Shown here one piece after another: positions 1 through 64,000 of a stretch of DNA of 64,000 nt; position 1 is the stretch's first letter; each line of letters begins with the position of its first letter. Under the pieces are notes generated by a model. That model saw nothing but the letters and a program-made list of their open reading frames with translations, was not told the DNA's origin and made no database searches. Source of the DNA: Branchiostoma floridae (Eukaryota > Chordata > Leptocardii > Amphioxiformes > Branchiostomatidae); the NCBI RefSeq assembly GCF_000003815.2, contig NC_049983.1, forward strand, positions 23,599,978-23,663,977. The letters run 5' to 3'. Position numbers and translations under genes: made by a program.

Positions 1-59
1 AGCCATCTCCCTCATGCAACAATAGGCCTTGAGGTCGTTGACCCCTTTGGCCATTGGAA

Positions 60-680
60 AATGACCAAAAAAATCCCAAATATATAATTTTAAAGTGGTC
101 CATGCCAAAAATTATACATGTGTCATTTGAATAAATATCCAGAGCACCCCTTTACCAATTTACGGGTCATTTGGTTGTAAATCGAGGGAACAGGAGCCAA
201 AAATATCCAATTTTTGTCAAAAAATGGCCATAAAATCGCAAAATTAAGCATTTTGTTGTATTGTATGGGAAAACTTTTATTAAATTTATGTGCACATAAT
301 TGAAGGGCACTTTTATACCAAATTTCAGGTCATTTGGTTGTAAAACGAGGCTACAAGAGCCAAAAATGTCCCTTTTTGGTCATAAATTGGCCAAAAATCG
401 CAAAATTAAGCATTTTGTTGTACCGTATGCCAAAACTGTTATTGAATCTAGGTGAGCATATGATCAAGGCACCTCTGTACCAAATTTTATGTCATTCGGC
501 TGTAATACCAGGGTACAGGAGCCCGAAATATACATAAAAATTGACAAAAGCCTCAATAAAATCATTTTAAAGGCAGATATGAAAAAAATGAAAAAAACAC
601 CTAAGGGTTTTGGCTTACTCTACCCTTGTGCCAAATTTCAAGTCAATCGGTCCAGAAACGGCGGAGTTGATTCGATTTGA
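60..680. repeat. Degenerate tandem repeat, about 163-bp unit
   Basis: The phrase GGTCATTTGGTTGTAA occurs at 165-180 and 328-343, and a diverged form at 491-505, each followed by a similar stretch about ACAGGAGCCAAAAAT and GCAAAATTAAGCATTTTGTTG. The spacing is about 163 bp, with a weaker fourth unit near 640. No exon was recognised in 1-1020; this stretch is intron or downstream sequence of the ankyrin/ROC gene. Confidence 0.7.
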
Positions 681-1024
681 AGATTTGACAGGAGAAAGAA
701 GAAACTTTAAGAAAGAAACATTACGAATACAATATATTTCACCATACCTATGGTATGGCTGAAATATAAATAGAGCTGGCCAGGAGGTATCATTCATACG
801 TACATTAACCATATCATTGGGACCGTTTGCTCAATGCATCATCAGTGACCGTTCGCTGGTCTTAAGTTTAAAAAAATGTCAGTAAATAGAAACTAAAGCG
901 GGAAAAATGTTCGCCAAATATCAATACAATTTCACATCAGTTCTGGTAACTTCTACCTTTTACAAGATCCAGACAGGAACATAAATCCAAAAATTACATA
1001 GTCTAAGACTTTGATTATTTTTAC

Positions 1025-1124
1025 CTGCAGATAATGCCACTTGGTCTGCATGGCTGGCCACCAAGATGACGTCAGGCTGCCGGTCCGGGTTGCAGGACTT
1101 GATGAAACACAACCACCAGTGAAC
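1025..1124 (-). CDS. ROC GTPase exon (G4-like motif)
   Basis: Flanked by CTACAG and GTAAAA. Reads VHWWLCFIKSC... then ...VILVASHADQVALSA. SHAD sits where the G4 N/TKxD motif of small-GTPase folds belongs, as in ROCO proteins. The exon is 100 bp and ends in phase 1, so the gene continues to the left of the window. Confidence 0.75.
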
Positions 1125-4100
1125 CTGTAGGGCAGATATGGCTTTTCTTAAACCAACATGTAGTTCAATATTATATGTATTTTGAGCATTGCAAGGTGTT
1201 TTGCTGGAAGCAAGTCAAGGGAGCTCAAGAACCTGTTATATTAGAACTTACCAGCATCCGCAAAATGTTTTGCGGAAAACATGAGGACATGCGGGTGTCG
1301 TTACAAAAATATCAGCTACATTTATATCAGCGAAAACCTAATACAAATTGTTGTCACGCAGCAGAAGATCAATATCAAAGCTGTACTTTTCCCTTAAGCC
1401 CACAATATTAGCATTAAGTCAAGCATCTGCACTTGTAACTTTGTCTTTTATCTTTAACTGGTTATTGTACCTGTTTTTCTTGGGTGTTTTCACTGTCCGT
1501 GATGTTGTACAGCACAATGAAGACGGTGTTCTCTGCATCCATGAACATATTGTGGGTCACCGCGTACTCTGACTGACCAGCAAAATCCCACACACTGATC
1601 TCCCCCACCCCTGGAACATGGAACGTTCCAATATCCACCCCTGGGGTGGGGTCGTGAGGTTGGCTCAATGGCCGTCGGGAGAGTCTTTGGATCAGTGCAG
1701 ACAGCAGGCCCTGGTGTGCAACATTTTAGTAAAAGTAAGAATAAAAAAATGTGTTTCTCCATGAAATAGAGTTAATTAGGATTTGACCGATCATGGATAA
1801 AGTAAATTAGCTTACCTTTGTGAGACTTTGTTTTAGAGTGGACTTCCCAGTTGTCTCATTCCCTCCTATGAACACCTTAAACCTGTTGACCTTCATCCCG
1901 CCTGACTGCTGCAGCAGCTCGTGGTAGGATTTTTCTTGCTTTAGCTTTTTCTCGAAATTCTAAAGGTGACAAATGTATGATTATCAATGATCATGGCGTA
2001 CTATGTTTCCGAACTTGTCGCAGAACAAACATTAAATGCATTTGATATTTGTACAGGATACCTGGCGATACTATTCAAAAGGCTATTATCAATAGTACAA
2101 AGCTAAACTCTCTTCCTATACAAAAGTACACGCAGATCAAATTTTCAGCGACCACTGTTGCCTTCTTCAGGATCAATACTGATGACCAATCACTTCAGAA
2201 CGTAAAATCGTGGATACGTGACATAATCTATTGGTCGTACGTGCCATGAAGTTTATAACGCCCACCGTCTCTGTTCAATGATGGCTGGACTACCCTGATG
2301 TATATGACCTCCTTTCTACCTCTTACAAAGTAGTCCTGTTCAGTGTCTAGTATTCAAAAGGCCGTTGATCAGATGTCAAGAAATGTACACTATGAAAATG
2401 GATCAAGAAAAGTTGTGTTGGCAGCTTTTCATTTACCTTCAAATGCAGTCGAGTCTTCGAATCCTGTGTGTAATTCAAGGGAGTCTTTCCCTCCTGTAGT
2501 GGAAAACATGAAAGATATGTAATATCTTGCTGTTACGGTCTGCACACACACTGTGTCGCAAGTGTGCAGACCGTAGGCACTTTCCTTCTAACAACACGGA
2601 ACCTGTGACCTGCACTGAGCCAAAGGATGCAATCGGAAGTTCTGCAAACTCGATCCATGTTAGCTCCTCCCACCGAAAGGTAAACAATGCTGCTCACCCC
2701 GCCCATGATGACGAACTGGGAAGCAACGTTAGCGGCGAATGCCATGACAAGCGTCACAGTGAGAATGAACAAATCGAATGTGAAAGATGCCAAAAATGGA
2801 TGTGTGCACCGTGTATGAAGATGCCTAAGGCTATGCTTAATGCACTCATCAAGCACCGATCTCTACACTGGTATTGCTCCACCTGCGAGCCACTAGCAGT
2901 GGAAGGAGCACGATCCGGTGCAGAGACAGAGAACGGATTTGACGAGCCGACGATAGCATCAATCGCGCAAAAGACAGCCACAGCCATAGCTGCCTGCATC
3001 GAAAGCAAACTGCAAAACTTTCCGCCAACCAGTTCCAGCAATGATACTCAGGGTCAGGGGCAAAAGCAATCCTATGCAGATGTAGCCAGAAACCTCAGCC
3101 GCTTCACAGGCACCATCAATAAGATTGTTGCAGGCACTACTACACCCCAGTCATCCTCTCTCAATCCTCAGGAACCCAGGGAAGTGGTCCAGTTGGTGGA
3201 CGAGTACATCGAGCGGGAAAAGAGGCGAAAGAACCTCGTAGTTTTCAATGTTCCAGAGGATTTAAAGGACTCGACCGGCAGCACGCTGAGTGATACAAAG
3301 GTCTTCACAGACATCACTAAAGAAGAATTCAACCTCGTCCCCAAGGTACAAGCAGCCTACAGACTGGGAAGGAGGAACCCTGAGAAGCCAAGACCACTCC
3401 TGATCAAAATAGACAATGACGACACTTTGAGCAGGGCCTTGATCCTCAGGAGAGCAAAAGACTTGAGAAACAGCACTCGGTGGTGTAGAGTGTACATTGT
3501 GCCCGATATGACGCCAAAAGAGAGGGAAGTGGATAAAAAGTTGCGACAGGAGCTCAAATCTCGACGAGAAGCAGGAGAAGCAAACCTGGTCATCAGACGC
3601 GGACGAATAGTGTGCACACAGACAACTGGAGAATCACAGCCGCCGGACGGCAACAACGACCAATCCCAGGCCTGACTCGACAACCACAACCATCTATCAT
3701 GTAGCAACAGGAAGGAGGAGAGTAAACTGAACATTATGTACACAAACATTGATCAACTTCCAAACAAAAGGGACGACCTGACGTTAGCCATATCAACAAA
3801 AAAGCCTGATGTGATAATTCTAACGGAAGCGATCCCCAAGGCTCAGAGATTACCTATTGGAGCAGCTAGAATCACCATCCCCGGGTTCACAGCTCACATG
3901 AACTTTGACCCTGACCAAGGAAATCTTGGAACACTGGGAAAGCGAGGGATTGTGATCTACACAGCAGACTACATTGATGCAACCGAAGTCTCCTACAGTG
4001 ACATTGAGTTCCAGGAGCACCTGTGGGTGCAAGTACGTTTGAGAGGACGCGATAAACTATTAATAGGAGGCATCTACAGAAGCCAGTCTTCTGACCCAAA

Positions 4101-7100
4101 GTCGTCAACTGAACACTTGGCACAACTTCTACAAGTAGTCACGGGGACTAGTCCTACGCACCTCGTAATCGCTGGTGATTTCAACTATCCTGAAATCGAC
4201 TGGGAACAAGCAACCTCATGTGCAAATGACGCTCACCCATCCCACCTTTTTCTTCGTTGTGTGCATAAAAACCTTCTGTACCAACATGTCTTCAAGCCCA
4301 CTAGATACAGACCCGGTGAGTTACCGAACATTCTCGATCTAGTTCTGACAAATGAAGATGGAATGGTGGAAAACATTGAGTACAGTGTACCTACCTGGTA
4401 TTGGACATAGTGACCATATAAGGCTGCAGTTTGAAACCAGACTATACTCCGAGAGAAAGGACAATCCAACGCCAAGACTCAGCCTATACCGCGGTGACTA
4501 CGTCAATATGGCTGCAGACTTATCTGGTATTGACTGGGACACCAGGCTCATGGACAAGTCCTTCGACGAGGCGTACAGTGATTTCATTAGCATTCTACAA
4601 ACCAGTATTACTTCAAATATCCCTCTGACGAGCAAGAAATCATGTAAGAAGAACTTGTACTCCACCCCAGCAGTCAAGAGTCTCAGCAAGAAAAAGCGGA
4701 GTAGTTGGGACCGTTACACTGCATCTGGAGACGAGGTGGATTACGCCCGATATGCTGCTCTGCGGAATGACCTCAGAAAGCTCACCAGGAAGCTCCGATA
4801 TGAGTTTGAGTCTAACCTTGTTCGAGACGTAAAACGGAACCCTAAGTCTTTTTGGAAATACGTTAACTCTCGTCTCAAGACCAAATCTGTAATCGGAGAC
4901 CTGAAGATGGCGGATGGTACCATGACGACTAGCAGCAAGGAGAAGGCAGACACCTTGAACCAGTTCTTCTGCAGTGTGTTTACGAGAGAAGAAACTGGCC
5001 GCATGCCCAGAATGGAAGCTAAGTACTACGGACCCAACCTGGAGGACATCACAATTACTCCTGAAGGTATTCTGAAAAAACTGAAAAAGCTCAAGAAGGA
5101 TAAGTCCCCCGGTCCAGATGGTCTGCATCCCAAGATACTAGCAGAAGTCGCGGAAGCCGTAGCCAGACCGCTTGCTATTCTCTTCCGAAAGTCGCTGAAC
5201 GAAGGCCGGCTGGCAGAGGAATGGAGACTTGCCCACATAACTGCCATACACAAGAAGGGACCGAAGAACGAACCTGGGAACTTCCGCCCTATTTGTCTTA
5301 TGTCTGTCATTGTGAAACTGTTCGAGTCTGTTATTAGGGACGCTCTTGCAGACCACATGATGGTGAACGAACTCTTCTGTGACCAGCAGCACGGCTTTGT
5401 GCCCGGAAGATCGTGCATGGTTGGATTCAGGCCTTTTTAACAGACAGAAGACAGCGTGTTTGCGTTGATGGTGAATTGTCAGAATGGGCCACGGTTTCAA
5501 GTGGAATTCCCCAAGGATCTGTGCTTGGACCAATTCTCTTTGTTATTTTCATTAACGACATGCCAAGCACTATCGAAAGTGCCTGTCGCCTCTTTGCAGA
5601 CGACACCAAGGTGTTCCGTCGAGTGAGTTCTCCAGAGGAGGTTGCCACCTTAATTACAAGCAGACATCGACAATTTGGCAGATTGGTCTAAGGACTGGCA
5701 GCTCAGCTTCAACATCACGAAATGTAAACGCATGCATATAGGATATGGTAACCCATGCCAACAATACGAGATGCAAGGCCTCACCTTGGAAGAAACCAGT
5801 GAGGAGCGGGATCTGGGTGTAATTGTCGACCAGAAACTGAAATTCCATGCGCATTGTACCACCACCGCCGGCAAGGCATTCCGAACCCTGGGGCTAATCA
5901 GGAAGAGTTTTCAACGGCTCGATGAGACAACTGTGCCCATATTGTACAAGACTATGGTTCGCCCTATACTAGAGTATGGAAACGTCATTTGGGGTCCTCA
6001 CTTCAAAGGTGACCAGCAACTGCTCGATAGAGTACAACATAAGGCGACGCGACTTATACCTGGTTTTGGTGAACTTACCTACGAGGATAGACTGCGCCGC
6101 CTCAGGCTCCCCACCCTTGAACACCGCCGTAAGAGAGGCGACATGATACAGCTATTTAAGATCGTCAAGGGGTTTGACCGCATTGACCCTAACCGCCTTT
6201 TCAAATTCAATGTTGATGGACGTACGAGAGGACACTCCTTCAAGATTGTGAAACCCCTAGCCAAAAAGTCAGCTCGGTCCAATTTCTTCAGCGTTAGGGT
6301 CATCAATGCATGGAACGATCTTCCCGCGGATGTAGTGGCTGCTGACTCTGTAAACATTTTCAAATCGAAGCTGGACAGTTATAGTAATTACTGGGGGGGC
6401 ATTGAGTACACGCCTAGCCCAACATAAACTCTATATTGTTATTACAGTCTCTTTTCACAAACTCTGGATTCTAGCTTTTAATTGTTAATTGTTGAATAAA
6501 ATGGACACTAGTTTTTAATTGTTAATTGTTAGATAAAATGGAAACTAGTTTTTAATTGTAATCGTTAGAAGCGGATTTCATAGGCAAACTGCCTCCTATC
6601 CGATGATGTGATATGATATGATATGATATGATACTAATTAATCTCCCATGGTCACTTTCAGACCAAAGGAGGCAAAAAACAGCTTGCCAACCAACAAACT
6701 TCAGTAAGTCAAAATAACTGCAGGGTATGTATCTCGTGAAAGGTGTGTGATTGGGTAGCGTAATCGGAAGTGTACTGGGCTCAGGCAAAAATACCGGGTT
6801 CGATTCCTGCCGTGCCATTGGGAAAGTCACGACCTTTCTTCACTTCACTCAGATGAAAATGAGAACCTAGCTTTGGTTAGTGCCGTCTCTCAGATAGGAC
6901 GTTAAATTGAGGCACCATGTTTGATGTGAGACACACCCCACGTACGTGCATGTTTAAGAGCGCACCATACCTTTCGAAAAAGAGTAGGAACATGCCCCGG
7001 TGTGCAACGGTGCAAACCATCCATGTTGTTGACTATGATTGTTACATGATGCAGTGTTCTTGTGTAGGCTTCAATGTACAATAACAGCAGACATGTGTAC

Positions 7101-10100
7101 AGATATTACGTCCATAGAGTCTTGTGAGGTCTACATGAAACAAGTAACTAATACCTTATTCTTCACCATAACATCAGCTCCAGAACGAATTAGAAGCTCA
7201 CAAGTCCCGGTGTGGCCCCGAGCAGCAGCCTCGTGTAAGGGTGTGTCCTGGTCCTGTACAGTGAGGACAGACATGGTATTAGACTCAGTAATAATATAAA
7301 TGTTAATGACATAACATAGCCAATGCCCAACTTAAGGTCTCATTGATGAGTTTCTTCTTCCCATAGACTTCTATGTTGTAATTCGTGCTTTACATGGTCG
7401 CGTTCATAATGAAGCTACATGAAATGTCAGCAGATTTTTCATTCTATGTTGAGCAAATGTACTCTATATAATTGAAAAAATTGCCAATGACTAGAATCCA
7501 TAGGTTTGTTGTTTATAGCAATTACAAGGTACAATTAGTCAATCCCCGCAAAAGGCACTTTTTCACTGCTAGTGTACAACCGCACCACTCAGAACCCAGG
7601 ACTGTGTACCTCCGACTCAGCGCGCGGCTGTCAAACTTTACCTGCTAATTTTTCAGTCACAAGCAGGCTTTCACCAATCTAACTTTTGATATCAGTTCGG
7701 CTGGCTAAAAGGGAATTTCTCACCGCTAAAAACATGCGTCCATGCAGCCGTTTGGTTTTTGGCTCGGATATCTTTTAGGGTACCCACTCGGAGTAATACA
7801 TCAATCACATTTTATTGAGTTTAGATTATCCTTGTCTCGTCGTGGCCCCCAGAAGCATCGTTATGCAGGTGTTGTGTTGTGTTCCTTGACTCAATGTAGT
7901 GCTCTGTTGACTACGATTGATGACCATATGTAGATTTTGATTGTTATGATGCAATGCTCTTGACCGTGCAGTCTTAGATTCAAAGTTACTGCGAAGGAAG
8001 ATTGCATACATTTGAGATCTTGTTAAGTCTATTTCAAAGAAGTTTGTTTCACCTTATTCTGGACCATAACGCCAGCCCCCAAACTTATCAGAAGCTCACA
8101 AGTCTCGGTGTCGCCCCTTCCAGCCGCCCGATGCAGGAGTGTGTTCTGGTCCTGTACAGGGAGGATGGGCAGTGTTTAGCTTTTTTAATAAGCAAAGTAT
8201 TATATAAATAAACAAGGACAGATGATAAAGCAAATAGGGACAGAGTTAGTTAATAATAAAATACAACGTATGTTAGCGCCGCCATTGAACAAAAACAGAC
8301 TTTAAAGTAACAAACATGTTTCTAACACGTTTATAATTAGCAGTTGCACATAGTACAACATAACATCATCAATGCCTAATTTTAATTTCATGTAATATTC
8401 AAATGTTCCTTTAAAGCAAATGTATATCACCCTATCTATGGCTGTGTCAACGTCTGCACCAGAGCGAATCAGAAGCACACAAGTCCCGTTGTGGCCCCGA
8501 GCAGCAGCTTTATGGAGGGGAGTGGCCTGGTCCTGTACAGGGAGGACGAACATGGTAAGTAGCCACTTTAATGTCATAACATTGCCAATGCCCAACTTGA
8601 TAACATGTATTCAGAGTTTATTGAATTAATGAGTTTAGATTATCCATGTTGTTTTTGAGTCAGTGTTATTGTTACATAATTGTATTGTTACATGATGCAT
8701 TTTTCTTGAATGTGTAAACTTCAACGTAACATTACAGAATACGACAATTACATCCATATATGAATCTAATAAAGTCCATTTAAGTTAAGCTATGTTTTGT
8801 TGCATCCTGCGTTATAACATCAGCTCCAGAGCAAAACAGACGTTCAGTGTGCCGTCCAGCAGCAGCCAAATGCAAGGGTGAGGACTGGTACTACATGTAT
8901 TCATAGAAAAAATATATGATAAAGGTCAGTTGAAACAAATATAAATCACCTCATCTTTGGTCGTAACGTCAGCCCCAGAACGAATCAGAAGCTCACAAGT
9001 CCCGGTGTGGCCCCCAGCAGCAGCTTTATGGAGGGGAGTCTCCTGGTACTATACAGAGAAAAGTGATAAAGGTGGTCTGTGTAACACAAAATGTTTCTCC
9101 CTGTTCAGGCTCATTCATTAAGAGGTTGACCTGGTGGTAATGGTGATTGCATTTTGTCAAAATGTGTCATCACTGTAAAGAGAGGAAAAAATAGATATCA
9201 CACGGTAAAGAATTTGTTTATTTGTTTATTCAAACGATCTCCATTTGTCAGTACAATGTAAATACAAAAGACTGGTGCCCTTCAGTCGAAAATTTGGGTG
9301 AGTCCAATTTTGTGTTGGATATTACAGTTTAAGTAGCTCAATAATGACTTCTACCAACACAGATGAATTTTCAAGTTAAGTAAATTCAATGTCTACCTGG
9401 AGTCATAAGACAAACACGTTACATACATGTGAAACAACACAGTACATTGAGACTATTTCCACTTAAACCAATTGTTTGCAAAATGTAACCCATAACCTTG
9501 GAGTGGCCTTCGAGTCTTGTAAAGAAGACTTGTTACTTGATAACCATTATGTAAATAAAAAAAACACTTCAGAATCTGTAATGCCTTTAGTGGTAAAATA
9601 TGGAAGACTCATTCACGTAGCATATAATACTATCTACCACACTGACTTGATTTGATGGGTGACATCTACACAGGCGACTTGGTAAGTGAAAGTAAAACAG
9701 TGAATTCATGGGGGAAGTTTGTACAACTGAAACTCTCAATTTGAAAATAGATCATTTTACTACTCTAATACAGTTGTGAACCTAATAATAATAACCTTTA
9801 TTGCAAATTCATGCCCGAGGGCTAATCGCATACAAAGTAAAGTAGTAGTGGTATACATATTAATGATCATACTTAACAAAGAAGGAAAATGACAATCATG
9901 GATAAATCAAAAGGGAATAACGTCTAATCTAAATCTATTTCTACTTAAGCTATTTGATGTGTTTGACTTCTTTTCCATATGCCGTAGGAGATGAATTGTC
10001 TAACATTTTCATATATAAAGGGGTCGGACGACTTAAGCAAGAAAATTGATTTTTATTGGTCGGTGAGGTGATAAAAGCTTGGGAAAGTTTTGCAAATTTT

Positions 10101-13100
10101 AAGAAAAAGTTTGTTTCTTTCGGAAATGTAATGTGAACATTGACAAATGAAATGTAGTTCATCTTCCACTGCTTTCCCTGAACAGTATTTACATGTGATT
10201 ATTGTTCTCTCGTCAACGGGCAGTTTTTTTGTACCTGCCCCTCTCTATTTCTTGTGAATGAGCACTTATCCTTATTCTACATAAAGCGGATATGTGTGTG
10301 CCAGGGGTAGGTCCCGGAGCAGGGTACAAAACTCCCATACAAAAGAAACTCAGTGACAAAATGCATTTTTGCAAGTCATTTACACCTGCTCCAGAACTAA
10401 GCGTCAAGGCTATCTCTGAATGAGACTTGTTGGAAGGGATAATTAGTAGATTCAATTTGATATTAATGTTGTGAGTATTGTGACAGGGGTACCATGGGCA
10501 CCTTTGTCCAGGTACAGGTCAGTAGAAAGGAGGGCAGGGTTATAGCTACTTACTCTATCCCTCGCCTCCAGGTCAGCCCCATTTTTTATCAAAAGCTCTG
10601 CTACCTCAGTCTGCCCGTTCACGCTGGCCACATGCAGGGATGTCTGGCGACGCTGGATAGAACAACAGTTGGGACAACAACTGGTTACAACATGACTGCC
10701 AAGAGACAAGAATACTGTCATAAAATGCTATGAAAAACTGCAAACGTGGACTGAAATGAATACAAATATAATTTTTTTATCACTTCAAATGTTAGAGATC
10801 ATATCAAAAGTATTTCTAATTATTGGTTTGATAAAATAAGGTAGATGGCAGAGAGTACTTAACTTATATAGTATTTGTTTTCTTCTGTGTAAAATTTTAA
10901 GTGTAGCCCTTTGAAGCATGCAGCAGAGGTTAGCGCATGGGGAGTGCGAAAAGAACATATGATAAAAAGGTCACAATCGTCTGCACCAGCCGCTGCGTGC
11001 ATACATTGTAGTTGATAGTAAATCATGGAATAGTCATTCATGTAGCCTTAGTATTACGTAACTGTTTACTATATTGCAACACTGACTTGGATGACATCCA
11101 CATGCACAACTGGCTAGTAGGTGAAAGTCAAAAACCGTAGGTTCATGTGTGAAGAAAGTGTGTCCATTTTTAACATTTGAAACAGGTGCCTTTACTATTA
11201 TTCTGCAATATAGCAACATTTGGGAATGATTATGTACATTATGCACATTCAAGTAGTAAGTCTATGTGTGTTGGTCGGGAAGCCACAGAAGGAATATTTA
11301 TTCATTTGTTTATAGAATATGAAAAAAAAAACTCAGTGACAAAATGCCTTTATATACAAGTTATTTAAACTTACCATTGTCCCAGTGCAGGTCAGGAAAA
11401 ATGAGAGCAGGGTTATAGCTACTTACCCTGTCCCTCGCCTCCAGGTCAGCCCCCTTTTTTATCAGAAGCTCTGCTACCTCAGTCTGCCCGCACTCGCTGG
11501 CCACATGCAGGGATGTCTGGTTTCCCTAGATAGAGCAAAAGTTGGGACAGTAACCGGTTACAAATGACGGTCCACAGACAAACAATATTATGATAGGATG
11601 CTAAGAATAAGGGCCATCGTGCAACCAAATCAATAGACGAAATGTGACGGATTATCATTTTAAAACTTAGTTAGAGATAACTATGTTTGTTGGAAGGGAC
11701 AATAAGTAGATACTAAGTAACTAATAACATTGAGAGTGTTATGACACTGGGGTACCATGGGCACCATTGTCCAGGTACAGGTCAGTAGAAAGGAGGGTAT
11801 GGTTATAGCTACTTACTCCATTCCTCGCCTCCAGGTTAGCCCCATTTTTTATCAAAAGCTCTGCTACCTCAGTCTGCCTGTTCACGCTGGCCACATGCAG
11901 GGATGTTCGGTCAAACTGGATAGAACAACAGTTCGGACAGTAACCGGTTACAATATGACTGCCAAGAGACAAGTATACTGTCATAAAATGCTAAAAGCGC
12001 AAACGTGGACTGAAATGAATACAAAAATAATTTTCTTTTATCACTTCAAATGTTAGAGATCATATCAAAAGTATTTCTAATTATTGGTTTGATAAAATAA
12101 GGTAGATGGCAGAGAGTACTTAACTTAGTATTTGTTTTCTTCTGTGTGAAATTTTAAGTGTGGCCCTTTGAAGCATGCAGCAGAGGTTAGCGCATGGGGA
12201 GTGCAAAAAGAACATGATAAAAAGGTCACAATCTTCTGCACCGACCGCTACGTGCATACATTGTAGATGATAGTAAATCATGGAATAGTCATTCATGTAG
12301 CCTTAGTATTACGTTTACTATATTGCAACACTGACATGGATGGCATCCACATGCACAACTGGCTAGTAGGTGAAAGTCAAAAACCGTAGGTTCATGTCTG
12401 AAGAAAGTGTGTCCATCTTTATCATTTGAAACAGGTGCTTTTACTATTATTCTGCAATATAGCAACGTTTGGGAATGATAATGTACATTATGCACAAGTA
12501 GTAAGCTGTTACATCCTAGAATGTCGTCTATCCTAAAAGCGCTTTTAGGATAGAAGCGCTTTTAGGATAGACCGGCATCCAAAATGTGCTTCTATCCTAA
12601 AAGCGCTTATGGGATATCCAGAACACGTCGCAAGCGAGGAGCGCATTCTGGATATCCTGAATGCGCTTCTGTCGGAGCGCATTCAGGATAAGCCGGCGTG
12701 TTCATCCAGAACGTGCACTTGTGGGAGAAACTTAGTGTCTTAGGAGGCGGAGACTATCTTGTATGTGATTTTTCGTAGTCAACCTGAGGCCGCCATCTTT
12801 GTTCTCCCACGAGATCACTTCCGGGTTTGATTGTGATAGAAGATCGCATATAATTACACCAAATCAACGTAGTTTGCATAAACCAAGTCATTTTTGGGGA
12901 CTCCGTGGCCCGATCTAACCCTCACATAATCACGTAAAATCTAGGTTCAGCACTTGCTTTATAAACTGCGTATTTCCATCACTTAGATTACGGCAGGTGT
13001 CGCGAGGTCGAACTAAATATGGAAACTTTGGTGTAAACAATCGCCAGAAGTGACCGCTGCCATTTTCTCGTGACGTGTTGACTGCATGGACCCAACACAC

Positions 13101-16100
13101 CGAGGTAGTATCGCTATCTCCGCTTCGATAGTTCGAAACAAAACCAGAAGCTGAAATTCAGCAAACCATTAACAAAGTCAACCTGCACAGGAGAAGACAG
13201 ATGTCGGCCGCCTTCGACAGGAGCGCATTCAGGATATCCAGAATGCGCTTCGTCGCTTGCGACGTGTTCTGGATATCCTAGAAGTGCTTTTAGGATTTTG
13301 GAACGCAGATTTTGGATGCAGATCTATCCCAAATGTGCTTCTATCCCAAAAGCGCTTCTAGGATATCCAGAATGCGCTCCTTCGCTTGCGACGTATTCTG
13401 GATATCCCAGAAGCGCTTTTGGGATAAAGCACATTTTATCCCAGAAGCGCTTTTTAGGATAGACGACAAGATACTTTTCTTGTTAGACAAACATCTGCTT
13501 CTATCCCAGAAGCACTTTTGCGATAGAATACAACCTGGGAACTGAATGGTTTGGGGAATCGATCAATGTGCAGCTGGACGTTTTCACTGACTGTCATCAT
13601 GTTTTATTATGGTACATTTTGTAATACATTTTATATGGTACATTTTGTAGTACATCTTGGGATGCACTATTGAGAATTGCTTTCTGTGTCTTCCATGCAC
13701 AATCAGATTGATGAAAATCATATAGTGAGAATCAAAAGTACAAAATAGTGTTTAATCTGCATGGAATTAAGTTTGATAAATGTCCCATTATCAGTGTACA
13801 CTGTATACATATTGTATTCAGCAGTGTATAATTACCTCTGTGCATTAACTTGCAATAAAGATAACTTCCATTAGAAGATTTGTCATCTTTTCTTTTCATA
13901 TCCATGAAGGAGAAATAAAAGCTACTATACAGTACGACAGGGCTTTGAGAAATTTCATCACTAACTAAAAAGACTGTTGCAGATATATATCATCACATGC
14001 AGTCCCTCCATGCTTTTATTTCAGAAACAAGATGTCTTGAATAAATGACTCTAAATGGTGGGGTTCGCACATCAGCCAGCATTCTCGCGATCGCAAGGTC
14101 GAACCAAATATGGAAACAATCACCGCTTGCGGTCCTGTCAATCACCATGATTGACGGCGACAAAGAAGCGCGTCTGGGATATCCAGGATGCGCTCTGGCT
14201 TAGGGCGCTTTTAGAATAGAAGCACATTTAGGATGCAGGCTTATCCCAGAAGTGCTTCTATCCTAAAAGCGCTTTTGGGATAGAGCACATTTGGGATAGT
14301 ACAACAATCTACTATTTTAGACGAACATCTAGAGGCTCCACAATAAGTTTGGAATTCCACTTTTCCCATTTTGAAATGGGCTTATATTTTCAATATAAAA
14401 GCACTTGGTGAAAAGTCTTTACATATGATTGACAAGTATGATGTACAGTTGTGAAATATGATAATAACTTTCATGAATATTCATTTTGAAAATTTTCTTC
14501 CTGCAGGAATTTCTGCAGGAATTCCTGCAGGAAGCGTTTTTCCTGCAGGAATTCCTGCAGGAAAAACTTTTTCCTGCAGGAATTCCTGCAGAAATTTCCT
14601 GCAGGACAAAGGTAAATTCCTGCAGGAAGAATGTTTTCTGCAGGAATTTCTGCAGGAATTCCTGCAGAAATGACCTTAAAATTAATATCTAAAGCAATGA
14701 CAGGAAGAGTTCTGTATGCATTTGATTTTGTTTTGAAACTGTTAAACTGTGCCAATTTCATTAGCTGTTTTAGCCTTGACTTTCAATGTCTAAAATAGAT
14801 ATATATTGGAGGCATTGTTTATTGTTTCATTTTCCTAGTTTTATTGATTATGTTGCCGGAGATGCCTGAGGCATTAGAAAAAAAAACTGCCCTATGAATT
14901 AACTTGTCTTCAACAAAATGCCTGTCCTGCAATGGTTACTCATATTTTTTCAGAGGTACTCATATTTTTCAGAGGTACGGAAGCTGTGGCAATTACTATT
15001 AGTTACCTCTTCTATTTTTTCTTTAACCTCAATACTGACGTTTTATGAGTATCTAAGCCAATTTGAGTGCCCAAGAACTATCCATTTAGCATCCATAAGC
15101 TAAGTAAAAACATTTAAAGGATCAAAAGTCAGCAAAGAAATGGATCTACATTATTTTTTGTAGTACCTCCATTAGCACCTGTACCATGCATAAGATAGAG
15201 TTTAAGCACTGAAATTGCCAATATGCATGCTGACGAAATTGTTACCGCAGCAAGAGGATGATGGTTTCTACATGTTTTTGTGTAATATTCGGTGAGGCAG
15301 CGATCGCCCTCTACCCACAGTTCCTATAATACTGATCACAAAAAAATTAGTACCTTATTCTCAGTTTGACGCAGAACCGGACGGACAAACCACCCTGGCA
15401 TGGCACGTACAACAATCCTAGCATTGTACGAAAGGATTGCGCGTTTTGCTTTGCAACTCCTCCTGAATTTACCGTTAAGCATTACCAGCCCTCCTGAATT
15501 TATCGTTAAACGCTACTCCGCCTTCTGAATTCACCGTTAAGCATTACCTATAAAGACAACCCCCTCTCTTGCAGACCCTCATGTAAGGGGGCCCACATTA
15601 ACAAGAAAACTTGAACTTCTCAGAATGCTACTGACACTTTTTCTAGATGAAAGGATTTGAACTCCTATCCTATGGTCTACCAACCTGATGAAATTATTTT
15701 GGGGACTTCCAGTAACTATTTACTGAATTCTAAACTATAGTAAAAAATTTTGCTCATCTTCTGGACAAGTAAATCATGAACCACTTTGTTAGCCATGCTG
15801 ATCGCTGGTATCTTTGGGTTAATATAGAAATCAACCAGGCTTTAAAATAAACCCCTCAGGGTGCAACATTGATCATCTATTATCATATGTGGCATTGACC
15901 TGTCATGCGATGCCATAACACATAGAAGTGTCCCGATCCGGGTACGTGGACACCTAGAATTAATTTTAAACAGCTGTTTTTAATGCATTTCTAGGTGTCT
16001 AATTGAAATGATATATCACCCATCACCTTCGTCTTCGGAACGACACACATCTACAAGTCCCGTACTGCCGAACCACCACGTACAAGAACAGTTTTGTCCC

Positions 16101-19100
16101 CTACAGCACACGACTCTGGAATAGTCTTCCCAGGGAAGTAAAGGAAGCCACATCTTACAACCAGTTCAAAAAGAAGTGCAGAGATCACATGCTGTCTTCC
16201 CGTCAACACCAGAAGTTTCGTAGACTTGGAAATCGCCAGAGCAACATCCTTACTACCAGACTACGTCTTGGCTGGTGTCAGCTCAACTCTACGTTGGCCA
16301 GGTTCAACATCACAACCCGGAGCTGTGCTTGCGGTGCTACGTCCGAGACGGTTGCACACTTTCTACTTCACTGTCCTCTGCACACGGCTGCACGGCAAAC
16401 CCTAGCTTCTTCAGTGCTCCAACTTGTCGGCCAGTCTCTCTCAACCGGAGTCCTCCTTAATGGTTCTCCAGGTCAAAACTCTGCTACAAACCAAAAACTC
16501 TCAGACGCTCTGCATTCATTTTTAACATCAACAAACCGATTTACAGCACCTTCCATCTGCTCCTCATAGCTTACGTAGCCTATGTGGCCTATTATGTACA
16601 TATGTGTAATTTAGATTTGTTTGTTGTATCTTTGTGGGTCAGCCGTCATCAGCTTGAATAGACTGCCTAGGCTGGCCCAGTGTAATGACTTGTTGTCATT
16701 TTCAATAAATAAAATAAAGAAGTAAACTAAGTTTACCCAAGGAGGTTTAACTTCCTTCCTTTACCTTGCATATCACAAAGGAGTTTTAAAGCTCTGAACT
16801 CACTGACCTAACCTAGATTTTCCAACAGCAACCTAATGGAATAGATTTTTAGTCTTTACTATTTGCCTTTGGTAATCTTTACTCTTGACTACCCCAGGCC
16901 TAGGTCTACTTGTGATTTTATTGATAAAAGCTCCTTGGTTTAAGACAAAAAAAATTCCTGATCATTTAGATGTTGATAGGTTTGAAGGCTGATATCAAAT
17001 ACTGATAGCCAGAATAAAGCTACCAAACCAGAATGGCTGTCACATCAAAATATATGCCACAGGCCTTCTACTACTTAGAATAATAAGAATAATTTGCCAC
17101 TGCAGTCCGCATAGGGTATTGATTGGTGAAATTTGGGGTCCTGGCCTATGGACTATCTTGCAGGTGCTAGCATTATAATGCTATAGAGAGGTGTTGAAAA
17201 GCTGAAAGGCCGACAAAGTAACAACAAACTTTTTGATAACCAAACTTAATGATAACCTGGGTTTTGATCTGGTACAAAGTACAGTTATCTTTTGGACCAT
17301 TAACAATTTAACATGAAGCCATGAATGCCATGAAGCTGTTACTAGTGATTCATATGAATAGAAACATCAGGCAAAAGTTTGTTCCAGAGATTATTTGTCA
17401 GTTTAGGTTCCAAATCCTACTACATGGGCAGGCTGTATATAAGGCGCTTACCTTCCTCTTTTTGGTAATTATGCACATTGTTATGCGGGTTGAAAGGAGG
17501 TCAGTTATTGTAAAGGCATGCTCCCAAATTAGCAAGTTATTAGCAAGTCCCACAGGGACCTTCCCAAAACAATGTGAAATTTCTATACACAACTGCTTTA
17601 TAGAGCTGTGGCCTGTATACTCCTCTGCCGGCTACACTCCTTCCCATTTGCCACAGCAAGATCTGCTTGGAGATTACCTGGTGGCAGTCAGGCCAAGCAA
17701 GGAGGTTGTCCTACAAGCCTCAGAGCCTCAGTAGATCCTAGCTGCATGCCGTCTTCCGGTGCCGGATTCAAGTCAGATCNNNNNNNNNNNNNNNNNNNNN
17801 NNNNNNNNNNNNNNNNNNNNNNNNNNNNNNNNNNNNNNNNNNNNNNNNNNNNNNNNNNNNNNNNNNNNNNNNNNNNNNNNNNNNNNNNNNNNAAATTAGG
17901 CAGTTCTGTGCACAGCACTATAGCCAGACAACTTCTCACTTTATTATATACCATTAAAGCTTGGATCCAGGTTACATCCAGGTACGTGGGGTCATACTTT
18001 GTGGCGTCACTGAGGAAAGTGAACGTTTTCAGACATGAATCTGATATTTCAGCCACGTTTCTGAATCATAAAATCTTTTTTTTTTCCTGGCAGCCAAGTC
18101 TTGATATATATTTGGGATGATCAGGGGATCCAGAGGAAACTTAGTGGCAATATTAAGAAACATGATGTGTTTGAAGGCATTTGAAAGTCCATGAAGGAAT
18201 GCAGCTTCAGTAAGACAGTCTAACATGGTCTGGTTTGTCACCTTTTAGCCTGAGTGGTTAGTGTGTTAGGTTCGTGAGCTGGTGGGCCCGGGTTAAAATC
18301 CTGGGAGCCAGGAGACTACTACTTGCCTCTTGTGTTTCAAAAGTGCAAGATTGTGAAGGACCTTGCACTTCTGTGTCAGTGGGAAAGATGGCCTCAAGCC
18401 GACTTCTTCCAAGCCAATCCTCACGATGTGGTTCAGCATGTGAGAAGGTGTGTTAACCTTTACTGCCTCCTCAAGACATTTAAGATTCATTGTTTGACAT
18501 TGCCTGGGCCAGACCCTATAGAAGAATATCATACATCCAACATCTGCCGAAACTTTACCCAGCAGACGTGCTTTAGGCGTTTTTGTCAAACTTCCTATTT
18601 TGCACTTTTTTTTCGCGCAAATGGACAGGAGGAACACAGTATAAATTAAAAGCCAAACAAAAAGTTGAAAAATGCCTAAATTGTAGCCCAACCTCTGCTT
18701 GGAGAGTAACTGGCGTGACACAGAGATTTTATCTTTCATACTCTCCAAGCAGAGGTTCAGCTCTAGCTGTTTTTGATGTGTTAAAGGCCTTGGCCAGCAG
18801 ACATGAAGGAAACGGTACAATATTGAAATAGAAAACTTGACAAAAATGCCTAAAAGCATGCAAGAAGGTTGAAAACAACCTCCTTGAAGCATGTTAAAAA
18901 CAGCCGAGAGCCAAACCTCTGCTTGGAGAGCAATCTTTCCATGTGCCACTTTTTGTTGGCTCTATGCAAATCAAGACAATTCACACCTTGTTCATATCCA
19001 CAAAGTCGGGTCTGGTACCATGAATGCTGACCGAAGGGGGTCTGATAGACACCAACTGACCAAGCAGTTGTTAATCTGTGCTGGTTGAAAAGACACAGCT

Positions 19101-22100
19101 TAAACTTTAAAGGGCTTGTTGGCAAGTGACAGATGGATATTCCACTATGGCTTACAACCATGCCTTTTTTTTGCTTGTTGACCCTCCTTTTAGGTGATTT
19201 TGTCAGGCCAGAGAGAAAAATCCTCAAGTAATTATTGTTATGCAGGTTCAAACAAGGTCAGCTTTTGTCCTTAATACAATTGCAAAGGATACATGTGCAA
19301 TTATCAAGTATCCCACAGGGACTGTCCAAGAACCCCAGGTGGTGACTTTCTTCCTAACACGTGTCTTGCTCAGAGATAGGTCCTGGGCTTCAGTCAGCAC
19401 AAGGAGGGTTTATCTACTCTCCAAGCAGAGGTTAGGCTCCGTCTGTTTTTTGACGTTTCACTTAAGTCATTTTTATTGAGCTTTCTATTTTGTCATGTTT
19501 CTTGAAGTACGCCAGCCAAACAATACAAGATACAATACAAAATAGAAAGCCCAATAAAAATGACTAAAAAAAAAACGTTAAAAAAACAGCCGGAGCCAAA
19601 CCTCTGCTTGTACTAAGTTGTAGAGTGGCTTTATCATGACAACCTTCCTTACTTGGTCAGTGGTATTTCAGAATGACAGAAACCTGAAAATTTACTTTTG
19701 GGATGGATTACCTTGCTCAGATGAGTCCCATTCTTCTAAATCTTCTTGAGAACTACATGTAGAATATTAAAAAAGAGACATTTTGATTTACGATAATTAT
19801 CTAAGTCTGGCACTCCCTCCCAAACCAATCAATGTTCAAACCAAACTGGCCGGCCCAGCGTTAGTCAGAAAACAGTAACTGTATGTAATAATGATTAGCT
19901 TGTTGTACAGCACTCAGAGCACTGTCATTTTCAACACATCCCTACAAGTAATCTCCACGCGTGGCCAATTTACTCCTCTGCCAGCTAAACTCCTTCCCCC
20001 AGCTTATGTGCTGCCTTATGCCATGCAGCATCTGCTTGGAGATAACCTTTCATGTAGAGCCTCCTCTATATCTAGGGCAGGGCCTAGGGTGACAACCCTT
20101 CCATGGCAAACTCACTTGAGTCACTTCCCTGGCATTTACAAAATAGGGAGTTTGGCAACTTTGAAACTAGCATAGCAGTCCCACAACTAGAAGGACCAGC
20201 TTTTATTTTCGAGCGCTCGGGTTTGATTTTATCATGGTCATTACTGACAGAAGGGGGTCTGATAGCCAGCAGCAGTTGTTTACTTTTAACACAGCTTGAA
20301 GGGCAAACTGGCAGCAAGGCACAGCTGGATTGAAAAGGCACAGAGGTGCTGACTTCATTCCTAAACCTCCTTGGTTTGAGCAGTCTATTAGCTAAAGTGG
20401 ACATATTTTTAAGCTCTTTAAAAGGACCATCAAATTTTCACAAAACTTTAAGAAACATTGTTCATAGTTTAGCCCTAAATTGAAGACAACCTTGATTTAC
20501 CCTACTGGTTTAACCATTTTAAATTCAAATATTAGTGTTATAGTGAACTTAGGTTTCTGAAATTCTGTAATTCTTCTGAAATTTCTTCTATTAATAATGG
20601 ACCTCTGAGTTCCAGAGTTCGAATCTCTTTGAAAATTGAAGGCCTTTGATCCTCAGCACTACAAGTTACAGGTAGCCTGGACCTGGATTCTTGCTAATTG
20701 TTAATTGGACACCAGCATCATTTGCATATCTTTAGAACAATAGCTGACCTTACTTTGAACCCGCATTACAATAGCGCATACTTACTTGAATTTTCAACTA
20801 GAGGAAGCAAGCTCCTGGCTAATGTTACAAGGCCCAATTTTAGATTATGAAATATTCTCTGGAACAAACTTGCCAATGAAGCATAACAACTTCATGGCAT
20901 TCCATCCCATTTATACTCAAGTGTTAATATCTTATGATGATCAAAAGATGACCAACCAGATCAAGGAGGTTGAAAAGAGGGACCAGAATGAGATCAAACA
21001 AATCTCAGGTTGCGGGTTGGCGGAAACGGCTGCCCGGTCGGTCGGCGGAAACCGCTGCCCGGTCCGGTCCGGAGGTTGGTTTGGGGGGTTATGAGTGTAC
21101 CAAATGTAAACAACATGGCTAAGCAATGCTGTCGCAACAGTAATTCAGGTGCATTTCTCGTGTAGGCTGACCCTACGTTCAACAGTAGCACTAATATCGT
21201 AAACATTACCGTAATTACCGTAATAGCGGCGTAATTTCGATCTTATACACGTTTACGGTAAACACCAGATTTCGTTGATGCCAGCTCATTAACGTTTATA
21301 AGGTCGATAACGAGCCGCGTGTCCTCACCGTAAGAACTGATTAGCGCCTTGATTTTGTTAATTTCGAAAATGTTGTCCCCAACACTAGTTTTGTATCTAT
21401 ATACTCTGAAACAAGAAAACTGTATGTTGGATTGATTGGGTTGTGTAATTACAATTAAATGATTAAAATTCATCGAAGGTTTTCGGCATTCCATGCGGCG
21501 CACATTAGGTCGTTGACCCCGAAATACGCAGCGTGTGTAGACACGTGGATATGTGTGACATGAGGCGCTTCTAATAGGGAACGGTAGTAAACTTTATCAT
21601 TACTTGCTCTTCGGAATAGCTTTAGACAAATATGATGTGGGCATTGATCAGAGTATGAGTCATTCGTGTTAATGAAATTAATTGCTAATTAAAAAAAATT
21701 CTCGAGCCAACCATGGCCACGTTGTTTATCGCGGTGTTATTTGGGCCGCCCTGAGACTGGAGGCGATTCTGCTGACTTTTTAGTGCTTTGGCCACGAACA
21801 CATTTGTTAAATCTTTATTACCGGTATCTTCATTTCCGTCATGTGAGAAAATAGTATCGTGATCAAAGAATTGCAGTTTCAGGCTGTTTGATTAATGATT
21901 AATTATGTTCTCATTAATATTCCGTCTACACGGTATTCAAAAGATGAATATTATTAATATTACCGACCGCTCTCCACGTGATAGCGCCCCGTAATCACGA
22001 TCGGATTTACAGCATGTACACGATTACGCTCGTCGTAATTTAGATACAGAATACTACCAGCCGTTTTCCAACCAAAACCCCGTCCAAAATTCCAACCAAA

Positions 22101-25100
22101 ACCCCGACACGGTTTTGTATACGTTTATTCTACGATGAGTGTATGTTTGATATTGAGATTACAACACTTTCTGCTGCAAGGAGACGCAGCTGCACTAGAT
22201 ACCTTACTCTGCTGCATGCAATACTCTAAACCCCCCCCCCCCAAACCAACCTCCGGACCGGACCGGGCAGGGGTTTCCGCCGACCGACCGGGCAGCCGTT
22301 TCCGCCAACCCCTCAGGTTGCTGACCAAGGACCTTTCATCCTTGGCCACGTTGGTACTGTATTTCAATGCATGCATGAAAGGAGCATTCAAACAAAGGAG
22401 TTCATTTAATGAAAACACCACAGCCGTGTAAGCACAACATAGGCTGTTAAACATGTCATGGCCAACTGACTCATACTTTGTGTGTAACACATTTGTTGAA
22501 ACCAAGTTCTAGTTGCCTCTTCTCATGCAGGCATTGTTATGGCCGGTGTGGGAATTCCTACCAGAAAATTCTTCTTGGCTGGGAGTGCTTTTAAGTTTTG
22601 TATTGAAAATGTTAGCACTTGACAAAATGGCAAAAGTAGACTTGTAAACTTCAACTGAAGAAATTGTTTATATATTGAAGGCAGTATACAATGTAATTAT
22701 GGGGAGGGCACCCTAACATGCCAGGCTTTTTCATGCCCTTGAAGTTTAGTTCCCAGAGAGTTGTCAAGTTCAGAATGTGATTCAATGAATTCTTAACACA
22801 TTCATCCATGGAACATACTTGGATAAAAAAATGGATTTATCTTGTTCATGCCCTGCGGATACAAGGCCCTCTATTATGTATGAATATATTTCACTATATA
22901 TTCACAGTCAGGTCTGATAAACAACTAATGCAATAGGCACAGTTTAACAGTTTCAAAAGAAATTAAAAAAATCAAATTGATAAGAACTCCTTAGTGTTAT
23001 TGCTTTAGATATGAATTATAAGGTCATTTCTGCAGGAATTCCTGCAGAAATTCCTGCAGAAAACATTCTTCCTGCAGGAATTTACCTTTGTCCTGCAGGA
23101 AATTTCTGCAGGAATTCCTGCAGGAAAAAGTTTTTCCTGCAGGAATTCCTGCAGGAAAAATGCTTCCTGCAGGAATTCCTGCAGGACTTCCTGCAGGAAG
23201 AAAATTTTCAAAATGAATATTCATGAAAGTTATTATCATATTTCACAACTGTACATCATACTTGTCAATCATATGTAAAGACTTTTCACCAAGTGCTTTT
23301 ATATTGAAAATATAAGCCCATTTCAAAATGGGAAAAGTGGAATTCCAAAGTTATTGTGGAGCCTCTTCTCAGGCTTCTATCCCAGAAGCACTTTTGCGAT
23401 AGAATACAACCTGGGAACTGAATGGCTTGGGGACTTGATCAATGTGCAGCTGGACGTTTTCATTGACTGTCATGTTTTATGGTACATTTTGTAGTACTTT
23501 TTATGGTACATTTTGTAGTACATCTTGGGATGCACTATTGAGATATGCTTTCTGTGTTTCCTTGCACAATTAGAGGGATAAAACTCATATAGTTGCAATC
23601 AAAAGGACAAAATAGTGTTTAATCTGCATGGGATTAAGTTTGGTAAAATTTCCCATTATCTGTGTACACTGTATACATATCGTATTCAGCAGTGAGCAAT
23701 TACCTCTGTGTAATAAACTTGCAATAAATATAACTTTTATTATAAGATTTGTCATCTTTTCTTTGCCTGATAAATAGATTTATCCATGAAAGAGAAATAA
23801 AAGTTACAAATATACAGTACGACAGGGCTTTGAAAAATTTTATCACTAACTAAAAGGATTGTTGCAGATATATATAATTTCATTCAGTTCCTCCATGCTT
23901 TTATTTCAGAAACAAGATGTCTTAGATAAATGACTGGGCCAATATCATTTCAAACATTTAATAAACCTTCAAAACAGTATGTTTAGGTTCAACCAGATAG
24001 TTGAACATTTGTCAACAAGACAATTGTTCAACATACTTTCAACATTCCCGCACCTCCTGCGTCAAAGTTGAACACTACAGTACTGTACTCTGAAAATGCT
24101 CTGAACACAAGGGCACTCTTTCGAGATGAATGAGCATTTTGCTCCATGAAATCTAACTTGTGAAACATGTTACACAAAAATATTGTGTGTTAGAATATCT
24201 CGTGTGTAAGAATATAAGCTCCTGACTGCACTTTTTATGTGCACGTTTTTGATTGCCATCAAGAACAAAAAGTGAAGTCAACATCTTACATATGTGGGTG
24301 ACATTTTTTAAAAGGCCAAGATGATTAAACAGCACTAAACAGAAAATAGTATTATCTTACAGACCAGTAATACGGACTTTCAAGAGATGTAACACCTGCT
24401 TTGTGAATAAAAGAATTAATGCAATAAAATACCATACTCAATGATGAGGGATATAAAGGAAGGCACTTTTTTTAAACTTCAGAAATCTTATTAACTGTGC
24501 TTGTGTCAAATGAGGAATGCAGCAACAGACTGCAACAGGTCAAAGTTCAACTCTAGTCTACTCTGAAAATGCTCTCAACATCAAGACAAGGGCACTCTTT
24601 CCAGATGAATGAGCATTTTGCTCCATTAAATCTAACTTGTAAAACATGTTACACAAGAAATATTGTGTGTTTACTTAATATACTAATCACGAACTCCTGC
24701 TTTCCGGACACAATCCCTAGCCTCCTGCAGGCAGGGTGGCGGTGCCTTTGTGCTGCTGGTAGCTAAGGCTTCAGGAAGAACTACCATCACACCACACTCC
24801 AACCGCTGTAGCCAAAAGAAAGAGGTTGTTAAAATGTGTGTTCTTTCTTTCAACATTATCCTCACGTGTACTGTAATGGGCAGCTACGTTGCATATCTTA
24901 TTTGGATTAGAAGAGGGATTTAGTTGTTTGATTCAAATATTACATACATTGTAACATATAGAGTATGGCCTAATAGTTTTGCAATGAATACAAATTTTTG
25001 TTCAACCTTAGTCAATCTTATATGCACATGAGCAGAAGATGGTGGCTAACCGATGGGTGATGTACTCAACTAGTAATTAAGGAGAAGTAAAATAGTTAAT

Positions 25101-28100
25101 AAAAACCCCAAGGATAGTGATGATGATCAAAAAGTCATAAAATTTTCAGCAAATTTGTGTTGTTCAACAGTTCCTTGTAACTTGCCTAGCATGCAAAATG
25201 AGATAAAGTTAAAGAATATGCAAGCACAGCACTATTAGGCTTCAAATGCAGGATCAGAGTCTGTTGTCTGTTCCTGATGGTTACAACAACGTCTTACCAT
25301 TTCGTACTGAAGAGGAATATCCACCTCTTCAATCACGCACTTGTCCACGAGGTTTGCTTGGTCCTCTGTGAAGGCCCCTGAGTGCTGCACATCCCGTAGT
25401 TTTTCTTTATTGAAGGACAAGGTTTCAATGAGTTAGAGCTGTATGTGCAAGTAGAGAGAGAGACATGTACATTGAGCATGCATCACACAAGCCAACTGAG
25501 TTTTCTGCTCAGGAAAAGATACAGAAAACACGCATCTTAGTGTGTATTATAATTTCCCCATATGTATCTGTCTGATTACACTACAAGGATTGCTTTACTG
25601 ATCGGCACTTGAAAACAAAAACAAAACTTGTAGATGGATGTAGAGTAGTGTTTAAGATTGCCTCCGCCCCCCTCCCACTATAATATTTACTAAAAGTAAA
25701 AACATGAATATCGACGTCTAAGAGAAACACTCAAATTTCCAAGCTCCATTCTGACTTCTGCTAGAGGGACTCATAAGCATCATACACAAATGGTTCGCAG
25801 GAAATATACAAAAGAAAACAACGACAACAAAAAAGGATCTTACTTGCGGTGGTGGAATTCGCACAACATCAGCCAGCATTCAGCGCAAGAGAAGTTCTGT
25901 CGAAATTTTTAAACTCTCGCAAGTAGACTCTCTCGACGTCTTGCGATCGCGAGGTCGAACCAAAAATGGAAAAATGGGCGTAAACAATCGCCGCTTGCAG
26001 TCCAGTCAATCACCATGATTGACGGCGACAAAGAAGCGCGTCTGGGATATCCAGGATGCGCTCTGGTTTAGAGCGCTTTTAGAATAGAAGCACATTTAGG
26101 ATGCAGGCCTATCCCAGAAGTGCTTCTATCCTAAAAGCGCTTTTAGGATAGAGCACATTTGGGATAGTACATAAGTCTATGTGTGTTGGTCAGCAAGCCA
26201 CAGAAGGAATATTTATTCATTTATTGAATATGAAAAAAAACTCAGTGACAAAATGCCTTCATATAGAAGTTATTTATATAAACTTACCTTACTCCAGAAC
26301 AATAGCGCCAATCTATCTCTGAATGAGACTTTTTCTTGGAAGGGATCATTTAAGTTAGTAGATGACTATCAATGTTGTGAGTGTTGTGACATCATCATGG
26401 GTACCATTGTCCCGGTACAGGTCAGGAAAAATGAGGGCAGGGTTACAGCTACTTACCAGGTCCCTCGCCTCCAGGTTAGCCCCATTTTTTATCAGAAGCT
26501 CTGCTACCTCAGTCTGCCCGTACTTGCTGGCCACATGCAGGGATGTCTGGTTTCGCTGGATAGAACAACAGTTTGGACAGTAACTGAATACAACATGACT
26601 GCCAAGAGACAAGTATACTGTCATAAAATGCTATGAAAAAACGCAAACGTGGACTGAAATGAATACAAATATAATTTTTTTTATCACTTCAAATGTTAGA
26701 GATCATATCAAAAGTATTTCTAATTATTGGTTTGATAAAATAAGGTAGATGGCAGAGAGTACTTAACTTATATAGTATTTGTTTTCTTCTGTGTAAAATT
26801 TTAAGTGTGGCCCTTTGAAGCATGCAGCAGAGGTTAGCGCATGGGGAGTGCGAAAAGAACCTAATATGATAAAAAGTTCACAATCTTCTGCACCAACCGC
26901 TGCGTGCATACATGATTGTAGATGATAGTAAATCATGGAATAGTCATTCATGTAGCCTTAGTATTACGTTTACTATATTGCGACACTGACTTGGATGACA
27001 TCCACATGCACATCTGGCTAGTAGGTGAAAGTCAAAAACCGTCTACTAGGTTCATGACTGAAGAAAGTGTGTCCATTTATAACATTTGAAACAGGTGCTT
27101 TTACTATTATTCTGCAATATAGCGATGTTTGGGAATGATTATGTACATTATGCACATTCAATTAGTAAGTCTATTGTGTGTTGGTCGGGAAGCCACAGAA
27201 GGAATATTAATTTTATTCATTTATTTATTTATAGAATATGAAAAAAAACTCAGTGACAAAATGCCTTTATATAAAAGTTATTTAAACTTACCTTACTCCA
27301 GAACAATAGCGTCAATCTATCTCTGAATGAGACTTTTTCTTGGAAGGGATCATTTCATTTAGTAGATGACTATCAATGTTGTGAGTGTTGTGACATCATC
27401 ATGGTCACCATTGTCCCGGTACAGGTCAGGAAAAATGAGAGCAGGGTTATAGCTACTTACCTCGTCCCATGCCTCCAGGTCAGCCCCATTTTGGATCAGA
27501 AGCTCTGCTACCTCAGTCTGCCCACACTCGCTGGCCACATGCAGGGATGTCTGGTCAAGCTGGATAGAACAACAGTTGAGACAGTAACTGGTTACAACAT
27601 GACTGCCAAGAGACAAGTATACTGTCATAAAATGCTATGAAAAACTGCAAACGTGGACTGAAATGAATACAAATATAATTTTTTTGATCACTTCAAATGT
27701 TAGAGATCATATCAAAAGTATTTCTAATTATTGGTTTGATAAAATAAGGTAGATGGCAGAGAGTACTTAACTTAGTATTTGTTTTCTTCTGTGTAAAATT
27801 TTAAGTGTGGCCCTTTGAAGCATGCAGCAGAGGTTGGCACATGGGGAGTGCGAAAAGAAAATATGATAAAAAGGTCACAATCTTCTGCACCAACCGCTGC
27901 GTGCATACATTGTAGATGATAGTAAATAATGGAATAGTCATTCATGTAGCCTTAGTATTACGTTTACTATATTGCAACACTGACTTGGATGACATCCACA
28001 TGCACAACTGGCTAGTAGGTGAAAGTCAAAAACCGTCTACTAGGTTCATGACTGAAGAAAGTGTGTCCATTTTTAACATTTGAAACAGGTGCTTTTACTA

Positions 28101-29466
28101 TTATTCTGCAATATAGCGATGTTTGGGAATGATTATGTACATTATGCACATTCAATTAGTAAGCCTATGTGTGTTGGTCGGGAAGCCACAGAAGGAATAT
28201 TAATTTTATTCATTTATTTATTTATAGAATATGAAAAAAAACTCAGTGACAAAATGCCTTTATATACAAGTTATTTAAACTTACCTTACTCCGGAACAAT
28301 AGCGTATCTCTGAATGAGACTTTTTCTTGGAAGGGATCATTTAATTTAGTAGATGACTATCAATGTTGTAAGTGTTGTGACATCATCATGGTCACCATTG
28401 TCCAGGTACAGGACAGGAAAAATAAGAGCAGGGTTAAAGCTACTTACCCAGTCCCTCGCCTCCAGATCAGCCCCATTTTTTATCAGAAGCTCTGCTACCT
28501 CAGTCTGCCCGTTCCAGCTGGCCACATGCAGGGATGTCTGGTTTCCCTGGATAGAACAAAAGTTGGGACTGTCACAATAACTTAGGGTTACAAGATGTCT
28601 GCCCACAGACAGTCAGTATACTGTAATAAAATGCTATGAAAAAGTACAAACGTGTCATCAAATAGCACTTAGTTTCTCATTTCAAAAGTTAGAGATAATT
28701 TTCAAAATGTCTTTGAATAATGGTTCATTTATACCTTTCTTCCTGTTAATGAAGAGCTCATATATGTTGTATCAATGTGAAAGGCTCAAAATAATTAACT
28801 AAGTTATGTCCATCATTGTGACCTTTAACAAATTTAACCCTGCTGTAAAAGTCATGCCTGAATGCTATCAGTGTCACAAAATGTTTTATGTGAATATCAG
28901 TGGCGTTGTGCCATGTCACATTCACTCAGATTAACCATGGGTCAGGCACAGTAAATCTCATTTGGGTATGTCTGAAATAATTTCTGCTTTGTTTGTTGAC
29001 ATTAAATTTCTGCATAGAGATGCTCTCACTCTAAACCATATCATATCTTACAAATCTGCAGTTTCCTCTCAGAATTACATTTATTACACTGCTGAATATA
29101 GGCAGTTTGGCTCGAATTACTGTTTTTTTGTAACATGGTACATTGAAATTATAGTTTTTCAGCAGTTGACATATCATCAAGTCATCAATTGTCAACATTG
29201 AGAACAGTACGTATGCACTACAAAATATTGTGCAGATAAAAAAGCCAAAATAACTTGTTGCTGCTAGTTCATTACCATTCCATCAAAATGCTAATCACAT
29301 TAATTAACATTGATGTATCAGAACTCCCACCTTTAGTTTGATCAATGAAAATCAGCATCCTTACCCAATCACTCTTGGTGTTGACATCCACCCCAGCCTC
29401 CAGTCCCCTCCTTACAGTCTGCACGTCACCTTTCTGCACAGCCCTGAAGAACGTGTCCAGGTCCAT
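1025..29466 (-). CDS. Ankyrin-repeat / ROC GTPase (ROCO-like) protein gene, 3' end outside window
   Basis: This is a multi-exon gene read right to left, and its C-terminal part lies beyond the left edge. In order it encodes a start exon, at least ten single ankyrin repeats, a short linker, and a Ras-of-complex GTPase domain with P-loop GGNETTGKST, switch motif WDFAGQ and a G4-like SHAD. Ankyrin repeats normally bind protein partners, and ROC domains act as nucleotide switches in ROCO and DAPK-type proteins. All joins I could check between 29466 and 1471 are phase 0 with GT-AG ends, so repeat exons can be added or skipped without shifting frame. The expected COR, kinase or Death domains are not in the window. 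The introns host CR1, Penelope and SINE copies and a 13.7 kb composite insertion. The domain calls are firm. The exact exon set and splicing are inferred. Confidence 0.8.
1471..1710 (-). CDS. ROC GTPase exon (switch II / DxxG)
   Basis: 240 bp, 80 codons, phase 0 at both ends. It starts GLLSALIQRL after an ACACCAG acceptor and stops at CAG before GTACAA. The central IGTFHVPGVGEISVWDFAGQ carries the ROC-type DxxG (DFAG) followed by QSEYAVTHNMF, a hallmark of ROCO-family switch II. Confidence 0.85.
1816..1959 (-). CDS. ROC GTPase exon (P-loop)
   Basis: 144 bp, 48 codons, phase 0, acceptor CTTTAG, donor GTAAGC. A charged helical lead (NFEKKLKQEKSYHELLQ) precedes VNRFKVFIGGNETTGKST, a strand plus Walker A motif. 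The junction with the next exon joins the P-loop to the switch exon in frame. Confidence 0.85.
2100..2352 (-). mobile_element. Penelope-like element 3' fragment
   Basis: Read on the minus strand the fragment gives LDTEQDYFVRGRKEVIYIR..QPSLNRDGGRY, closely matching the end of the GIY-YIG region of the Penelope-like copy at 39685-40413. A stop and a 3' untranslated part with a hammerhead-like core follow. It lies in an intron of the ankyrin/ROC gene, in the same orientation, and is truncated at its 5' end. Confidence 0.75.
2135..2174 (-). ncRNA. Hammerhead-like ribozyme core in Penelope fragment
   Basis: On the minus strand: GATC, CTGAAGA, a 17-nt stem-II region, GAAA, ATTT, GATC. The two GATC blocks can pair as stem I, and CTGAAGA and GAAA match the conserved CUGANGA and GAAA boxes. 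Stem II pairs poorly here, so this copy may be decayed. Hammerhead motifs are known from Penelope-like elements; activity is not shown. Confidence 0.45.
2437..2493 (-). CDS. Linker exon between ankyrin repeats and ROC domain
   Basis: 57 bp, 19 codons, EGKTPLNYTQDSKTRLHLK, with acceptor CTACAG and donor GTAAAT. It resembles the first half of a terminal ankyrin repeat (GKTPL) running into a helix. Phase 0 at both ends, matching its neighbours. Confidence 0.65.
2527..3675 (+). pseudogene. CR1 ORF1 protein, 5'-truncated
   Basis: 382 codons are open, but there is no ATG at the start, so the N-terminus is probably lost with 5' truncation of the element. Residues about 75-125 carry a PHD-type cysteine pattern (ECERCQKWMCAPC ... 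HWYCSTCEP). Residues about 225-360 form the RRM-like and C-terminal parts typical of LINE ORF1 proteins (KNLVVFNVPE, AYRLGRR, RPLLIK), ending in a basic tail. In intact elements ORF1p binds element RNA as an oligomer. The start of ORF2 lies about 60 bp downstream. Confidence 0.85.
3736..6427 (+). pseudogene. CR1 ORF2 (AP endonuclease + reverse transcriptase), broken
   Basis: Endonuclease part 3736 to about 4400, with VIAGDFNYPEIDW and GIGHSDH. Reverse transcriptase follows with KSPGPDGLHPK, FRPICLMSV, QHGFVPGRS, GIPQGSVLGP, FADD at about 5593-5604, and the CR1-type C-terminus (WSKDWQLSFN, RPILEYGNVIW, AWNDLP). The frame changes near 4390, 5418 and 5690. At about 5418 RSC(M) is joined directly to GWIQAFLTD. 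The segment of about 50 residues that in this family contains the first catalytic aspartate (the LDFSKAFD motif) is missing, so this copy cannot encode an active polymerase. The second catalytic pair (FADD) is intact. Confidence 0.9.
6742..7030 (+). mobile_element. tRNA-derived SINE, copy A
   Basis: Pol III B-box GGTTCGATTCC at 6797-6807 is followed by the shared body (TTGGGAAAG, GATGAAAATGAGAACCTAG, GATAGGACGTTAAAT, CACACCCCACG). The same body recurs at 30817, 31318 (inverted) and 36985. Confidence 0.8.
7155..7253 (-). CDS. Ankyrin repeat exon (type A)
   Basis: 99 bp, one 33-residue ankyrin repeat (DQDTPLHEAAARGHTGTCEL...GADVMVKNK). Acceptor CTGTACAG, donor GTATTA, phase 0. Type A repeats share the motif RGHTGTCELLIRSGADV. 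Confidence 0.85.
7350..7800. repeat. Dispersed repeat, copy 1 (empty site of pogo-like MITE)
   Basis: Shares long blocks with 34896-35600, including CCCATAGACTTCTA, ACATGGTCGC, GAAATGTCAGCAGATTTT and GGGAATTTCTCACCGCTAAAA. At 7372-7373 the TA is uninterrupted, whereas the second copy carries a MITE there. Confidence 0.75.
8053..8151 (-). CDS. Ankyrin repeat exon (type A)
   Basis: 99 bp, 33 residues (DQNTLLHRAAGRGDTETCEL...GAGVMVQNK), acceptor CTGTACAG, donor GTGAAA, phase 0. More diverged than its neighbours: TPLH is TLLH and GADV is GAGV. Confidence 0.8.
8431..8532 (-). CDS. Ankyrin repeat exon (type A, 34 residues)
   Basis: 102 bp, 34 residues (DQATPLHKAAARGHNGTCVL...GADVDTAIDR), acceptor CTGTACAG, donor GTGATA, phase 0. 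It is one codon longer than the other repeat exons. Confidence 0.85.
8812..8890 (-). pseudogene. Decayed ankyrin exon
   Basis: After a GTAG acceptor it reads YQSSPLHLAAAGRHTERLFCSGADVITQDA. Several residues of the second helix are missing relative to its neighbours, and the donor expected after GADV..KDE is lost (GATGCAACA instead of GATGAGGTGA). It is probably a relic that is no longer spliced in. Confidence 0.6.
8950..9048 (-). CDS. Ankyrin repeat exon (type A)
   Basis: 99 bp, 33 residues (YQETPLHKAAAGGHTGTCEL...GADVTTKDE), acceptor TATAG, donor GTGATT, phase 0. Confidence 0.85.
9049..9780. other. Intron with a Penelope 3'-end fragment
   Basis: No exon is seen. About 9270-9380 carries CAGTCGAAAATTTGGGTGAG, then GTGTTGG and CTACCAACACAGATGAA, the same 3'-end signature as the Penelope-like sequences at 38000-38120 and 48786-49113. 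Confidence 0.55.
9780..10260 (-). mobile_element. LINE 3' fragment (minus)
   Basis: On the minus strand it encodes a LINE C-terminal tail with a zinc-knuckle-like pattern (CKYC..KAVEDELHFICQCSHY) and then ends in sequence equivalent to AATAAAGG at about 9786-9800. It is 5' truncated and has at least one stop. The clade is uncertain. Confidence 0.65.
10554..10652 (-). CDS. Ankyrin repeat exon (type B)
   Basis: 99 bp, RRQTSLHVASVNGQTEVAEL...GADLEARDR, acceptor ATCCAG, donor GTAAGT, phase 0. Type B repeats share GQTEVAELLIKNGA and are distinct from type A. Confidence 0.88.
11427..11525 (-). CDS. Ankyrin repeat exon (type B)
   Basis: 99 bp, GNQTSLHVASECGQTEVAEL...KKGADLEARDR, acceptor ATCTAG, donor GTAAGT, phase 0. 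Confidence 0.87.
11817..11915 (-). CDS. Ankyrin repeat exon (type B)
   Basis: 99 bp, FDRTSLHVASVNRQTEVAEL...NGANLEARNG, acceptor ATCCAG, donor GTAAGT, phase 0. The conserved turn glycine (NGQTE) is Arg here. Confidence 0.85.
12525..12720. repeat. Palindrome array around AAGCGCTT, left end
   Basis: Repeated perfect or near-perfect palindromes of the type ATCCTAAAAGCGCTTTTAGG, alternating with GGATATCCAGAA/GCGCATTCTGGATATCC. Related blocks occur at 13200-13530, 14170-14300 and 26035-26170. Confidence 0.8.
12721..13195. other. Unique-looking segment inside insertion, promoter-like motif
   Basis: No open exon is recognised. It includes GGCCGCCATCTTTG (about 12788-12801), resembling a YY1-type element of promoters, and shares TCGCGAGGTCGAAC and GTAAACAATCGCC with 25940-26005. 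Confidence 0.4.
13200..14310. repeat. Direct repeat block M, left copy
   Basis: 13490-14040 matches 23375-23930 in the same orientation (CAACCTGGGAACTGAATGG, ATGGTACATTTTGTAGTACA). 14060-14310 matches 25855-26171. The right-hand copy is split by about 1.9 kb of extra sequence. Confidence 0.8.
14501..14672. repeat. CTGCAGGAATTCCTGCAG palindrome array, left arm
   Basis: About ten overlapping copies of TTCCTGCAGGAATT-type palindromes. An inverted counterpart lies at 23027-23200. All frames through it are open only because of the repeat composition. Confidence 0.85.
14761..16000. other. No gene seen; AT-rich interior of 9 kb element
   Basis: Mostly AT-rich unique sequence. Three near-repeats of CTCCTGAATTTACCGTTAAG occur at about 15465-15545. 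No splice-consistent coding segment was found. Confidence 0.5.
16010..16725 (+). mobile_element. LINE 3' fragment with structured tail
   Basis: Reads FVPYSTRLWNSLPREVKEA, then TRLRLGWCQLNSTLARF and CACGATSETVAHFLLHC, the usual C-terminus of a non-LTR reverse transcriptase with a zinc-knuckle-like Cys/His pattern, stopping at 16567-16569. The 3' untranslated region ends with a hairpin (arms 16636-16644 and 16670-16678) and an AATAAATAAAATAAA tail. It is 5' truncated. Its 3' end resembles that of the SINE at 30817-31208. Confidence 0.8.
16726..18580. other. No gene seen; includes assembly gap 17780-17892
   Basis: Unique-looking sequence inside the 9 kb element, with a run of N at 17780-17892. 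Short frames here lack coding character. Confidence 0.5.
18690..18757. repeat. Small hairpin of the CTCCAAGCAGAGGTT MITE family
   Basis: AACCTCTGCTTGGAGAG faces CTCTCCAAGCAGAGGTT across about 34 bp. Single ends of the same family occur near 18913 and 63931. Confidence 0.65.
19415..19612. mobile_element. MITE-like fold-back, CTCCAAGCAGAGGTT family
   Basis: Terminal CTCCAAGCAGAGGTTAGGCTCC is inverted at 19594-19612, with further paired arms (GTCTGTTTTTTGACGTTT / AACGTTAAAAAAACAGC; TTTTTATTG / CAATAAAAA). About 198 bp, non-coding. Confidence 0.7.
19613..21003. other. No gene seen
   Basis: Interior of the 9 kb element. No conserved frame, tandem array or terminal repeat was recognised in this stretch. 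Confidence 0.45.
21014..22311. mobile_element. MULE-like non-autonomous DNA transposon, 1.3 kb
   Basis: Terminal inverted repeats of about 76 bp start GGGTTGGCGGAAACGGCTGC at both ends. A direct 10-bp target duplication CTCAGGTTGC lies at 21004-21013 and 22312-22321. A duplication of 9-10 bp with long inverted repeats fits Mutator-like elements. No transposase frame lies inside. The right arm contains a run of 14 C. Confidence 0.8.
22322..22929. other. No gene seen
   Basis: AT-rich unique sequence leading into the right inverted arm of the 9 kb element. Confidence 0.45.
23027..23200. repeat. CTGCAGGAATTC palindrome array, right arm
   Basis: Inverted counterpart of 14501-14672, flanked by matching unique sequence (GAATATTCATGAAAGTTATT inward of one arm, its complement in the other). 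Confidence 0.85.
23375..23930. repeat. Direct repeat block M, right copy (first part)
   Basis: Matches 13490-14040 with scattered substitutions and small indels, from CTTCTATCCCAGAAGCACTT through AACAAGATGTCTT. Confidence 0.8.
24683..25426 (-). pseudogene. C-terminal fragment of an unrecognised two-exon gene
   Basis: An upstream exon ending at 25298 reads FNKEKLRDVQHSGAFTEDQA and VDKCVIEEVDIPLQYEM, with donor GTAAGA. The next exon, 24683-24805 (acceptor GCTACAG), continues in phase 0 as RLECGVMVVLPEALATSS to ARDCVRKAGVRD and a stop. The 5' boundary of the first exon is uncertain. It lies inside the 13.7 kb insertion and may have been carried by it. I do not recognise the family and assign no function. 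Confidence 0.5.
25427..26030. other. No gene; end of insertion
   Basis: From about 25855 this matches 14060-14180 (CGCACAACATCAGCCAGCATT, TCAATCACCATGATTGACGG), extending block M towards the right end of the insertion. Confidence 0.6.
26457..26555 (-). CDS. Ankyrin repeat exon (type B)
   Basis: 99 bp, RNQTSLHVASKYGQTEVAEL...NGANLEARDL, acceptor ATCCAG, donor GTAAGT, phase 0. Confidence 0.88.
27461..27559 (-). CDS. Ankyrin repeat exon (type B)
   Basis: 99 bp, LDQTSLHVASECGQTEVAEL...NGADLEAWDE, acceptor ATCCAG, donor GTAAGT, phase 0. Confidence 0.88.
28448..28546 (-). CDS. Ankyrin repeat exon (type B)
   Basis: 99 bp, GNQTSLHVASWNGQTEVAEL...NGADLEARDW, acceptor ATCCAG, donor GTAAGT, phase 0. 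It is the first type B repeat after the start exon. Confidence 0.88.
29365..29466 (-). CDS. Start exon of ankyrin/ROC gene
   Basis: 102 bp, 34 codons from ATG at 29464-29466: MDLDTFFRAVQKGDVQTVRR to NTKSDW, then donor GTAAGG, phase 0. It forms the N-terminal cap half-repeat typical of ankyrin proteins. CCCACAG just before the ATG could be an acceptor, so an upstream 5' untranslated exon is possible. Confidence 0.8.
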
Positions 29467-30815
29467 TACTGTGGGCAACACAGAATGGAAAACATGTCAG
29501 ATCTAGAGTCACAGGGTGTCTAGATGTCTTCTTTGCTTTTTTACAAACAGATCATGGATGATATAAATAAATTAGCAATACTTGAAAAATGCTATTGACA
29601 ATGCTGTTAAGTTACTGATGCCACTGTCTAATTGTATACTTGAGAAAATGAGACGATCAAACTACTGTTCAAAGTTTAACAGTCAATGCACTAGACAATA
29701 CTGTCAGTCTCATAAAAATCCAGTAAACAGTGGTTTGATCTGGTACATGACGGGATTGACATGCAAATACAACATGATGGTAAGGGACTGCAGGATATTC
29801 AGAGTGTGGGATGGAGGAGAAAAATAGCAAAGGGACAACCATTTAGCCAGCTGGGGCCTACGTCAGGACCTTCAACCATGTCTTCACTTTAAGTGTTTAA
29901 AAATAGTATACGTAGGTCCAGGGAAAATGTTGACCCTCTGAGATGTTGACCCTCTGAGATGACTTTCTATACTTTGATGGACAAATTTTGCTGGCGTGCT
30001 AAGCTTCTCTAAAAATGGCCATCCCCCAGCTCAAAAAGTTTGTCAATGGCCCTCCCCCATTAAAAACATCTTAATGACCCTCCCTACCAGTGCGCCAGCC
30101 CTCCCCCTAGTAAGTATAATGTACAATCCCTAAGACCATACCTGGGCTGTAGTCGTAGTTAGCAGACAAGTATTTCTTGGATCCCTGATGGTGTTTAGGT
30201 GTCTGTCATATTATACCAAAGACAGGAAAATCCAAAATTCCAACATGGCTGACTGATTGCCACATCAGCAAGCAAACAGGTGCAAACATGCAGACTGGGA
30301 CTTTGACCCTTGACTCATCACCAGATGTGTAGGTTCACAGTCCACATGGGAGCCACTTCAACTCAGGGGTGAATATTTGTATAACTATTGATCTTCAAAA
30401 CTGTTTTGAATATCGCTGACATGGAGCCAGGGATCAGTTAACATTTATTGATAAACTTCTGCCTTATGTGAAAATAATACGCACACACGAACGCACACAC
30501 TCAATTTCACTGTCACTCACTTTTAGTTTTACTTAACTATCACCCACTCTCACTCAGTCAGCATCAAATAAGCCCACCATAGAGCTACTTAAGTATAGCC
30601 TTCATGGCTGCCTTTGGTCTCTGATTTGACTGACAGCGCTCAGAGTCAATTGACTGTGCTCTGACTTGTTACAGACTGGGTTTTTGATAAGTAACAGAAG
30701 GCCAGTTCTTAACAAGCAGGAGACATAACTAATAGTATATATATTATAATATTGTACTGAGGCTATGATCCCTCAAAAAATCCTTGAATTCTGAAAATTC
30801 AGCATAGAGGCTGAA
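29467..30815. other. 5' flank of ankyrin/ROC gene, no exon recognised
   Basis: Contains a short direct duplication of GATGTTGACCCTCTGA near 29930-29960 and C-rich low-complexity sequence at about 30010-30115. Any promoter or 5' exon of the minus-strand gene should be here, but no TATA box was evident. Confidence 0.4.
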
Positions 30816-30816
30816 C

Positions 30817-31208
30817 GTGGGACCGCGTAGCGCAGCGGGACCATGTTCGCCCCGTGACCGAGAGGTTGCGGGTTCGAATCCGCCTGCCGTGTTACCGATC
30901 TTGTGCCCTTGGGAAAGGCACTTTACACGGCTTTCCTCACTATACTCAGGTGAAAATGAGTACCTACAGTAGCTTCGGCTCACGGTGATTTACATCATTC
31001 ACCCGGACGGGAGACCTGGCGCATATGAAAGGGTATGTCACCCCGTAAGGGGCGGTATAACCCCGTCGTGTGTAAACATGTGCGAACATGTGCGATCACG
31101 TCGACCGATGATGTATGTTCGTCTGTATCTCTGTGGATCTGCCGCTACCAGCCCAAAGCTGCCTAGGTAGATCCGTGTAATGAGTTGTATCATTGGCAAA
31201 TAAATAAA
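30817..31208 (+). mobile_element. tRNA-derived SINE, copy B, with LINE-like 3' hairpin
   Basis: A-box TAGCGCAGCGG (30828-30838) and B-box GGTTCGAATCC (30871-30881) match Pol III consensus. Body as in copy A, then a 3' part with hairpin arms GGATCTGCC (31135-31143) and GGTAGATCC (31166-31174) and an (AAAT)n tail. Part of the middle body is deleted relative to copies C and D. Confidence 0.9.
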
Positions 31209-31317
31209 TAAATAAATAAATAAAGAGGCTAATCACAGTATAGGGGGCTTTTACCTGATAAAACTTCCAAATATGCTAGCTAGAAAATTAACGTTTTGAC
31301 ATTTCATCATCATCATC

Positions 31318-31850
31318 ATCATCTCTCGACGTGATCACACATGTTCGCACATGTTTACACACGACAGGGTTATACCACCCCTTATGGGGTGACATACCCT
31401 TTCGCTGGCTAATTACAAGACGGGGATGCGCCAGGTCTCCCGTCCGGGTGAATGATGTAAATCACTGTGTGGCTGATACGGTATGGAGGTTCGGCAGGAC
31501 TCCAACCGGGTGATTTGAAGTGAATCACCAACTCAAGACAGAAGGGTTTGCTCCATCTCACACCGCACCATCACACGTGTGGGGGTTCTTTAATGTGCAT
31601 AGGGTGTGTTGACTATCCCCATACATGGGACCTCTATTTAACGTCCTATCCGAGGGACGGCCCTAGCCGAAGCTAGGTACTCATTTTCACCTGAGGAGAA
31701 TGAGGAAAGCTGTGTAAAGTGCCTTTCTCAAGGGCACAAGATTGGTAACACGGCAGCTGGATTCAAACCTGCAACCTCTCGGTCATGAGACGAACACACT
31801 GCCACTGTGTTATGCGGTCCTATGTTGCTAAGCGGTCCCATGTTTGGGAC
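31318..31850 (-). mobile_element. tRNA-derived SINE, copy C, inverted
   Basis: B-box on the minus strand at 31759-31769 (GGTTTGAATCC). Body in reverse, ending at a (GAT)n tail near 31305-31322. It lies about 110 bp from copy B in opposite orientation, so the pair can form a long hairpin. Confidence 0.85.
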
Positions 31851-32027
31851 TGCATCTGTTACTGTAATCTGATTTACACCTAGAGCTGCATTACCAGACA
31901 GCCACCGAAATACCACCTTGGGTGTGAATAAAGCAATGGATGTGTAAGAAGAGTTTCTTTTTTTCACTAACATGTAATCTACATCTAGTTGAAAGCACAT
32001 GTTAGTGCATCTAAGATTGCCCACTTA

Positions 32028-33480
32028 CCATTGAATACAGCCAGCACATAAAGCACTCAGAGTCACGCTTTTTAAGTTGGATCCCATGATTCCCATCCAT
32101 CCATTCCAGAAGACACACTTGACTCCTGTCATTGTCAACTTGATTCCTGTCATTGTCCATCTTGATGACATTGCAGTCTTCCATGAAGATTTTGATGTTC
32201 CAGCGGAATGATTGGTGAGAGGTGACAGGTGATGCCACACTCCCCATGGAGCGGTACTGGGTAGGTGAGAGGAGAGGTGACAGGTGATGCCACACTCCCC
32301 ATGGAGCGGTACTGGGTAGGTGAGAGGAGAGGTGACAGGTGATGCCACACTCCCCGTGGAGCGGTACTGGGCAGGTGAGAGGAGAGGTGACAGGTGATGC
32401 CACACTCCCCGTGGAACGGTAGGTGAGAGGAGAGGTGACAGGTGATGCCACACTCCCCATGGAGCGGTACTGGGTAGGTGAGAGGAGAGGTGACAGGTGA
32501 TGCCACACTCCCCGTGGAACGGTAGGTGAGAGGAGAGGTGACAGGTGATGCCACACTCCCCATGGAGCGGTACTGGGTAGGTGAGAGGAGAGGTGACAGG
32601 TGATGCCACACTCCCCGTGGAACGGTAGGTGAGAGGAGAGGTGACAGGTGATGCCACACTCCCCGTGGAACGGTAGGTGAGAGGAGAGGTGACAGGTGAT
32701 GCCACACTCCCCATGGAGCGGTACTGGGTAGGTGAGAGGAGAGGTGACAGGTGATGCCACACTCCCCGTGGAACGGTAGGTGAGAGGAGAGGTGACAGGT
32801 GATGCCACACTCCCCATGGAGCGGTACTGGGTAGGTGAGAGGAGAGGTGACAGGTGATGCCACACTCCCCGTGGAACGGTAGGTGAGAGGAGAGGTGACA
32901 GGTGATGCCACACTCCCCATGGAGCGGTACTGGGTAGGTGAGAGGAGAGGTGACAGGTGATGCCACACTCCCCGTGGAACGGTAGGTGAGAGGAGAGGTG
33001 ACAGGTGATGCCACACTCCCCATGGAGCGGTACTGGGTAGGTGAGAGGAGAGGTGACAGGTGATGCCACACTCCCCGTGGAACAGTAGGTGAGAGGAGAG
33101 GTGACAGGTGATGCCACACTCCCCATGGAGCGGTACTGGGTAGGTGAGAGGAGAGGTGACAGGTGATGCCACACTCCCCATGGAGCGGTACTGGGTAGGT
33201 GAGAGGAGAGGTGACAGGTGATGCCACACTCCCCGTGGAGCGGTACTGGGTAGGTGAGAGGAGAGGTGACAGGTGATGCCACACTCCCCGTGGAGCGGTA
33301 CTGGGCAGGTGAGAGGAGAGGTGACAGGTGATGCCACACTCCCCGTGGAGCCTGTGTTCCTCTGCACTACTGAAGTCCTGGTCATTGAAGTCCTGGTCGT
33401 CTGTAGTGGGCTCTGTGTCCTCCATCTTGGGTCGTGTGAGCTTCACAAACACACACTGGAGGTAGACAGATCCAGTTGTG
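32028..33480 (-). CDS. Possible exon interrupted by minisatellite
   Basis: A good acceptor (TTCTGCAG) at 33481-33488 opens TTGSVYLQCVFVKLTRPKM and then EDTEPTTDDQDFND before the minisatellite. A donor (ATG/GTAAGT) at 32028 closes sequence after it. Flanking unique parts look coding-like, but all three minus frames are open through the repeat, and 55-bp units shift frame, so the true frame downstream cannot be fixed. No function is assigned. Confidence 0.3.
32218..33357. repeat. Minisatellite of 55-bp and 48-bp units, about 22 copies
   Basis: Unit GGTGAGAGGAGAGGTGACAG then GTGATGCCACACTCCCC(A/G)TGGAGCGGTACTGGGTA (55 bp), or ending GTGGAACGGTA (48 bp). The two lengths largely alternate. Units are almost identical, suggesting recent expansion and probable length polymorphism. 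Confidence 0.95.
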
Positions 33481-33790
33481 CTGCAGAAGAGTGAAGGACC
33501 ATCAAGGTAGATTTTGTACTGTCATCTATACTGGGATCAACTTAGGAAGGAATATCAAACCCTATAGGTTCAAGTCAAATTTTGTTTGGCCATCTATATT
33601 GGGCTCAGAGTGTGACACTTACTCACTCACTTACACATCAAAATAACACAGCATGGAAGACACTTTGCTCTGCGTCCTCCATGTTGGGTTGTGTTATGTC
33701 TAATAACTTCCCACACATTAACAGTGGTGCAAAACAGGGAAAGGAAAAAATGAATCTTAAGTAGAGAGATTTAGACACTCAGGTCACCAT
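33481..33790. other. No gene seen
   Basis: Unique sequence with a short ACTCACTCACTTACAC tract. Possible intron upstream of the tentative minisatellite exon. Confidence 0.4.
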
Positions 33791-33799
33791 GGCCAGAAG

Positions 33800-34160
33800 C
33801 TTGATAGGTGTAATATACATAATATATTGAACAAACTCCACGTGTGCCAAGTGCGCGGCACAGTCAAAAATTTGAAAACTGGATTCAGACGTTGGAATTG
33901 CTATTTTTGGTTTGAGGACACCAAATTTTGTCAACTTCTGGTGCAATCCACATTGAAATGTGTATTTTCTCCAGTAGGTATGACATACATTGCACAATGT
34001 AGATATTAAAATACAAAACGGTGTATTATAAAAATTTATATTCCGCATCGCCCTCAGTCCCAGCCCACCTGCAGGTCGGAGCGCCCTCCGGCCTCCTACC
34101 CGTGGTCAGGCTGGTAACTCGGAAGATACAGAATACACCGTGTTGTAATCTTACACAAAC
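33800..34160. repeat. Dispersed MITE-like family, copy 1
   Basis: Shares GTTGGAATTG, GACACCAAA and TTTTGTCAACTTCTGG-type blocks and a terminal ACACCGTGTTGTA with 47010-47230 and 48075-48335. Non-coding. Confidence 0.6.
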
Positions 34161-34895
34161 CGACTGACGGAGGCCACCTGTATCATCGAGACAACTGTTT
34201 ACAAGTCAGGACCTTCACCTTTGAGTTTGACCTGTGCATGAGCACTTGGACCCATGAATGAGCTTATAAAATAAAAGCCCTTTCACAGAGATCAGAATGC
34301 ACGTGCGGCAGGGCTCGAAACCCAAAATTGGAGCTGTGTACCCAGTTTTTTCTGCGGGTGCACATAATCTCTATCCCATCAAAATCTGCAAGCAAAAAAT
34401 TCCAAATCCGCATCTCTAAGAGATTTGACTGCAAACAAATTACATAAAAGTACAGCCACAATTTTGACTAATCTTGGTGACATTTATCAGTTAAGAACTG
34501 GTATTTTTGGGGTGAAAAAGTCAGAAGGAGAAAACTTTATCTTTGCCCCCCCACCCACGTATAAACAAACTGACATGCCTAAAAGTAAAAACTAATTATA
34601 AGATACATAAGTTCCATACACTGTCATGCCAGTTTCATAACTATGGGTAGCCTTAACATACGTTTCATTATCCCATCGGAAATTAACGACAACTTCAAAC
34701 AGAACGGAATAATAAACTTCTGAATCAACATACCTGAAGTTTGTAAACTTTCCGTCTGGAATAACCTCTGACCTTTCAGACTGTACCACTCAGGATGAGG
34801 GGGTAGATCAGACTACCAGTCACATGTTTTTGTAGAGAGCTCTGAGAAGCACTGCCGTCTAGCGATTAGTACAGGTATTGGCATTGAGCTATAGG
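34161..34895. other. No gene seen
   Basis: AT-rich unique sequence; no splice-consistent coding segment. Confidence 0.4.
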
Positions 34896-35600
34896 TCTTT
34901 TTCTTCCCATAGACTTCTACAGTCAAACCTGTATTAGGGGCCACCTCTACAGAGGGGCCACCTGTCCATAGTGGCCACTTTTTGTCGGTCCCTTGGGTAT
35001 TTTATCTACAAGTTACCACCTCTATACAGAGGCCACCTGTCTATACAGTCAAACCTGTATTAGGGGCCACCTCTACAGAGGGGCCACCTGTCCATAGTGG
35101 CCACTTTTTGTCGGTCCCTTGGGTATTTTATCTACAAGTTACCACCTCTATACAGAGGCCACCTGTCTATAGTGGCCAAATTTGTCCGGTCCCTTGAGTG
35201 GCCGCTATAGACAGGTTTGACTGTAGTGGCCAAATTTGTCCGGTCCCTTGAGTGGCCGCTATAGACAGGTTTGACTGTATATTATAATACGTGTTTTACA
35301 TGGTCGCTATATGAAATGTCAGCAGATTTTCCATTCTTTGTTGAGCATATCTAATCTAATCTAAATCTCAGTCAGGTTTTATCTTGATAAAACCCTTGGG
35401 AAATCCGACCTAGATCGCGGCTGCCAAATTTTGCCTACTACTTTCTATACAAACTTTCACCAATCTAACTCTTGAGATCAGTTTGGCTGGCTGAAAGGGA
35501 ATTTCTCACCGCTAAAATCACGCGTCCATATCATGCAGCCGTTTATTTATTTTTTGGCTCGGATCTATTTTTAAATAATAGGAGTAATACACGAATGAGA
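34896..35600. repeat. Dispersed repeat, copy 2, carrying a pogo-like MITE
   Basis: Same family as 7350-7800. It is interrupted at TA 34918-34919 by the MITE at 34920-35277 and resumes at 35280 with TATTATAATACG...ACATGGTCGC. Confidence 0.75.
34920..35277. mobile_element. Pogo/Tigger-type MITE with internal duplications
   Basis: Ends CAGTCAAACCTGT at both termini, inverted, with TA duplicated on both sides. The interior has a tandem duplication of about 125 bp (TGTATTAGGGGCCACCTCTA...) and a second one of about 55 bp (AGTGGCCAAATTTGTCC...). No transposase. Confidence 0.85.
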
Positions 35601-35673
35601 CCTTAACTTTAATGTATTGATAAAAAAATCTATCAAACGGAAAAACGATATCTTCTTCATATCCCTTAAAGTA

Positions 35674-35698
35674 ACTCACTCACTCACTCACTCACTCA
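35674..35698. repeat. (ACTC)n microsatellite
   Basis: About six copies of CACT. Confidence 0.9.
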
Positions 35699-35899
35699 GG
35701 TCCGCATGCTCCGGGATGGAGCGTAGCGCCTGCACACACGGATCTCCACATAGGTCTGTTGAGGGGCAGCACCCAGGCGGTGGTAAGGTCGAGGCCGGCA
35801 GCTCTCGGGTCGTCCCTTAAAGAAAGGACGCAAATAATGATTCAAGCCAATCCTCTATGAAGTAGACATATCTGGGTGTTTGGCGAAACACGATCACGC

Positions 35900-35957
35900 G
35901 TCGTCATGGAAACAACCTGTCACAGAACGGTAGGATGAGACGCGTCGCCATGGCAAC
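35900..35957. promoter_or_regulatory. Two RFX-type X-boxes
   Basis: GTCGCCATGGCAAC at 35944-35957 is a perfect X-box, and GTCGTCATGGAAAC at 35900-35913 is a near match. They lie 105-160 bp upstream of the TATA box of the small membrane-protein gene. RFX factors bind X-boxes, often at cilium genes; binding here is inferred. Confidence 0.65.
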
Positions 35958-36002
35958 CGCCCGTCAAAGTGCACGTTTAGACGAACAGGGGGCGTGGCTT
36001 GT

Positions 36003-36009
36003 TGACTCA
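36003..36009. promoter_or_regulatory. AP-1-like site TGACTCA
   Basis: A consensus AP-1 heptamer between two GGGCGTGG boxes (about 35991 and 36011), about 55 bp upstream of the TATA box. Confidence 0.45.
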
Positions 36010-36061
36010 TGGGCGTGGTGTTTTTTAGTGTAAACGTCCTACCGGTCGTATTTGCCGTGGG

Positions 36062-36068
36062 TATATAA
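36062..36068 (+). promoter_or_regulatory. TATA box of small membrane-protein gene
   Basis: TATATAAG sits 120 bp before the ATG at 36182, so transcription should start near 36092. Confidence 0.7.
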
Positions 36069-36181
36069 GAACCATGCAAACTCTTCCCGGATACTGCCAG
36101 GTGAATCCACGCACAGCTGAAGGAACTACCGACCGAGTTTGCTGACAAACAGGACTACTCACTCAGATAAGACGAGGAAAA

Positions 36182-38755
36182 ATGGCCTCTGCGTTGCGTT
36201 GTACCCACCCACTCCTTGTGATAGCAGCCCTGATGGTGCTGATCCAGCTGGCGTTCTCTATGACTATCGGTGAGTTACAGTCCTCCTACGATAATTTGCG
36301 ACATCACGTTAAAGGTACTCTCAGCATAGTCGTACAAAATTACATTTTCTTGTGACGGAGAGGGAAGCTTGCCATCCAGAACCTTGTCTACACTCGGTCC
36401 TGTAACATGTTTTGCCGTTTGTGACAATCGCAGGTGAGAATAGTCGCGGTCACGCGATCGACAAAGGAGGATGACGATCGCCTGCATGGTGGTGGTGGTG
36501 GTGGGGGGTTGTTGGGGGGTTGTTGGGGGTCCAGAAAACGATTAACGCTGAATTCAGAAGCTTCCCCTACGTATTACGCTAACTCAAGGAAAGCAATTAC
36601 GCCAAATTTGGACACCTTGCTACAAATTACGTAGATAGGTATTTGAAAGCCAACAGCTCTTTCTAGGTGTGGGAATTTGAATACCTTAGAAGGCAGAGAC
36701 TTGGAAGCCAGGTAGATAACTTAATCGTATTAAGTGTTTTTTTTTCTTATTTTATTGGGACTGCAAACAATGCATGTATATATAATTCAGTGTTTATAAT
36801 AGTATGCAACGTCTTTTACACCAGGAACAGGTGAGATTATAATGATGAAACTGTGTAAAAAAAACACAAGAAAGTCGAGACGGAAAGAATACTGGCAAAC
36901 GACCTCTAGGTCGTAATGGGACCGAGGCGATTCTCTCAGGGCATTGGGGCGTATCTTTTGTTCTGTATTACGCAAATTTTTTTGGCTCGGGACCAAGAGG
37001 TCTGAAATTCGAATCCTGCCGTGTCACCGACCTTCCGCCCTTGGGAAAGGCACTTAACACGGCTTTCCTTACTTTATCCTCGCAGAGGGTTTTGTTCAGT
37101 ATTTGATTGAGACTGAGATTACTCAGGTGAAAATGAGTACCTAGCTTCGTCTAGGCCTATAGGCTATAGGGCCGTCCCTCGGATAGGACGTAAATGTAGG
37201 TGCCGTGTTTGGGGAGAAGCCACACCCCATGCACGTTAAAGAACCCACCACACGTGCGATATGCGGTGGGCGATGGTGCAAATCATTCCTTCTAGAGTTG
37301 GTGATTCTCTACAAATCCCAATGACTCCAAGGAAGAATTGATAAGTGACATATCAGTCACTAATGGAGATCTGTATCAAACCAAATCAAACCAAGGTAAT
37401 AATTGATTTGTATGTTAGACGATGTTTTCAGTTATTGCATTGTTCCAGTATGAGAATCAATCTTACTTTTTTGATTGACGTTTTGTAAGCAATCATTATA
37501 ATCATAATAACGCTGTTGAACATATCTATTCCAGCTCCTAACGGTACAACAACACCAGTATGATAATCAATCTTACTCAGCGAAGGGCGAAGCTGATGTG
37601 TTACGCCGAAGGGCGGTTATATCGGCTATATAGATATAGATACAGATGCTTAATATCAAGCAATTAGTATAGTACGATAACGCTGTTAAACATATCTATT
37701 CCAGCTCCTAACGGTACAACAACGTCACCTCCTGTGTCGACTGCTCCTCCAAGTTCAGGTGGGTGTGTTGAACGTTTCTATCCTGACCCAGACACAAAAA
37801 ATTGGCTTTTATTTCATTATTTCATAACTATTGAAACTGTCTACACAAATTAGCCGATGTTGTTTCCTGATATGGTTATCAAATGTATGATGATTGAATA
37901 CTCTTATTAAGTAAACCTACAACCATAGTGTCATGTATCAGAGGTACATGTATATAGGGTCACCGGGTTAATTACTAACATGGGATCAACTTAACTTGAA
38001 AGTTCATCTGTGTTGGTAGAAATCATTCATGAAATAGTTGAACTGTAATTTCTGACACAAAAATTGGACTCGCCCAAATTTTCGACTGCACAGCATCAGT
38101 CTTTGTCAAGGAATGAACAATCCACTGCTGTCGTGACGTCACGTTATGCAGATAGAACACGTGACTTCCTGCAACCTATGATCTACTGCTCACTGAGTCA
38201 CGTGTTCTATGTTTTTGAAACTCTATTTTCCGTTCCTTTGTAGGACCTTCAGGCGCGCAAATCGGAGGGATTATAGGAGGTCTGAGTGGCGTCATTGTCG
38301 TTATTATTGTTGTTGTTGTAACTTCGTCAAATTGGCATCGCAAGAAAAAAGGTGAGATCTTCTAAATTGACATTTTTATTCGCAAGTGTGTAATAAGGCC
38401 ACAGTCATCACATATGCATGAGTCATTTATTGTATGTTAATTTTCTGTTTGTATGTCACAATATGTACATGTAGCATTTCAATTTATGTAGTGCAGGGCC
38501 CCACTGCAAAGTAGTGTAAATCGCCAAGTGGGCCAAAATGGGTAAAAATGACAGAAATAAATAAGTTTCAAATATATTGTTTAATTGCAGCCAGTAACAG
38601 TGAATATATGATGTTCGTAGATATTTACAGTGAATGTTTTTTGGCTGATTTTTGTCAAATAGAATCAATGCAAATAACCTCTACTATGCAAAATTGATTG
38701 ATAAGTTTACTCTTTGATTGCAGCCGAGCGTGAGCGTGCAGCAGGGAAGTGCTGA
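36182..38755 (+). CDS. Small single-pass membrane protein, four exons, 93 residues
   Basis: Exons 36182-36269, 37705-37758, 38244-38351 and 38724-38755 join with GT-AG ends in consistent phase 1 to give 93 residues and a TGA stop. Residues 1-26 are a signal peptide (LLVIAALMVLIQLAFSM). About 30-47 is a Thr/Ser/Pro stalk (APNGTTTSPPVSTAPPSS) with a possible N-glycosylation site NGT. About 52-75 is a Gly-rich then Val/Ile membrane helix, followed by basic WHRKKK and a short cytoplasmic tail ending ERERAAGKC. The layout is that of a mini type I membrane or mucin-like protein. I do not recognise the family. The TATA box and X-boxes upstream support a real gene. A decayed copy of exon 2 lies upstream. 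Confidence 0.75.
36486..36532 (+). other. G-rich tract with G-quadruplex potential
   Basis: GGTGGTGGTGGTGG is followed by GGGGGGTTGTTGGGGGGTTGTTGGGGG, in intron 1 of the small membrane-protein gene, on the coding strand. Confidence 0.6.
36985..37345 (+). mobile_element. tRNA-derived SINE, copy D
   Basis: B-box-like AATTCGAATCC, then CCCTTGGGAAAGGCACTTAA, GGTGAAAATGAGTACCTAGC, CGGATAGGACGTAAAT and CACCACACGTGCG. It carries an insertion of about 45 bp in the middle. It lies in intron 1. Confidence 0.85.
37533..37575 (+). pseudogene. Duplicated, broken copy of exon 2
   Basis: After ATTCCAG it reads CTCCTAACGGTACAACAAC like the real exon 2, but then CACCAGTATGA gives a stop and no donor. It belongs to a tandem duplication of about 170 bp that includes the preceding CATATCTATTCCAG. 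Confidence 0.7.
38000..38200 (-). mobile_element. Penelope 3'-end fragment
   Basis: On the minus strand: GACTGATGC..GCAGTC hairpin, GAAAATTTGGGCGAGTCC, then CTACCAACACAGATGAAC. Same signature as 9270-9380 and 48786-49113. It is in intron 2 of the small membrane-protein gene. Confidence 0.6.
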
Positions 38756-39592
38756 ACACCATTGTTCGCCAGTGTCTGCAAGAAGAAGGCAGAGAATACG
38801 CGAATCACTGTAAACTGTATATACTAAGTAAATCACCTTTTAGATTGGCGTAATGTATAGGTAAAATGCAGTGTCCCCTGGTATTATCGAAATTACTGTT
38901 TATAGATAGTGGTTGTGATTGTCATTCAAATACCCATGATGTGTTTTTTCCTGTGATAGAAGGTTCTAGATATGTCACCTCATGGAGCAGGTCAAAACTC
39001 TAAGACAATGTATGTAAGCTTAAGATACTTAAAGGGCTTGTGATATATGTTCTATGTCTACTGATGATTTGTACATACCTAATTCTCCTAGACCGTAGTC
39101 TATATGTTTGTAATTTGTTACACATGACAATGACAATGTGAGACATATGGCTATTCTTAGTGAAAACATGTTCGGGTTGACTTTTTTTGCCAGCAGTACT
39201 AGTGGACAAGGAAAGGTCCAACTTGTCATATAATCAGTAATTCTAGGTTCTTTGATATTGAGAGAGGTGATAAGTTTTTCCAACAGTGAACATGGCAGCA
39301 TTGTGATGCAATTTGGTGACAATATTTAGTTTGAAACGCTCAATTCTTACATGATGTTTTTGTCAAAAACACGAAATATTTTTCCGAAGAACTTAAAGGA
39401 AGAGAGATGAAATGTCTTTTGTCGCCCAAAGTTGTTGATATAATTTATTTACAAATCGTGTAGTAGAGCAAAGCAGATATAGTGAATGTAGTCTGTTTAC
39501 ATTACCAACATCTATTCACTAATCAATTGCTTCCATTTTCTTTTGTGTACAGTGCATTGTATTAAAGTTTGAAATATACTGCATATTGTATG
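38756..39592. other. 3' flank of small membrane-protein gene
   Basis: The 3' untranslated region presumably runs into this stretch. ATTAAAG-type signals occur near 39562, but no certain polyadenylation site is visible, and no further gene is seen. Confidence 0.4.
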
Positions 39593-39633
39593 ATATTGAA
39601 GTTTTTCCACTGTAGTACAACACAAATTATTCT

Positions 39634-39680
39634 CACCTCGAATTTTCAGTCGCTCTTCCGTCGACCTTCTTCAGGAGTGA
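39634..39680 (-). ncRNA. Hammerhead-like core, left arm
   Basis: On the minus strand: CTCCTGAAGAAGG, stem II TCG..CGACT with one bulge, GAAA, ATTC, GAGGTGA. CTGAAGA is at 39668-39674 and GAAA at 39644-39647. Stem I can pair CTC with GAG. Confidence 0.5.
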
Positions 39681-39684
39681 CGAT

Positions 39685-40413
39685 TCAGTTACTCTGATCA
39701 CGTGACTTAGAGACACGTGATTCGAGTAACGAATCATAAATGCCTGGCAGACGATATCGGCCCCCGTCTCTGTTGAGTGTCGGCTGATGTGCTCTTATGT
39801 AGATGGCCTCCTTTACCCCCCTCGCAAAGTAATCCGATTCGGTGTCCAATATTTGTACTTTGTCCAAGCTGATGAAATGTCCCGGTGACTCAATATGAAT
39901 GTGTTGTGATACCTCCGACGAGGCCGAACTCTTTCTCCTGTGCTCCAAGAACCTAGTCTTGAGCGAGCGCTCAGTTTCCCCAATGTATGATTCTTGGCAG
40001 GGACCACGGGTATTTCTTCCCTGACACGGGATGTGGTATATCACGCCACACTTGTCCTCCTTCTTTGTTTTGTCTTTTGGTGCCACCAGTGACTGTCGTA
40101 GGGTTCGCGTAGGTCTAAAACAGGTTTGTATGTTGTGGCTCGCGAAAATCCTACGGAGGTCTTCCGAGACGCCCTTCACATAGGGCAGGACGACAAACCC
40201 TCTGTTGTTCTGGCGCGTGGCAGGGTTCGGGTTGTGGTCACGGGGAACAGTGGACCTGGGTGTCGTGGCTTTGTTTATAGCCCAAGACGGGTATCCACAC
40301 TGCTTAAGTGCTTGTGTTATGTGTAATGTTTCTTTTTGTCTGTTGAGCGGGTCAGTGATGATAGTATTGGTACGGTGTAAAAGTGTTCTGACTATATATC
40401 GTCTGCCAGGCAT
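39685..40413 (-). pseudogene. Penelope-like GIY-YIG endonuclease ORF, N-terminally truncated
   Basis: 242 codons. The body reads GFVVLPYVKGVSEDLRRIF, then CGVIYHIPC, SYIGETERSLKTRFLEHRR and ESDYFARGVKEAIYIR, the GIY-YIG endonuclease with its preceding Cys motif, as at the C-terminus of Penelope-like polyproteins. The apparent first residues (MPGRRYI) come from the inverted arm, not the native protein. The reverse transcriptase domain is absent. The catalytic YIG, Arg and terminal region look intact. Confidence 0.9.
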
Positions 40414-40472
40414 TTATGATTCGTTACTCGAATCACGTGTCTCTAAGTCACGTGATCAGAGTAACTGAATCG

Positions 40473-40520
40473 TCACTCCTGAAGAAGGTCGACGGAAGAG
40501 CGACTGAAAATTCGAGGTGA
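40473..40520 (+). ncRNA. Hammerhead-like core, right arm
   Basis: Same sequence in inverted position: CTGAAGA at 40479-40485 and GAAA at 40506-40509, with a self-complementary AATT in place of a looped stem III, the layout of minimal (dimer-type) hammerheads. Confidence 0.5.
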
Positions 40521-41004
40521 GAATAATTTGTGTTGTACTACAGTGGAAAAACTTCAATATGTATTCTATCAACACAGATGAGCTTTCATGCTCATATTGT
40601 ATGATGTATGCATCTCATACAACCAATATGATTTGGTCCTGGTAAGTGAGAGGACGAAAATGGATTCGTAATGACCATGACCATGTACACTAGTAGACTG
40701 ACACACTAGTACTACTAGACTTAGATTAACTGGTGACGCAATTTAGACTTTGATTATAACTAATGGGAGTTTATCTATCTATTTGAATAGACATCTATTT
40801 CTGACGACTTTTTATATTAATACAAAAAATTGGAATATCTTAACAAAGAGCGCAGTATCACCAAAAAAGGTAACCGGTGATACCACCGTCATTTACAAAT
40901 ATTATGTCAATTTCACTACATACCATAACTACCTAAACCTACCCCATTTTTGCAATGATGCACTTTCCCTATGCGTGTTTTACAATGCACCTATAAAAAA
41001 ACAA

Positions 41005-42390
41005 AGCAATTCAGCACCAGGGACGGTACTGTGTGACTGCAATTCGGCACCAGGGACGGTATTGTTAGTGTGATTGTAATTCAGCACCAGTGATGGTACT
41101 GTTAGTGTGACTGCAATTCAGCACCAGGGACGGTACTGTTAGTGTAACTGCAATTCAGACCAGGGACGGTACTGTTAGTGTGGCCGCAATTCAGCACCAG
41201 GAACGGTACTGTTAGTGTGACTGCCATTCAGCACCAGGGAAGGTACTGTTAGTGTGATTGCAATTCAGCACCAGGGACGGTACTGTTAGTGTGACTGCAA
41301 TTCAGCACCAGTGATGGTACTGTTGGTGTGACTGCAATTCTGCATCAGGGACGGTACTGTTAGTGTGACTGCAATTCAGGACTAGGGACAGCACTGTTAG
41401 TGTGACTGCAATTCAGCACCAGGGGAGGTACTGTTATTGTGACTGCAATTCAGCACCAGAGACTGTACGGTTAGTGTGACTGCAAATTCAGCACCAGGGA
41501 CGGTAATTTGAGTGTAACTGCATTTCAGCAATAGGGACGGTACTGTTAGTATGACTGCAATTCAGCACGAGGGACGGCACTGTTAGTGTGACTGCAATTC
41601 AGCAAAAGGGATGGTAGTTAGTGTGGCTGCAATTCAGCATCAGGGACGGTACTGTTAGTGTGACTGCAATTCTGCACCAGGGACGGCACTGTTAGTGTGA
41701 CTGCAATTCAGCATCAGGGACGGTACTGTAAGTGTGACTGCAATTCAGCACCAGGGACGGTAGTTAGTGTGGCTGCAATTCAGCATCAGGGACGGCACTG
41801 TTAGTGTGACTGCAATTCAGCACCAGGGACGGCACTGTTAGTGTGACTGCAATTCTGCACCAGGGACGGCACTGTTATTGTGACTGCAATTCAGTACCAG
41901 GGACGGTACTGTAAGTGTGACTGCAATTCAGCACCAGGGACGGTAGTTAGTGTGGCTGCAATTCAGCATCAGGGACGGCACTGTTAGTGTGCCTGCAATT
42001 CTGCACCAGGGACGGCACTGTTAGTGTGACTGCAATTCAGCACCAGGGACGGCACTGTTATTGTGACTACAATTCAGCATCAGGGATAGTACTGGTAGTG
42101 TGTATGCAATTCAGTATCAGGGACGGTACTGTTAGTGTGACTGCAATTCTGCATCAAGGACGGTACTGTTAGTGTCACTGCAATTCTGCACCAATGACGG
42201 TACTCTTATTATGGCCGCAATTCAGCACCAGGGACGGTACTGTTGGTGTGACTGCAATTCAGCACCAGAAACAGTACTGTTAGTGTGACTGTAATTCAGC
42301 ACTAAGGGGAGTGCTGTTAGAGTGACTGCAATGTAGCACTAGCGACTGTACTGTTAGTGTAACTGCAATTCAGTACTAAGGACAACACTT
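41005..42390. repeat. 37-bp minisatellite, about 37 copies
   Basis: Unit GTGACTGCAATTCAGCACCA then GGGACGGTACTGTTAGT, with substitutions and some short units. No conserved spacers, so not a CRISPR array. Confidence 0.95.
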
Positions 42391-43020
42391 TACAGCAGAT
42401 ATTTACAGTCATGTTTAACAAAAAAATATTTATACAATGCAAAAAGTATTTACACATGGATGCAATCAGCAGTCCTTCACTAGTTACAAGACAGCAGACA
42501 AATTTACACCATATCATTTACAAGTGCTTTGTAAACATTTGCTATGCTTATGAAGCTCACTTATAATTATCTCCTTTTGCATGTTAAGGAGGCACACAAT
42601 CCAAAATTACTTTTGAAAATGTTTTGCATCTTATTTCTATATGGCAACGACTGTGTCCTGTCATCCTACAAAGCTGGAGTAGCAACTTTAGAGTCGCTGC
42701 ATCTGTAGACTTATGCACTGGCAAGTTACCACCGTATGACACAGTAGCAACTTTAGAGTCGCCGCATTTACACACTTGCTACCATATGATACCATGGATG
42801 CTACTTTGGTCCATGTACCAGTTTGAATACCAGTACATGGTATGAATCCAAACCTTATAATCTCGATTTTTCACATTTGAGCGGAAAGGAGGGGATGAGA
42901 GAAGTTGAACAACTGTCCTGACAAAAACAATCCTTTACTGCACAAAATGGTAGAATTAACCAAAGTTTGCCATTGCCGTTAACGTTGCTTTGTCTGTCGC
43001 GTCCAATGTTGCCCCTTGAC
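42391..43020. other. No gene seen
   Basis: Contains a short direct duplication of GTAGCAACTTTAGAGTCGC (about 42679 and 42742). Downstream flank of the glycosyltransferase-type gene. Confidence 0.4.
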
Positions 43021-43022
43021 CT

Positions 43023-43650
43023 CTACAGGTCTGCTGCTCCAGCCGGGATACCGCAGGCCTGCAGGAAGGTGCGGTGGGATTCCTTCCAGTACCTGGACTC
43101 CACCAGCTCCTGCTTGAACTTGGCAGTATTCTTAAACTCTGCATCACTGTGCTTGAGGACATCCTTGATTTCTTTTGCATCTCCAGCCAGATCAAAGTCG
43201 TTCACGTTCGTCTTCATGATGACACCTCTGGCTCTTTACCTGATTGATCAGGTCCTTGATCATCTCTGCCAGGCCAGTCTTGTCGGAGATGAGGACGGGG
43301 ATGCCCGCTGCGATGGCCTCAAGGCCGACCAGTCCGAACGGCTCGGAGCGGGACGGCATCAGGACCACGTTGTCCCCGATGTCCCCTTGTATTCCGTACG
43401 GCAGGACGGTTGGATTGAGGTCTCCGCTTTTCAGGTCGTCCTCCAAGATCGTCTTGCTGGACTTGACATCATCCTCGCTGATGCCGCGCACGCGCAATTG
43501 GACGTTCTTGATCCTCTTTACACTTCCCCCATGGACTGTGCTGCGAGGTCATGACCTTTCAGTTTCTCTCCCTGCCGTTTGACAGGACAACTTTCTGCTG
43601 TCCCCCAGGTCGCACGGTGGTGGCCAGGAACATCTCGGATGGCTTCAGTG
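43023..43650 (-). pseudogene. Truncated tandem copy of the glycosyltransferase C-terminal half
   Basis: It starts directly after the stop of the main gene and reads PSEMFLATTVRPGGQQKVVLS, then loses frame, then runs on from VKSSKTILEDDLKSGDL through SRSEPFGLVGLEAIAAGIPV, shifts again near 43220, and ends QELVESRYWKESHRTFLQAC. Frame breaks and the lack of an N-terminal half suggest a pseudogene. Its E-x7-E motif is intact, unlike the main copy. Confidence 0.75.
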
Positions 43651-43655
43651 CACCT

Positions 43656-44893
43656 CTACTGAGCTGTCGTGATGCCACAGACCTGCAGGAAGTTGCGGTG
43701 GGATTCCTCCCAGTACCTGGACTCCACCAGTTCCTGCTTCAACCGGGCAGCTTTCTCAAACTCCGACTTGCTGTACTTGAGGATGTCGACGATTTTGCTC
43801 GCCCATCTCTTTGCGTCTCCTGCGGTATCAGAGTCGTTCACGCTGGTTTTCACAATGACGTGCCTGTGTTCTGCGCTGAGCTTCTCCTGTTCGACCAGGT
43901 TGAGGATCATCTCTGCCAGGCCAGTCTTGTCGGAGATGAGGACGGGGATGCCCGCCGCAATTGCGTCCAGACCGACCAGTCCGAAGGGCTCGGAGCAGGA
44001 CGGCATCAGGACCAGGTGCGATTTCATCATATGTTCCTTGATGTCCTCCTGGGTCTCGTAGAGCAGCAGACTGAGTTTCAGGTCACCACTGTTCAGGTTG
44101 TCTTCAAGGATCTTCTTGCTTGTCTCATAGTCGTTCTCGTTGTCACAGCAAACACACCACCGTGCGTTTGGGATCTCCTTCGCCACATCCCCCATAGCCG
44201 GTCCCGCGATGTCATAGCCTTTCAGCTTCTCCATCTCCCTCACCCTGCCAATGGACAGGACGACTTTCTCCTCTCCGCCAGGTGTCACATTGGTGGCCAG
44301 ATACATCTCGGATAGCTTCGGGAGGAAGATGTGATGACTCTGAGGTTTCTTACTTGCTTTGTACTTGGTGTCAAAGTGGTTGTAGGTCCGCTTGCCAACG
44401 GAAAAAGCTGCCTTTGCGTTGACGACTTTATCAAGCATCATCCCCTCCTTCTTCGAAGCTTTGATAGCCTTCAGGTCTCCATTGAAGTACTCGGTGTCCT
44501 CCGGTAGGACTTGCGTGAACATGATGAGCTCTGCCTCCTTGTAGTAAGCGTTCTGGATGTTTTGTGCCGCCGTATCTGTGATGTCAGCATGACCAATGAT
44601 GACGTCAACATGTTCTGGTAACTTTGACTTCGGGTAACGGGTTAGGTAGTCAAAGGCCAGCCAATCTGTTGTTGGCTCTCTTGTGTCCCCGTCTGGTCGA
44701 TATGGTTTGATCAGGTGGACATTGTACCTCTCTGCTGCCTCCTGGTCTTGTTGCGGCACACGCAAGGCTGTACAGTACACAGTTGCTTTGGCCTTAGTCA
44801 GCATTTGGCCAACTTGGTAGTTAATGGTAGAAACTCCCCCCTTGGAGGCTCCATACTCGTCGTTAACCAACAAGACTACTGGTACTGCAAAGC
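43656..44893 (-). CDS. GT-B glycosyltransferase-like exon (last exon)
   Basis: 1238 bp with acceptor CCTGAAG and a TAG stop. Fold motifs in order: LLVNDEYGASKGGVST (nucleotide-sugar enzyme N-lobe loop), VIIGHAD, FLPKLSEMYLATNV, KVVLSIGRVREMEKLKG (C-lobe start) and SCSEPFGLVGLDAIAAGIPV, the family E-x7-E region, here E-x7-D (E711, D719). A basic helical tail follows. The length is normal for the group. The sugar donor is unknown. Confidence 0.85.
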
Positions 44894-47800
44894 CTTCAGG
44901 AAAACAAAAACCTAGTCAGATCAGAAGGACCAAGCACACATGATTTCATATATATACTCACGCATCTCTGNNNNNNNNNNNNNNNNNNNNNNNNNNNNNN
45001 NNNNNNNNNNNNNNNNNNNNNNNNNNNNNNNNNNNNNNNNNNNNNNNNNNNNNNNNNNNNNNNNNNNNNNCCCAAATCAACATAATGCAGGCAATACCTG
45101 AAGGAATTGGTATTTGCAGTTGCTTGCTCACAGGCTCTGTCTCTGTAGGTGTGGAAAGGTTGCTGCCACCTTCTCCAGCTGCTGTACTTTGCTTGTACCG
45201 TCCTGAATAAAGGGAATAACTACTCATAAAAGTGCTCAATAAGAAAATATATTCTTAAAAGAATATATTTTCGTATTGACCAAAATAGTCTGGTATTCAA
45301 ACCTTTTGTTCTTTGCTCCTATTCAATGCTATTGAAACCAAATAAGCTGGCTGTGGAAGCAATGTTATATTTTTCAAGCCCAAGTCACAGACAAGAATAG
45401 AGAGACTTACCAAGTGTTAGTTTTGAAACGGACGTCTCCTCTGCTTCAACGTCAGTCCTTTTCAGCAGTTCCAGGTGCAATTGTGAGGTGTTGCTCATCC
45501 AGATCTCAGCAGTAACTTTCACTCGGAATGATTCGTAGTATTTGTTGTTGTTGAGGGTATCCTCAAACACAAGGTACTGAAAATTTAATATTATGTATAA
45601 AACATAGAGATATGAACTTATCCTCACTGTGTACAAAAGTATTTGATGACACATGTCAATTTATGACTTATCTGTATGCATACAGCCTGACAGTCAGCAA
45701 GTTTGGTTAGATTGTTCAGGGGCTATATTATTTGAATTTAGTCATCCTAGTAGTGTTAGTTATGTATAATTGTTTTACTGTCGTTCCTACACTGAACTGG
45801 AGCAGTCTGTGATCATGGTAAATGTAGCTATTCATGACTGACAAGCATTGTGTTTAACAAGGCAACAGGAACCCGCCCACATGTGGACACATTATGTAAC
45901 CAACATGTGTACATGTATCATACTGTGAATAAAGGAACGGCCAATTTCTGAACAGATCAGCTCTGATTAAGACACACAGAGAATGCACACCATTCCAACA
46001 GAACTGCCATTATGTAAATCAAATATTCTTATTACCAACCTCTGGAGAAATAGACACATTTAAAGTGTCCTCCCCACTTGTAACAATCCCCTTTAGGCAG
46101 CAGATGTCACCTGGATTCAAAAGGCAGGTTTTGAAGTCACATGGCACAAAGTTCCATTCTCTCTCATCCTCTTTTAGGGTCTGTGGCAGTAACATAAGAA
46201 GACAGCATTCATAAGATACAAGTTCATTTTGAAATAAGATGAAAGCTGTTCAGAAGGTTATGCATTATCATTCATATCCTTGAGTATATTATTGACATCA
46301 TTCATATTTATTGTTCAATTGACATATAAAAAAGTGCAAAAACTGGTCTACACGTTTTAAGAAGAGAGAAGAAGCATGTAAATTATATTTTTCATGTATA
46401 GCTTTTAGTTTACTTCCTTTTGTATCAAACTTACTTCATTTAGCCCCAATTGGGCATGTATATGCAATACACTTCATTGTTGATTGTTAATAACAGAAGA
46501 ATGGACCATTTGATTATTCGATGCTGATCTTAAAGTATTAATACATAAACATAAACAAAAGTCTCTTACCTCTTTCATCTCTTTAGTGTTGGAGACAATG
46601 TAGACTTTCAATTGGGAGAGGTCAGAGTCCTCTAAAGAACGAAAGGCCATTAGAAGGCAACTCCTAGATACACTGTTCACTTCTTCTGTCCTGCCCACCA
46701 CCCCAAACAGGCTGCCTTTCTTGAACCTGGTCACAGCGTGGGAAGAGGTGAGTTCTGTAACTGGCAGCAGCTCGACTGAATCACCCACCACATGGACAAC
46801 TTGTAGGCTTTCCCTGGTGATTTCTGTGGTAAGAATAATAAACAGCATTTATACAAAAAAATGAAAGCAGGGCTATCGCACCACAGAACATAACATTCCT
46901 GTAATATATCTTTTCATTTTCTCCCTTATATCATTTTATTTATCTATGATACTATGTCATACCTGGCCTGTGATAACATTCAATGGGGTTGTACCAGACG
47001 GGTGATATTTTGGATTACCACACGGGCTTCCATTCATAGATGCGGATGCACTTTGCGTGGGCCGAGTTCACCACTGTCTAAAAAGCGAATACTAGATTCG
47101 GATGTTGGAATTGACGTTGTTACAATATTGTATTCAAAGACACCAAAGTTTTTCAACTTTTGGCGCATATTTGAATGTTTCATTTTTAAGGTGAGTATAA
47201 CATAAAACAAAATGCAACACAGTGTATTCAGGATCACCCATTGGGCCTTGGCCAACTACCTACAGTTGGGCTAAGCCTTGCATTCTATTTATTATAATTA
47301 TCATTATTATTGTATATACCGGAAATAACATTGAGCTTGGTAAACATTTTCCTCCTTACCTGTGTTGTCAGTCAGATGCAGGACGTGTGGCAGTAGGATG
47401 TCCACTGGGCCTTCTACATCCTCACACTGGATGGAAAAGAGCTGACCCACCGGCATCCATTCCTCCACCTCCGCCCAGTTTTCGGACCAGTTCGCACTCT
47501 TGTAGGTCACATGCAGCGGGTAGGGCGTCACCACGCCAAGGTCGGTCCGTCTGCACAGGTACTTCCCTTCAACTGGCAGATGCAGAGACCTAAGGTGGTA
47601 AATGCAGGTCCTGGACTTGAGGTGCTTTTAGTCAACTTCAAAAACATTACAGGCTTTTAAGCAAACTATTGACATATTTTGAAAGGCAATAAATCCTTTG
47701 AATTAACATCGATTTTATGGAAGTTACTGCCCAAGAATCCAATCAAGCATAGATCATGGTCTATGATAATTTTCAGCAATTAAATGATTGAATATTCAGC

Positions 47801-50019
47801 AAAACTAATTAGGAATAGAAAGAGCATTGTAGTGTCATACATTAAAATCTCTGTAACTTCTTTGGGATACATTTATATATATGACACACAAGACTTGCAG
47901 AGGGGGACTAATGTCATGTAAATGCTTACCATTGTTTGTCTTCTGTCATTTCTGGATAGACCTCTTTACACTCCAATGCATCACGGTACTTCTGTGGCAC
48001 ATAAGACATATCTCAGTTCAATCAGAAATATAACATATTTCAATCCATCTTCATCTCTATTCCTAAGTGTACATATAGAATACAACACGGTGTATTCCGT
48101 ATCACCTGAGGTACCAGCCCGACCGCGGGTCGGATCACACGACGGCGGGAGGGCTGGGACCGAGGGTGATGCGGAATACGCCGTGTTGTGAGAAAACCCC
48201 TGTTTTGATGCGAAATACGCCAGAAGTTGAACAAATCTGTTGCCCTCGAAAAAAAAGCGTTGCAACAGTGATATTCCAACGTCCGAATCAGGTATTCGAA
48301 CTTTCGATGGCGCCGCACTCAGCCCACTTGAAACAGTTCTATTTATTCGAATGGAGCCTGTGTGATAAGCCCGGGCCGTACGGAAAAAAGGTACAGGAGC
48401 CAAAAATATAAGATATAATTTTATGTATTTTGGAATATAGAGAACATTATAAGGCATGTAACCGGTAAAACTCAGTGTGTTTACTTTGCAACAGAACACA
48501 ATGGAAAAATCATGATGCGTGAAGATGGCCCGACTTGCGTGAAGATGGCCCGACTAGCAATGACTTTCATTCAACAATCTGTAGCTTTTGGTGCAAATCT
48601 GGGAAAATCATTGAATGTCTGTTTTCCATTCTATACCCAATAAAGCCAGCTATTTCTAACCTGCATGATGTTGAATACACATCATATCAGTGCCTGGCAC
48701 TGTCTGCCCCAATCTAAGGTCATAAACAAACTTTAAGATGCTCTCATTGTGTGGGCTATTTTCTACTCAAAGTTCTAGGTCTATCTTAGCATGAAAATTC
48801 ATCTGTGTTGGTAGAATACATTATGGAGAAAGTTTCTAAGCTTTACTTCCAACACAGAAAAATATAGGCCGGACTAATACCCTCTAAACTTTCGGTCGAA
48901 CTCCGTCGACATAGTTCACAGAATGACCCTATCTCCAGCAGTGACGTCATACTTATGACCGCCTCCTGCAAAAGTGGTGTGTTCCTGACGTCACTGCTGG
49001 AGATAGGGTCATTCTGTGAACAAGGTCGACGGAGTTCGACCGAAAATTTAGAGGGTAAGTCCCTATATTTTTCCGTGTTGGAAGTAAAGCTTAGAAACTT
49101 TCTCCATAATATATTCTAGGTCTATCATTGTCTGCTAAATGAACAACAAAGCTTTTAATTAACATAAAGCCAGTCATCCCCAAAGAAAGTTCCCAGGGAA
49201 AGTTATTATACAACAACTTTTTAAAAGTTTGTTATAACTCGGTTAACTTATAACATGTTTCAACATCTGAACAAGGAGGTTAACAAGGATTTAATCTGAA
49301 TATCCACACATGCATCTTGTGCATATTAAGCAGGAATACGGGACACAAGTCATGTAAGATTTAAAACACCATCACTAGGCCGCCACCATCTTTGTTACCT
49401 TTGATCTGATTTGGGGACCATCCATTGATAAAGGGAGGGGTGCGCATCACAGAAAAAGTAAGTGTGCCACACAGAAAAGTAAGTGTGTCATGCAGAAATA
49501 AAGGAAGTGTAACTTCTGCAAAAAAGTTTGAGTGTGTCGCGCAGAAAAAAAAGTGTGTTTTACAGAAAAAAAGTAAGTGATTTAGTGTGTTGCGCAGAAA
49601 AAGTAAGTGTGTTGCACCAAGGAGGAAGAAGAAGAAGAAGAAGAAGAGAGACACGACAAAAACCATGCAGGGTTTAAAATACAAATATTGAGTCAAAGAA
49701 ATTCAATACTTTTTATCAATAGCAGTCAAATTTGAATTTTCTGGCCCACCTTGTACATGTCCTGTACAGTTGTAGCCAAGTTCTGCTCGCCCATGTCCTG
49801 TAGTAGTATTTCCTGCAGCTGCGGCAAGTAGTGGAGCGGTCCGTGGGGGGTCTCTGTCCGCCATGCCTTAAGTATCTGGAATACCTTCTGAGATTCGTCA
49901 TCACCTGTAATGTCTAACACAGGCTTGCCCATTCCCATGGCCAGCTCCTGTCCCAGCAGAATCCACTCCTTGACAAAAGCTCTGCTGAGCTGATACAGCA
50001 GTGGCTCTGTCGAACACAT
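43656..50019 (-). CDS. Death - ZU5/UPA (FIIND-like) - GT-B glycosyltransferase fusion protein
   Basis: Eight exons join with GT-AG ends and matching phases into 822 codons including the stop. Residues about 1-90 are Death-domain-like, 112-187 ZU5-like, 188-375 UPA-like, 376-409 a Ser/Thr-rich linker, and 410-821 a GT-B glycosyltransferase group 1-like domain with a Gly-rich N-terminal loop (GASKGG), the LSIGRV..EKLKG strand and SEPFGLVGLDAIAAGIPV. Death domains recruit partners, and ZU5/UPA tandems (as in PIDD, UNC5, NLRP1) fold together and may self-cleave. The glycosyltransferase half has no signal peptide, so it should act in the cytosol. An assembly gap at 44971-45070 lies in an intron. 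The start Met at 50017-50019 is uncertain. The combination suggests a sensor or adaptor with an enzymatic output. That role is inference. Confidence 0.8.
44971..45070. other. Assembly gap (100 N)
   Basis: It lies in the intron between exons 7 and 8. The flanking exons are phase-compatible, so no exon need be missing, though a phase-1 cassette could be hidden. Confidence 0.95.
45098..45202 (-). CDS. Linker exon (exon 7)
   Basis: 105 bp, RYKQSTAAGEGGSNLSTPTE then TEPVSKQLQIPIPS, low-complexity Ser/Thr/Gly linker between UPA and glycosyltransferase. Phase 1 at both ends. Confidence 0.75.
45411..45576 (-). CDS. UPA-like exon 6
   Basis: 166 bp, YLVFEDTLNNNKYYESFRVK, VTAEIWMSNTSQLHLELLKR and on to KLTLG. 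Beta-rich end of the UPA-like region. Acceptor TTTCAG, donor GTAAGT. Confidence 0.75.
46040..46180 (-). CDS. UPA-like exon 5
   Basis: 141 bp, TLKEDEREWNFVPCDFKTCL then LNPGDICCLKGIVTSGEDTL and NVSISPE. Phase 0 at both ends; acceptor CCACAG, donor GTTGGT. Confidence 0.7.
46570..46823 (-). CDS. ZU5/UPA junction exon 4
   Basis: 254 bp, EITRESLQVVHVVGDSVELL through SSHAVTRFKKGSLFGVVGR to DLSQLKVYIVSNTKEMKE. The spacing of H216 and S225 matches the His...Phe-Ser self-cleavage site of FIIND proteins, but the residue before Ser is Gly. The tail (LKVYIVSNTKEM) matches the start of UPA domains. Confidence 0.75.
47010..47235. repeat. Dispersed MITE-like family, copy 2
   Basis: In an intron of the fusion gene. 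Shares GATTCGGATGTTGGAATTG and CACCAAAGTTTTTCAACTTT with copies 1 and 3 and ends ACACAGTGTATTC. Confidence 0.6.
47360..47589 (-). CDS. ZU5-like exon 3
   Basis: 230 bp, (W)SLHLPVEGKYLCRRTDLGVV ... WMPVGQLFSIQCEDVEGPVD then ILLPHVLHLTDNT. The GPVDILLPH strand is the signature edge of ZU5/FIIND domains. Acceptor ACCTTAG, donor GTAAGG. Confidence 0.8.
47930..47991 (-). CDS. Exon 2, Death-to-ZU5 linker
   Basis: 62 bp, KYRDALECKEVYPEMTEDKQ plus two bases of a Trp codon completed in exon 3. Acceptor GCCACAG, donor GTAAGC. Confidence 0.7.
48075..48335. repeat. Dispersed MITE-like family, copy 3, with fold-back core
   Basis: AACACGGTGTATTCCGTATC faces GATGCGGAATACGCCGTGTT across about 65 bp of GC-rich sequence (48080-48187), followed by the same body as copies 1 and 2 in reverse. 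Confidence 0.65.
48786..49113. mobile_element. Hairpin Penelope-derived insertion with 13-bp target duplication
   Basis: Inverted arms of about 140 bp meet near 48965. TTCTAGGTCTATC is duplicated at 48773-48785 and 49114-49126. Each arm carries GGTCGACGGAGTTCGACC, GAAAATTTAGAGGG or its variant, and the CTACCAACACAGATGAA-type end. No coding sequence. It lies in the intron between exons 1 and 2 of the fusion gene. Confidence 0.8.
49440..49650. repeat. Degenerate tandem repeat AGAAAAAGTAAGTGTGT plus (GAA)n
   Basis: Irregular units of about 30 bp with CGCAGAAAAA(G)TAAGTGTGT, then GAAGAAGAAGAAGAAG at about 49625-49645. Confidence 0.8.
49750..50019 (-). CDS. Death-domain exon 1
   Basis: 270 bp, 90 codons from ATG: MCSTEPLLYQLSRAFVKEWI LLGQELAMG... 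QKVFQILKAWRTETP ... LPQLQEILLQDMGEQNLATT. Six-helix pattern with the helix-1/2 W and LG (WILLGQEL) and helix-5 KAW typical of Death domains. Donor GTGGGC. GACAG inside codons 4-5 could instead be an acceptor, so an upstream exon is not excluded. Confidence 0.75.
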
Positions 50020-50155
50020 TCCACATCATAATGTGTTGCAGTATTTATATATTCGACAATTTGAAAGGTTATCTTTTTTTGAAAGGAAGTCAATTTACAT
50101 AGATCAGTCTCGCTAGAAGCAAGTCAGACTGTTCTGTAAGTATTGTATTGTTTAC

Positions 50156-51395
50156 CTGTGTGAAAATCAACTCGCCCCGAACGGTTCGAACCGGTCCGAG
50201 GGCAGTCCGAGCGGTCCGCCTACGTCAAAGCCGTCCGGCCCGCGAGGCTGCCAGTCCGAGCGCCGGGCGGTGAACCGTCATTAAGTGGTTCAGCACGTTC
50301 GGCAGTTCAGGACCGCCGGACGCTTCGGGCGCCGTAAAACACTTAGAAAAAAATTGCCGCCGCCCTGCCAAATTTTGTCTAAGTCCCTAAATTGTATGAA
50401 GCCGTGCGACAGCGCCCCCTTCCGTACACTAGGCGCAGCGGCCAGAAGAGCAGTAGAGTCCGTAGGTGAGACTATTAGACATTGTTAGAGGCATGCATTA
50501 CGTCCATTATTGCGGGGCAACAGCCAGAGCGGGCGAACACTAATAGTAATAGCGTTGCACTATCGCCAGAACAATACAAAATGTACTATGAAAATTTAAA
50601 AAATTGAGATTTTTCTACCTTCAAATCTACAACTTTTCTTCTATATTATATTTTGGCCGCGACTAATGAATGGGTGACGTGTTTTCATTGTACATATATG
50701 TCACCACGCACGGCTGTCTGAAGTGAAGAGTAGAGTATAATCTATACTCAATAGAGTAGCTAAAACNAGCCTGTGTGAAAATCAACTCGCCCCGGACGGT
50801 TCGAACCGGTCCGAGAGCAGTCCACGTCGTCCGCCTACGTGAAAGGCGTCCGGCCCGCGAGGCTGCCGGTCCGCGCGCCGGGCGGTGAACCGTCATTAAG
50901 TGGTTCAGCACGTTCGGCAGTTCAGGACCGCCGGACGCTTCGGGCGCCGTAAAACACTTAGAAAAAATTGCCGCCGCCCGGCCAAATTTTGTCTAAGTCC
51001 CAAAATTGTATGAAGCCGTGCGACAGCGCCCCCTTCCGTACACTAAGCGCAGCGACCAGAAGAGCGGTACAGTCCGTAGGTGAGACTATTAGACATTGTT
51101 AGAGGCATATTTTACGTCCATTATTACGGGGTAACAGCCAGAGCGGGCGAACACTAATAGTAATAGCGTTGTACTGTCGCCTAAACAATACTAATAGACT
51201 AAGTTATCCTATGAAAATAAAATAAAAATGAGATTTTTCTACCTTCAAATCTACAACTTTTCTTCTATATTATATTTTGCCCGCGACTAAGGAATGGGTG
51301 ATGTGTTTTCTTGCATATTCGTTCACCACGCACGGCTATCTGAAGTAAAGAGTAGAGTATAATACAATACTCAATAGAGTAGCAAAAACCAACTG
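50156..51395. repeat. 615-bp tandem duplication (two copies)
   Basis: 50156-50770 and 50771-about 51390 are near-identical, each starting CTGTGTGAAAATCAACTCGC and ending ACTCAATAGAGTAGC. An ambiguous base lies at 50767. A GC-rich GGTTCGAACC-containing end is shared with 57650-58145 in inverted orientation. It lies just upstream of the Death exon. Confidence 0.85.
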
Positions 51396-51399
51396 ATGG

Positions 51400-53890
51400 G
51401 TCTTCTAGTAAAATTTACATACACTTATAAAATGCTGTTCATTTTCCAATTTCCAGCTTACAGTGTTGAGTCCCCCTTTGAAGAATCTACTCCGCTACTC
51501 AGTGCAGTTTTTCAGCATGCGCGAGCGTTGCTCGGAAAGCCGACTGTCCAGTGCGCAAGATGATATTGACAAACACGGCGATCCCAGTTCCAGGCGGCAC
51601 CCGCTGAAATAAACAGCGGGTTGATTGACATCCCGCCTGTGAGGCTCACGTGAGCGGCGCTCTGGTAGTCTTCCCACCACACATTGGCCGTTGCCATGGC
51701 GCCATGCTGGCGGTAGCCGTTTGATGTGTACAGTGTGTGACAATCTATTTACTGGCTAGCCAATCGCTACGATTGGTACGAAATGAGCCGGAGACATCGA
51801 TTTTCACTGCAAATAATGAGCAACATGATTGGTTGTAAGAAACTGAAACTGAAATCCTATGTCCCACTTTCAAGTTTCTTGGAAATTCATCTGAATATGG
51901 CGAGCCAAAACACGTTGTTCAACCACGTACTTGAGCCCCCTCGTCGTCAATAAGAAGTTTTAAACATACGCAGAAATGTGACAAACGGAGAAATTTTACG
52001 ATAAATTCAAGTGATTCAGGCATTGCCAAAATTTTCGCAGTTACATATTGCCACATTTTGTGACATAATTCAGGTTGTGGGCCCTGTCCGAGTTTTATGA
52101 ATTATGGACGAGAAAATACGTCCGAGTGGGAGAACTGCTACAAATGCCTGTTTATGGTACCGCCGGGCGGTCTAATGAAGTCGACCTGCTCTCTCCTTGC
52201 AGGAAAATGTTAGTCTCTACAAGGACGTTATCTGGTAGAATGTCCTTGGTCTCTACCAGACTCCAGGTCGCTGGAAAACCGTAGAAATAGAATAAATAGA
52301 AGAGTAAGCCGGCCAGAGGAGTGTAGCCGGCCAGGGAACAGTACGCGACCTGCACAGTTTGGATTGCCCATCACGCCCATGCAGCGTTGAGTACGCGGAT
52401 CACACCTACATGTTTATCCTCTCGACCACTATTAAAGGGTAATCTGCCACGAAGTACCCGTCTTTGTATCGTATCTCGTACACTACCAAATGCCGTGCAT
52501 GCAGCATATAAAATCTTTATTGACACGACAAAAGTAAAGCGACTTTCGTAAGGTCTATAACTAAACAGACATATGAATATCTATAGGTATGAACAAGTCA
52601 TTGTTACGAAGTCTGTTCTCATGAAGAATGAATATGTTTTAGTCCTGTTTGTCTCTTTATTTTTCTCTAGCGATAAATGAGAAAAAAGTCTTAAACACGT
52701 AACAGCAGATACCGCTTGGATTATAAGTCGCAGTGGCATGGCGAATAAGAATTCGGCACGCCGTGTTTCGTTTCTAAATCACACGAACGCTATATTGTCC
52801 GTTCTGCTGTCGTGTTTGATTTGCTAACTACATTGCCCGCGCCAATAAAATCGTTGTCTTCCAAGCCCAGTGTAATAAAGTACTATAAGAAGAATAAACG
52901 ACAATGCTATTGTAGGTCACCCTGGCACCTGAGGTCTTCACCACACGACTCGGGATTGATCATGCTCGCACGGCGTTAAAACGGGCGGGGAAAAGTTACA
53001 GACCACCATTGTTTTCTGTAGAACTAAATATAATCTTTCTACCCTATGATTAAATAATTGTCTCTGGCTCTTTACAAATAAGACGACATTGAGTTGCGCT
53101 ACGTTTCGACTGACTGTCATTGTACCAAGCGACGATTCTGTCCAAATGTGCAATAATACGGGAGATAATGTTGAAAATGTATTTAGCACCTTTATTGCCT
53201 TTCATGGCGTCCGGCATTATCTCGCCTTGTGGACAATACCTAACATGATTTGTGAAGTGCAATATTTTGAATGTTTCTCACTTACCAAAATTTCCACCAT
53301 CGTTTGGAGTCAAAGCGCATGCTTTGGCCGGAAAGGAACTTGTGAGCAGTACCTGGTTGGATCACCTGTTGGACGACCTGCAGCAGCGAGACTTCAATCG
53401 ACTCTCTGAAAACGTGTTGAGTTTGACCAGTAATATTCCCCTTGACATTATATCAAGAAAGTGGGACTAAAAACAAGTACAGTGCTGTGTGACACGCTGG
53501 AGTACGGTATCCAAAACAGGACACGGGTAACGGTTAGCCGAACATCTAACGCCACCATTTTATATGCATATTGTTGATAGAAGCGTTAGAACTACTTTAT
53601 CTGTACTTAGCTTTAAGAGCACAAACGTACAATAAAAATTCGAAAATATATTACTCGTTAGTCGAAGCGACGACTGGATCAAGAAACGCCGTGGATGGCT
53701 GCATCCAGCACGTTACACTTACAGAAGGAGAGACTATGCACTACCCGTGCGTCGTAAATTGATAGGGGTTGGGGATGGTGACGCACAATCTAGGGGTCGG
53801 TGTCATGTTCCCCTGAGAAATTTGGACGCTTCATCCTTCGTAATATGAAAGGTTTAATAGACTTAGAGAACTGCCCTGGATCGGGCCAGG
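51400..53890. other. No gene recognised
   Basis: Moderately GC-rich sequence with several short frames but no splice-consistent protein domain. GTCTCTACCAGACT and GCCGGCCAG(A/G)G at 52240-52335 recur near 61740-61850 and 62050, suggesting a dispersed repeat. Confidence 0.4.
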
Positions 53891-54020
53891 GACAGGCGGA
53901 TCTCAGGACACGCAACAGTGCTTCCCGAACCGTTCTGAACGTTCGGACCGGCTATCACGATTATTGTCAGCAGGGTGTCAAGCTTGAAAGACTCCCCTGT
54001 CTGCCCCTGGGGATAACATG
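53880..54020. repeat. Dispersed repeat of about 140 bp, copy 1
   Basis: Shares AGGCGGATCT, GATTATTGTCAGCAGGG, GTCAAGCTT and CTGCCCCTGGGGATAA with copy 2 at 54770-54915. Confidence 0.75.
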
Positions 54021-54769
54021 AGCATTGCGCGTGCGTCGCGGTCATTTCAAATTGAAAACTCATCACTAAACCGTTTCCTGATGTCCTGTGTTATTTTTCC
54101 GCTTTTTAGTCTTATACTAAGGCTAAATGTACAGACTATCATGGATAAGTTGGAAGAGGTGTCGCGTGAGGGGTTTGTACGTTGTCGTTTCGGGTCAGGA
54201 TGCATCAAACTGCCATGGAGAGATGGAAAAGGACTAGCAACACAAACAATTTGTGTGGAATTATGTTCTGGTGCTGTTCCAACCGACTGCCGAAACTTCC
54301 GTGGAATACGAACGGACTGGAATACAAACATCCCTTCTTGTTCAAGACTGAACTGGTAAGAAACTGTTTTACATCGTTTAGCTGTGTTACCAAGTGTGTT
54401 AGATGTGAATCAACAGCACAGTCAAAATCCTGGCTAACTGAAGTATCCATGTATTTTTTCCGCACTTACTGGGACTCCTGGGGGCTGTATTATGCACAAT
54501 GTTGTTCAGCGCCCATTTTCGTGGAAACACAGCGGTATGACGTAATTTTCACTTGTTGCATCAAAGAGGAAGTCATGTTTCCACGTACCGTTGCAAATTA
54601 TATCATAAATATAACCTTCTCGGCGAAGATAATGATGTGATTATGATCGTCTTACAATTTCCGCATACACCACTGATCGGAGGTAATTTTAAATCCATGA
54701 CGAAGGTAACGAAGTTGTTTCCTCAATGTCCCGGGTTTGATAAAACCTCCCTGGTTGGGGGCAACGTTC

Positions 54770-54915
54770 TCACGGGTCGGACCTGTCGGAGCCAGGCGGA
54801 TCTCTGGACACGCCACAGTAAATCCCGAACCGTTTGAACCGTTCGGACGGGCTATCGGGATTATTGTCAGCAGGGAGTCAAGCTTTAGAAACTCGCCTGC
54901 CTGCCCCTGGGGATA
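54770..54915. repeat. Dispersed repeat of about 140 bp, copy 2
   Basis: Same orientation as copy 1. Centre CCCGAACCGTTTGAACCGTT, ends CCTGCCCCTGGGGATAA. Confidence 0.75.
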
Positions 54916-55597
54916 AAACCTGTGAAATTCCAGCGAAGTTGTTTTCTTCTCTGTACTTCAGTAGCGTATCTTGGCTGTGTACATGCACAATGTTGTGTAA
55001 CAACTAAACGCACAGAACAAAGACTAAACTGTAGACTAAGCGTAATCTGAATTAGCACGTCAGGTGTCCATGTCCATGCTTCATATAGAGTAAAGAGAGT
55101 AGAGTACAACTACAACTGAAAAATATTAATATCAACGTTCCATAGAATTACTTCTCCTCACCATGGCATACTAGTAACTTCCTCCCAAGGACGTTATATC
55201 CATGTCCTCACGAGCGGAATTTCCTCGACAATAATCCTCCCCGTTTAATATTGTTCCTCCTTACAAACTTTTCAAAAAGCGTTTATTCACTTGTGCCGCA
55301 AGTAAAGATTTCGCCTGCTATTCACACATGTGCCTTTGACGGGCATAAAAATCTATCAAGCGATGTGAAAGTTGAAACGTCTACGGCGTAGGTTAACAAT
55401 AATCCTCTAGGGTGACGTCTTTTAATCTCTACTCATTCAATCAACATTGTATGATAACACTCGTGGTACTTCTGAAGCCTTCTGAATATCGTTGGTTTTA
55501 CAAAAGTTAATGAAATCACATGCACAATAACTATACACTAGAGACAAGCAGATTTTACATCCTATTTGCTTTGCTGAATAATTTAAGTAGATTCTAG
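54916..55597. other. No gene seen
   Basis: AT-rich unique sequence; no repeat or coding exon recognised. Confidence 0.4.
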
Positions 55598-55884
55598 ACT
55601 TACGGCCGAAGCTCAAAGGTGCGGCCGGACGTTGGTGATTTTGCCACCCTTCCAGAAATTGGAGACCCGTTGTAGTGTGACATTTTGATTCCTGCCCTAC
55701 GAATCGGTCTGGTAGGCGGCTGTCCCCGGAGACCAGTTTTGCTGGGATTAGGACAGAAGGAAAGCTTTACGGGAACACCGGCCAGTCTTGTCAAAAGTCG
55801 CTTACAAGTGCGCAAAGTAAATTTACTGACGAAAGATTCCAATAATAACTGTGCAGACGTTTTATAATACGGACAGCATGACAC
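55598..55884 (-). CDS. Possible first exon of an unrecognised gene
   Basis: From ATG at 55882-55884 it is open through LLTRLAGVPVKLSFCPNPSK to SGRVAKSPTSGRTFELRP and a good donor GTAAGT. The first 50 residues are basic and hydroxylated with no acidic run, like a mitochondrial targeting peptide, though a second ATG (MSHYNGSP, about 55683) could be the start instead. It ends in phase 2, which does not fit the Death exon. Family unknown. Confidence 0.35.
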
Positions 55885-56809
55885 CCAGCTAGCGGAGATG
55901 GTTGCTAATTATTTTGTCGGTCGCCACGCGATGATGGACAGCGGCACGCCTCTATACCTAAAGTTTCGCGCTGTGTGGGTGTGGCCTAGCCACTGGCTCG
56001 CAAATTGATATCTGGATCGTATTTTCCCGTCTTTGAATAACTTGCTCGTGAAAAAAGGCAAGAAACACAAAGGAAATGGGTATAATGACGACATCATTCT
56101 TAGTGGTATTCCTGTCGATGGATGTGCAAACTGTGCCAAAAATTAACATGTGGAACGTAAAATAAACAACAAACAACGAGTTATAGACATGTGCGCACTT
56201 GTCGGGCGGCTGTCCCAAAGGACCGGGAGGCTTCAATCAAGTGTGGGAGAGTTCAATTCACGTATGGGGGCCAGCACCTATATCAAAACTAGTCTTATTT
56301 TAGACACGTAGAATGATATTTTGTGGCACTAGATTAACATATATTACCATTCAATATTTAGATACAACTTTCTTTCAACAAAATACAATGAAGTTCAACA
56401 CACACCAACAAAATGTTTGGCTTCTTCATAGGATCGTCTTCTTGTTTACGTTTGAGATGGGGTCACTGAACCCTCGCCGCCGCTGGGTGCGTAACGTGCC
56501 TAGCGTTGGCATGAATATATTAGGGCATTCAATGATGTTTATAAATGAATCTTCTAGATTATGGACTTGAATGTATATCATATATTAGTGATAGTGTCTC
56601 CAACACATGTTTGGTAACCACGCTTCAGTCGGAAAGACATCAGAAATCCATTACTTACGCTTTGTACATGGTTTGTGCGGGCAATCAAATGTTTCCTGGG
56701 ACTCCGCACGCACATAACGTCAAAGTGAGGGCACATGTGATTTACATTGATTGTCTTGCGGCTGGTGTCATTCTGTAACTTCAAGCCGTCATTAATGATT
56801 TCACATTCA
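55885..56809. other. No gene seen; possible promoter flank
   Basis: If the exon at 55598-55884 is real, its promoter lies here. No TATA box was recognised. Confidence 0.35.
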
Positions 56810-56814
56810 GTGTC

Positions 56815-57588
56815 CAGGGCTCGAAATACCACATGCATATGCAAGTTTGTGCAAGTAAAATTGGTGTGGTGCAAGTAAGTTTAGACCAAACTTGCACCAG
56901 TGCAAGTTACTTTTGTCCTCTAATACCTGACATTAGAAAAAGCTTACACACACCAAGAATATTGTCTGTCATTGACAGGTAAAAGAAAATAACACTGAAT
57001 AAAGAAAAGCCTAAATTTGTTATTTCTAAATTTGGTTAGACATCCAGGTAAACTATTTTTTTTAGACAAATCCATCTCTACAATGCTAATGATTCCTATG
57101 GTGCTGTCTTACCTTGATTTGCATATGAGTTACATTTGCATACTACTTAGTGACTTTAATATGTTCAACTGGTTTTTCCAGTTATATGTATTGTATTGAG
57201 TTGTTCTACCACTTCATTCTGGAGATGCTTAAGACTAGTTACTGTGATGGATGTCACTCGAAGAGTCCAGAAGAAATCTATGGATCTTATCGAGTTGTAG
57301 ACATTGAATTGTCTTTAATTGAGCCTAAATTCACTGTTTTTATGAAACAGTTTGTACAATTTCAAACCAAAAATAAAATACGCTACGGAAAAACAAATAT
57401 CCAAACATGTGGTCTTTACCGGTATGTATCCCCATTTGCTCAACTACATTTGCAAATTTTCAGAAGAGGAGATAAGGGGTTAACAGTTCACTATTTTGGG
57501 TTGTGCAAGTAAGTTTCTTTTGGTGCAAGTTACCTTTGGCTTAACTTGCACAGGTGCAAGTTGACTGAAAAGTGTATTTCGAGCCCTG
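56815..57588. mobile_element. hAT-like non-autonomous transposon with 5-bp duplication
   Basis: Ends CAGGGCTCGAAATAC inverted at both termini, flanked by GTGTC at 56810-56814 and 57589-57593. Sub-terminal GTGCAAGT motifs recur several times in both orientations. No transposase frame. Confidence 0.8.
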
Positions 57589-57649
57589 GTGTCTATAGGA
57601 GCACTGGCGGCAGAGGGATGAATTGCATTCAAATTCTTTCTATTTTGTA

Positions 57650-58145
57650 TCGGCATTCCGGCGGTTCAGACCGTCCGAACTGTTTGGGCAGCGATTTCCA
57701 CCTCACAACAGCACGATTTTACGCATTCCACGGGTGTTTGGGAGGTGCAGTTGCCATGTAAATTGGTGGTTCGCAGACGTCCGAACCGGCGCCCCGCGGT
57801 GCTCTGCACGCCCCCAGACGGTTCGGATCGCTTTGTTGCTATGGGAACCGCCCGTTCGGCCGTCCGGCCCGGGCGGAGCCGTACCGGCTCGAACCGTTCG
57901 AACGGCCCGCTCCAGGCCGCCGCCCGAAAGCGTTCGAACCATGCCGTCCGGGACCAGTCCGGGACGTAGTCCGGGCTAGTCCAAGCGGCCAATCTGGACG
58001 CTTTTTGGCCGTTCGAACCGTTCTGCGAACTGTCGAGCGTCCGTCCCGTCCGACCGACCCGTCCGACCCCCGGACTATTGCATGGTTCGAACTGACGGTT
58101 CATGCCGGTTCGGACTAGTCCGGGACGGGCAAATTTTCACACAGG
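57650..58145. repeat. GC-rich dispersed repeat with GGTTCGAACC motifs
   Basis: Multiple CCGTTCGAAC/GTTCGAACGG blocks, ending AAATTTTCACACAG, the inverted counterpart of the starts of the 615-bp units at 50156 and 50771. Confidence 0.65.
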
Positions 58146-58225
58146 TGGATATGATTTTAGAAATTGTCAGACATTTCAGATGGCATCATCAATTATCTAA
58201 TCATAACCTGAGTTATACCTGGATG

Positions 58226-58567
58226 CAGGGCTCTAGCCAGCTCGAATTTTTTTTCCGTCAGCCAATTTCCATTGTCGCGAAAACACTATTCCAGGAGTTA
58301 GAGGGACTGAACTGAGACCTCGAAAAACAGGTTTTTAATGAGATTATAGTATGCAAAAGGGCGCCGACACACATTGTCAACAATCATAACAATAGCAAAA
58401 CAAACAGCGTGTGGCTTTTACGGCCGTGGATGGCATCCCCAAGCCGCCTGTAGCTTCCACCAAGGATTTCTGTCCGTCAAGGTTGACGGATTGCTTTTAC
58501 AATTTTTTCGTCACACGCAGCAAATTTCCGTCAATTGACGGAAAAACGGACGCTGGCTAGAGCCCTG
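58226..58567. mobile_element. hAT-like non-autonomous element, copy 1
   Basis: CAGGGCTCTAGCCAGC at the left end and its inverse at the right end. Internal CCGTCAATTGACGG palindrome and CAAGGTTGACGGA. Inverted relative to 61195-61533. The right flank runs into an assembly gap, so its target duplication cannot be read. Confidence 0.8.
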
Positions 58568-58571
58568 CTTG

Positions 58572-59401
58572 NNNNNNNNNNNNNNNNNNNNNNNNNNNNN
58601 NNNNNNNNNNNNNNNNNNNNNNNNNNNNNNNNNNNNNNNNNNNNNNNNNNNNNNNNNNNNNNNNNNNNNNNNNNNNNNNNNNNNNNNNNNNNNNNNNNNN
58701 NNNNNNNNNNNNNNNNNNNNNNNNNNNNNNNNNNNNNNNNNNNNNNNNNNNNNNNNNNNNNNNNNNNNNNNNNNNNNNNNNNNNNNNNNNNNNNNNNNNN
58801 NNNNNNNNNNNNNNNNNNNNNNNNNNNNNNNNNNNNNNNNNNNNNNNNNNNNNNNNNNNNNNNNNNNNNNNNNNNNNNNNNNNNNNNNNNNNNNNNNNNN
58901 NNNNNNNNNNNNNNNNNNNNNNNNNNNNNNNNNNNNNNNNNNNNNNNNNNNNNNNNNNNNNNNNNNNNNNNNNNNNNNNNNNNNNNNNNNNNNNNNNNNN
59001 NNNNNNNNNNNNNNNNNNNNNNNNNNNNNNNNNNNNNNNNNNNNNNNNNNNNNNNNNNNNNNNNNNNNNNNNNNNNNNNNNNNNNNNNNNNNNNNNNNNN
59101 NNNNNNNNNNNNNNNNNNNNNNNNNNNNNNNNNNNNNNNNNNNNNNNNNNNNNNNNNNNNNNNNNNNNNNNNNNNNNNNNNNNNNNNNNNNNNNNNNNNN
59201 NNNNNNNNNNNNNNNNNNNNNNNNNNNNNNNNNNNNNNNNNNNNNNNNNNNNNNNNNNNNNNNNNNNNNNNNNNNNNNNNNNNNNNNNNNNNNNNNNNNN
59301 NNNNNNNNNNNNNNNNNNNNNNNNNNNNNNNNNNNNNNNNNNNNNNNNNNNNNNNNNNNNNNNNNNNNNNNNNNNNNNNNNNNNNNNNNNNNNNNNNNNN
59401 N
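58572..59401. other. Assembly gap (N)
   Basis: 830 unresolved bases. Long frames across this stretch are artefacts. Confidence 0.98.
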
Positions 59402-59454
59402 ATAACCAAATTCTCAAGTTATGATGTCCACAAATATCGCGGAAACACAAACAC

Positions 59455-59512
59455 ACATACAGACACACACACACACACACAGACAAACACACACACACAC
59501 ACAGACACACTC
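59455..59512. repeat. (AC)n microsatellite
   Basis: Interrupted ACAC tract. Confidence 0.9.
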
Positions 59513-59673
59513 AAAACTATACCTCCATTTTTCATGGAGGTAACTAGATAACGAAGGGTTCCGCGTTTAGCCTGCTAAACATAAGGTGGTTTGTATATGA
59601 ATGGTGCCCTAGCTAGTAAACAGTTTTTAACCTAGTACCCTGAACATTGTACTTCCCTTATACCCTTTGGGTT

Positions 59674-59773
59674 NNNNNNNNNNNNNNNNNNNNNNNNNNN
59701 NNNNNNNNNNNNNNNNNNNNNNNNNNNNNNNNNNNNNNNNNNNNNNNNNNNNNNNNNNNNNNNNNNNNNNNNN
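59674..59773. other. Assembly gap (100 N)
   Basis: It separates the membrane-anchor exon from whatever follows on the minus strand. Confidence 0.98.
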
Positions 59774-59830
59774 TCTACTCACCAAATAAAAACCAAATAC
59801 ATGTAATCAATTAGAAGTCGACAGACTCAC

Positions 59831-60100
59831 CTCTCTACCCTTCAGAACGTTGACGTACCCACTCAGCGGGTTGGTAACATTGAACGGTGCCGGGTGGACC
59901 GGGCCGGGGGGTCTAGTAGGGCCGGCGGTCGTGTTCGGGATGGGGGTTGGGACTTCGGTTGGTTGTGAAAGTCTTTTAATCAGTTCAGCGTGACACAGCG
60001 GCTGGGTTCTGAGTTCTCCGAGATAAAAGTACGTGGGGAAGTATACAAAGTTGCAGAGAATGAATCCCACGACTAGACCAATCACGAGGGGTCTTTTGCC
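59831..60100 (-). CDS. Membrane-anchor and stem exon of a type II (Golgi-type) protein
   Basis: 270 bp, 90 codons, phase 0, acceptor ATATAG, donor GTGAGT. GKRPLVIGLVVGFILCNFVY gives a basic residue pair followed by one membrane helix. Then comes a luminal-type stem rich in Pro/Thr (QPTEVPTPIPNTTAGPTRPP) with NTT and NVT glycosylation sequons. This is the usual N-terminus of Golgi glycosyltransferases. The catalytic exons would lie to the left, in or beyond the gaps. The exact family is not recognised. Confidence 0.55.
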
Positions 60101-60339
60101 CTATATATGGATGACAAAAAGTAAAGTGAGCTGTGATTGGTTCACATGGAATCGTAATGTAAAATGAAACAAATAAACTAGAACAAATTGCTGTCAATCA
60201 TAAAGACAGATGAACGAGGGGTGGTCTGCCAAGCATCCTTACAATAAAAAAAATAATAACTCAAAATAAATATTTGAAACCAAAATACTGAGGGTGACTT
60301 CAATCTTTATCTACATTTAGCAATCATTCCTAGTTTTAA

Positions 60340-61085
60340 TAGGCTTACTTCAAAACCTGGGCCCGGCCGGGCAGCTTTCGGGGACGAAAAGTATTATATA
60401 AAAGACACAAAATAACCACACAAGACGTAAAGAGAGTATTCATGGGTATTATTTGTGTATATTTTTACGTAACGTTTCTGCATTTCGTTTCTACGAACAG
60501 ACCTGCTGGGCCCCGGTTTGGAAATGTGACTTTAGCCTTAAAAAGGGCCTTTTGGGTCACTATCAGTTTCCTATTTGTGGAGGGATACTGCAACCAGTAC
60601 CTCAACAGATTAAATGCGATTTGAACTCTGACCTTATAATTAGCACACCGCGTGTCATTATACATAATTGTGAGTTCTTTTTTTTTTAGAAATTGTTTGT
60701 GTCAGTGAACAAATACAATAGTCCGTCGATCCATATCTTCTCTATGTAAATTACCAAAGCATGGTATTAAGCCTCGCAGTAATCGTATATCATCACATTT
60801 GTTGCATCTAAAGCTTCTAGTATGACTGTATGTTCATATTGTAAAGTTTGCACATTCGAAGTTTCGCAAGGCGGGTTTGGCGCCATCTAAGACAAAATAG
60901 GTCACATTTCCAAACCGGGGCCTGGTCGGGATGTTTTAAGAAACGAAAAATTAAGATCAAGGAGCTATACACAAATTACACCCATGAATATTACTTTGAC
61001 ATTTTGTGTATTTTGATGTCTTTTATATCATTCCTTCCCGAAAGCTACCCGGTCGGACCCCGGTTTGGATATGTGACATAGGCCT
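60340..61085. mobile_element. Fold-back element with inverted arms of about 190 bp
   Basis: 60340-60540 and 60890-61085 are inverted relatives: GGCCGGGCAGCTTTCGG..., TATAAAAGACA, ATTCATGGGT, ATTTGTGTATA and GCCCCGGTTTGGAAATGTGAC. The centre is non-coding. Confidence 0.7.
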
Positions 61086-61101
61086 AACTGGCCCGGAGTG
61101 C

Positions 61102-61550
61102 TAGCCTGGTATCCAGCCGTAATATAGCTTGTCTCTTCTCTCCTCTCTGGCCAGAGAGGAGAGAAGAGACTCGGAAGCTATATTACGGCTGGATCAGGGG
61201 TCTAGCCAGCGTCCGTTTTTCTGTCAATTGACGGAAATGTGCTGCGTCTGACGGAAAAATTTTAAAACCAATCCGTCAACCTTGACGGACAAAAATCCTT
61301 GGTGGAAGCTACAGGCGGCTTGGGGACGCCGTCCACGGCCGTAAAAGCCACACACTGTTTGTTTTGCTATTGTTATGATTGTTGACAATGTGTGTCGGCG
61401 CCCTTTCGCATACAATAATCTCATTAAAACCCGTTTTTCAAGGTCTCAGTTCAGTCCTTCTAATTAATTTTCGCGGTTTTCGCGACGATTGTAATTGGCT
61501 GACGGAAAAAATTTCGAGCTGGCTAAAGCCCTGGGCTGGATACCAGGCTA
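61102..61550. mobile_element. Palindromic MULE-like MITE with 9-bp duplication, split by a hAT insertion
   Basis: TAGCCTGGTATCCAGCCGTA and its inverse close a hairpin (also CTCTCCTCTCTGG/CCAGAGAGGAGAG at the tip). CCGGAGTGC is duplicated at 61093-61101 and 61551-61559. Without the inner insertion the element is about 102 bp. Confidence 0.8.
61195..61533. mobile_element. hAT-like non-autonomous element, copy 2, nested
   Basis: Starts CAGGGGTCTAGCCAGC, ends GCTGGCTAAAGCCCTG, with an 8-bp duplication GGCTGGAT at 61187-61194 and 61534-61541. Inverted relative of 58226-58567. Confidence 0.9.
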
Positions 61551-61559
61551 CCGGAGTGC

Positions 61560-64000
61560 CAGTGGACGAACGCATCATGCCAGTTGACCTGGAACGTTTA
61601 CAAACTACCAGACGGAGGGAAAACTCTACGGCACCGGGGCCAACATTCCCCGATCAAATTTGTCCAAGTACCGGTCTGAAAACTCGACAGGCGACCATAT
61701 TCGCCAGCACATCTCAAGTTTGACATCACCGATACATAGTAGTCTCTACCAGACTGACTACACTGGCTATCAAATGGAGAATAATTTGCCAGAGGAGTTT
61801 TGCTGCCAGAGGAGTTGGTCAGCCGCGCAGTCGGAGGGGAAACATGAACCTTAGCGTGGACTGACTCCCCTGGCCAATTTCCCTATATTTTTCCAGAATT
61901 CTACGATCCCCGCACCCCCGTAGGAAGGCCTGGTAGAGGCTAGTTACAAACATAGAGCCTATACCACTCCTCATCGATCGCTAGAAGAATTGTAAACATT
62001 GGTCAAACAGAGATATCATACAAGAGTTAGCCGGCCTTGAATTGGGGCACAGTATGCGACCCCCATTGACTACCTATAGGTCACATACTGCCACATATTC
62101 TTTGTCTATTTGTCCGATTTCTACTATTTCTATGTACAACGATCTAATACTAAGTAATAGTATGGAATCTGGTAGAGACTGCCATGTGAAAAAAAAGTTT
62201 GACACGTCCACGCGTAGATAGTTGTGTCACGAACTCGGGCACTTACCTTGCAATCAGAGAACGGAACCATATTGGTGACATGTACAATCGTTCTGTGTGT
62301 CCCTAATAGTAACCAGCCAGGGCAGGTGGTACACAGTCTGGTCTAGTCGACTCCTAAAACAGGGATCGAAGGGTAGGAATAGCTAGCTAACAGATTTCAC
62401 ATACTGAAGCAGAACACTGATCACTAGAAACTGTTTAACAGTAGATTTAGCATGTACTGCGCGTCACAACACAAAAGAAAACGACATCTCAGAAAGCTTT
62501 CTTGATCCGTTCGCTCTGAATAAGTACAAACAGGTTTTTCTTGCCCCGGGCACTAACTGGACTTTCGTATACAACACGCGTCGCCCATATAATGCAGTGT
62601 ACTGTGTGAAGATACGGTTGAATAAAATGACTGAAGAATTTCACGTGTTCAGGTTTGTAGAGAAAGGCTCAATCTTTAACGTTGCTGAGTATACAAATTT
62701 TCGCACACTAAAACTCGGGAAGGCTGCCGAAAATTATATTTTCATACTTGAGAAAATAGACTGTCTGGTTTTAGAGACATAGGAGACAGAGAAGACAACC
62801 TTGAGACATGTCTCTAAGAGAGTCTTAGAGGCGGACGTAGAGACAACATCTTTACCAAACCTGACATAAGTATCTCATGAAATGTTATTTCTGTTTTGTT
62901 GGGATGTGTTTGTCCGATGTACGAAAAATATGCTATACTTATTCTTTTGAGTATCAGACTCGTTGTCTACATATTATACTACTGGAATAAAGAACGATAT
63001 AACAAATCTAGAATATTTGAAACAAAACCTTGAATAGAAAAAGGATATCAAAACAGTGATTATTCATATCGGCTGTTTTTGCCGCAAGACATAGATTATA
63101 ATTCAGTGTAAAATGTGTACGATATTGTTTTCATAGTACGGTGAACTTGAACCATATGTTACGTCACCGAATCGGAATTATAATGATATTATGTTATATT
63201 ATAATGTGGCTCTAGCATATACGAAAACATGCTCAAAGGAAAACTTACAACGACAAATATAGACAATGCCATCATGAGCTAAAATTTTACCAACCTGGAC
63301 AGAAGTTCAAATGGCAGAAAACACTTGAAACGCCGCATCAACAAAGTCCCTTACATGTGACGGCGGCCATTTTGTATTTCTGACGAATCATAACATTTGT
63401 AAATGCTGGCCGTACTAAAAATATGAGCGACCTTTCCAAGCCAGCATACCTCACAACTTATCACAAGTACCATCAATCTAGTGTAGTAAGACTACTACAA
63501 GACATGGAGTCCATTCTTACCGTCAACGGCGTGGCATTGTTATTCAAATGACATGCAAATGTTCGTTATTGAGCGCGTCACACCGTTTTCAGCCATTGCC
63601 ACGTTCCCTTGTCATTGTCGACCAAACTTTTGTCTTGACTTGAAGAACCAGTAACGCCCAAACCATTTACGTGTATCTGTATCTAAGCATAAGATTTAAT
63701 CCATCCAGGTGACAAATATACACGTTTTGAACGTGCAAGTTCGTTGTTAGATTAGAAAATTTATCGCAAACTTAACTCAGAGATCTAATATGATGAAACT
63801 GTATTGAAAAGTTCGTGCATGCCCGAATGCTAATTGTAAATACATGATAGAAACATAAGGTAGATATATGTACATGTGAAGTGATAAACATGATTTTAAG
63901 TAAGGCTGCTCGAATGCTAGTGTTGGATATTCTCCAAGCAGAGGTTGAATCGTGAAGACATATATTATTTTACCCCGACTACTACAATAACTATATCTCC
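61560..64000. other. No gene recognised
   Basis: Short frames only. A CTCCAAGCAGAGGTT terminus of the MITE family at 19415 occurs at about 63931-63948. Repeated CTGGTAGAG(A/G)C motifs near 61930 and 62167 link to 52240-52335. Confidence 0.4.

Follow-up and report, generated by a model that had tools for sequence, protein, structure and literature searches.

Death, FIIND, UPA and GT4-conflict glycosyltransferase domains in one amphioxus gene family: a candidate FIIND-gated effector

Gene structure at the locus

The stretch of Branchiostoma floridae DNA analysed here, hereafter the window, is 64,000 nt long, and the gene under study lies at 43656-50019 on its minus strand. With GT..AG introns and agreeing phases, its eight exons join into one uninterrupted frame that encodes 820 residues and ends in a stop codon; the model becomes one residue longer if exon 2 uses its alternative acceptor. 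The first-pass annotation had given an eight-exon frame of 821 residues; its exons, GT-AG ends and phases stand, and the length is taken as 820, 821 applying with the other acceptor of exon 2. The exons and the assembly gap are as follows.

49750..50019, minus strand: exon 1, Death domain; open frame and donor; residues 1-90 when counted from the ATG at 50019
47930..47988, minus strand: exon 2, residues 91-110, linker leading into FIIND; acceptor 47988 or 47991; splice sites and phase
47360..47589, minus strand: exon 3, first half of FIIND/ZU5; PF13553, and CARD8 (7jkq_B) at E 1.6e-4
46570..46823, minus strand: exon 4, second FIIND half, which includes the presumed site of self-cleavage; alignment to CARD8 and 22 FIINDs
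46040..46180, minus strand: exon 5, middle part of UPA; PF23679 UPA-FIIND
45411..45576, minus strand: exon 6, last part of UPA, phase-1 donor; Pfam UPA-FIIND match
45098..45202, minus strand: exon 7, linker of 35 residues, both boundaries in phase 1; splice sites and open frame
44971..45070, no strand: assembly gap of exactly 100 N in intron 7; runs of N
43656..44893, minus strand: exon 8, GT4-conflict glycosyltransferase and stop codon; PF20706 at E 3.5e-67 for the exon alone

A Pfam search of the 820-residue model assigned FIIND (PF13553) to residues 105-232 (E 2.5e-30), UPA-FIIND (PF23679) to residues 242-353 directly after the ZU5 (E 7.6e-8), and GT4-conflict (PF20706) to residues 416-808 (E 2.6e-66, profile positions 1-383 of 385), each over its curated cut-off. 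The ZU5/UPA and glycosyltransferase domains that had at first been called from the letters alone are therefore borne out by HMM search and can be named more specifically as FIIND with UPA-FIIND and as GT4-conflict; a generic ZU5 in place of FIIND is ruled out because both the FIIND and the UPA-FIIND profiles exceed their cut-offs. The same scan of the model found neither NACHT nor CARD, GT4 occupying the C-terminal place instead of the latter. As to the linkers, exon 2 has a counterpart in the paralogous locus L019 (identity 67%), and exon 7 has a similar stretch in L020 (50% identity), its first part also matching L019 at the nucleotide level. The gap in intron 7, which separates the FIIND, UPA and linker exons from the GT4 exon, was absent from the first-pass annotation, and it could conceal sequence, an exon included.

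FIIND and GT4 in the paralogous loci

A gap of exactly 100 N between the two parts, together with similar gaps between FIIND and GT4 at L019, L022 and L035, is compatible with an assembly artefact or with neighbouring genes, in which FIIND/UPA and GT4 would be separate and misjoined over the gap. We consider this explanation very improbable on the basis of the other loci of the genome. A same-strand GT4 was found within 12 kb downstream in 21/29 FIIND loci, against 0/29 both in the upstream control and in the other-strand control; the 12-kb limit was chosen after the tables had been seen, the longest accepted distance is 8.9 kb, and a further FIIND locus, left out under this limit, has a GT4 at 14.3 kb. 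When 19 of the 20 other FIIND-GT4 loci were examined, no N was present between FIIND exon 3 and GT4 in 16, and the fusion is supported because these gap-free paralogues show FIIND/UPA followed by GT4. A phase-1 AG precedes GT4 in all 20 sequences that yielded the motif (the window and 19 paralogous sequences), AGs of other phases also being present before GT4 in many loci, and the phase-1 donor of exon 6 is at the same place in all 8 sequences detected with a pattern built on the exon end. The GT4 frame of the window itself has no ATG ahead of its conserved motif. The repeated order, the gap-free loci and the phase-1 splice sites make a chance joining of two genes unlikely. A UPA-FIIND profile search of the own genome and of 14 control genomes gave no match and is uninformative, the domain probably being split over exons. 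The domain order proposed earlier is right and not peculiar to one gene: among the FIIND arrangements found in this genome, the one with GT4 after FIIND occurs most often.

The remaining 8/29 FIIND loci have no GT4 within the 12-kb limit, and in the two of these whose downstream sequence was read (L039 and L040) a Death exon follows UPA (E 5.3e-16 and 2.9e-14), so that the contrast drawn in the first-pass annotation, a CARD or Death domain normally and an enzyme here, is a fair one. Further architectures include Roc-COR ahead of Death-FIIND-GT4 in some paralogues, tandem FIINDs with Death in others, and two Death exons between UPA and GT4 in L020+L021, where Death may be the output because of this position. 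The FIIND and GT4 trees are in strong conflict by likelihood tests: the GT4 data reject the FIIND clade L036+L037+L038 (lnL loss 86.7, p-AU 3.8e-47), and the FIIND data reject the GT4 clade L022+L037 (lnL loss 191.6, p-AU 1.6e-45), the groups having been named only after the first trees were seen. The conflict has the look of a swappable GT4 cassette.

Condition of the window copy

Additional features are needed for judging the state of this particular gene.

50155..51194, no strand: repeat pair, 93-95% identical; repeat search families D3 and D4
Gln536 at 44511-44513, Cys658 at 44145-44147 and Asp718 at 43965-43967, minus strand: unusual GT4 residues; residue comparison
43047..43645, minus strand: partial, decayed copy of the C-terminal half of GT4 (model residues 601-816); tblastn, several frames

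A Death domain had been called from the letters, but exon 1 gives no Pfam match at E 10 in the model and none at E 1 in the exon alignment; the part of the claim that survives comes from the paralogues, because the 14 other exons of the 15-row Death alignment match PF00531 at E <= 1 (best 7.1e-12). A profile built from this alignment also retrieves the death domains of RIPK1 and FADD (E 6.5e-4 and 3.4e-3), and exon 1 is, as judged by homology to the paralogous exons, a Death exon. Translation may begin elsewhere than at the ATG at 50019: use of an acceptor-like AG at 50008-50007 would turn exon 1 into an internal exon, 49750-50006, and the paralogues have an acceptor-like AG at the start of the Death exon with further conserved exons upstream. 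The upstream exons of L019, L020 and L022 are missing from the window gene, and homology to the nearest paralogue, L019, stops at 50153, where the repeat pair starts, which is presumed to be the point of 5' truncation. With regard to these upstream parts, a TIR-like nature, read by eye, of the conserved 143-residue exon ahead of Death (L019, L020 and L022, and upstream in L041) was considered and received no support from Pfam or PDB, the best hit of the PDB profile search with this exon being unrelated (E 1.1), and a "ZU5-like" reading by eye of L041:3125-4048 had no tool support.

The GT4 exon presents a similar picture. Among 33 alignment columns invariant in 26 relatives, the window copy is altered at three (H536Q, G658C and E718D). 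When the EX7E pair, Arg/Lys and His are considered, it retains E710, R625 and K633 and differs at H536Q and E718D, and by profile alignment positions 536 and 718 fall on H133 and E324 of MshA (3c4q). The branch leading to the window GT4 has an omega of 0.40-0.55, compared with 0.23-0.29 on sister branches, and the decayed duplicate adjoining the gene contains a GT4-conflict match (E 4.1e-20 at 43195-43548). The GT4 of the window has probably lost or changed its activity, and the gene, though real, is probably a worn member of the family, 5'-truncated and less constrained. The statement that the C-terminal output is an enzyme is accordingly kept as regards domain order and finds no support as regards an active enzyme in this copy, in view of the three replacements and the missing upstream exons.

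For the window copy, as distinct from the family, we see an even chance that it is either decaying or a pseudoenzyme serving as a decoy or regulator of intact paralogues, a view compatible with the main explanation given below. The truncation at a repeat, the three changes at otherwise invariant columns with the raised omega, the adjoining partial duplicate, and the fact that its Death exon is the sole one of 15 without a Pfam match speak for it; on the other side, none of the eight exons is interrupted and their splice sites are usable, omega is below 1, and the GT4 exon has 0 stops where neutral accumulation of 0.23 to 0.3 substitutions per site would be expected to give 7.6 to 9.1 on average.

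Candidate cleavage site and proposed mode of action

NLRP1 and CARD8 build an inflammasome by releasing UPA-CARD. Among solved structures, CARD8 (7jkq_B, as listed for exon 3) matches the FIIND/UPA part best, and its H270 and S297 align with the His and Ser among the following residues of exon 4.

His197 at 46792-46794, Gly223 at 46714-46716 and Ser224 at 46711-46713, minus strand: cleavage-site residues; exon 4

In an alignment of 22 FIINDs of the own genome, His is present in 22/22, Gly in 22/22, and Ser in 20/22 with Thr in 2/22, an exchange that retains the hydroxyl, and these positions stand out from the exon, whose mean top-residue fraction is 0.61. The vertebrate FIIND requires the same His and Ser (PMC3210808, PMC8081665). 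The Gly-Ser/Thr pair is a possible G|S self-cleavage site.

We propose, with about as much weight for as against, that these genes form an expanded intracellular immune-type family with the core Death-FIIND (ZU5)-UPA-GT4-conflict, acting as a FIIND-gated glycosyltransferase by a mechanism that we infer. FIIND would cut itself between Gly223 and Ser224, and both fragments would remain bound after the cut. Removal of the N-terminal fragment, as degradation does in NLRP1 and CARD8, would then free UPA-GT4, whose glycosyltransferase would modify an invader or host target, and the N-terminal Death domain, with Roc-COR or CARD-like parts in paralogues, would supply assembly or sensing. The complete scheme, in which a Gly-Ser/Thr self-cut and loss of the N-terminal part free a UPA-glycosyltransferase effector of bacterial conflict descent, the GT4 exon is an exchanged phase-1 cassette, and swappable enzymatic outputs replace caspase recruitment, is possible and put forward tentatively.

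In UNC5 or ankyrin, ZU5-UPA serves structure or oligomerisation, and the FIIND of a real fusion may likewise remain uncut, FIIND-UPA having such a role and the glycosyltransferase working without release. The vertebrate cut occurs at SF|S, and F296H left CARD8 severely defective (PMC3210808); this motif is absent here, KG|S or KG|T being found in 22/22 FIINDs, and cleavage may fail or work differently because Gly replaces Phe in all of them. On the other hand, the constant His and hydroxyl residue exceed the general conservation of the exon, and the first FIINDs of the tandem-FIIND genes L036 and L038, the two that were aligned, have lost the catalytic residues. An uncut FIIND is somewhat unlikely, in our judgement, but deserves serious attention.

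It is doubtful, and we would not expect it, that GT4 instead detects glycans or nucleotide sugars in the manner of the C-terminal sensing parts of NLRs, with Death as the output. Bacterial STAND fusions often place GT4 C-terminally, where it is comparable to lectin-fold domains (PMC8195603), and the N-terminal Death domain and the Death exons before GT4 in L020+L021 are classical outputs; however, most of the 27 GT4s aligned, which range from bacteria to B. floridae, retain residues of donor-site or catalytic type (the EX7E Glu, Arg, Lys and His), and mere binding might not need these residues.

Comparison with known systems

The FIIND-gated scheme resembles the FIIND-CARD inflammasome sensors CARD8 and NLRP1, with which it shares FIIND followed by UPA and the aligned His and Ser; the differences are a GT4 output in place of CARD, and Gly in place of Phe before the Ser. 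PIDD1, an autoproteolytic protein with LRR, two ZU5, UPA and Death, resembles it in the ZU5-UPA switch and in the tandem FIINDs with Death of some amphioxus paralogues, and differs in that the amphioxus C-terminus is enzymatic and the catalytic residues have been lost from the first FIIND of both tandem genes aligned.

A 2021 paper (PMC8195603) described GT4 conflict domains of Metazoa: conflict-type GT4s occur in immune-like fusions, including those with TRADD-N and LRR, in cephalochordates, hemichordates and cnidarians, and Acropora digitifera has over 500 GT4 paralogues. The amphioxus genes share with these proteins a conflict-type GT4 in an immune-like fusion, and the text of that paper gives TRADD-N with GT4 and TRADD-N with FIIND or UPA-ZU5, not FIIND-UPA-GT4, though its figures may show other architectures. 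A coral link drawn in the first-pass annotation is correct: NACHT joined to Glycos_transf_1 in Acropora digitifera (Hamada et al., mss213, as cited in PMC13133943) likewise combines an immune receptor part with a glycosyltransferase, but with NACHT in place of FIIND-UPA. In PMC11508797, one figure legend includes FIIND and GT in its list of domains of NLRs. In the available text of the open-licence literature on FIIND, GT4 and amphioxus/Branchiostoma, we found no description of a FIIND-GT4 architecture.

Bacterial STAND-GT4 and AP-GTPase(COR)-GT4 proteins (PMC8195603) are similar in the C-terminal GT4, as in our bacterial locus L002, and some amphioxus paralogues, as mentioned above, have Roc-COR ahead of the core; where that source describes the bacterial proteins (section 15), it names neither FIIND nor UPA. 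Pfam found no FIIND or UPA in the bacterial loci L001 and L002, and the NTPase match of L002 is weak, below the cut-off. One bacterial relative is a 1645-residue protein with a C-terminal GT4 and an adjoining SIR2-like gene. The PADLOC defence library gave no match for the GT4 and Death exons, NCBIfam gave GT4 biosynthesis models under their cut-offs and other weak matches only, and in viral contigs a relative was found with an alignment query (one, L008) and none with a single-protein query.

In this genome FIIND is mostly tied to an enzyme, as seen in 21 of the 29 loci found, and the disagreement of the FIIND and GT4 trees illustrates module exchange with a concrete example. Should cleavage and release operate as proposed, "functional degradation" is a switch that does not depend on caspase recruitment, and, if the scheme is true, a glycosyltransferase belonging to a bacterial conflict family would serve an animal as immune effector.

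Gene model and domains

At 43656-50019, where the first-pass annotation had drawn one gene of 821 residues, we found an intact open frame on the minus strand, its length being 820 residues plus stop. The GT/AG choices tried yield 24 combinations with an open frame, one of which, given below, we used.

Exons of the window gene in the model used
50019-49750, minus strand: exon 1 (Death)
47988-47930, minus strand: exon 2
47589-47360, minus strand: exon 3 (FIIND)
46823-46570, minus strand: exon 4 (FIIND)
46180-46040, minus strand: exon 5
45576-45411, minus strand: exon 6
45202-45098, minus strand: exon 7
44893-43656, minus strand: exon 8 (GT4)

An HMM search of the model against Pfam bore out the glycosyltransferase of that annotation as GT4-conflict (E 2.6e-66), Glycos_transf_1 (4.1e-16) and Glyco_trans_1_4 (7.4e-13), and its ZU5/UPA region as FIIND (2.5e-30) and UPA-FIIND (7.6e-8); the top solved structure for the FIIND/UPA part was CARD8 (7jkq_B, E 1.6e-4). 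The Death domain held by homology, the window exon itself giving no match in the Pfam search. We aligned this exon with 14 paralogous exons from the 18 seen (L017, L030, L037 and L038 excluded), and all 14 matched PF00531 at E <= 1 (best 7.1e-12), a level at which some may fall short of Pfam's cut-off. Since the profile of the 15 exons also matched the death domains of RIPK1 (6.5e-4) and FADD (3.4e-3) in PDB, exon 1 is, as judged from these alignments, a Death domain by descent that has diverged in the window copy.

Recurrence of the FIIND-GT4 order

The FIIND-GT4 architecture is real, and it is the main FIIND arrangement that we found in the Branchiostoma floridae genome. Between exon 7 and the GT4 exon lies a run of exactly 100 N (44971-45070), unmentioned in the first-pass annotation, and the single fused gene is therefore unproven from the window alone; the evidence for it is the repetition of the same order at other loci of the 513-Mb assembly, in which the window occupies G000:C5:23599978-23663977. 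The GT4 exon has at least 104 matches in this genome and FIIND at least 59 exon matches at E <= 1. For counting loci we took the 33 FIIND matches starting at profile positions 9-11 and merged those within 4 kb into 29 loci, excluding 26 matches that are mostly second halves, one of which lies near a GT4 on contig C3. In 21 of the 29, a same-strand GT4 match lies no more than 12 kb downstream, and the controls gave 0/29 both within 12 kb upstream and on the opposite strand within 12 kb; the limit was chosen once the tables had been seen, the accepted distances being 1.8 to 8.9 kb, and one FIIND locus outside it has GT4 at 14.3 kb.

Besides the window's, 19 of the 20 GT4-linked loci were fetched, as 20 stretches (one locus on C191 is missing); stretches from one locus, namely L011 (GT4 of L021), L016 (GT4 of L019) and L018 (gene of L028), were counted once per count. 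From FIIND exon 3 to the GT4 start, 16 of the 19 are N-free (exceptions L019, L022 and L035), and a Death exon lies upstream in 15 of these 16 (exception L028), the matches in L037 and L038 being short. A phase-1 AG precedes the GT4 motif in each of the 20 sequences that yielded the motif (window and 19 loci), with AGs in other phases also present in many loci, and the exon-6 donor is phase 1 in the 8/8 sequences detected with a pattern derived from the end of this exon in the window.

Of the eight FIIND loci without GT4, the two whose downstream sequence was read (L039 and L040) both carry Death exons there (5.3e-16 and 2.9e-14). In the gap-free locus L020 + L021 (G000:C17:16180500-16193600), two Death exons stand between UPA and GT4, and Death and enzyme outputs may thus be combined or alternative there.

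The 5' end

In paralogues an acceptor-like AG is found where the Death exon begins. Upstream of this exon, L023 carries a Roc-COR exon (Roc 1.5e-17; COR-A 5.6e-8, slightly under the cut-off). Of the 12 other C3 loci fetched, 9 match the Roc-COR exon, the upstream sequence of some of the 12 being short. A 143-residue conserved exon of unknown fold is common to L019, L020, L022 and L041, and a second conserved exon to the last three, with a weak CARD match under the cut-off in L020 only (E 0.041). Because searches with these upstream exons found nothing credible in the window (best E 0.099), and because its homology with the nearest paralogue, L019, ends at 50153 beside a repeat pair beginning at 50155, the window copy looks truncated at its 5' end. 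Its new start may be the ATG at 50019; L019 too has an in-frame ATG nearby.

Possible exchange of modules

Divergence of the window gene differs between modules: dS to L024 is 0.38 in FIIND exon 3 and 1.40 in GT4, whereas dS to L036 is 1.31 and 2.46 in the FIIND exons and 0.93 in GT4. Trees were built from a subset of the fetched loci (17 FIIND and 21 GT4 rows, the long bacterial branches being flagged). The trees conflict: L036, L037 and L038 group together for FIIND (100/99), whereas for GT4 L037 joins L022 (100/100), and L036 and L038 join the window (99/99). Constraint tests, with L031, L039 and L040 removed from the FIIND rows and three bacterial rows from GT4, concerned groups chosen once the first trees had been seen. 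Imposing the FIIND clade on the GT4 data cost 86.7 log units (p-AU 3.8e-47), imposing L022 + L037 on the FIIND data cost 191.6 (p-AU 1.6e-45), and two more imposed groups cost 119.5 and 192.6. The first of these tests does not depend on gaps, there being none in L036, L037 and L038; L022, by contrast, has one between FIIND and GT4.

Gene conversion of FIIND exons, not movement of GT4, could also lie behind the conflict, and beside it we cite FIIND exon 4, where window 46570-46821 and L019 2560-2814 share 99% protein identity. Because dS is 0.07 here and 0.26 to 0.62 in the other parts compared, recent gene conversion of this exon is likely on these distances.

State of the window GT4

The bacterial relatives of GT4 comprise six plasmid records, five genome loci and one viral-collection contig; in bacterial L002, a 1645-residue frame with C-terminal GT4-conflict and a weak NPHP3_N match under the cut-off (E 0.0066) adjoins a SIR2-like gene. 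Of the 33 columns that do not vary among 26 other copies (18 from the same genome and 8 bacterial), the window GT4 deviates at 3 (H536Q, G658C and E718D), and it has Asn546 where 25/26 have Lys; such deviations range from 0 to 2 per row in the others, save for one bacterial row with 4. By profile alignment, positions 536 and 718 fall on His133 and Glu324 of MshA (3c4q), which we take to be donor or substrate contacts. Omega on the window branch is 0.40 to 0.55, against 0.23 to 0.29 on sister branches (four triples, NG86), and no stop was observed where neutral drift of 0.23 to 0.3 substitutions/site would give a mean of 7.6 to 9.1 in the exon. On account of these values and the changes at invariant columns, we judge that the window GT4 is a domain constrained over much of its history, less than its kin, and that it may be an inactive enzyme at present; the window copy is probably a worn member of the family.

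Neighbouring elements and other loci

Downstream of the GT4 exon, several loci repeat its C-terminal half, mostly in broken form (window 43047-43645; L012 2738-3097; L015 2734-3356; several C5 places), possibly as remnants of alternative last exons. At G000:C14:1967500-1975802 (L042, L010), LRR-Roc-COR, OTU protease exons and GT4 follow on one strand as a putative single gene (Pfam: LRR_14 1.2e-42, Roc 4.5e-13, COR-B 5.8e-9, OTU 5e-7 and 1.3e-6). In three loci, FIIND exon 3 is directly preceded by tandem repeats of roughly its first 25 codons, spaced 131 bases apart.

Codon repeats before FIIND exon 3
L023: 3475-4335
L026: 4543-4879
L034: 5706-6173

Elsewhere in the window, 39593-40560 holds two 165-base arms, 100% inverted repeats with 638 bases between, which extend into a 242-residue frame (39688-40413), by eye the GIY-YIG end of a retroelement, with no Pfam match at 0.01. 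Long frames at 2512-6424 (plus strand) resemble by eye a non-LTR retrotransposon endonuclease and reverse transcriptase, and 41050-42491 is an array of a 37-base tandem repeat.

Prior work and the putative FIIND cleavage site

The text of PMC8195603 covers metazoan conflict proteins that contain GT4 domains; GT4 is combined with TRADD-N and LRR in cephalochordates, hemichordates and cnidarians, and GT4 paralogues number more than 500 in Acropora digitifera. It also covers bacterial proteins of the STAND-GT4 and AP-GTPase-GT4 kinds, names FIIND and UPA-ZU5 as TRADD-N partners, and proposes lateral transfer. In open-licence literature beyond it, as far as excerpts extend, we found no paper joining FIIND and GT4; Figure 6A of PMC8195603 may already show the fusion.

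CARD8 H270 aligns with His197 of our model and S297 with Ser224, Gly223 standing opposite Phe296 (CARD8 positions were counted along the chain as printed). Among 22 FIINDs of the genome (window, 19 GT4-linked and 2 without GT4 link), His197 and Gly223 are present in 22/22 and position 224 is Ser in 20 and Thr in 2, the mean top-residue fraction of the FIIND exon being 0.61. C191 loci have two FIINDs each, and the two first copies aligned (L036 and L038) have lost the His, Gly and Ser/Thr site residues. SEA domains are a known case of self-cleavage between Gly and Ser. D'Osualdo 2011 (PMC3210808) terms the SFS motif completely conserved in FIIND and F296H severely defective, and mutation of the His is reported to abolish autocleavage (PMC8081665); by these standards the 22 FIINDs retain the His and the nucleophile of the CARD8/NLRP1 type but have Gly, not Phe, before the cut. 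We infer that these FIINDs would cleave themselves, and we reason that this self-cleavage would release UPA-GT4, which would then glycosylate a target.
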